Positions 1 to 29,566 of a stretch of DNA of 29,566 nucleotides are shown one piece after another. The stretch's first letter is position 1. Each line of letters opens with the position of its first letter. This DNA is from a virus. Below the pieces are notes generated by a model, which was not told the DNA's origin, did no database searches, and worked only from the letters and a program-made list of their open reading frames with translations. The translations under genes and the position numbers were made by a program. The stretch spans positions 1 through 29,566 of IMG/VR virus record IMGVR_UViG_3300034106_001119; one strand, given 5' to 3'.

Positions 1-1
1 C

Positions 2-775
2 GGTGGGCAGCGCATGGCTGGGTCTACCCCGGAACAACAAGCCGCTCGGCAAAGCGTGGCTGGTATGCAGCAGCCCGGTCAATTTGCTGCTGGTACTGGG
101 TTAGCAGGGGCAGGGGGTTTAAGTGCTTTAGGTGCAGGTCAACAGTATATGGCTATGGCTACCGACCCGATGGCGCAGCAAGCCTTTATGTCTCCTTATA
201 TGCAGAACGCGGTTGAACTGCAAAAGCAAGAAGCCATCCGTGACGCTCAGAAAGGGCAGTTGGCTCAGAACTTGGGCGCGGTCCGTCAGGGTACATATGG
301 AGGTGCACGTCAACTTCTTGCTGGTACCGAGCGTGAGCGCAACCTACAACAAAATCTAGCAAACATTCAGGCTGCGGGGTCTCAAAAGGCTTACGAAGAT
401 GCAATTCGTGGTATGCAATTTGGCACTACGGCTGGACTACAAGGTGCTCAAGCCGCTTCTCAAGCCGGTGCTACATTAGGTCAGTTGGGTATTGGTCAGC
501 AACAGGCAGGTATTGACTTGGCTAAAGCCCAAGAAGCCTTTGGTGGAATGGGCCAAGCAGAACAGCAGAAAGCCCTTGACCTCCAATATCAAGACTTCTT
601 ACAGCAACAACAGTATCCGTATAAGCAACTTGGCTTTATGTCTGACCTCCTGCGCGGTAGCGCAAACCTTGCGGCTACTGGAGGTAAGACTGTTTATGAG
701 GCACCTCCGTCCGTGGGCGGACAACTTCTAGGCGCTGGGTTAGGTGCAGCATCTATTTACAATCTTCTGAAGTGA
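2..775 (+). CDS. Gln/Ala/Gly-rich virion protein, 5'-truncated
   Basis: The frame is open from base 2 to the stop at 775, so this is probably the C-terminal part of a longer protein cut by the window edge. The first ATG is at 14 and has only a GGTGGG stretch before it. The visible 253+ residues are rich in Gln, Ala and Gly and contain YMSPYMQNAVELQ and GAVRQGTYGGARQ followed by a long coiled-coil-like Gln-rich stretch. That layout resembles internal or tail-associated structural proteins of environmental podovirus-like phages, from memory of such proteins and not from a search. The C-terminus (GGQLLGAGLGAASIYNLLK) is a short glycine-rich hydrophobic tail. It is followed after 7 bases by the next + strand gene and probably shares its late transcript. 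The exact virion role is unknown. Confidence 0.72.
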   Translation, partial: GGQRMAGSTPEQQAARQSVAGMQQPGQFAAGTGLAGAGGLSALGAGQQYMAMATDPMAQQAFMSPYMQNAVELQKQEAIRDAQKGQLAQNLGAVRQGTYGGARQLLAGTERERNLQQNLANIQAAGSQKAYEDAIRGMQFGTTAGLQGAQAASQAGATLGQLGIGQQQAGIDLAKAQEAFGGMGQAEQQKALDLQYQDFLQQQQYPYKQLGFMSDLLRGSANLAATGGKTVYEAPPSVGGQLLGAGLGAASIYNLLK

Positions 776-782
776 GGCTGGC

Positions 783-2057
783 ATGAGACAAATTAGTATG
801 ATGTCGCCACAAGAAATTGCAAGTAAATACGGTGGCGATAAACGCAAAATTGCACAAGCCGTTCAAAACGGGTTATTGGACCCTACCGCCGCTGCAATGG
901 CGGGTATGTTAATTGATCGCATTCGTGCTTCGGCTGCACAAGAACAACAACCCCAAACTACGGTTGCTGAAGATACATTAGGTGGAAGGCCAATGCCGTA
1001 TGAACGGTCTGAAGTTCCTTCAGGTGGTGTGGCTTCCTTGCCTGTTGATGAGTCTATGTACAACATGGCTGGTGGCGGCATCGTGGCATTTGCCGGGGAA
1101 GATGGCTCCGAAGTTGACTTAGATGCGATAACTAGACAGATTAATCAAGACAGTGGGCGTGGCGGGGAAGATAATCTAGGTCGTGCTCGTGAGTACGTAA
1201 ACCTATACAGGCAGTTGTACGGCGACGTTAAGCGTGGTCCCGCATCGGAAGAACTCACCAAGTTTATCCAAGGGTACGGCCCTCGTGCTCAAGAGTTGGC
1301 TTCTAAACAACGGGCTGCAACCGGCTTGCTCGCGGCTTCTGAACTCTTATCTACCCGAGGTTCTCTGTCTAAAGCCCTTGGTGCCGCAGGTAAAGTTGCC
1401 GCCCCCGGGTTGCAAAAAGCCATAGAAATGGAATCCTCAGCCCAAGAAAAGTCGCTTCGTGACCGCGCAGGGTTGGAAGAAAAAAGACGCCTTGAAGAAC
1501 TTGAAGCCATCAAGGGTGGCATGGGTCTATATGGTAGAGAGCAAGAACGTCTTGCTAGTGCAGATAAAACTACAGATTTTACGCGACGCTATAACTTAAT
1601 GCTTCCAGATATTATGAGACAGATGGGAATCGACAACTCTAATGATCCTAGAGTTCAAGCCGCAACTGTTAAAGCCGTTGATGCTAGTATAGGTATGGCA
1701 GGACAGCGAGTGGATATACAGCAACAAGGTGTCGGTGTCCGTGCAACAGAAGCAGAAACAAACATTGAAAAAGCCATTACTGATGCAAATGCAAAAATTG
1801 ATAAAGACTACAAAACTAAGATTTTAATGGCTTCGGATAATCCAGCAGAGCAAAAACGTTTAACAGCAGAACGTGATGCGCTAAAAGCAAACGAAGCCCG
1901 TCGCATTAGACGTGACAGGGTTGGCGCTGCCCCAACATCAGGTAGTGCACCTACAAGCGCACCTACTGGATTACCTGCGGGGGCTAAACAGATAGGTACT
2001 TCAGGTGGTAAACCAGTTTTTCAGTTGCTTGATGGTAGCCAAGTAGTCGCACAATAA
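783..2057 (+). CDS. Putative virion structural protein, 424 aa
   Basis: An ATG at 783 lies just after a GTGAGG stretch and 7 bases after the previous stop. The protein has an N-terminal helical segment (PQEIASKYGGDKRKIAQAV), a Gly-rich motif GGGIVAFAGEDG near residues 97-108, a long charged helical middle with likely coiled coil (about residues 210-270), and a Ser/Thr/Pro-rich linker before a short C-terminal beta-like segment (AKQIGTSGGKPVFQLLDGSQ). The GGGIVAF type of motif recurs in structural proteins of environmental phages in my recollection. The gene sits between two virion-type genes on the same strand. No enzymatic motif is visible and the precise role is not known. Confidence 0.7.
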   Translation: MRQISMMSPQEIASKYGGDKRKIAQAVQNGLLDPTAAAMAGMLIDRIRASAAQEQQPQTTVAEDTLGGRPMPYERSEVPSGGVASLPVDESMYNMAGGGIVAFAGEDGSEVDLDAITRQINQDSGRGGEDNLGRAREYVNLYRQLYGDVKRGPASEELTKFIQGYGPRAQELASKQRAATGLLAASELLSTRGSLSKALGAAGKVAAPGLQKAIEMESSAQEKSLRDRAGLEEKRRLEELEAIKGGMGLYGREQERLASADKTTDFTRRYNLMLPDIMRQMGIDNSNDPRVQAATVKAVDASIGMAGQRVDIQQQGVGVRATEAETNIEKAITDANAKIDKDYKTKILMASDNPAEQKRLTAERDALKANEARRIRRDRVGAAPTSGSAPTSAPTGLPAGAKQIGTSGGKPVFQLLDGSQVVAQ

Positions 2058-2067
2058 GGGGTCTTAT

Positions 2068-5000
2068 ATGGCCTTCGTGCCTTTTACTGGTAAGTTGGAT
2101 GCGCCACAGGAAGAACAAACGCCTAAGTTCATGCCTTTTACTGGCAAACTAGATGCGCCTGTTCAAGAGGGGGCAAACTTTGTTCCTTTTTCCGGCAAAC
2201 TAGACGAGCCAAAAGAAGCCAAACCCGCACGGGAATACCAAGACATTGCTGAAACACCAATAGTTTCACCCGAAGAATCTCTGACTCCCCCTCCTCCTGC
2301 TAAATCTAAAAGCATTATGGAGGGCTTTGTTCCTCCTGCTACGGGCGACGTTCGTATGGAGTTGCCTGATTTAAGCAGCCAGCAACGTAAAGTTTATGAC
2401 GCGGCTACACCCGCACAACGTAAAGAACTGCTCAAAAAAGATCCAGCCTTTAAGCAAATTGACGAAGCCTATCAACTACGTGATGCGCAAGTGCAGGCAG
2501 ACACGACTAAAAAATCAGGTCTTTATAAGACTGCAATTGACCCCTATTTATTTGATACCCGTGCCGAGCATCGTAAGGATGCCCTCGTTAAACAAGGACT
2601 TGATGTTGAGTTAGCCGAGACTACGGCTCGTCGTATGGCCTACGGTGGGGTTGAAAGCAAGCGCAATCCGTTTGGGGAAATTACTGAATCTCCGTCTGAG
2701 TATGAAATGGCTGAAGGGTTAAAGTACGACCCCCGGGCAAGTGGAGTTGAACAGACTGCACAGGTACTTAAGCGTGCAGGAACCAAGGCATTTGTTGGGC
2801 TAGGTCAGGCTGGCGGGGGTATGAACCGCTTTATGGGCGACATTCTTGGCCTTGATACTTCTGAAACTGTAGACCGTCTGGAGTCGATGGAGCGATTTAG
2901 TCAGGCTATGGGTACTCCGGCTTCTAAGCCTGTGGCTATCATCGAAGGCGCAGTAAATTCAATTGCACAGCAACTGCCAGCCTTAGTAGGTGGCGTACTG
3001 ACTGGCTCCGAAGGGTTAGTACTTGCTTCTATGTTTGCTAATTCGTTTGGTCAAAACTATGACGAAGGACGACGTAAAGATTTGGATGTAGGCGCTGCTA
3101 CTACCCGTGCCGCTGCCAATGCAGCCTTTGAAGTAATAGGTGAAAAGTTTGGCTTGAAAGAACAACTGGCTGGTATTAAAGCAGCCGCAAGCAACGTACC
3201 TACCACTGAAATTATTAACTACTTTTCCAAAGCACTTGTTAAAGAGATTCCCGGTGAACAACTTACATACGCTGGGCAGTTTGCAGTAGATAAAGGCTTT
3301 GACATGAACCCCGAAGCGGGTATTAGGGCGTTTATTGAGGGTGCCGTCGATACGATGGCTTCTACTGTGGTACAAGGTGGTCTGATGATGGGTGGCGGCG
3401 CAACGGTCAATAAGATTGTCCGCAGTGTTGCAAAAGAAAAACCTGAAGTCATTCAAGCCATACCAAGTGCCCTAGAACTAGCAAAGAGCAAAGGGTTCTT
3501 ATCTGAGAAAAAACAGGCTGAAGTTAGGAAAGAAGATAAAGACATAGCACAAGAAGCCGCTGCTAATACTGCGCAAACAGCACAAGCCGCTCCATTAAGT
3601 GACACTGGGATGCTGTATGCCGATACGGTTACTCGGTTTCAACAACAAGGATTTGCACCGTCCGATGCCGCTCGGCTTGCCGAGGAAGAACTAAAGGAGT
3701 CCGGTTATGGATCTGATGAAATTGAAGCCGGAAAACGTGAGTTTGGCCTTTCAATGTATAGCGGGGCACCACCCGCTGACGGACTTGCCGCTAGAACTAC
3801 AGAAACTTCAACCGGAAGAGTGGAACCAACTGGCATACCTACTGGTGGCGTTGGAGATAGAGCAGAGGATGTCACTGATACATTAACTGGAAGAGTAGAA
3901 CCAACATTACAAACAGAAGCCGCTAAGGTTGAAGATACTCGTACCACACCAGATCTAGCGTCAACTGGATTACAGCCCAAGGGCAAAAAGTCTACTGGTA
4001 GACCCAAAGTTATTCTTACCCCAGAGCAAAAAGCAGAAAAGGCCGCAGCCCGTAAGGAAAGCCAACGTACAAGTATTGCTACTAGCCGTTCGGTAGACAA
4101 ACTAACCCAAGTTCTTGACGAACCTTTTAACCCAGAAGATTTTCCTGATGAGCAGTTATTAAAGGAAGCCCAAGAAACCCGGGATGCTGAAGTTATTGAG
4201 GCATTGGTTGGGGCTATCCGTATTGCTAATGATCCTAAATTTCGTAAGAACAAGGCTACTGGTCAACGTGCTAAAGCCCTTGTGGATAGGTTTGCACCTA
4301 CAGACCGGATACGCCAGATTGCTGAGGCTCGTGCCAAACTAGGTGAACCCTCTAAATCATTAAGTACCACAACAAATGAGCATGACCCGGACCTTATGGG
4401 GTTTAGCGATGCTCAAAAGTTATTGGGCTATATCAAAGGTTTTGGTACTGCATTTGAAAGAATTCTGGCAGACCGCCTTCGCCCCGCACTTAAAGGGGTG
4501 AGTGTAGTACATGTAGCAGATCCCGCTAGAGATATTCTTGACGACAAGGCTAGGGGTTCTTTTGATAACGCTTTGGGTCTGTACTTTAATAAGGCTATTT
4601 ATCTTAACGCCAATCCAAATGAGAGTGGAGAAAACAACGAGACCGCTTTGCATGAAGCATTGCATGCGGGGACTGTGTCTATAGTTGAAAAATACCTTAC
4701 TGACCCCGGTTCGCTGACTGCAAATCAATTGCGTGCGATGGCGCAGTTAGATGACATCCGTAACCGTGCATTTGAACATTATGAGAAACTTGTAGAACAG
4801 GCTGAGGCTGATCCGCAGTTTGCAAGGGCTAACGCCAAGATGCTGGCTAAGTTGTATAGCCTAGCCGACCCAAACGGGGCTAACGTATTTGGGGATCTTA
4901 AGGAGTTTATTTCCTATGGAATGACTCAGCCGGAGTTTCAAGAGTTCTTGATGCAGGCACCGGGGTCGTTTGATCCTAAGACTAACCGTATTACTGGCCT

Positions 5001-8000
5001 CTTTACCCAGTTTGTTAATGCGCTGCGCAATCTGCTTAATATGGGTCCAGAGCATATGTCGGCGCTCCAAGATCTCATCATTGTTACGGATCGGCTGATT
5101 AGCCCCGCTCAACCAGAGATGAATGCAGGCACCCCTTCACTTTCACGTAAGGCTAAGAAAGCAAAAGAAAGTGATGCTAAGGTAGATAAGGATCTACAAA
5201 AAGTACAGGCTTCGTATGACGCATTTACCGTTGCTGACTCGACGGGTTCAATGATTCGTGAACGGGGTATTGGTCAATATTTACCCATGTTGAACTCCCG
5301 CTTCAAGGATATGGGCAATGACTTTATCCGTAAGTTGCTATACGGAATGCAGACTGTGGACATTCTTCGTTGGAAAGGTGACGAGATTCCCGGCTTGGTA
5401 GATGTAGATAAGATTCAGCAAGAAATGTCGGCAATGAAAACTTCGTTGCTTAACGCCTCGGCTAAACAGGCTGATAAGTTAGCGGCGTTTGTGCGTAAGA
5501 ACGGGATAAAAGTAATTAGTACCACAATGCACTTGGCCCGTCTAAAGAAAGTTAACCCAACCGAGTTTGCTACGCTTGCCGAAGCCCAACAGAAAGACCC
5601 TGTTGTGGTGCACTACGAAAAAATTCTAACCGACCAAGCCTATCGGGCGAAGTACAACCTTGATGCCACGCTGACCCCTCAGCAAATTGGTCTGTATAAG
5701 AAAAAGCAAGATGATCGTCGCGCAAACTTAAAGATAGTCTATGACTCTTGGGATGCGCTTGGAAAGCAAAAGAATGGGCATGAGATGTATAAGATGGTGC
5801 GCCAGTTCTACAAGGATAACTACCTTGCAATGCGGACCATACTAGATGACCAGTTAAACGCCCTGCCCATAGACGCTGCGGCTAAGGCTAAGTTATTAAA
5901 ATCTGTTCGGTTGATGCAAGAAGAAGCCAAGGGTGCTCCTGATCCTGACTATGACGGTATGACTTTGAAGCAGTTGCCGGAAGAGTACTTCCCGTTTAAA
6001 CGGCATGGCGACTACTGGCTAAGAGTTACAAAAGGTCCAACTGGACGGGAGTTTTATACCTTTACAAGTGGCGCAGACCGTAACGAGTTTTTACGTATTC
6101 GTGCAGCGCAATTAGGCAAGAACCCCAATGATGGGGGTGAGTTTGTTGCCGGAGATGATTTACGTTCGCTACGTGAAGACTTTTCAACCGATAGCGCGAT
6201 GCTACAAAAGATGTTTGCGGCTATTGAAGATGCCCAAGCAGATGGGCGCTTTGATCCCGCTAAGTATAAAACTGAGGCGGATGCCAAGGCTGCGTTTGAC
6301 CGCTACCGTGAAGAACTCAAAGACCAACTATATCAGGTCTACTTGATGACTCTGCCCGAGCGTAGTTTCCGTAAGCAGTTTTTACACTCTGAAAACGTAA
6401 CGGGTTTTAGCGCTGATGTATTACTTAACTTTAAGAAATCCGCTACGTCTTACGCAAACCAACTAGCAAAACTTAAATATGCCAACAGCATTCGGGATCA
6501 AGTTCAGCGGGCTAGGGATTCTTTAGAGGGGATGCCCCCACTTGAGCGGGCTAAGTTAGAGTTATTTGTTGACGCCATACAAGATATAGCAAACGATGAA
6601 ATAGACCCACCCCCCGAGGGAAAGGCTGCAAACCGTATAAACCAGTTTGCTTTCGTAATGTTATTGACTAGTGGTGCTACTGCGGCAACTCAGATGGTTT
6701 CTATACCGGCTATGGTCCTGCCTACACTTGCCGAACGACATGGTAACTTTGCTGCAAGTAAAGAGTTTTTGCGGTTTGCTACCTTCTTTAAGACAACAGG
6801 AGTGACAAAAAAGCAGCCTAATGGGGATGTGGAGTATACCGCGCCCTCTATTGGTTCTTCTTCGATGGTTCGTAATGACCCCATCTTACAGCGTGCATTT
6901 CAAGCGGCGCTTGATCGACAGGTAACTACACTTACTAATACTTCAGTATTAACTAATAGAAACCGCACACCAGAAAATGCCTACGAAAGTATCCCCGGTG
7001 TAGCCGCACGGGTTTCGTTTAATACCATGACTGCCCTGTTTAACGGTGCAGAGCGCATGAGCCGTGAGATCGCCTATATGATGGCGTTCAAATTAGAGTA
7101 CGCAAAGACTGGCAACTTTGAAGAGTCTGTAGACAAAGCCGTTGATACTGTCCATGAATTACTAGGTCGTTACGATAACTTTAACCGCCCCCGTATATAC
7201 CGTAACTTCGTAGGTAAGACTGTTGGTCAATTTAAAATGTACGCGACGTTTATTACGTCATGGTTTGTTCGCAATGGGTACACCGCTTTTACCGAAGGCA
7301 TGGGCAACAAAGAAGGCCGTGCTGCTATGCAGCGTTTGACAGGCGTTTTAGTTATGGGCGGTCTTTTCCACGGACTTGTCGGGCAGCCGTTGTACTCCAT
7401 GATTTGCAGTGTAATTGACGCAGTACTAGATGCTACTGAGGACGAAGAAGAAAAGCGTGCACGCCTCGCTAAGAACCCCCTAACCGCTGGGAGTTCTAAC
7501 TTACGCTTCCGTTATGAGTTTCTACCCAAATACTTTGGGCATATTGAAATAACTGGGTTAGACGGTAAGAAACATCGTCTCAGCGAAATACTGGAGAAAG
7601 GTCCAATCTCGGTACTCAGCGACATCAACGTCGGTTCTCGCACATCTTACGATGGTATTTGGTTCCGTGAAGCCAAACCGGGAAAGAACTGGCAAGAGAC
7701 GGTAGAAAACTATGTTAAAGAAAATTTAGGCCCCGGTATATCTACTGGCTTAAATATGGTTGGAGCAATTGATGATTTCAATGATGGTAAATTATTGCGT
7801 GGTGCAGAAAAGTTAACCCCTGCTTTCTTCAAAGCACCTCTAACTTCTTACCGGTTAGCAACAGAGGGTGCAGAAACCAAGGGTGGTGCAAAAATTTTAA
7901 AGCAGTCTGAAATTACAGACTTAAACTTAATAGCGAGTGCGTTAGGTTTTCAATCTTCCCGTTTAGCACGGATTCAAGAGCATAATTTTGCTATGGAACG

Positions 8001-8298
8001 ACAAAGAGTCAAAGCAGAAGATAGTAAAAGTGATGCGCTGCGCAAGTTAAATGAGACCGTGTTTAACGCTGAGAAAGAACCGGGCGACATCAAGGCTGCT
8101 ATTGCTAAGATACGGGAGCACAATAAACGCTACCCAATGGAAGCCTTCCTAATTGATGGGGATACGATTGACCGCTCGATTGAAGGTTACGGTGAAAAAC
8201 TTGGTTTGACCTATCGCGGACTACGTATGTCAGAAAAACTTCTTCCTTATCTTATGCCTTCCGCTCGTATAGCGGCTCCTGTACCACCAAAAGATTAG
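2068..8298 (+). CDS. Giant virion-associated (polyvalent-like) protein, 2076 aa
   Basis: This is the largest gene in the window, starting 10 bases after the previous stop behind a GGGGTC stretch. Residues 3-13, 21-31 and 38-48 are three near-identical repeats, F-V/M-P-F-T/S-G-K-L-D-A/E-P. A Pro/Thr-rich region with repeated TGRVEPT lies near residues 580-620. A zincin-like motif HEALH is at 862-866. Hydrophobic segments occur near residues 300-320, 1525-1550 and 1755-1785 and could cross a membrane. Size, position at the end of a virion block and the mixture of domains fit the internal ejected proteins of podoviruses or the phage polyvalent proteins, which often carry zincin-like peptidase domains. 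This role is inference. Apart from HEALH no confident catalytic site is visible. Confidence 0.72.
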   Translation: MAFVPFTGKLDAPQEEQTPKFMPFTGKLDAPVQEGANFVPFSGKLDEPKEAKPAREYQDIAETPIVSPEESLTPPPPAKSKSIMEGFVPPATGDVRMELPDLSSQQRKVYDAATPAQRKELLKKDPAFKQIDEAYQLRDAQVQADTTKKSGLYKTAIDPYLFDTRAEHRKDALVKQGLDVELAETTARRMAYGGVESKRNPFGEITESPSEYEMAEGLKYDPRASGVEQTAQVLKRAGTKAFVGLGQAGGGMNRFMGDILGLDTSETVDRLESMERFSQAMGTPASKPVAIIEGAVNSIAQQLPALVGGVLTGSEGLVLASMFANSFGQNYDEGRRKDLDVGAATTRAAANAAFEVIGEKFGLKEQLAGIKAAASNVPTTEIINYFSKALVKEIPGEQLTYAGQFAVDKGFDMNPEAGIRAFIEGAVDTMASTVVQGGLMMGGGATVNKIVRSVAKEKPEVIQAIPSALELAKSKGFLSEKKQAEVRKEDKDIAQEAAANTAQTAQAAPLSDTGMLYADTVTRFQQQGFAPSDAARLAEEELKESGYGSDEIEAGKREFGLSMYSGAPPADGLAARTTETSTGRVEPTGIPTGGVGDRAEDVTDTLTGRVEPTLQTEAAKVEDTRTTPDLASTGLQPKGKKSTGRPKVILTPEQKAEKAAARKESQRTSIATSRSVDKLTQVLDEPFNPEDFPDEQLLKEAQETRDAEVIEALVGAIRIANDPKFRKNKATGQRAKALVDRFAPTDRIRQIAEARAKLGEPSKSLSTTTNEHDPDLMGFSDAQKLLGYIKGFGTAFERILADRLRPALKGVSVVHVADPARDILDDKARGSFDNALGLYFNKAIYLNANPNESGENNETALHEALHAGTVSIVEKYLTDPGSLTANQLRAMAQLDDIRNRAFEHYEKLVEQAEADPQFARANAKMLAKLYSLADPNGANVFGDLKEFISYGMTQPEFQEFLMQAPGSFDPKTNRITGLFTQFVNALRNLLNMGPEHMSALQDLIIVTDRLISPAQPEMNAGTPSLSRKAKKAKESDAKVDKDLQKVQASYDAFTVADSTGSMIRERGIGQYLPMLNSRFKDMGNDFIRKLLYGMQTVDILRWKGDEIPGLVDVDKIQQEMSAMKTSLLNASAKQADKLAAFVRKNGIKVISTTMHLARLKKVNPTEFATLAEAQQKDPVVVHYEKILTDQAYRAKYNLDATLTPQQIGLYKKKQDDRRANLKIVYDSWDALGKQKNGHEMYKMVRQFYKDNYLAMRTILDDQLNALPIDAAAKAKLLKSVRLMQEEAKGAPDPDYDGMTLKQLPEEYFPFKRHGDYWLRVTKGPTGREFYTFTSGADRNEFLRIRAAQLGKNPNDGGEFVAGDDLRSLREDFSTDSAMLQKMFAAIEDAQADGRFDPAKYKTEADAKAAFDRYREELKDQLYQVYLMTLPERSFRKQFLHSENVTGFSADVLLNFKKSATSYANQLAKLKYANSIRDQVQRARDSLEGMPPLERAKLELFVDAIQDIANDEIDPPPEGKAANRINQFAFVMLLTSGATAATQMVSIPAMVLPTLAERHGNFAASKEFLRFATFFKTTGVTKKQPNGDVEYTAPSIGSSSMVRNDPILQRAFQAALDRQVTTLTNTSVLTNRNRTPENAYESIPGVAARVSFNTMTALFNGAERMSREIAYMMAFKLEYAKTGNFEESVDKAVDTVHELLGRYDNFNRPRIYRNFVGKTVGQFKMYATFITSWFVRNGYTAFTEGMGNKEGRAAMQRLTGVLVMGGLFHGLVGQPLYSMICSVIDAVLDATEDEEEKRARLAKNPLTAGSSNLRFRYEFLPKYFGHIEITGLDGKKHRLSEILEKGPISVLSDINVGSRTSYDGIWFREAKPGKNWQETVENYVKENLGPGISTGLNMVGAIDDFNDGKLLRGAEKLTPAFFKAPLTSYRLATEGAETKGGAKILKQSEITDLNLIASALGFQSSRLARIQEHNFAMERQRVKAEDSKSDALRKLNETVFNAEKEPGDIKAAIAKIREHNKRYPMEAFLIDGDTIDRSIEGYGEKLGLTYRGLRMSEKLLPYLMPSARIAAPVPPKD

Positions 8299-8300
8299 GT

Positions 8301-8331
8301 GAAAAAAACCCCCGGTTTTTAGGCCGGGGGG
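8301..8331 (-). terminator. Convergent hairpin terminator with minus-strand U-tract
   Basis: Stem CCCCCGG (8309-8315) pairs with CCGGGGG (8324-8330) around an 8-base loop. On the + strand seven A (8302-8308) precede the hairpin and no T-tract follows. Read on the minus strand, the hairpin is followed by seven U. It is therefore a canonical intrinsic terminator for the leftward operon, while the + strand late transcript ending at 8298 gets a hairpin without a U-tract. Confidence 0.8.
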
Positions 8332-8417
8332 AATGTCCGTTACGGACCACCAAGAAGGAGCAAAGGCCGCGAAGCCGATGCAAGACAACCGAGGAGAGGG
8401 CTGTCCAAATCAGTATA
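8332..8417. other. Non-coding convergent gap
   Basis: This is the rest of the gap between converging genes. It contains a short interrupted palindrome, GTCCGT-T-ACGGAC (8335-8347), which could extend the 3' structure of the + strand message. I see no ORF of note, promoter or RNA gene here. Confidence 0.5.
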
Positions 8418-8612
8418 TCAAACTCGCCACACTCGTAAACCCCTTATCCCCTCTTCGATCACAACTTTCGTCAATACAGGTATCTTTAGTCTGTTTGTAG
8501 TACAAAGTATTTCTTGCTTCGCTTCCTTTGGATTCAGGCAAGGGATAAAGAACGAAGTCCCCCGCTTGAACTTGCGCCAATCAATCTGATAACTGACTTT
8601 CTCCACCCGCAT
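8418..8612 (-). CDS. Small conserved-looking phage protein, 64 aa
   Basis: This is the last gene of the leftward operon. Its ATG lies inside the 3' end of the primase-helicase gene, a 32-base overlap. The product is basic and compact, with DWRKFKRGTSFFIPCLNPKEAKQEI followed by RLKIPVLTKVVIEEGIRGLRVWRV. The alternating pattern in the second half suggests beta-strands. I recall similar short proteins beside phage replication genes, without a known function. The coherent amino-acid pattern, the translationally coupled position and the terminator about 90 bases downstream support a real gene. No catalytic motif is seen. Confidence 0.7.
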   Translation of the reverse strand: MRVEKVSYQIDWRKFKRGTSFFIPCLNPKEAKQEILCTTNRLKIPVLTKVVIEEGIRGLRVWRV

Positions 8613-11424
8613 TTGATGCCACCAGTCCGTCCATATTTAAGAAATCATTGCCTGAGCAATCAAAGATTAAGCAATGCACTCCCGGCGCTACCACTTTCAT
8701 GCCCTTGGATAGCCGTTTGTTAGCGGTGCCTATGAAGATACCCTTCTTTTGCAAGTCAGTCAGGGTGTCTTTGTAGTTAACTTGGAACTTAACACAGTCA
8801 TTCTTAAACGGCTTGGCGGCTACGAACATCTTCTTAGTATCTGGCTCATAGCGTATTAGCAGTTCGCCTCTAGGCTCCAACGTGGGGGCATACGGCATAT
8901 TAGAACGGCGGTCTACCTCGTCATTTACAACCACAATGTTCTGCATATGCCTGTTGATGTAGTCCCCCACGATAGCCATGACATCAGCCACAGGAGGCTT
9001 AACTTCCTCACGCAGACCCAGAATCATCTTGGTTGCCCACTTGTAGATGACTTTCATATCCCAGTCGATCAGGCCACAGGTCTTAGCAATCAAACCACCC
9101 GTGATGTTGGCTGCGGCTACTGCCGACCAGAAGCGTTCCCGCTGGGTTAGTTTTAGTTCCTTGTCGATCTTGGCTTGAATACCTAACGCCGTATTCTTTG
9201 CCTCTTCTAAATTATCTATAAGCCACTTAGCGTACACGTCTCCCGCATGCCCAAAGTTCTCCATCAACTGATGGTCAAACATCTGCTTGGCTACGCTCAT
9301 CTCCAAAGTATTGGTAAAGTCTATTTTGTACTCTATTAACCGCATCATCTCGCCATCGGGGGTGTTCTTTAGCGAGGCCATCTTTTCGTAGAACGACGCA
9401 TTTGATGAGCACAGGGATATGCACTGCCACGAAGTCAGGTTTAGGCGCAGTTCGTTAGCAGATGATTTAACCCGATCCTTACCCCGCCCTTGGGACATTC
9501 CGTAAGACAAAGTAGAAAAGTCTGCGGGTGTAGTGTTGGTCATCTCGTCCACGGTGAAGCACAGATTGTTCATAACCCCTAGCCGTAGGAACTTGGCGTT
9601 CAAGGTGTCATCCCACATAGCCGATAGACGGGTCGGGTGCCCGACTACGCTGTTAGCCATCTTCAGGATGGTGGTCTTGCCTGTACCTGAGTCAGAGTGA
9701 ATGACGTTGATGATTGCCCCGTTCTGCCCAAGAAACTTGAGAAGCGGCGAACCAAAAGCACTCAGTGCCGCAAACGCATGGGGTTCCAATCCCGGCTTGC
9801 CATAAAGATTAAATACTTCCTTCCATTTAACCATGTCCCCAGTTGGTTGCATGTGTTGAGCAATGTTATGGGTCGTAGATGAAGGGGGACTATGGAATGT
9901 ACCGTCACGGGTTATTTCCCTATCTCCGATGATGAACTTGCTATCAGCATCAGTCCAACCAAATTGTAATCTCATAAGTTCTGCTTTCCTTTTAAACTGT
10001 AGTTCCCTGATGGATGCAAACACATACTCCGTCAGATTGTTAAATGCCTTTGTTCCGCAAACTACCCCATGACTAGATAACTCTTTACGAAATTCAGTCT
10101 TATCGGTCACGCTGCGGTTGGGTATCACAAATTCTTTAACTCCGTCCCGTGGCAGATGCAGTTTCATTACGACTACCTCACCTTGCACAGGATCGCGCAT
10201 ACGCTTTACAACGTACAAATCGTGCTCGTAAACAAAAATTGGATCTGATTCTTGATCGGGCGGCATGCGGTAAATGCCACCGTTCTTACCCCGAAAAAAT
10301 GGACTGGGATACTTGGGGATGGTGTGAACTTCATCATCTTCGCCCTCTTCTTCAGAGGTAACTATCACCTCATTGTCTTCTTCCGTGGCTTCAAGGATCT
10401 CTTTGCCAAGCGAAATGGGAGACTTAATCTTACCCTTATGGGGGCATCCATCGCACCCACCGGGGTTACTCTTTTCAAACTCCACGCAAGAGTGTGGGCC
10501 TAGTATGTGCCTAACCTTGTGCTCGGTATCATGGTAGTCATAGTCGGGGTGGTCTTGGGACATCTTGTGAATCGCCACATCCCGGTCTTCACAAAACTTA
10601 GCGATAGATAAAGCGTCAAACCAGCGTGGCTCAGATAGACTCTCCCTATCTTCGTATGCCGATAGCAATTGCGGACACCCTGTACCCCCGGCACTCTTGA
10701 TCATGATCTTCTTAAATGAAGATACAGAGTTAACCATCATGGACTTAGCAAGGGCACTAAGTTCCCGCTTGGGTGGCGCTTCACTTTCTTCTTTAACGCC
10801 TAGTAAATTACGGAAGGTTTGATATTCAACTTCAGGAGCGGTGCCAAGTATTTCTACTTGTGTAGGTGGCTCATCTTTAAAGTTATACGTCCCCGGTATT
10901 CTAAGTACACGGGCTACCTCAAAAACTTTCCCATCAATATGAAAATTATGTAGTACACATAGTTCGCGCAGACGGTCAGCAACAGGTTCCCATTGTCCTC
11001 GTGTAACTGGTTCGGTCAGCGCCCAGTACACATGGATGCCTCTACCGGAATTAACCAGTATAGGTTTGGGTAGACCAATTAGTTTGCAAAAGCGTTGTAA
11101 CTCCTGCATGCCCGTAGCCTGATCAACATACCCATCGGGGCGACCAGTCTTAGAATTGATCTCTGCTTTGCCTTCACCGCAATCAATATCCAACCAAAAT
11201 GCTTTGAGGGCTTTGACGTTATCTTTTAAACGGTTCTTATTTGTCTCGAACTTGGCGACGCCAAAGTACACATTCCATTTATTCTGGACGTATTCTTGCG
11301 TTCGTGTATCTAATTCTTCTCTTGTAGCAACCAACTCCTGACGAACATCATCACCTCGTATGCACAGTAATGCAAACCACCCATCGGGCGGCTGAACAAT
11401 ACTTAAAAGGTCAACGTTGGTCAT
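8581..11424 (-). CDS. Primase-helicase, DUF927-like, 947 aa
   Basis: This probably primes and unwinds DNA at the phage fork. The N-terminal region has archaeo-eukaryotic-primase-like features: FWLDIDCGEG near residues 70-80 supplies acidic metal ligands, and NSGRGIHVYW near 125 matches the SxH-type motif. A cysteine/histidine cluster (HSCVEFEKSNPGGCDGCPH, about 312-330) may bind zinc. The C-terminal half is an ATPase with Walker A SDSGTGKTT near residue 580 and Walker B LCFTVDEMT near 621, consistent with DUF927/SF3-type phage primase-helicases. The start at 11424 encodes MTNVDLL but has no Shine-Dalgarno directly before it, and a terminator-like hairpin lies only 6 bases upstream, so expression may be attenuated. 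It overlaps the downstream 64-residue gene. Confidence 0.82.
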   Translation of the reverse strand: MTNVDLLSIVQPPDGWFALLCIRGDDVRQELVATREELDTRTQEYVQNKWNVYFGVAKFETNKNRLKDNVKALKAFWLDIDCGEGKAEINSKTGRPDGYVDQATGMQELQRFCKLIGLPKPILVNSGRGIHVYWALTEPVTRGQWEPVADRLRELCVLHNFHIDGKVFEVARVLRIPGTYNFKDEPPTQVEILGTAPEVEYQTFRNLLGVKEESEAPPKRELSALAKSMMVNSVSSFKKIMIKSAGGTGCPQLLSAYEDRESLSEPRWFDALSIAKFCEDRDVAIHKMSQDHPDYDYHDTEHKVRHILGPHSCVEFEKSNPGGCDGCPHKGKIKSPISLGKEILEATEEDNEVIVTSEEEGEDDEVHTIPKYPSPFFRGKNGGIYRMPPDQESDPIFVYEHDLYVVKRMRDPVQGEVVVMKLHLPRDGVKEFVIPNRSVTDKTEFRKELSSHGVVCGTKAFNNLTEYVFASIRELQFKRKAELMRLQFGWTDADSKFIIGDREITRDGTFHSPPSSTTHNIAQHMQPTGDMVKWKEVFNLYGKPGLEPHAFAALSAFGSPLLKFLGQNGAIINVIHSDSGTGKTTILKMANSVVGHPTRLSAMWDDTLNAKFLRLGVMNNLCFTVDEMTNTTPADFSTLSYGMSQGRGKDRVKSSANELRLNLTSWQCISLCSSNASFYEKMASLKNTPDGEMMRLIEYKIDFTNTLEMSVAKQMFDHQLMENFGHAGDVYAKWLIDNLEEAKNTALGIQAKIDKELKLTQRERFWSAVAAANITGGLIAKTCGLIDWDMKVIYKWATKMILGLREEVKPPVADVMAIVGDYINRHMQNIVVVNDEVDRRSNMPYAPTLEPRGELLIRYEPDTKKMFVAAKPFKNDCVKFQVNYKDTLTDLQKKGIFIGTANKRLSKGMKVVAPGVHCLIFDCSGNDFLNMDGLVASNAGGESQLSD

Positions 11425-11429
11425 GGTTG

Positions 11430-11450
11430 AAAAAGGGGGATTGCTCCCCC
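11430..11450 (-). terminator. Terminator or attenuator before the primase-helicase
   Basis: Read on the minus strand, GGGGGA (11450-11445), loop GCAA (a GNRA-type tetraloop) and TCCCCC (11440-11435) are followed directly by TTTTT (11434-11430). The start codon comes 6 bases later. This is a textbook intrinsic terminator shape in the 51-base gap after the HTH gene. No promoter is visible between it and the start codon, so read-through or antitermination seems to be required. Confidence 0.72.
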
Positions 11451-11475
11451 AAAGGCTCCTCTCCTAAGCCGACTG

Positions 11476-11709
11476 TTATTTGGTTATGCGTGCTAAGTAA
11501 CGGGTAACTAAGTCAACCATCATGGGCTGAGGTGAACTCTTTCCCATGAACCAGTTGTACAAAGTCTGCCGACTGACGCCCAGCGCACTTGCAACTGTGC
11601 TTACTGAGATGTCCCCCTTGATGCACGCACGCCCTAGCCGCACACCAAGGTTTTCCTTGTCAGCCTGTTTGTTTAGCGCAACCAGTTTCGCGCTATACCC
11701 GTAACTCAT
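11476..11709 (-). CDS. HTH DNA-binding protein (XRE/Cro-like), 77 aa
   Basis: A helix-turn-helix is visible in the middle (SVSTVASALGVSRQTLYNWFMGKSSP, about residues 35-60), with the usual Ala, Gly and Tyr-Asn-Trp spacing of Cro/XRE-type proteins. The protein is small and basic, as phage regulators often are. Its ATG shares one base with the TAA of the ssDNA-binding-like gene (TAATG), so it is translationally coupled. A terminator-like hairpin follows 26 bases downstream. It could be a phage transcriptional regulator, and its target is unknown. The palindromes at the operon 2 promoters are reasonable candidates, but nothing in the sequence proves this. Confidence 0.75.
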   Translation of the reverse strand: MSYGYSAKLVALNKQADKENLGVRLGRACIKGDISVSTVASALGVSRQTLYNWFMGKSSPQPMMVDLVTRYLARITK

Positions 11710-12611
11710 TACTCGTCAGCCCATTTGCTAACAACATCAGCAAGATTGACCTTTTCCTTTGGTGGCTCAGGTTTCTTGACCGTGCGCTTAACAGGCTCCT
11801 CAATAACTTCGTCTTCTGGCTCATCCGAGCGAGACACTTTTTCAACAGGTTTGGGCACAGCCTTCTGTTCAATTGCCGGGGGCTGCTTCTTTACACCGTC
11901 TGCTTGCGCAACGGTAATCATGGTGTACATCTTGGTCTCAGGCTTAGACTGAGCGGCCCGGACTAATTCGTACTCTTCGTCACTAACATTACGCAACGGG
12001 GTAAACAGCAACTCCATAGAATCCGCATTCAGATCATAGGAGACGTTAGTCACTACGTTGTCGGGCGACTCACCGTTAGCAAGAAGGTACTTGACATAAG
12101 ACTCGAACGGATGCACATTGCCCGTACCCTTACCAAACAAAGATTTAGCAGGGACATTGAACTGATACACGTCGCCTGAGTTATCACCCTCAACTAGCAC
12201 AGAGATACGACGTTGGAAACGGCAAGCACGACCACCCTGCTTACCCGAACCCTTGATGTTCTGAGGGCAGTCAGCACAGTTTGTATGCTGTTTATTCGCA
12301 GCCGCTGCTTCGGGCTTGTCACCCAAGTTAGACCAACAATCGGGTAGAGTAGGCGCCGCATTGGGATCATATTCTGCTTCGTAGTAGGTACGGGAAACTT
12401 TGGGTAATGCGTGAAGAATGATCACATTGATCTCACCGCGCACAGCGTTACCAATTTGCTCCCCGTTAACCATACGCTTAAATGTACCGTTGGTATTGGT
12501 TTGAATGCGGCGTGATTGCGATGCCGTGCTTAAAGACCTAGCAAGATCACTAAGTTCCCTAGCACCGGTAGTAGTAACTGCACCTTGTTTGAAGATTGAA
12601 ACGTTGCTCAT
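11709..12611 (-). CDS. Putative ssDNA-binding/replication accessory protein, 300 aa
   Basis: The protein starts behind AAGGAG with good spacing. It has a Ser/Ala-rich N-terminus, a probable beta-rich core (residues about 45-225) and a cysteine cluster (NCADCPQN, then RACRF, about 111-131) that may bind zinc. A Pro/Lys/Glu-rich low-complexity linker follows, ending in the acidic hydrophobic tail VVSKWADE. A flexible linker plus acidic tip is typical of single-stranded DNA-binding proteins, and the neighbours are replication and recombination genes. I recall similar proteins annotated as phage SSB-like or hypothetical. Assignment to a specific family is not possible by eye. Confidence 0.62.
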   Translation of the reverse strand: MSNVSIFKQGAVTTTGARELSDLARSLSTASQSRRIQTNTNGTFKRMVNGEQIGNAVRGEINVIILHALPKVSRTYYEAEYDPNAAPTLPDCWSNLGDKPEAAAANKQHTNCADCPQNIKGSGKQGGRACRFQRRISVLVEGDNSGDVYQFNVPAKSLFGKGTGNVHPFESYVKYLLANGESPDNVVTNVSYDLNADSMELLFTPLRNVSDEEYELVRAAQSKPETKMYTMITVAQADGVKKQPPAIEQKAVPKPVEKVSRSDEPEDEVIEEPVKRTVKKPEPPKEKVNLADVVSKWADE

Positions 12612-12620
12612 AAAGACTCC

Positions 12621-13040
12621 TTATTTCTTGGTTGGTTTACGGACTTGCACGGTATATTTGCGCTCGGCTTGCATACCCACAGGGAAAGCATCGGGGTTGA
12701 TTTCAAGGAACTCGCGCATGTTAGTGCCGTGGATTCTTTGCTCCAGTAGGAAAGGTGCATCGTGCTCTTTGATGAACTGATACATCGAATCCCAATCGCT
12801 CGTCCAGTACCGTGTTGAAATCCGGCGAGAGATTGTTCCTACTGGTGTTCTAATGCTGTCAATGTTTTGCGTGTTGCAATGACCCAATAACTCCCCTGCT
12901 ACAACATCAAACTGAACTTGTAGTTCTTGTACTTCTTGCTTGTGTTGTTCTTCTTTCTCTTGGATTGCATCACGTAACTTTAAATACACAGATACCAACT
13001 TGTTAAGGTCAACTTCGACCTTATCTGCTACTTCACTCAT
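12621..13040 (-). CDS. Conserved phage protein with N-terminal coiled coil, 139 aa
   Basis: This is the first gene after the promoter near 13,080, with AGGAG spaced well before the ATG at 13040. Residues about 10-50 form a charged helix, probably coiled coil (LVSVYLKLRDAIQEKEEQHKQEVQEL). The second half carries RTPVGTISRRISTRYWTSDWDSMYQFIKEH and a RIHGTNMREFLEINPDAFPVGM stretch. I recognise this layout from phage proteins often placed beside ssb/recT-type genes, usually annotated hypothetical or nuclease-inhibitor-like. The function is unproven. It is followed 9 bases later by the ssDNA-binding-like gene, which suggests a shared role in DNA replication or recombination. Confidence 0.7.
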   Translation of the reverse strand: MSEVADKVEVDLNKLVSVYLKLRDAIQEKEEQHKQEVQELQVQFDVVAGELLGHCNTQNIDSIRTPVGTISRRISTRYWTSDWDSMYQFIKEHDAPFLLEQRIHGTNMREFLEINPDAFPVGMQAERKYTVQVRKPTKK

Positions 13041-13063
13041 GGGTATGCTCCTACGACTTGGTG

Positions 13064-13099
13064 AACTACTATTGTATCATAACATTTGACTTTGTCAAA
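13064..13099 (-). promoter_or_regulatory. Promoter with palindromic operator-like -35
   Basis: On the minus strand, -35 TTGACA (13098-13093), a 16-base spacer and -10 TACAAT (13076-13071) preceded by TGA (an extended -10) predict a start near 13,064, 24 bases before the 139-residue gene. The -35 lies inside the palindrome TTTGAC-TTT-GTCAAA (13085-13099). The stop codon of the SNF2 gene is also inside this palindrome. Confidence 0.78.
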
Positions 13100-14702
13100 C
13101 AGTTTCTTCTATTTCCTGTCGGTACAAGTCAATTATTTTATTGTGGTTTGTAATGTTGTTTTGCAACATGTAATACAACTTAGATTCTACTTCACTACCC
13201 TTGATATGCACCACAGTCATGGCATTTTTTTGCCCCGGACGGTTGATACGTGCATTTGCTTGTAGGTAAGTTTCTACGCTCGTTACTGGTGCGTACCATA
13301 TCACGGTATTGGCGGCAGTCAGCGTGAGACCGTGTGAGGCGGCTTGAGGCTGTATGACAAGCACGTAGGGGTTAGGGTTTTCCTGAAATTGCTTGACTAA
13401 TTCAGTACGTTTATTTACCGAAACCTGTCCGTTAATTACCCCGCAAGTTATGTTGTTCTTTTCAAGGAACGCTTGAAGAAGTTCAATAGTGTGTGTAAAT
13501 GGTACGAATACTAGAACCTTATGAGACGACTCTTCGATCACCTCAAGAATTACTTGTAGTCTGTTACTTACATCAAACTCTATAACCTCCCGTGTGTCTG
13601 AGTAAACTGCACCGCCCGAGATTTGCAATAGTTTGTTGATGTTAGTCGCCGCATTGACTGCACTAACGGATTCCCCACCCGCCGTGATCATCATTTGCTT
13701 TTTGAGGATCTTATAAAACTTGGTTTGTTGGGCGGTTAGCGGTGCGTCTCGTTCAACGTAGGTTACTTCTGGTAAGTCTAGGCACTGGTCTTTCTCGAAC
13801 CGGATAGCGGGCTGTAGAATTTTATGTACCACACCTTGCGCCCCGGGCTTGGGAATCCACCGATACTGGGACACCTTATACATAACCTGATCCCGGTATT
13901 GCCCATAGTATTTAGGGGTGCCATCGGGGTTAATCAGCCTACCCAATCCAAAGGCATCCAAGGGGGACTGAGCCGCCGGGGTGCCCGTCATCATCCAGAA
14001 CCACTTGGTTTTGGCGGCTACCTCTTTAAGGATCTTCCAACGGTTAGTTTGGGCATTCTTGTAGGCCGAGGCTTCATCGACAACCACCATATCGAAGCCA
14101 CCTTCAATAATCTCATCCTTAACTACCGCCAACCCATCAAAGTTAATAATTACGTACTCAGAGCCAGCATCAATTATTTTCTTACGGATACGTGCGTCGC
14201 CATAGGCTACGGAACAGGAGCGGTGCATCGCAAACTTGAATAGGTCGTTCTGCCAAGCCGACTTCATGATGGAGAGGGGGCAGAGCACCAACACCCGCTT
14301 GACCTCCCCAATCTTCATTAAATAGTCCGAGGCCCATATTACGGAGGCAGTCTTACCCGTACCCTGCTCGTTAAAGCAGAATGCCCGCTTGTGCAATGTT
14401 AGAAAAGATGAAGTCTCTTTTTGATGGTCAAACGGCTTTAGTTTCCCAGTCCATTGGTAGTCCCGCTTGATCGTAGACGGTACCCCTTTGATGCGCAGTT
14501 TGGCTAGGGACTGTGCTTCTAATAGCCCCCAATTAACTGCCACATCGTATATATCCTCGGTCTGGTTTACTACTGCACTCTTCTTGATTTGTTCTGTTAT
14601 TAGGTGTGGTCGTCTTGTCCGAACCAAAAGCACCTTGTCATTTAGTATTTGCACGCTTTCTTTCCCGTGGACTTGTTTCCGATACCAGTTTCTTGTTTGC
14701 AT
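13095..14702 (-). CDS. SNF2-type DEAD/DEAH helicase (SF2), 535 aa
   Basis: This is an ATP-dependent DNA translocase or helicase, likely in replication or recombination. Motif I FNEQGTGKTASV is near residue 110, motif II VVVDEASAYKN (DEAS) near 207, motif III MMTGTPAAQSP near 235, and motif VI QANARINRPGQK near 500, in the order expected for SNF2-like SF2 enzymes. FNEQGTGKT followed by PLSIMKSAWQNDLFKF is characteristic of phage SNF2 helicases. I chose the ATG at 14702. A TTG three codons earlier is also open. Both overlap the 3' end of the HNH gene, implying coupling. The stop codon at 13095-13097 is embedded in the operator-like palindrome of the next promoter. Confidence 0.9.
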   Translation of the reverse strand: MQTRNWYRKQVHGKESVQILNDKVLLVRTRRPHLITEQIKKSAVVNQTEDIYDVAVNWGLLEAQSLAKLRIKGVPSTIKRDYQWTGKLKPFDHQKETSSFLTLHKRAFCFNEQGTGKTASVIWASDYLMKIGEVKRVLVLCPLSIMKSAWQNDLFKFAMHRSCSVAYGDARIRKKIIDAGSEYVIINFDGLAVVKDEIIEGGFDMVVVDEASAYKNAQTNRWKILKEVAAKTKWFWMMTGTPAAQSPLDAFGLGRLINPDGTPKYYGQYRDQVMYKVSQYRWIPKPGAQGVVHKILQPAIRFEKDQCLDLPEVTYVERDAPLTAQQTKFYKILKKQMMITAGGESVSAVNAATNINKLLQISGGAVYSDTREVIEFDVSNRLQVILEVIEESSHKVLVFVPFTHTIELLQAFLEKNNITCGVINGQVSVNKRTELVKQFQENPNPYVLVIQPQAASHGLTLTAANTVIWYAPVTSVETYLQANARINRPGQKNAMTVVHIKGSEVESKLYYMLQNNITNHNKIIDLYRQEIEETV

Positions 14703-14943
14703 CACGGTCAAAGGAGCGGTTGGCTGATGCCTTAACTACCTTCAATCCATCTTTATTTGTACCACCTTTTGACATGGCTTTGACGTGGTGGACATCTGTA
14801 CCGTCCCCCTTTGTTGCCTTGCCTTCACGGAGGGCTTTACGCCGTGCGTTGTTACGTTGAGCACGGTTCTTCTTTTGTTCTTCGGTTCCTTGATATTCTT
14901 CGTACTCTTTTTTGTACGGGCGGGGTTTGTTTACGTAGGGCAC
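14638..14943 (-). CDS. HNH-type nuclease, 101 aa
   Basis: This is a small basic protein. A Lys/Arg-rich N-terminus (about residues 1-45) precedes DVHHVKAMSKGGTNKDGLKVVKASANRSF, which matches the HNH core: the paired His, then Gly-Gly, then two Asn positions. The GTG start at 14943 has GGAGAA 4 bases upstream. HNH proteins in phages cut DNA in packaging, recombination or homing. Here the gene lies between a PD-(D/E)XK nuclease and a SNF2 helicase and overlaps the latter by 65 bases, so it looks like a resident component of the replication block rather than a homing intruder. Substrate specificity cannot be read. Confidence 0.75.
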   Translation of the reverse strand: MPYVNKPRPYKKEYEEYQGTEEQKKNRAQRNNARRKALREGKATKGDGTDVHHVKAMSKGGTNKDGLKVVKASANRSFDRDANKKLVSETSPRERKRANTK

Positions 14944-14955
14944 AGGGTTCTCCTT

Positions 14956-15627
14956 TCACCGTTTACGGTTGTGCTCACAGGCTATCACAGGACAGAACTT
15001 ACATAAAGGGCCAGTATTAGCGTTCCATACTCCTGATTCTTGAGCAGCAGCAAGGCGATCTAGTCCCTCGTCAAACGTGGAAAAATATGAGTCCCGCATA
15101 TTGGCGGTATGTTCTTTGTGGATAAACTCCCCGCTAATTACAAATACGAGGGCTGACTTTATCTTTTCGACTTGGGGGAAGTGGGTGAATAGCGCGGCGG
15201 CTAGTATGTCTAACTGTTTCATGTCTGCATACTTGGCGTTTTTGCTAGTCTTGTAGTCAACCGAGAAAGCCAAGGTGTCCTTAACAATTACCAAGTCCCC
15301 GATGCCACGCCACCACACATCTTTATCAAAGAACCCGCATGGCTCGTACCCAGTCGGCGTGCGCTTGACACCCAGTTTGAGTTCGCAATGCTTTTCTCCG
15401 TCGATGATATTGAATGCCTCGCAGATGTCTTGGAGGAAAGGAAACTTCTTGGGTATGGGCGTACCTAGTTTTATGTATTCTTCAGCAGCCTTATGTACTT
15501 CTTGTCCATAGATTGTAGCCTCGCTACCTTCGTCTTTTACGTCTTTAACAATACGTAGGTGGTAGTACTTTTTAGGGCACTGCTCGAAAGTTTTTAGTGA
15601 TGAGTACGACCACGTAATATTGCTCAT
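14956..15627 (-). CDS. PD-(D/E)XK exonuclease, Cas4/RecB-like, 223 aa
   Basis: The protein has the PDDEXK_1/Cas4 layout: SYSSLKTFEQCPKKYY at residues 7-22, YGQEVHKAAEEY at 40-51, the catalytic aspartate in GIGDLVI (D111), VDYKTSK with D124 and K126, and QLDILAAALF after it. Cys17 plus Cys209, Cys212 and Cys217 (CKFCPVIAC) could hold a 4Fe-4S cluster as in Cas4 and AddB. It probably resects or processes DNA ends during phage replication or recombination. Its ATG overlaps the stop of a 14-codon mini-ORF (ATGA), and AAGGAC precedes it. An HNH gene and a helicase follow. Confidence 0.85.
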   Translation of the reverse strand: MSNITWSYSSLKTFEQCPKKYYHLRIVKDVKDEGSEATIYGQEVHKAAEEYIKLGTPIPKKFPFLQDICEAFNIIDGEKHCELKLGVKRTPTGYEPCGFFDKDVWWRGIGDLVIVKDTLAFSVDYKTSKNAKYADMKQLDILAAALFTHFPQVEKIKSALVFVISGEFIHKEHTANMRDSYFSTFDEGLDRLAAAQESGVWNANTGPLCKFCPVIACEHNRKR

Positions 15628-15668
15628 ATAAAGTCCTTGTTTTTAATTCCTAAGTCAAGCGATAACAT
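15624..15668 (-). CDS. Possible 14-residue leader ORF
   Basis: ATG overlaps the stop of the upstream winged-helix gene (TAATG) and its own TGA overlaps the next ATG (ATGA). The peptide is MLSLDLGIKNKDFI. The first part, LSLDLG, is repeated in the C-terminus of the 50-residue coiled-coil protein because both contain the 18-bp direct repeat. It may be a remnant of a recombination event or a coupling leader. Expression is uncertain. Confidence 0.3.
   Translation of the reverse strand: MLSLDLGIKNKDFI
15649..15666. repeat. 18-bp direct repeat, copy A
   Basis: CCTAAGTCAAGCGATAAC is identical to 16039-16056, 390 bases away. Here it lies in the gap before the Cas4/RecB-like nuclease and encodes LSLDLG of the mini-ORF. 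Confidence 0.85.
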
Positions 15669-16012
15669 TAGATCTCTCTTAAATACTTGACTAGATCGTT
15701 GTACTTCGCAGTTGGTTTTAATTTCTTTACCCGCCTCCTTTTCACATGCTTGGGCATAGGTAAAGATTGGCTATCCGGGTTGGTTTCATCAGCCACACGA
15801 TCAATCAGTCCATGCTTTCTCAACTTCTTAATGCGCCGGTGGGTAGTAGCGTAAGACGCCGCTTTAAAGTTTTTGATCAAATCCATGATGGTAATTCCCC
15901 CATCATCTTTGTTGGCAGACACTATAGCGTTAAGAAGTAGTATGTCTGTGCTGTCCAACTTGTACTTTGATTTTAATCCCGCAATTGCTACACACAATTT
16001 GTCAAGTTTCAT
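15668..16012 (-). CDS. Winged-helix protein, 114 aa
   Basis: Residues about 18-75 look like a MarR-type winged helix: LDSTDILLLNAIVSANKDDGGITIMDLI, then ATTHRRIKKLRKHGLIDRV as recognition helix and wing. A basic tail (KHVKRRRVKKLKP) follows. It probably binds nucleic acid, as a regulator or a replication accessory protein. It overlaps the 50-residue gene upstream by 11 bases. Its 3' part contains a 44-bp segment nearly identical to DNA in the 302-residue gene at 28,131, but read in a different frame, which suggests recombination or an old frameshift near the C-terminus. The C-terminal 35 residues may therefore be a recent replacement. Confidence 0.68.
   Translation of the reverse strand: MKLDKLCVAIAGLKSKYKLDSTDILLLNAIVSANKDDGGITIMDLIKNFKAASYATTHRRIKKLRKHGLIDRVADETNPDSQSLPMPKHVKRRRVKKLKPTAKYNDLVKYLREI
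15729..15772. repeat. 44-bp dispersed repeat, copy A
   Basis: It matches 28131-28174 at 41 of 44 positions. In this copy the peptide-conserving frame (IFTYAQACEKEAG) is not the frame used by the 114-residue gene, and a TAG stop lies just before it. Confidence 0.85.
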
Positions 16013-16154
16013 TTTTTAAATATCCTCCCTCACGTAGCCCTAAGTCAAGCGATAACTTTTCATTCTCAGTCTTGACTCTGTGGTACGCCTGTTTCCAATG
16101 CTCAACTTCTTTCTTTAGGCGTTCGATCTCGGCTTTGTACTGTTCAGGAGTCAT
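16002..16154 (-). CDS. Small coiled-coil protein, 50 aa
   Basis: I found this by reading the gap between two winged-helix genes. The ATG overlaps the upstream stop (ATGA) and the end overlaps the next gene by 11 bases, so all three are coupled. The product is almost entirely a charged amphipathic helix (YKAEIERLKKEVEHWKQAYH and on to residue 35), a likely coiled coil, followed by SLDLGLREGGYLKNET. It could be an oligomerisation partner for a neighbouring winged-helix protein. Function unknown. The 18-bp direct repeat falls within its 3' part. Confidence 0.66.
   Translation of the reverse strand: MTPEQYKAEIERLKKEVEHWKQAYHRVKTENEKLSLDLGLREGGYLKNET
16039..16056. repeat. 18-bp direct repeat, copy B
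   Basis: This copy is identical to 15649-15666. Here it encodes LSLDLG within the 50-residue coiled-coil protein. The same frame is used in both copies, so the peptide as well as the DNA is repeated. Confidence 0.85.
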
Positions 16155-16357
16155 TCTTTCACCTTATAGAATTTCTTGGAACCCATCCGTATTAAGTCCG
16201 CAATACCGTTCTCAACAAATCGGTTTAACACGCGGTTTACCCTGCCGTCGCTTACGATCCACTCCTTTGCAATTGTCTGTGCCTGAACGGGGGTTTTCTT
16301 ATGTGAGCACAGATAGTTCCACACTTTTTCTTCAAACTCGGTCATCTCAACTGCCAC
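16151..16357 (-). CDS. Winged-helix/HTH protein, 68 aa
   Basis: The GTG start at 16357 lies behind AGGAGAAGAACA. The product begins MAVEMTEFEEKVWNYLCSHKKTPVQAQTIAKEWIV and continues DGRVNRVLNRFVENGIADLIRMGSKKFYKVKE, a compact winged-helix pattern with a recognition helix (GRVNRVLNRFVENG) and a wing. It is likely DNA-binding. Its first four codons and ribosome-binding region are duplicated at the start of the adjacent 2OG oxygenase gene, which suggests that the oxygenase gene entered here by recombination at this start site. It is coupled by ATGA to the 50-residue coiled-coil gene downstream. Confidence 0.7.
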   Translation of the reverse strand: MAVEMTEFEEKVWNYLCSHKKTPVQAQTIAKEWIVSDGRVNRVLNRFVENGIADLIRMGSKKFYKVKE

Positions 16358-16368
16358 TGTTCTTCTCC
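16344..16368. repeat. Duplicated RBS/start segment, copy 1
   Basis: This contains ATCTCAACTGCCA (16344-16356) and TTCTTCTCC (16360-16368). On the coding strand it is the Shine-Dalgarno and the first codons of the winged-helix gene. The partner copy at 16972-16997 lies one gene length upstream in the reading direction. Confidence 0.82.
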
Positions 16369-16985
16369 TATTCTTTTTCTATCTTAAAATTACCCGAAAC
16401 TGAAACGCGCACGCAGTTACTTTTAAATGGTGCTACTAAATGCCGTAACTTCGACGGAAATATAAACAAATCTGTTTCTTCTGGTAAAAAAACATGAGAT
16501 GTAATAAAAGTATCTGCTTCTTCTCCATAAAAAAATTCTATACAACCCGGTCTTATGTTAGGAGTGGAAGATTCAAATAGTTTTTTATTTTCTTCTCTTA
16601 AAACTTCTGGAATTTTTAAATACAAAACAAAACTTATGTCATGGTTATGGGTGTGTTTAGGGTTATAGTCTCCCTTTTTCATAAAGTTTATCCACAAACT
16701 ATCCAAACTTATTTTAGTAACTTCTTTTTCTAAATACTGTTTATACCAATGTGCCCCAGATTTTAAGTACCTATCTAAATAAGGCGCCATTTTATTAACG
16801 AACCACTCCTTATCTTTTTCAAGGTATTTGTATTCCTCATCTATGTGTCCGGCTAAACTTTTATTAAATTTAACGTTAGTATTTTTTGATCTCTTAAGCA
16901 GTTCACTACAAAAATCTTTATCTACTTTTGTTTTCCATAAAAATGGCCCCCAATAGTAAAAAGTTTCATCAATCTCAACTGCCAT
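16368..16985 (-). CDS. 2OG-Fe(II) oxygenase-like protein, 205 aa
   Basis: This resembles putative 2OG-Fe(II) dioxygenases of the 2OG-FeII_Oxy_5 type common in environmental phages. LWINFMKKGDYNPKHTHNHDISFVLYL (residues 97-123) contains H111, H113, H115 and D116 around the first iron-ligand site, and SKLRHLVAPF near 182 provides the distal His. The usual following Arg may be in SNCVRVSVSGNF. Substrates in phages are mostly unknown; nucleotide, protein or small-molecule hydroxylation are all possible. The gene is visibly richer in A and T than its neighbours and is bounded by duplicated start sequences, so recent acquisition is likely. Its ATG shares one base with the previous TAA, and its TAG runs into the next Shine-Dalgarno. 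Confidence 0.82.
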   Translation of the reverse strand: MAVEIDETFYYWGPFLWKTKVDKDFCSELLKRSKNTNVKFNKSLAGHIDEEYKYLEKDKEWFVNKMAPYLDRYLKSGAHWYKQYLEKEVTKISLDSLWINFMKKGDYNPKHTHNHDISFVLYLKIPEVLREENKKLFESSTPNIRPGCIEFFYGEEADTFITSHVFLPEETDLFIFPSKLRHLVAPFKSNCVRVSVSGNFKIEKE

Positions 16986-16997
16986 TACTTCTTCTCC
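16972..16997. repeat. Duplicated RBS/start segment, copy 2
   Basis: This contains the same ATCTCAACTGCCA (16972-16984) and TTCTTCTCC (16989-16997). On the coding strand it forms the Shine-Dalgarno and first codons (MAVEI) of the 2OG oxygenase gene. The two copies delimit almost exactly one gene. Confidence 0.82.
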
Positions 16998-17182
16998 TTT
17001 GATTGATACTTTTTGTTCTGCTCACCCACCCATAGGGCGGCACACGCCACCTCCATTGCTTCGCTTGGCGGGTTTATTTTTAAAGCGTTCTTGCACCCAT
17101 CCTCTAACCCAATCTTATAGCCACTACTCCACCCGACCCATAGAAAGAATACGATCAAAGCAAATAGGGCGAATAATTTCAA
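16985..17182 (-). CDS. Small membrane protein, 65 aa
   Basis: I chose the TTG at 17182 because it overlaps the upstream stop (TTGA) and has AGGAG 8 bases before it. An upstream extension in this frame would overlap the 52-residue gene. Residues 2-17 (KLFALFALIVFFLWVG) are a transmembrane helix or uncleaved signal anchor. The rest is a small soluble tail with two Cys (DGCKNAL and EVACAAL), perhaps disulfide-linked outside the cytoplasm, ending in a Lys-rich C-terminus. Function unknown. Similar single-pass proteins in phages act at the host membrane. Confidence 0.68.
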   Translation of the reverse strand: MKLFALFALIVFFLWVGWSSGYKIGLEDGCKNALKINPPSEAMEVACAALWVGEQNKKYQSKEKK

Positions 17183-17337
17183 GAGTTCTTCTCCTTTAGT
17201 TTGGCTTCGACTTTTTGAAACAGCGTTACATACCATCCACGCTCATTCCATATGTCTTCCATCTCCTCATCCGTCAGCCCAACCCAAGGCTTCTTGTAAA
17301 CCTGCGTGTCGTCGTCCTCGTCTTCTTTGTCTCTCAT
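17179..17337 (-). CDS. Small acidic phage protein (WVGLTDEE motif), 52 aa
   Basis: This short gene lies in the gap after the glycosyltransferase and overlaps its stop by the ATGA arrangement. The product starts MRDKEDEDDDTQVYKKPWVGLTDEEMED and ends with a charged helix (FQKVEAKLKEKN). The PWVGLTDEE segment is, from memory, a recurring feature of short proteins in environmental and prophage genomes, function unknown. Tight coupling on both sides and a coherent amphipathic C-terminal helix support expression. Confidence 0.75.
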   Translation of the reverse strand: MRDKEDEDDDTQVYKKPWVGLTDEEMEDIWNERGWYVTLFQKVEAKLKEKNS

Positions 17338-18116
17338 TTTAGATTGCCTCCCGATTTAAGAATGTCACCCCCGTACACATACGTACCAACGTGTTCTAAT
17401 TTGATAAATGGGTTAGCGTAGATCTTGCCACCGTGCTTACGCCACAGATCACAGAAGTGGTAGTCCTCGGATAACAACGCACCCGTATCGTCAATGCTCG
17501 TAGCAAAGAACTCATGTGTTAACGGCTTAATGTACTCACCGTTTTCTTTGTGTGTGGACACCCGATAAGTGGGTACGTGTGGCATGAGATCTTCAAACAC
17601 CTTGCGCTTGATCAGCATGAACCCTGTACCACCGTGGCGTACTTCAATAACCCCATCATCATCAGACTCTTGCTTTTGTCCTGTCATGTTAAACACAAAC
17701 GCACCGCCATAATCTTGCAGGCTTTCCTTACCTAACTTAGCCGCTTTACTAATTTGTTTCCAATCAACTTCTTTCTTGGGATAGATGCCGCATGTAATAT
17801 CTCGGTCAGCCGCCATCAATGTTGCTACTGCCTGTCCGTCAAACGAAATGTCTGCGTCAATAAACATTAGGTAGTCCATACCCTTTTCAAGGAACAACCT
17901 TGCTAACTCATTACGGGCACGGGTAATCAGGCTCTCGTTCATCATCTGCGCCCAGTACACGGGCACACCTACTGACTTCATTTTGTTTATTGTCCCAAGC
18001 AAACCCGCTACATAATGACCTGTGCACATCCCGCCATACATCGGCGTAGCGATCATCAATGATGGGCGATTTTGTTTTTGTTCTTGGGGCAACGACGTTT
18101 CAGTCCAATCAGTCAT
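17334..18116 (-). CDS. Glycosyltransferase-like protein (GT-A), 260 aa
   Basis: The protein has a GT-A-like layout: a first strand SLMIATPMYGGMC (residues 19-31), RARNELARLFLEKGMDYLMFIDADISF with a DxD motif (D87, D89) for metal and nucleotide-sugar binding, then GGTGFMLIKRKVFEDL and a late acidic-aromatic stretch (LLSEDYHFCDLWRKHGGKIYANP). It probably transfers a sugar, but the acceptor (DNA base, virion protein or host glycan) cannot be read. The upstream gene encodes a class I methyltransferase-like protein overlapping by four bases, so the two probably act on the same pathway. Such pairs recur in environmental phages. Confidence 0.78.
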   Translation of the reverse strand: MTDWTETSLPQEQKQNRPSLMIATPMYGGMCTGHYVAGLLGTINKMKSVGVPVYWAQMMNESLITRARNELARLFLEKGMDYLMFIDADISFDGQAVATLMAADRDITCGIYPKKEVDWKQISKAAKLGKESLQDYGGAFVFNMTGQKQESDDDGVIEVRHGGTGFMLIKRKVFEDLMPHVPTYRVSTHKENGEYIKPLTHEFFATSIDDTGALLSEDYHFCDLWRKHGGKIYANPFIKLEHVGTYVYGGDILKSGGNLK

Positions 18117-18700
18117 ACTTTCCTCACTATAAGTTGATACCCGGAATAGGCAATATTTAATTCATCCTCAAACATATTTACAAACGCATCTACCGCAACC
18201 TTTGGGCGTTGCAACAAAGTAAATCCTTGGGGCTTCCACAAGTAGTCATCAAAGACCATGAAGCCTTTTGATTTCAACAAAGGCCAAGCCATACACGCAT
18301 CTGTCAGTACATCCTTGGCTAGGTGTGACCCATCAATGTAGATAAATTCAAACTGTTTTTTGTGGGCAAGCAATCCAGCCAATCCTTCAACAGACGTACC
18401 TCTGAGCGACACTACGGCACGGTTAGGAAACTTGCTGCGAACTAAAGTAATGTTTTGTTGAAACCGTAACTCAGCCCCATCCATTTCGCCATTGACATGC
18501 TCAGACCCACCTTCCCATGTGTCAATACAGTAGATCTCACCACCGTCCTCCATCAGGTTCTCGATAGTCCATACGGCAGACCGCCCCTCGAATGAACCAA
18601 TCTCTAAGAAATTTTTACGCTCCGATAGATGCGGGATCAACTGCGACCATACTTGGGGTGCCCAGTTAAACCAATCCTTTGTGTATTGGTAGTCACTCAT
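18113..18700 (-). CDS. Class I SAM-dependent methyltransferase-like, 195 aa
   Basis: The Rossmann pattern of a small-molecule-type methyltransferase (Methyltransf_24-like) is visible: NFLEIGSFEGRSAVWTIENL (motif I, about residues 29-48), GEIYCIDTWEGG (acidic residue after strand 2), and FIYIDGSHLAKDVLTDACMAWPLLKSKGFMVFDDYLW (about 118-154). DGSH is typical of the family. It probably methylates a sugar or other small substrate, perhaps one joined to the product of the adjacent glycosyltransferase. It overlaps its neighbours on both sides by the ATGA arrangement. The substrate is unknown, and FkbM-like relatives are an alternative. Confidence 0.75.
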   Translation of the reverse strand: MSDYQYTKDWFNWAPQVWSQLIPHLSERKNFLEIGSFEGRSAVWTIENLMEDGGEIYCIDTWEGGSEHVNGEMDGAELRFQQNITLVRSKFPNRAVVSLRGTSVEGLAGLLAHKKQFEFIYIDGSHLAKDVLTDACMAWPLLKSKGFMVFDDYLWKPQGFTLLQRPKVAVDAFVNMFEDELNIAYSGYQLIVRKV

Positions 18701-19170
18701 GCAACACCCCTATATGTTGTGTTCATCAACTCCTCATATGAGAACTTTTTACCCAACGCTTGTATCACATCTATCTGTTCTTTGGAATGTTTGATTAACT
18801 TGTTATCAAATACAAACGCATGTTTCGGCATTGTTATTCGGCGGTAAACAAAGTCACGCCCCTGTGGTGTCAGACGCCACAACCCTGAACCACGCTTATC
18901 TTCATCTATACCTTTAGGTTTGGCTTCTAGCAATCCCCAATGGTGTAGGGTAGCCATCGCTTTGGAGCGCAGTATCCATTTAGGGGCTTTACCTAAATCC
19001 ACCCAAGCATTCTTGCGAAAGTTTTTAAGCATCCAGATCATGCCTCGTGTTTGCGTGCTATTAATCTGATACCCATTGATCTTGCCCCACCTACGACAAC
19101 AAGGGCATTTACCACCATCTCCTCGTATAATCTTCTGAAAATCTGACCGTGCTTCTGCAAGCGTTTTCAT
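18697..19170 (-). CDS. Zinc-finger/winged-helix-like protein, 157 aa
   Basis: I chose the ATG at 19170 because GGAG lies 6 bases before it; longer starts lack this. Near the N-terminus, GGKCPCCRRWGKI carries a CPCC knuckle but no second Cys pair nearby, so metal binding is possible rather than certain. The middle (ILRSKAMATLHHWGLLEAK and GSGLWRLTPQGRDFVYR) is a winged-helix-like pattern: recognition helix followed by a beta hairpin. A C-terminal helix (KEQIDVIQALGKKFSYEELMN) follows. It is likely nucleic-acid binding, role unknown. Coupled by ATGA to the methyltransferase gene. Confidence 0.7.
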   Translation of the reverse strand: MKTLAEARSDFQKIIRGDGGKCPCCRRWGKINGYQINSTQTRGMIWMLKNFRKNAWVDLGKAPKWILRSKAMATLHHWGLLEAKPKGIDEDKRGSGLWRLTPQGRDFVYRRITMPKHAFVFDNKLIKHSKEQIDVIQALGKKFSYEELMNTTYRGVA

Positions 19171-19183
19171 TACCTTCTCCTCT

Positions 19184-19399
19184 TTAAAACGGCGCTTCCT
19201 CAAACTCCGAGAACTTTATCTTGCGGACTTTGGTTTGTTTCTTCATCCATTTGGCGATTAACTTTCTTTCTTTTTCGGTCTTAAAAGGCCAAGCCATACG
19301 CATTGAATCAATAGGCAAATCAGCCGCATCAAGATACTGATGCTCAGACTTAACTAATTGATTGACCATACACCAATCAATAGAAGTTTCTTCACTCAT
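19184..19399 (-). CDS. Small charged protein, 71 aa
   Basis: The ATG at 19399 lies 5 bases after the previous stop, without a clear Shine-Dalgarno, so reinitiation is likely. The product is MSEETSIDWCMVNQL followed by a basic second half (FKTEKERKLIAKWMKKQTKVRKIKFSEFEE). It has an amphipathic basic helix but no recognised domain. It lies between small genes downstream of the DNA polymerase and upstream of the zinc-finger protein. Function unknown. Confidence 0.6.
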   Translation of the reverse strand: MSEETSIDWCMVNQLVKSEHQYLDAADLPIDSMRMAWPFKTEKERKLIAKWMKKQTKVRKIKFSEFEEAPF

Positions 19400-19404
19400 T
19401 TTTA

Positions 19405-19575
19405 CTATTTAATATGGCTATTGACTGCGGCCTTCATCATACGCAGTTCAACAATAATGTCATCAATTGTTGTGGCTGCTTTGGCATACTTATTAATCTT
19501 TAATAGTTCTCCCACTTCCCTTAAAAGTTTCTTGGCTTCAAGTTCGTAAGGTGCGTAATCAAGCGGTGCTTTCAT
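19405..19575 (-). CDS. Small helical protein, 56 aa
   Basis: I found this by reading the gap after the 102-residue gene. The ATG overlaps that stop by the ATGA arrangement and the TAG ends 5 bases before the next ATG. The product, starting MKAPLDYAPYELEAKKLLREV, is largely helical with hydrophobic heptads (VGELLKINKYAKAATTIDDIIVELRMMKAAV), compatible with a helical hairpin or coiled coil. No family is recognised. Confidence 0.62.
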   Translation of the reverse strand: MKAPLDYAPYELEAKKLLREVGELLKINKYAKAATTIDDIIVELRMMKAAVNSHIK

Positions 19576-19880
19576 TTCATAAGTTCCTTCAGTTGTTGAG
19601 ATCTAAATTCTTGAAACGCCATTTGTAACTGCTCGTGGTTTTTAAATTCTTCTCTGCTGTTTTCTTCGCCGTACAGCAGTTCAGCCATAACCTCTTTGTG
19701 CATCTGATTTAATTGTAACTCGCCGTATTTTTCATTCAGTATCTTTTTGTCCTCCGGGTTTACGTACTCCATGTATTTTTCAATAATTCGTTCCCATTTA
19801 GGATGGCGAGAATGCCCCTTCACAAACTCGTCAGGGTTACTCTCCATGCGCTTCATTAATAGTTTAATAGCGACATGCAT
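19572..19880 (-). CDS. KRMESNPDEF-family protein, 102 aa
   Basis: I chose the ATG at 19880, which has GGAG 7 bases upstream inside the end of the polymerase gene. A TTG one codon earlier is also open. Near the N-terminus the product has IKLLMKRMESNPDEF followed by an acidic helical body. The 111-residue protein on the other side of the polymerase gene contains KLLLKRMESNPDEF, so the two are paralogues sharing a short N-terminal motif and placed on either side of polA. They could be polymerase or nuclease partners, but this is inference. The C-terminus (FQEFRSQQLKELMK) is a charged helix. Confidence 0.68.
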   Translation of the reverse strand: MHVAIKLLMKRMESNPDEFVKGHSRHPKWERIIEKYMEYVNPEDKKILNEKYGELQLNQMHKEVMAELLYGEENSREEFKNHEQLQMAFQEFRSQQLKELMK

Positions 19881-21706
19881 CAACAGTCTCCATAAGTTTT
19901 ACCAATACCCGCTTCGCAATTTAAGGGTAAGTCTAGCGCCCACTTAGGACGCATTTTCATACACATTTCAACGTACTCCTTGCCTGTCTGCGCCTCATGT
20001 TCAGGGACTACGCAACCAATGGCGTCGTGTACCGTCATGGCTACCTTGTACTTCTTGGCTACCCGTAACATCTGCTCTCCGATGACAATCCGGGCTAGTG
20101 CTTGACATACATTCTCAATTACTTTCCCGCCGTATATGCGGTTCGGAATGACTGCTTTACCTTTCTTGGTATCGTAGACCAATTCTTCCTTACCTTGGTC
20201 GTTGACCCAACGCCGTAGGTTCGGGTACTTGATAAATAGATTGTTCGGCAACCGAATGCCCTTAGAACCTTCCACCGCCAAAACTCCTTCTCGCCCAAGG
20301 ATGGCAGTCTGTTCATTGGCAATCGCCACAAGCGCATCACCTGCTTGGCGCCAAAGTTGCGGGATTCGCGGGTATGTTTCACGGTAGACCCGGATGATTC
20401 GTTGACACTCTTCTTGGGGGAGATCAACGCCAAAGACCTTAAGTTGATTTTTAAACTTAACCGGTCCCATTCCGTAGCCTGCCCCAAGGATAGTCGTTTT
20501 ACCAACAAATCTTTCTTCCTTTGTAACCTCACTCTCAGCCTTACCGTAAATTGCCGACGCCATGATCTTGTAAACATCCTCACCCCTTTCAAACGCATCA
20601 ACCAAATCATTCTGCTCGGCCAGCCACGCTAAAGTTCTTGCCTCTATTTGAGAAGAGTCAGAGTCAATAAACATATACCCCTGTGGCGCAAAGATTGCAT
20701 TCTTGAGAGGCGATGTCCGTGGTAGGTTCTGCATGTTTACTTTGTCGTCACCACCCCACCGCCCCGTGTGTGCCGCATAGTAGCGTAGGGGTATGGGTAA
20801 TTTGCCTCTTCCTGCTATGGTAATAAATCGTTCGGTGCGGGTTTCTTCAATTGTGGACTTAACGCCAAGCCGTGCCGCAGTTATCGCTTGCACTTTTATG
20901 TCCTCATGCTCCAGTAACGCTTTAAATTCTTCGTCCGTTTTAGAAAAAGCGTATGTCTCTTTACCCGTGGTCGGGCTTATTTTTATGGGTGGTTCGACCC
21001 CTAACGCTCTTAACGTACCCGCAAACTTAACATTAGACATCAACTGATCTTTGTCTACCATCGTTACGGCGTTTAGTAAATCTTCTTTGCGGTTGCGTAC
21101 TTCAGCCAAGTGATTCTTTAGCCTAGTAACGTCCAACTCCAGTACGGGTTCCGTGAACATCCGTATGGTCAGGTCGATTAGGTTTAGTTCGCTAGTGGGA
21201 AAGCCTCCTACCAAGCATTCAAAAAGGCGGTAGGTCAAGTCCACATCGTTAATACAGTAGAGGCTGTACCGATGCAGTTCGGTGCTATCAAAGTCGATGC
21301 GCCTCTTACCCATTGCATCTAATACTTCCGTTCCCTTTTCTCCAAGGGAGTAATGTTGGACAAGCGCGGCGAGACTTGCACTAACCTCTGTCCCGTGGAT
21401 AGCCCTAGACATTGAGAGAGTATCCGCAATCTTTTTAGGGCGTAAATTAAAGTGCCAATTAAGGATCGCAAAATCAAAAACGGCATTATGAGCGAGACCA
21501 ATAGAATTATCCCAATCGTACCCGCGCAGAAACTTTGCGGTGTCAGCCTTTGTGCCTGAGAACCATACAGTCTTTTCATTATCTACCTTTACGGCTACGC
21601 CGATAACTTCAAAATCGGGGGATCGAATGTATTCTTCAGTCGTCATCTTTGACAGACTAAACTCACGCGAGTAAAAAGTTTCAAAGTCTATTGTTATTAT
21701 TCTCAT
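19880..21706 (-). CDS. polA: Family A DNA polymerase with 3'-5' exonuclease, 608 aa
   Basis: This is the replicative DNA polymerase of the phage. The N-terminal DnaQ-like exonuclease shows IDFETF (D7, E9), LAHNAVFD (D78) and YCINDVDLTYR near 155. Polymerase motif A is DSSQIEAR, with D350 as metal ligand; motif B is GKTTILGAGYGMG near 405; motif C is MTVHDAIG with H560-D561. The length fits short phage family A polymerases lacking the 5' nuclease domain. The start has no strong Shine-Dalgarno but overlaps the stop of a possible 9-codon leader ORF. VRR-NUC and helicase genes share the operon. Confidence 0.93.
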   Translation of the reverse strand: MRIITIDFETFYSREFSLSKMTTEEYIRSPDFEVIGVAVKVDNEKTVWFSGTKADTAKFLRGYDWDNSIGLAHNAVFDFAILNWHFNLRPKKIADTLSMSRAIHGTEVSASLAALVQHYSLGEKGTEVLDAMGKRRIDFDSTELHRYSLYCINDVDLTYRLFECLVGGFPTSELNLIDLTIRMFTEPVLELDVTRLKNHLAEVRNRKEDLLNAVTMVDKDQLMSNVKFAGTLRALGVEPPIKISPTTGKETYAFSKTDEEFKALLEHEDIKVQAITAARLGVKSTIEETRTERFITIAGRGKLPIPLRYYAAHTGRWGGDDKVNMQNLPRTSPLKNAIFAPQGYMFIDSDSSQIEARTLAWLAEQNDLVDAFERGEDVYKIMASAIYGKAESEVTKEERFVGKTTILGAGYGMGPVKFKNQLKVFGVDLPQEECQRIIRVYRETYPRIPQLWRQAGDALVAIANEQTAILGREGVLAVEGSKGIRLPNNLFIKYPNLRRWVNDQGKEELVYDTKKGKAVIPNRIYGGKVIENVCQALARIVIGEQMLRVAKKYKVAMTVHDAIGCVVPEHEAQTGKEYVEMCMKMRPKWALDLPLNCEAGIGKTYGDC

Positions 21707-21732
21707 GGGGCTTTCACTAACTGGTTGTCCAC
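21703..21732 (-). CDS. Possible 9-residue leader ORF before polA
   Basis: A GTG at 21732 preceded by AAAGG opens a 9-codon frame (MDNQLVKAP) whose TGA overlaps the polymerase ATG. The polymerase start has no good ribosome-binding site of its own, so coupling through this mini-ORF is plausible. Expression is unproven. Confidence 0.25.
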   Translation of the reverse strand: MDNQLVKAP

Positions 21733-21736
21733 TTTT

Positions 21737-22072
21737 CTACCTTTGGTCACTATCATCATCCACCCTAAGTATTCGCTTCATGAAGTTTGTATGTAGGTTT
21801 TGCTTCGATGTTTCTTTAAACTTTTCCCACACAAATTCGCATTCGTCATCACTAAGCATCACTAGCGTCCGGGGGTCACCATCATGCAAACGGGTGTATA
21901 GCATATTTAAGTAGTCTGCCCATCGTCCACCTTTCAACAAGTGAAACTCATCAGGGTTTGACTCCATACGCTTAAGCAACAACTTATTTGCTTCGCATAA
22001 ACTTTCGGCTATAAACTTTCGATCCTCTAACTTCTTCACTAACTTAGAATTCTTGGCGATTGTCTTTGTCAT
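21737..22072 (-). CDS. KRMESNPDEF-family protein, 111 aa
   Basis: The ATG overlaps the VRR-NUC stop by the ATGA arrangement. The N-terminal basic helix (KNSKLVKKLEDRKFIAESLCEANKLLLKRMESNPDEF, residues about 7-43) ends in the motif shared with the 102-residue protein after polA. The body is mixed helical and acidic (LVMLSDDECEFVWEKFKE). No catalytic motif is visible. The placement between a VRR nuclease and the DNA polymerase suggests a DNA-replication accessory role, but this is only context. Confidence 0.66.
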   Translation of the reverse strand: MTKTIAKNSKLVKKLEDRKFIAESLCEANKLLLKRMESNPDEFHLLKGGRWADYLNMLYTRLHDGDPRTLVMLSDDECEFVWEKFKETSKQNLHTNFMKRILRVDDDSDQR

Positions 22073-22371
22073 TCATACTCCTTCAAGATACGCACCACAC
22101 TTGCTACTCCCTCTATGTTTAACTCGTTAACTACAAGCGCCGAACCACCCGCATCAGCGATGGCTTTCAGTTCGCGTTGTTGTAGTACCGTGGGTTTGTT
22201 GTCCCCTGCCTTGCACTCGATGGCTAGGAACCTACCGTTGACACAACAGATGATGTCGGGCACTCCGCTTCTGCCCATGCCGTAGGTTGCGGGGAAGAAG
22301 TAATAGACCCCGTTATCCTTGAGGATCCTCACTACCTTATCTTTAACTTTCTTCTCGGGTGTTTGTGCCAT
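22069..22371 (-). CDS. VRR-NUC nuclease, 100 aa
   Basis: This has the VRR-NUC fold pattern of the PD-(D/E)XK superfamily: an N-terminal helix (EKKVKDKVVRILKDNG), MGRSGVPDIICCVNGRFLAIECKAG with the catalytic Asp and the E-x-K pair, then QQRELKAIADAGGSALVV. Stand-alone phage VRR-NUC proteins resolve or cleave branched DNA. I chose the ATG at 22371 (MAQTPEKK). The alternative GTG at 22431 would place the terminator hairpin inside the coding region. The promoter -10 lies only 7 bases before this ATG, so the mRNA would be leaderless or nearly so, and indeed no Shine-Dalgarno is present. First gene of operon 2, coupled by ATGA to the next. Confidence 0.85.
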   Translation of the reverse strand: MAQTPEKKVKDKVVRILKDNGVYYFFPATYGMGRSGVPDIICCVNGRFLAIECKAGDNKPTVLQQRELKAIADAGGSALVVNELNIEGVASVVRILKEYE

Positions 22372-22409
22372 AGCGAAAAGTATAGCACAGATTGTCAAAG
22401 GTTTGACAA
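22372..22409 (-). promoter_or_regulatory. Operon 2 promoter with palindromic operator
   Basis: On the minus strand, extended -10 TGC-TATACT (TATACT at 22384-22379) predicts a start at about 22,372, next to the VRR-NUC ATG. The palindrome TTGTCAAA-GG-TTTGACAA (22392-22409) covers the -35 zone. A -35 TTGTCA would need a 19-base spacer, so activity may rely on the extended -10. The arms resemble those of the palindrome in the promoter near 13,080. Confidence 0.72.
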
Positions 22410-22415
22410 GCGCAG

Positions 22416-22444
22416 AAAATAAAAAAGCCACCCGAAGGTGGCTT
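22416..22444 (-). terminator. Operon 1 intrinsic terminator (UUCG tetraloop)
   Basis: Read on the minus strand, AAGCCACC (22444-22437), loop TTCG and GGTGGCTT (22432-22425) form an 8-bp stem followed by a T-tract interrupted once (TTTTTTATTTT in total). It is a strong canonical terminator with the very stable C(UUCG)G loop, 31 bases after the stop of the last operon 1 gene. Confidence 0.9.
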
Positions 22445-22466
22445 AGTGAAACTACTTAGATACAGC

Positions 22467-22479
22467 CTAACAATGTTAG
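22467..22479. repeat. CTAACANTGTTAG palindrome, copy 1
   Basis: Exact CTAACAATGTTAG, extended to 15 bp by flanking C and G. It contains the TAA stop codon of the ribbon-helix-helix-like gene, just before the operon 1 terminator. Confidence 0.92.
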
Positions 22480-22661
22480 GGGTCGGTCTTAATTTGTTTT
22501 TCTTGTGCGTAGATGGTTAGCACCTCGCGCATAGACCCTGTGTAGTTTGGTTGCTCTTTGTAAAACTCTACTACCCATGCGGGTAATCTTAAGTTTATGT
22601 GTACTAACGCAGGCTTAATACCTTTTCCCCTGCCGCCACGCTTAACTTGTTCTTCCATCAT
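22476..22661 (-). CDS. Ribbon-helix-helix-like protein, 61 aa
   Basis: This is a small basic protein. A Lys/Arg/Gly-rich N-terminus (residues 1-18) precedes VHINLRLPAWVVEFYKEQPN, a beta-strand and first helix, then TGSMREVLTIYAQEKQ, a second helix. This spacing matches CopG/Arc or BrnA-antitoxin-type ribbon-helix-helix proteins, which bind short palindromic DNA as dimers. It is the last gene of operon 1, overlaps the 307-residue gene by four bases (ATGA), and its stop codon lies in a copy of the 13-bp palindrome. It is a candidate regulator of this operon, or an antitoxin-like protein without a visible toxin partner. The start could be either of two adjacent ATG codons. Confidence 0.72.
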   Translation of the reverse strand: MMEEQVKRGGRGKGIKPALVHINLRLPAWVVEFYKEQPNYTGSMREVLTIYAQEKQIKTDP

Positions 22662-23581
22662 TGATCTCCCTTCATAACAAAGAACGCTCCATCACTAATC
22701 TTGTAACCAACATTACCAACCATGTTGTGGGGCTCTACCAACTTAAGCATACCCACCCCTCGCTTGATCCAATCAGGTAGGGTCTCAGTACTGAGCATTT
22801 CTATTGTGGGGTCGGCGTTGGCGGTAGCAAAACTTTGTACGGCATAGTCGTTGCCATGAATTATTACCACCACACCTTTTTTGTGTTCTACGCATTTGTC
22901 TATCTCCTGTGCGATCTTGTAATCTTCGTATGTATTTGGCAGCCGATCTAACACTGTTAGGTCTACTCCACTATCCATAGCGATCTGTTTAATCTCTTCC
23001 CACTTATCTACCATAAGATGTTTCCGTAACCCATTAACTAGACTGCGATATTCATCATTGAAGCGAGTAGCCTTTTGCGTAGTTATGGAACCAACTCGAT
23101 CCTCACATTGCTCAAAGGCTTCCTTCATGCGTTCGCTAATAGTCTTAGCACCAAAAGACTTAGCCAAGATTTTTAGGGCTTTGTTAATGTCCTTAGTCTT
23201 ATCAGAGTCCCCACGCTCACGTTTGTGGGCAATTCGCTGATTGTTTAAAATGTATACGGTATACCGCATATCGGTTTTAGTAAGGCGGGTTTCATAACTA
23301 ATAGAACCCAATCTCTCACTACCGTCGTATACCCATAGGCGATAGCATTTTAAGTCCGTTGGTACGCGAGTTATCGGATTACGGGTAAGACCCATGCCAC
23401 CTAAGTCGCCACCCGACATGAACCGCCACATCGGAAACTTCATCGCCGCTTGGATGACAAAGTTTTTGAAAGGCTCATCTAAATAAAACTTAGTTTCAGC
23501 GCGGTTTTTGCCACGCTCCCACGCTACCTGAATGTTCGGTAGGTCTAGCGTTATATACTCATACTTTACTTGGTCTAACAT
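22658..23581 (-). CDS. Hypothetical phage protein, 307 aa
   Basis: The ATG at 23581 lies inside a copy of the 13-bp palindrome (AACAATGTTAG), with GGAGGGAG upstream, giving the start MLDQVKYEYITLDLP. The protein has mixed alpha/beta composition, with FYLDEPFKNFVIQAAMKFPMWRF, MRYTVYILNNQRIAHKRERG and a helical basic middle (KTKDINKALKILAKSFGAKTISERMKEAFE). No catalytic motif is recognised. It follows the AAA+, VWA and DUF3150-like genes and may belong to that module. A second palindrome copy (CTAACACTGTTAG) lies within its codons for TVLD. Confidence 0.7.
   Translation of the reverse strand: MLDQVKYEYITLDLPNIQVAWERGKNRAETKFYLDEPFKNFVIQAAMKFPMWRFMSGGDLGGMGLTRNPITRVPTDLKCYRLWVYDGSERLGSISYETRLTKTDMRYTVYILNNQRIAHKRERGDSDKTKDINKALKILAKSFGAKTISERMKEAFEQCEDRVGSITTQKATRFNDEYRSLVNGLRKHLMVDKWEEIKQIAMDSGVDLTVLDRLPNTYEDYKIAQEIDKCVEHKKGVVVIIHGNDYAVQSFATANADPTIEMLSTETLPDWIKRGVGMLKLVEPHNMVGNVGYKISDGAFFVMKGDQ
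22948..22960. repeat. CTAACANTGTTAG palindrome, copy 2
   Basis: CTAACACTGTTAG has exact arms with a different central base. It is inside the 307-residue gene and encodes the TVLD part. Confidence 0.88.
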
Positions 23582-23587
23582 TGTTAG
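23575..23587. repeat. CTAACANTGTTAG palindrome, copy 3
   Basis: Exact CTAACATTGTTAG. The start codon of the 307-residue gene (23581-23579) is within it, and its left arm on the coding strand is the spacer between GGAGGGAG and ATG. Confidence 0.92.
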
Positions 23588-23599
23588 GCTCCCTCCAGA

Positions 23600-24460
23600 T
23601 TACCACTCAAACTTCGATAAGATCGCATCTACCTTAGACTTCATAGACGCACGCACCTCGGGTGATTCCTTGATTGAATCAATATCCGCACCCAACATAG
23701 TCTGCTCCAACTGCCGACGGGCTTCCTCCAACTTGGGGTCGTTCGTCACATTCAAGTGAGTTAGCAATCCGCACAGGCTCGTCGCATTTGTAATAAGGGT
23801 ATCGTGATAGCGGGTTTTCTTTTGCTCGTCATCATCCGCCTTGTCTGTTAATTTCTCACTCATCCCATTCAATACTTTGTGTAGCCGATCCCAAGGCTCA
23901 CGCATGGCATCGGCTAGGCGGTCATTAAAATTCGCTTCGTACTGATCTCGTAGGTCTTGCAAGTCTTGTTGCCCAACCTGAATACGAAAGTCACCTGATT
24001 CCGGTACGGGGGAGAACACCAACCGAAACCCGAACTTGCTTCGTACTTCTTCAGCATCGGGATAGTCATTGGCGTTGAACAATGCGCCCAAATAATTCTG
24101 CGCGGTCTGAACTAGCGCAGGGTACTGAGCCACAAAGTTATCCACCATCTGATTAAATGTATCGCGTCGCACATTTGCTTCTGCTTTGTAATCCATAAAC
24201 AGGCTAGTCGGCATCAGTCGCGCACCCTTGTCTGCCCACGGTAGCGTGCGAGTGTTGTGCCACAGTCTGCACCCCGCCGCATAGTCGGCTATGTCCTTAC
24301 GCATACTTGTACCCGCCATAAGATTCTTACGAACTTGCGCGGCATCCTTAACTGCGGATGCACCCACAGTTACCTTCTCGGTCTCACCTTTGTCCAACTT
24401 GTTGGCAGTCCATACGCTTATGTTCATCTCACATAAGACTGCGCTTGCTGTAATGCTCAT
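23600..24460 (-). CDS. DUF3150-like protein, 286 aa
   Basis: The protein begins MSITASAVLCEMNISVWTANKLDKGETEKV and continues with a long helical body (WADKGARLMPTSLFMDYKAEANVRRDTFNQMVDNFVAQYP), then FRLVFSPVPESGDFRIQVG and a charged C-terminal helical region. From memory this matches the DUF3150 family, which is typically encoded beside a MoxR-type AAA+ ATPase and a VWA-domain protein, as here. Its biochemical role is unknown, and it may be a substrate or adaptor of the AAA+/VWA pair. The start at 24460 has AAGGAG with good spacing. Confidence 0.72.
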   Translation of the reverse strand: MSITASAVLCEMNISVWTANKLDKGETEKVTVGASAVKDAAQVRKNLMAGTSMRKDIADYAAGCRLWHNTRTLPWADKGARLMPTSLFMDYKAEANVRRDTFNQMVDNFVAQYPALVQTAQNYLGALFNANDYPDAEEVRSKFGFRLVFSPVPESGDFRIQVGQQDLQDLRDQYEANFNDRLADAMREPWDRLHKVLNGMSEKLTDKADDDEQKKTRYHDTLITNATSLCGLLTHLNVTNDPKLEEARRQLEQTMLGADIDSIKESPEVRASMKSKVDAILSKFEW

Positions 24461-24484
24461 GGTCTTACTCCTTCTTGGTTATGG

Positions 24485-24715
24485 TTATTCTTTATTTGGC
24501 TTACCTGCTAACTTCGCCATGCGATACAAAACATCGGGGACTAACTTCAACTCCCGAACGCTATCGTTCTCTTGGTTGTAGATATAGTGAGCGGATGTCT
24601 TACCATCCCACTTACTCTCGTATATCTCGGCTTGATCAAGCATGCCTAAGAATGCTAGGGCTTTTTCAGCATCCATAATGTAACTCTTATAGCCCACTTG
24701 CACGATTGCTTTCAT
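24485..24715 (-). CDS. Small protein, 76 aa
   Basis: I chose the ATG at 24715 behind AGGGGAAA. Longer starts would run into the VWA gene. The product begins MKAIVQVGYKSYIMDAEKALAFLGMLDQAEIYESKW and continues with an antiparallel-looking strand-helix pattern (SAHYIYNQENDSVRELKLVPDVLYRMAKLAGK). It may be a small alpha/beta fold. No family is recognised. It lies between the VWA gene and the DUF3150-like gene and may be part of the same module. Confidence 0.66.
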   Translation of the reverse strand: MKAIVQVGYKSYIMDAEKALAFLGMLDQAEIYESKWDGKTSAHYIYNQENDSVRELKLVPDVLYRMAKLAGKPNKE

Positions 24716-24728
24716 GCGCTTTCCCCTC

Positions 24729-25922
24729 TTAGTGTTTAATATGAACCGTCTTGCCCACAGGGGCAAAGACATCCGATGCTCCATTGCTAATCGCCCAAAG
24801 TACAGGCGCATCCCATTCATCACCCCAATCTCCTATCTCACCATCGGTAAGCATGACAATAACTTCCGGCTTGATGTTCTTCTCTTTCAAGTAAGTCATC
24901 ATCGCAGTCGGATCAGTACCGCCACCACCTCTAGGCTTGGTTGAATTAACAATGTTAGGTACTTCTACCTCGGAATACTCTTCGTGTGCGGCTACTTTGC
25001 TATCCCAATAGATAAGATCTACGGCTCGCGGGTTCACATCCTTGGCGATTGATTGCACCTCGGACAAGAACTCGTTTAACTCCACACCACCAATGGATCC
25101 ACTTGTATCAATACCTATTGCGATATGCCCAACACGCTCACCTATCAGAGTCGGGAGATAGATATTCTCTCCGATGAACCGACGGTTGACCCTGCGCCAT
25201 GAGGACATGTCCTTATTGTTGCAGACAGACTTCACGAACTCACGCAAAACTTCGCGCCAATCCACAGTCGGCTCAAGCAATTCACCCAACTCACGATCCA
25301 TGTTCCCTGCACCTTTGCCATGAACCTTTTGGTGTGCAATCTGACCCTGACGAATCGCTTGGTCTACCTCGCGCTCCAATACTTTCTTATCCTCATCGGA
25401 TAATTCTTTCGCGCCATCCCAATCGTGTATGTCAAAGCCACCCCCACCACCCCCGCCACCTTCCTCTTGCTCCTTGCGTAGGATGTCAAAGACTTGCTTG
25501 GTATTCATACCCTTGAACCGTTGATCAAGTAAGCCGTAGGGTTTGCCATCTTTTTTTGGCATTGCCACTACTTGCTCAGTCGGATCCATATCAACGATCA
25601 TTAGGTTGATCACATAATCGCAAGCCGCATTGGTTAGGTTGCGGTCAATCTCATCCAACTTCTTCCAAATGAACAAGTGACGGAACGCCTTGTGAAGGTT
25701 CTCGTGCAACACCACGAACCCCAACTCCTTGTCATCCAACTCACGAACGAACTCCCTTCCGTATGTCTCGTCACGCCCATCGGTACATGCGCTTGGAAAG
25801 TCATCGCTAATTGAAGTCTTGCCCACCATCATGATGCCTGACCACAGAGCGAACTTCGGATTACGCATGAGCGCAATCTTCACCTTCTTCAGTCGCCGTT
25901 CTTCTTTGTCTTTATCTAACAT
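24729..25922 (-). CDS. VWA-domain protein with metallopeptidase-like region, 397 aa
   Basis: This has the DUF2201-type layout: an N-terminal metallopeptidase-like region with HENLH (residues 73-77, in GFVVLHENLHKAFRH), a charged linker with a run of eight Gly, then a C-terminal von Willebrand A domain with the MIDAS motif DTSGS (D272) and VIVMLTDGEIGDW for the later metal ligand. It is normally the partner of a MoxR-type AAA+ ATPase, encoded just upstream. The ATG at 25922 (MLDKDKEERRLKK) lies inside a 13-bp palindrome copy, preceded by AGAGG, and the gene overlaps the 62-residue gene by 11 bases. The activity on substrate is unknown. Another palindrome copy is within its codons. Confidence 0.85.
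   Translation of the reverse strand: MLDKDKEERRLKKVKIALMRNPKFALWSGIMMVGKTSISDDFPSACTDGRDETYGREFVRELDDKELGFVVLHENLHKAFRHLFIWKKLDEIDRNLTNAACDYVINLMIVDMDPTEQVVAMPKKDGKPYGLLDQRFKGMNTKQVFDILRKEQEEGGGGGGGGFDIHDWDGAKELSDEDKKVLEREVDQAIRQGQIAHQKVHGKGAGNMDRELGELLEPTVDWREVLREFVKSVCNNKDMSSWRRVNRRFIGENIYLPTLIGERVGHIAIGIDTSGSIGGVELNEFLSEVQSIAKDVNPRAVDLIYWDSKVAAHEEYSEVEVPNIVNSTKPRGGGGTDPTAMMTYLKEKNIKPEVIVMLTDGEIGDWGDEWDAPVLWAISNGASDVFAPVGKTVHIKH
24946..24958. repeat. Palindrome core, copy 4
   Basis: TTAACAATGTTAG keeps the full TAACANTGTTA core. It is inside the VWA gene, over codons for PNIVN. Confidence 0.85.
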
Positions 25923-26100
25923 TGTTAGCCTCTTTGAGTAACTTGTTTTTGCGTTTTGTTTCAAGACCTTTTTGTGCAGCCGCTTTGTATATTTTTGTTC
26001 GTTCTTCTAGCCTCATTTGTAAATACATGCGGTCTTTCAACCCACGCTCCACAAAATAAAGAATCTCTTTAATGTTTTCCTCGGTCAGTCTCAGTTTCAT
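25912..26100 (-). CDS. Small helical protein, 62 aa
   Basis: I chose the ATG at 26100, which overlaps the ATPase stop (ATGA) and has GAGGAC before it. The product, MKLRLTEENIKEILYFVERG followed by RMYLQMRLEERTKIYKAAAQKGLETKRKNKLLKEA, is almost wholly helical and basic, a possible coiled coil or helical hairpin. It lies between the AAA+ ATPase and its VWA partner, so it may be a small adaptor of that pair. The last codons (NNVR-stop) run through a palindrome copy that also contains the VWA start codon. Confidence 0.68.
   Translation of the reverse strand: MKLRLTEENIKEILYFVERGLKDRMYLQMRLEERTKIYKAAAQKGLETKRKNKLLKEANNVR
25916..25928. repeat. CTAACANTGTTAG palindrome, copy 5
   Basis: Exact CTAACATTGTTAG. 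It contains the VWA start codon (25922-25920) and the codons for NNV at the end of the 62-residue gene, whose TAA follows directly. Confidence 0.92.
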
Positions 26101-27164
26101 AACAAGTCCTCGTTCTTTGCCACCCAATCAGCAAACGCAGTAGAACTGAACGCGATGCTCTGCTTGGTCGGAGATTTCGCCACATTGATAGCGAAGCATG
26201 CTTGCCACTCAGGCTCGAACCTCTCCAAGTACTGCATAAACGGAGTGATCGTTGACTTATCAATCTTAGTGATGGCGCCAAAGATAAGAACCGCACATGC
26301 ACCTGCACTACTAGGTACATCACAAGTCTTGGAGTTCTTGATCATGTTCTCCCATGTCGGCAACTGATCTTGATACTCAATGAATGCTTGCATGTCCCGG
26401 CTAGCCGCCTCGCCAATCGCACCTGACATTGCCGCGATTAGAGTATCCGCATCAATCTTGTCCCGTACCTTAACAATGTTAGATGCTCTCTCCAAAGATC
26501 TTGGGGATACAAACGCCATCTGCATCTTCTTCGGGTTGTAGATATAGGGGTTGTCACCCTGTGCCTCATCGGTATAAGAAGCAAGCGCATGGGGGAACTG
26601 ACGAACCCACGCCATGACAACGGGTTCGATGTCGTTATTCACCGCCCACTCTAGCCACTCGTCTGCATCGGGTTTGCGTACAGTCAAGGGGATAATGCGG
26701 TTACGGCTATGCGCTTTCAAATTGTCACCAACTGCATCCGAACTTAGGTTGCCTGTGAGGAACACAATAGAATCAGGATGGATTGGTACATCACCTAGTC
26801 TTGGGTTGGACACCTCAAGCATGGGGTGAAGCATGTTCTTTACGGGGTCAAAACCCTTTGAGTACTCGTCTAACATTGTTATGACGGGTTTGCCCAAGTG
26901 AATCTTGAAGCGACTATTAGGGTAATACCTAGTTACCTTGGCCTCGTGGTCAATCACGGGCATGGCGATGTCACCCAAGTCCATGTTGGGTACATCAATG
27001 TAGGCTACCTCGTGGTCGGGTAGGCTTGCGGATAGCGACTTAAGCAGAGAACTTTTGCCTATGCCCGGCTCACCCTGTAAAAAGTAACGGTTCATCGGGG
27101 TTGCTAGGATGACGCTAGCGGCTTGCTTGAGGGATACCTCTTTACCGAATGACAATACACTCAT
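26097..27164 (-). CDS. MoxR-like AAA+ ATPase, 355 aa
   Basis: AAA+ motifs are clear: Walker A GEPGIGKS (residues 31-38), Walker B VITMLDEYSKG (D99, E100), and a sensor-1-like VFLTGN near 150 followed by NRIIPLTVRKP. The length and order fit MoxR/RavA-type ATPases, which act with VWA-domain partners as chaperone-like remodelling machines. That partner is encoded two genes downstream. The start (MSVLSFGKEV) has AAGGAAG upstream and overlaps the stop of a possible 17-codon leader. Two copies of the 13-bp palindrome are inside the gene, one directly across the Walker B codons TMLD. The role in infection is unknown. Confidence 0.87.
   Translation of the reverse strand: MSVLSFGKEVSLKQAASVILATPMNRYFLQGEPGIGKSSLLKSLSASLPDHEVAYIDVPNMDLGDIAMPVIDHEAKVTRYYPNSRFKIHLGKPVITMLDEYSKGFDPVKNMLHPMLEVSNPRLGDVPIHPDSIVFLTGNLSSDAVGDNLKAHSRNRIIPLTVRKPDADEWLEWAVNNDIEPVVMAWVRQFPHALASYTDEAQGDNPYIYNPKKMQMAFVSPRSLERASNIVKVRDKIDADTLIAAMSGAIGEAASRDMQAFIEYQDQLPTWENMIKNSKTCDVPSSAGACAVLIFGAITKIDKSTITPFMQYLERFEPEWQACFAINVAKSPTKQSIAFSSTAFADWVAKNEDLL
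26470..26482. repeat. Palindrome core, copy 6
   Basis: TTAACAATGTTAG contains the exact 11-base core. It is inside the AAA+ gene over codons for SNIVK. Confidence 0.85.
26870..26882. repeat. Palindrome core, copy 7, over Walker B
   Basis: CTAACATTGTTAT contains the exact 11-base core. It is inside the AAA+ gene over codons for ITML of the Walker B motif (residues 95-98). Confidence 0.85.
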
Positions 27165-27216
27165 GGCGCTGTACTTCCTTTCTTGGTTGGAACTACTCTG
27201 TTATCCCCTAACATTG
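27163..27216 (-). CDS. Possible 17-residue leader ORF before the AAA+ gene
   Basis: The ATG (27214-27212) lies inside the 15-bp palindrome CCTAACATTGTTAGG. The 17-codon frame MLGDNRVVPTKKGSTAP ends in a TGA that overlaps the AAA+ ATG. A second in-frame ATG lies five codons upstream. It may couple translation of the ATPase. Expression is unproven. Nominal boundaries include the overlap with the ATPase start. Confidence 0.3.
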
Positions 27217-27220
27217 TTAG
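27208..27220. repeat. CTAACANTGTTAG palindrome, copy 8
   Basis: Exact CTAACATTGTTAG, extended to 15 bp by flanking C and G. It is in the untranslated region between the internal promoter and the AAA+ gene and contains the ATG of the possible leader ORF. Confidence 0.92.
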
Positions 27221-27254
27221 GTGGCTCATTGGTGGCTCATTACTTCTCCACTCT

Positions 27255-27290
27255 TATTAACATTGTACCACATACTACTACCAAATGCAA
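27255..27290 (-). promoter_or_regulatory. Internal operon 1 promoter with degenerate palindrome
   Basis: On the minus strand, -35 TTGCAT (27290-27285), a 17-base spacer and extended -10 TGG-TACAAT (TACAAT at 27267-27262) predict a start near 27,255. A degenerate copy of the operon palindrome (TAACATTGTAC, 27258-27268) overlaps the -10 and the start region. The promoter lies in the 141-base gap before the AAA+ gene, directly after the 302-residue gene. Confidence 0.75.
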
Positions 27291-27305
27291 GTACTTTGGT
27301 CACAC

Positions 27306-28214
27306 CTAGTTACTAAAGAACTTCGCATACGAATCCTTCTTTTGCTCTCCGAAATGCTCAATCTCTACGAATGCTTCACCTCGATGCATGTAGAGAGTCA
27401 CCTCATCCAACTGTCGAAGAAGCGAACTCAAGTCCACACCCTTCCACAGGCGGCGTAAGTCAATGCTATATGCCAACCACAGGAACGCACGATAGAAGTC
27501 TTGCGTCTTGTCTACTACCCCGTGGTCTTCTATCAACTGCTGGAACTCAGCCAATTTTTCCTTGGGTATTATGTAACCGTTGCCTAGGTAGAGTCGGGGA
27601 GGCATCACAAGCAAATCACCCTTGGAAAACATCGCCTTCAACTCTTCGACATCTATATTTAATCTCCCATCAACTGCACGCAGTCTGAACATGCGATCAA
27701 TGTAGTCACGGAACGACTTGTATCGCTTCCTAACATTGTTAGCCCCCTCGCGGTTGATCTTGTGCGTCTTGCACAACTGCGGGTTGGTCAACAATAGACC
27801 ACCTGACCGGCTACGACGGAATACATTCTCTCCCTGCGTGAGTAGCGGGAACGCTTTACTCTCGTCGTTCTCTTCAGTCTTAGCCACAGCCCACACTTGG
27901 TTATCGAACTGATAGAAGCGACCACGCAATATATTGCCCATGAACGCAGTCGTAGTTGGGCTTGCCCATCCACCTATCTGCACCACAATATCGTCGTTGG
28001 GTTTGAAAGTTAGCACATCAGTCTGATACAGGCGGCAAGCGATGTCCCCGTTGGGTTGCTTGAGTATCTGCATCTCTTTATGTCTACGCGGGCCAAGCGG
28101 TTTAATCTCAGTCCCACGAATCGGCTTTATACCCGCCTCCCTTTCACATGCTTCGGCGTAGGTAAAGATTGGCTCAATCTGTCCGCTTGCGTGGCTTTGG
28201 TGTCCGTATGCCAT
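27306..28214 (-). CDS. Hypothetical phage protein, 302 aa
   Basis: The start at 28214 (MAYGHQSHASGQ) has AAAGGAG with good spacing, inside the end of a possible 8-codon leader. The N-terminal region contains EPIFTYAEACEREAGIKPI, coded by DNA nearly identical to a 44-bp segment in the 114-residue gene at 15,729. The body is mixed: DDIVVQIGGWASPTTTAFMGNILRGRFYQF looks beta-rich, and the C-terminal half is helical (DFYRAFLWLAYSIDLRRLWKGVDLSSLLRQLDEV). No known domain is recognised. It precedes the AAA+/VWA module but is separated from it by an internal promoter. A palindrome copy lies within its NNVRK codons. Confidence 0.72.
   Translation of the reverse strand: MAYGHQSHASGQIEPIFTYAEACEREAGIKPIRGTEIKPLGPRRHKEMQILKQPNGDIACRLYQTDVLTFKPNDDIVVQIGGWASPTTTAFMGNILRGRFYQFDNQVWAVAKTEENDESKAFPLLTQGENVFRRSRSGGLLLTNPQLCKTHKINREGANNVRKRYKSFRDYIDRMFRLRAVDGRLNIDVEELKAMFSKGDLLVMPPRLYLGNGYIIPKEKLAEFQQLIEDHGVVDKTQDFYRAFLWLAYSIDLRRLWKGVDLSSLLRQLDEVTLYMHRGEAFVEIEHFGEQKKDSYAKFFSN
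27730..27742. repeat. CTAACANTGTTAG palindrome, copy 9
   Basis: Exact CTAACATTGTTAG inside the 302-residue gene, over codons for ANNVR. Confidence 0.9.
28131..28174. repeat. 44-bp dispersed repeat, copy B
   Basis: It matches 15729-15772 at 41 of 44 positions. Here the segment is in frame and encodes PIFTYAEACEREAG of the 302-residue protein. The three differences are one silent and two conservative changes in this frame. Confidence 0.85.
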
Positions 28215-28217
28215 TAC

Positions 28218-28244
28218 TTACTCCTTTTGTCTTATGTCTAACAT
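28218..28244 (-). CDS. Possible 8-residue leader ORF before the 302-aa gene
   Basis: An ATG within a 13-bp palindrome copy opens the frame MLDIRQKE. Its last codon GAG is part of the GGAG Shine-Dalgarno of the 302-residue gene, and its stop lies 3 bases before that ATG. No strong ribosome-binding site is visible for the mini-ORF itself, so this is tentative. Confidence 0.22.
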   Translation of the reverse strand: MLDIRQKE

Positions 28245-28250
28245 TGTTAG
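28238..28250. repeat. CTAACANTGTTAG palindrome, copy 10
   Basis: Exact CTAACATTGTTAG, in the gap between the 58-residue membrane gene and the 302-residue gene, 24 bases upstream of the latter's start. Confidence 0.92.
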
Positions 28251-28273
28251 TCATCCGTGAAGATGTTCCTGTT

Positions 28274-28450
28274 TTAGTTTGCCTTATGGGTCTTGCTTTT
28301 GGCGGTTTGTTTTTGTGCATCCTTCCCCTCCTTTCGCATGTCTAGCCACATCACCACACCGATCCCAACAAATACAAGGATCACGAACCAAGCCAACTCT
28401 TGCGCGGCTTGGGCGGCTTGCCCCGACTCGTACCACCAATTAGTTTTCAT
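28274..28450 (-). CDS. Small membrane protein, 58 aa
   Basis: I found this by reading the gap between the 60-residue and 302-residue genes. The ATG overlaps the upstream stop (ATGA). The product is MKTNWWYESGQAAQAAQELA, then a transmembrane helix WFVILVFVGIGVVMWL (about residues 21-36), then a basic cytoplasmic-type tail (DMRKEGKDAQKQTAKSKTHK). By the positive-inside rule the C-terminus is probably cytoplasmic. Function unknown. It is one of three tiny membrane proteins in the promoter-proximal part of operon 1. Confidence 0.68.
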   Translation of the reverse strand: MKTNWWYESGQAAQAAQELAWFVILVFVGIGVVMWLDMRKEGKDAQKQTAKSKTHKAN

Positions 28451-28629
28451 TTGCTTGCCTTTGCTTTCTCAAGTATGTCTTCAATTAACTTGCACCCAAG
28501 GATGAACGCATCCAACTCGGCTCGGCTTAGGCATACCACCTTCTCCGCAATCACTTTGCGCCCACGCTTGACTTGCACCTTATGCTCAAGGGGTGTTGTT
28601 TGTTCCACACTAAACTTCGGCGGCTTCAT
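28447..28629 (-). CDS. Small phage protein, 60 aa
   Basis: The start is behind GGAGATAAGGA and overlaps the stop of the 38-residue gene (ATGA). The product begins with a short basic beta-like region (TTPLEHKVQVKRGRKVIAEK) and ends in a helix (CLSRAELDAFILGCKLIEDILEKAKASK). The SRAELDAFILG stretch resembles KDELDAFRQAQ in the 61-residue protein two genes upstream, so these small proteins may be distantly related. Function unknown. Confidence 0.65.
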   Translation of the reverse strand: MKPPKFSVEQTTPLEHKVQVKRGRKVIAEKVVCLSRAELDAFILGCKLIEDILEKAKASK

Positions 28630-28742
28630 TCCTTATCTCCCCTGCCCATCACAATGCATGCCAAAAAGTACACACAGAACGCAATCAGGATCAGCCCTAG
28701 TGCGTCGTTGAACATCCGTAAGAACTCCGCTATCTCACTCAC
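28626..28742 (-). CDS. Tiny membrane protein, 38 aa, GTG start
   Basis: I found this by reading a 105-base gap. The GTG at 28742 overlaps the 3' end of the previous gene by 8 bases (AGTGAGTGA), and the TGA overlaps the ATG of the next gene. The product starts VSEIAEFLRMFNDALG and continues with a hydrophobic helix LILIAFCVYFLACIVMG (about residues 17-33), ending RGDKE. Exact coupling on both sides and a clean single transmembrane segment support a real gene. Function unknown. Confidence 0.6.
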   Translation of the reverse strand: MSEIAEFLRMFNDALGLILIAFCVYFLACIVMGRGDKE

Positions 28743-28920
28743 TTGCTTGCTCCTTTTCTAATATGTACTCCTGCGCTTGCCTGAACGCATCTAACTCATC
28801 CTTGGCATAAAAGTGGAAATAGGTCTGATCGTTCATATCAGTCAGGAACCACACCATGAACAGATTGCCGTTTGGCTCACCCATATTCATAGTCCTAACC
28901 ACCCTAACAATGTTAGGCAT
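28735..28920 (-). CDS. Small phage protein, 61 aa
   Basis: I chose the ATG at 28920 (MPNIVRVVRTMNMGEPN). Codons 2-5 run through a palindrome copy and the start overlaps the 88-residue gene by 8 bases. The product has a beta-like half (GNLFMVWFLTDMNDQTYFHFYA) and a C-terminal helix (KDELDAFRQAQEYILEKEQ). The pattern resembles small alpha/beta phage proteins of unknown function. An upstream in-frame start would lie within the 88-residue gene and has no better ribosome-binding site. Confidence 0.65.
   Translation of the reverse strand: MPNIVRVVRTMNMGEPNGNLFMVWFLTDMNDQTYFHFYAKDELDAFRQAQEYILEKEQASE
28904..28916. repeat. CTAACANTGTTAG palindrome, copy 11
   Basis: Exact CTAACAATGTTAG, extended to 15 bp by flanking C and G. 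It contains the TAA of the 88-residue gene and codons 2-5 of the 61-residue gene that follows. Confidence 0.92.
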
Positions 28921-29179
28921 CAGACACCCTCTCTTTTTGTAGTACACATCTGATCTGATGGGCTTGGACATTCAGCGTGTACTTGCGCTCATCCATAGTG
29001 ACTATGGTTATCAACTCGGCTATGCGCTCAACGAAGCATGGCTTGTTATTGAAGCGCACCACATCACCCACGCGGACTTCGCCATCGGCATCGAATAATT
29101 TGTAGGTTAAGCCCAACGCCGTCCTCAGACTTTTCGGTTGTGGATACTGTGGTACGGGCTGTAACGGGTTAATTTTCAT
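28913..29179 (-). CDS. Small phage protein, 88 aa
   Basis: The ATG overlaps the stop of the 35-residue gene (ATGA), with GGAGGAC upstream. The N-terminus is Pro/Gln-rich (LQPVPQYPQPK). The rest looks like a small beta-barrel: YKLFDADGEVRVGDVVRFNNKPCFVERIAELITIVTMDERKYTLNV. The GDVVRFNNKPCFVERI stretch is SH3-like in character. No specific family is assigned. The stop TAA lies in a 13-bp palindrome. Confidence 0.66.
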   Translation of the reverse strand: MKINPLQPVPQYPQPKSLRTALGLTYKLFDADGEVRVGDVVRFNNKPCFVERIAELITIVTMDERKYTLNVQAHQIRCVLQKERVSDA

Positions 29180-29283
29180 AAAAGTCCTCCTCTCACTAAT
29201 ACGCTAGCCAACACATGAGCAACCATATACGCCACCAAAGAAAACGCAATAGCGAACCCGACTTGCTTGCTTATATCTCTCAT
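29176..29283 (-). CDS. Tiny membrane protein, 35 aa
   Basis: I chose the ATG at 29283, which overlaps the previous stop (ATGA) and has GGAGG 9 bases before it. Earlier starts in this frame overlap the Cys-pair gene heavily. The product is MRDISKQVGFAIAFSLVAYMVAH and LASVLVRGGLL, a single transmembrane helix covering about residues 9-30. It is one of three very small membrane proteins in operon 1, perhaps acting on the host envelope early in infection. Function unknown. Confidence 0.58.
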   Translation of the reverse strand: MRDISKQVGFAIAFSLVAYMVAHVLASVLVRGGLL

Positions 29284-29492
29284 TTGACTAAACCTCCTTT
29301 GTTGTTGATACCTTGCGCCGCTTCCCTTGCAGTCTGCGCCGTGAAGAACATTGCCCCTTGTTTGTGGGGCGTTAAAATAGTCCACCCTCTCCGATCTTGC
29401 CTTGCTTGCTCCTCACCACAGAACAGGCACAACTTGAAACCCAACTGCGCTCTGCCTTCGGATACATCATCACCACAGACACGACATAACAT
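29280..29492 (-). CDS. Zinc-ribbon-like small protein, 70 aa
   Basis: The ATG at 29492 is chosen because GGAGG lies 6 bases upstream. A TTG 16 codons earlier would skip this site. The product has two Cys pairs, CRVC near residues 3-6 and CLFC near 22-25, as in a zinc ribbon or TraR/DksA-type finger, then EEQARQDRRGWTILTPHKQGAMFFTAQTAREAAQG. It could be a small nucleic-acid-binding or RNA-polymerase-targeting protein, but this is only motif-level inference. First gene after the right-edge promoter. Its ATG lies inside a palindrome copy. Confidence 0.68.
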   Translation of the reverse strand: MLCRVCGDDVSEGRAQLGFKLCLFCGEEQARQDRRGWTILTPHKQGAMFFTAQTAREAAQGINNKGGLVK

Positions 29493-29498
29493 TGTTAG
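29486..29498. repeat. Palindrome core, copy 12
   Basis: ATAACATTGTTAG contains the exact 11-base core. The ATG of the 70-residue gene (29492-29490) lies inside it, with GGAGG directly upstream on the coding strand. Confidence 0.88.
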
Positions 29499-29542
29499 CC
29501 TCCGGACAAAAGATAAAGAAAGTAAATACCCAATACTCAACT

Positions 29543-29566
29543 ATACCTATATTGTATCACAATGTT
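29543..29566 (-). promoter_or_regulatory. Right-edge promoter of operon 1, partial
   Basis: On the minus strand, extended -10 TGA-TACAAT (TACAAT at 29556-29551) predicts a start near 29,545, about 50 bases before the first gene. The -35 would lie beyond the window. The last bases (AACATT on this strand) look like the beginning of another operon palindrome directly upstream of the -10. Confidence 0.6.

Follow-up and report, generated by a model that had tools for sequence, protein, structure and literature searches.

A conserved hairpin ahead of a phage primase-helicase gene is a candidate spacer for a split ribosome-binding site

The window analyzed here, meaning the whole stretch of DNA, comprises 29,566 bases of a virus record, and the leader of interest lies on its minus strand between a small HTH gene and a primase-helicase gene (Table 1). 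The primase-helicase protein matched PHROG primase/helicase families and Pfam DUF927, as well as two solved chains, "Active helicase" (E 6.5e-10) and "Pathogenicity island protein" (E 4.9e-7). The best upstream promoter candidate on the minus strand, TTGACA-16-TACAAT, directly follows an SNF2-like helicase gene and probably starts the transcript that reaches, and ends with, the primase gene. On the strength of this consensus match and the terminator-like one 3' of the primase gene, the HTH and primase genes appear to form one short operon. Elsewhere on the minus strand, at 22425-22444, a terminator-like hairpin (AAGCCACC-TTCG-GGTGGCTT followed by TTTTATTTT) overlaps a naive GTG start at 22431; either that ORF start is probably wrong or the terminator lies inside the ORF.

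Table 1. Positions of the HTH-primase leader elements and of the surrounding features in the window
Feature	Position	Strand	Detail or basis
Promoter-like TTGACA-16-TACAAT, near-consensus extended -10	13071..13098	minus	11/12 consensus matches; consensus match only
Upstream HTH gene, 77 aa, HTH_3 match	11476..11709	minus	Pfam
HTH stop TAA	11478-11476	minus	10 nt ahead of AGGAGAGGAG
Purine-rich SD-like site AGGAGAGGAG	11465-11456	minus	5 nt upstream of stem
Spacer CCTTT, SD-like site to stem	11455-11451	minus	sequence
Hairpin 5' arm GGGGGA	11450-11445	minus	6 pairs with TCCCCC
Loop GCAA	11444-11441	minus	sequence
Hairpin 3' arm TCCCCC	11440-11435	minus	whole hairpin 11435..11450, -11.2 kcal/mol
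T-tract TTTTT	11434-11430	minus	gives the hairpin its terminator-like look; ends 5 nt before ATG
CAACC, T-tract to start codon, without SD	11429-11425	minus	sequence, SD energy
Primase-helicase gene, ATG 11424, 947 aa (DUF927)	8581..11424	minus	conserved N-terminus
Strong terminator-like hairpin with T7, 3' of primase gene	8302..8330	minus	consensus match only

An earlier note on this sequence had placed the element GGGGGA-GCAA-TCCCCC-TTTTT between the HTH gene and the primase-helicase ATG, with no Shine-Dalgarno (SD) site after it and the nearest purine-rich site upstream. This anatomy is borne out: the element occupies 11450-11430, 5 nt before the ATG, the purine-rich site is AGGAGAGGAG at 11465-11456, and the 20 nt leading up to the ATG have an SD energy of +2.2 kcal/mol, poorer than at any other of the 27 minus-strand candidate starts, some of which are naive ORF calls. 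At 18 of the 26 others the SD energy ranges from -5.1 to -12.0 kcal/mol, so the phage does use SDs. The upstream site AGGAGAGGAG reaches -8.3 kcal/mol (1.2% of shuffles equally low). It lies outside the stem, and some of its bases can pair with other positions in the minimum-energy fold of a 90-nt stretch. The hairpin is the strongest found within 60 nt upstream of the 27 candidate starts and has a predicted helix probability of 1.0 in context. The window leader alone is nonetheless not extreme, as shuffling the 51-nt intergenic stretch gave an equally stable hairpin in 17 of 200 cases (p 0.085) and 14 of 200 shuffles of the 90-nt stretch folded equally well (z -1.46). Terminator-like patterns as a class were not enriched (17 in positions 1-15000, versus 15.2 +/- 4.3 in shuffles), and Rfam 15 covariance models at the gathering score gave no match in the window. 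A chance hairpin is thus possible for the window alone; the significance of the hairpin comes from its relatives.

Related loci were collected from five IMG/VR scans (four of which contributed the best 80 loci of more, an incomplete sample), one prokaryote-genome scan, and two phage records. The resulting 279 loci and the window made 280 sequences, many loci being one contig fetched repeatedly, and 275 of these gave a usable leader (L115, L116, L117, L031, and L039 were left out). At 80% leader identity, 93 leaders were nonredundant, and an HTH homologue was the upstream ORF in 91 of these 93 loci (L085 and L275 were missed). Removal of L030, a mis-started copy of the L005 leader, left 92, among which the gap between the HTH and primase ORFs was 30-90 nt in 76 and outside that range in 16. 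A 600-aa cut excluded one locus (L207) from the tree.

A hairpin of -6 kcal/mol or better was present in 74 of the 76 HTH-primase junctions, compared with 6 of 68 controls, which were co-directional junctions elsewhere in the same loci, matched in length range and taken from naive ORF calls. The hairpin beat 95% of its own shuffles in 52/76 HTH-primase junctions; p 0.05 was reached in 6/68 controls. These comparisons lead us to reject a chance hairpin, and they agree with the conservation in relatives that the earlier note had proposed to check. The stems are diverse (GGGGGA/TCCCCC, CGGAAGT/ACTTCCG, CGGAGAC/GTCTCCG, CGGTAC/GTACCG, GAGCCGTG/CACGGCTC, and more). Compensatory changes are clear from the alignment of the L006 group (A5, nine hand-picked sequences whose flanks align without using structure): four of seven pairs changed on both sides, a count matched in 1/500 shuffles, and pairing held in 98.4% of cells, a level reached by 0/500 shuffles. 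Covariation was weak in the GCGG group (A7; one both-side pair, 121/500 shuffles as high), and no pair with a both-side change was found in the alignment of the window's SD-upstream clade (A9). The GGCG group (A8) was aligned and left uncounted because its register shifts one base between subgroups. The flanks of L256, CCCCTTAGTGGC...CCGAATGA, are nearly those of the L006 group, with the primase elsewhere in the tree and different stem letters, a likeness that suggests module exchange or strong constraint.

Fifteen of the 92 leaders are without a hairpin (L060, L063, L068, L137, L026, and others). Their HTH-primase gap is -14 to 23 nt, placing the primase start near or overlapping the HTH stop, which suggests that translational coupling replaces the hairpin there. 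The sixteenth out-of-range leader, L085, is listed with a 192-nt gap, yet a stop codon also closely precedes its ATG.

We then considered the position of the SD relative to the hairpin. The window's clade has 25 rows (SH-aLRT 92, slightly below the starred level) and 18 hairpin leaders, and in 15 of these 18 an SD lies directly 5' of the hairpin (exceptions L005, L053, and L052). The shared order is SD, 0-5 nt, hairpin, 7-12 nt, ATG, with the T-tract present or absent, and the SD-ATG spacing of 27-34 nt falls to 8-15 nt with the hairpin folded. In the window itself the spacing changes from 30 to 14 nt when counted from the duplex, or from 31 to 15 nt from the last G of AGGAG. The resulting 14-15 nt are a long effective spacing for an SD. 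Nineteen leaders, hand-picked among those with a hairpin near the ATG, were examined for their SDs. Seventeen had the same order, with an SD of -3.9 to -10.6 kcal/mol no more than 16 nt ahead of the stem and without a stronger one farther upstream, at 25-34 nt raw spacing and 6-15 nt minus the hairpin. Singly, the upstream SDs reached p 0.05 against shuffles in only 11 of the 19, and the rows are related. In the alignment, the SD core and CTTGGGGG are retained and the 20 nt before them drift. The layout also occurs with an unrelated stem in L235 (AAGGGGG-hairpin-GAAGGC-ATG), an ideal case with 6 nt from hairpin to ATG.

Among the 76 leaders, 32 have the hairpin no more than 12 nt from the ATG, and 17 of these have an upstream SD (-5 or better); of the 44 with a more distant hairpin, 8 do (p 0.0026, without correction for the tree). 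Downstream SDs showed the opposite trend. On the tree, the split-layout label needs at least 10 changes. In L087 a strong SD precedes the hairpin but the ATG follows it by 25 nt, so that the SD is too distant even with the hairpin folded; the same holds for some other distal leaders. Predicted ensembles of 21 leaders, hand-picked on the same basis as the 19, gave only moderate accessibility (mean unpaired 0.38 for the SD and 0.50 for the AUG) and a mean hairpin formation of 0.88, with L160 at 0.13 in that register. By eye, the upstream SD (CGGAG) of L047, L049, L004, and L050 sits within the loop of a second small hairpin, TGGAC-ACGGA-GTCTA, which adjoins the main hairpin on its 5' side. In L052 this second pairing is retained (TAGAC/GTCTA) and the SD is lost.

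The earlier note had offered two readings, that transcription is attenuated or antiterminated or that the hairpin brings the upstream site close to the ATG, and the second is the better supported because the SD stands directly 5' of the hairpin in most leaders of the clade. We consider it somewhat more probable than its negation that the primase-helicase gene has a split (accommodated) ribosome-binding site whose intervening structure is this hairpin. In this mechanism, the 30S subunit would pair with AGGAG, 5 nt upstream of the stem. Once folded, the 16-nt hairpin would no longer lie in the path, and the 31 nt separating SD from AUG would shrink to about 15 nt, bringing the AUG, which follows a 10-nt A/U-rich tail, to the P site. 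The sequences show the anatomy, the retention of hairpin and upstream SD in the clade, and their independence of the T-tract; use of the upstream SD by ribosomes is our inference. Weighing against this reading are the long effective spacing, the three exceptions in the clade, the alignment of the clade without both-side changes, the modest significance of single SDs, the moderate accessibility, the many changes of the label on the tree, and distal leaders such as L087. The tail takes the form of a U-tract in the subclade of the window, where the same hairpin may also end a fraction of transcripts, lowering primase relative to HTH expression.

The hairpin also occurs outside this layout. Sister clades keep it with the SD after the hairpin, and at the cutoffs used 17 of the 76 leaders, most of the L006 group among them, have no SD on either side of it; from both observations it follows that the hairpin must have another or older role. 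Judging from these comparisons, the hairpin at the HTH-primase junction may have existed before it came to serve as an SD spacer. It could even be a general intercistronic hairpin with a different job, to which nearness to the ATG is secondary: protection or processing of the HTH mRNA 3' end, shielding of the primase start against ribosomes coming from upstream, or recognition by a phage protein that binds there. The presence of the hairpin in nearly all junctions irrespective of SD position, together with the leaders that have an SD on neither side, would fit such a job, as would the distance from HTH stop to stem (24.3 +/- 6.5 nt), which varies no more than that from stem to ATG (16.4 +/- 7.5 nt). 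We nevertheless regard this account as rather unlikely, given that the SD-hairpin-ATG order in the window's clade would go unexplained and that the high variability of stem sequence and loop speaks against a single protein-binding motif.

The attenuation reading fits the shape of the window hairpin, which resembles an intrinsic terminator, with a GC-rich 6-pair stem, a 4-nt loop, and T5 (d-score 18.1). However, only 21 of the 76 related junctions, and 7 of 18 in the window's clade, have a terminator-like score, and the T-tract is not conserved along with the hairpin. The terminator-like leaders comprise members of the window's subclade and of a separate clade of 14 rows, plus scattered rows. 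Among leaders with the upstream-SD layout, L134, L140, L160, and L173 have A-rich tails such as AAAAAGCAA, and L062, L066, and L070 have A/T-mixed tails. Also in the window's clade, L048 and L052 have T-rich tails yet score below zero, in L052 because another hairpin was chosen. On this evidence the T-tract is dispensable within the same clade, which supports the split ribosome-binding site. With only 10 nt between stem and ATG, any primase mRNA begun at a promoter farther upstream must run through the hairpin; and because there is no room for a promoter of the primase's own, complete termination cannot be the rule. As far as sequence comparison goes, the hairpin is probably not primarily a terminator.

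A partial intrinsic terminator or attenuator could still be its main role. Most transcripts would then stop once past the HTH gene; the primase gene would be reached by the remaining fraction, or by an antiterminated polymerase, and translated from a U-rich, SD-less leader. Beyond the shape of the window hairpin, the separate 14-row clade is consistent with this: 10 of its leaders are terminator-like and combine T4-T6 tails with very strong hairpins, and an SD-like site mostly follows the hairpin. The stem also begins 25 nt past the HTH stop, so a terminating ribosome need not block it. We find this role possible but doubtful, since most related junctions are without the T-tract, 11 of the 18 leaders in the window's own clade do not score, a co-directional gene begins 10 nt past the stem, and the SD retained directly 5' of the hairpin is left unexplained. 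That any termination is partial is likewise our inference.

One hairpin might also hold both jobs, acting as a U-tract terminator on naked transcripts after the HTH gene and as the spacer of a split ribosome-binding site for the primase. Primase translation would be started by a 30S subunit sitting some 5 nt ahead of the stem, and termination would face competition from the loading of such subunits onto the neighboring SD. The output of the replication protein would thus be tied to ribosome supply, and related phages would have kept one job only. We judge this combination quite unlikely.

Other ways of starting the primase gene were considered. A promoter of its own between hairpin and ATG was rejected, as only 10 nt are available, and a consensus scan of the minus strand from 12977 to 11424 gave no sigma-70-like match. 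The plus-strand 2076-aa ORF at 2068-8298 led us to consider an N4-like hairpin promoter read by a virion RNA polymerase. The C-terminal part of this ORF matches PHROG DarB-like antirestriction and unknown families, with no polymerase among the PHROG matches and no Pfam match, and the candidate was rejected. It is highly improbable that the true start is instead the TTG just past the upstream SD (SD-CCT-TTG in the window), opening either a short uORF through the hairpin or an extended primase. A TTG does follow the SD by a few nucleotides in the window and the CTTGGGGG leaders, and by eye that of L073 is in frame with the primase ATG. Also by eye, however, the 28-31 nt from TTG to ATG give no common frame, stops follow immediately in L140, L070, and L168, and the L047/L049/L004 group has no TTG there. 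The primase N-terminus, moreover, is invariant at M1, D5, L6, and L7 across 14 aligned relatives.

The isolated Rhizobium phage RHph_TM3_14A (L117; primase 24% identical) has by eye an apparent GC-rich hairpin (GGCGGGC...GCCCGCC, 4624-4650) before the primase and an SD-like AGGGGTG after it, but its upstream gene is not the small HTH gene. Pseudomonas phage Rollin (primase 30% identical) has a 21-nt gap with a normal AGGAGG.

Split ribosome-binding sites have precedents in phage T4, for which the primary papers are reportedly those of Nivinskas from 1999 and of Malys and Nivinskas from 2009. In the literature covered, which lay largely outside subscription journals, we found these T4 precedents only and nothing on the leader of the present phage group. 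A review of post-transcriptional control in T4 describes a fold in the SD-AUG spacer that cuts the distance from 22 to 5 nt in gene 38 and from 27 to 11 nt in gene 25, and states that destabilizing mutations lower initiation (PMC3014915). The same review places the gene 25 arrangement in close T-even phages and not beyond (PMC3014915). The present case is like these in anatomy and in its clade-limited conservation: an SD too distant from the AUG, with a spacer hairpin that would bring the two together, at the intercistronic junction of a phage late or replication-era gene. As in the T4 type, the window has no SD at the normal distance and one within 20-35 nt upstream (at 30-31 nt) with the hairpin between. 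The present phage group and gene, however, are unrelated to those of T4, and the effective spacing is 14-15 nt as against the 5 and 11 nt reported there. The T4 cases, in the same accounts, have mutational proof, whereas ours is a case from sequence. What is new here is the U-tract superimposed on the hairpin in the window's subclade and the sister lineages with a hairpin at the same junction and the SD after it. For T4 gene e and Aeh1 mobE, the same source names hairpins that mask the ribosome-binding site (PMC3014915). Like those, as described there, the present hairpin lies at the translation initiation region of a phage gene; unlike in those, the SD is outside the stem, directly 5', and is not masked.

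To a gene finder the primase gene would seem to have no ribosome-binding site, and a terminator finder would end the operon at the hairpin; both would probably be wrong. If the split ribosome-binding site is real, an independent phage lineage would join a translation layout described, in the accounts available to us, for two T4 genes, and a spacer hairpin could look exactly like a terminator. The relatives would then form a natural series, with the T-tract present or absent, the SD before or after the hairpin, and the hairpin itself absent in some, for testing how a spacer hairpin is tolerated between SD and AUG.
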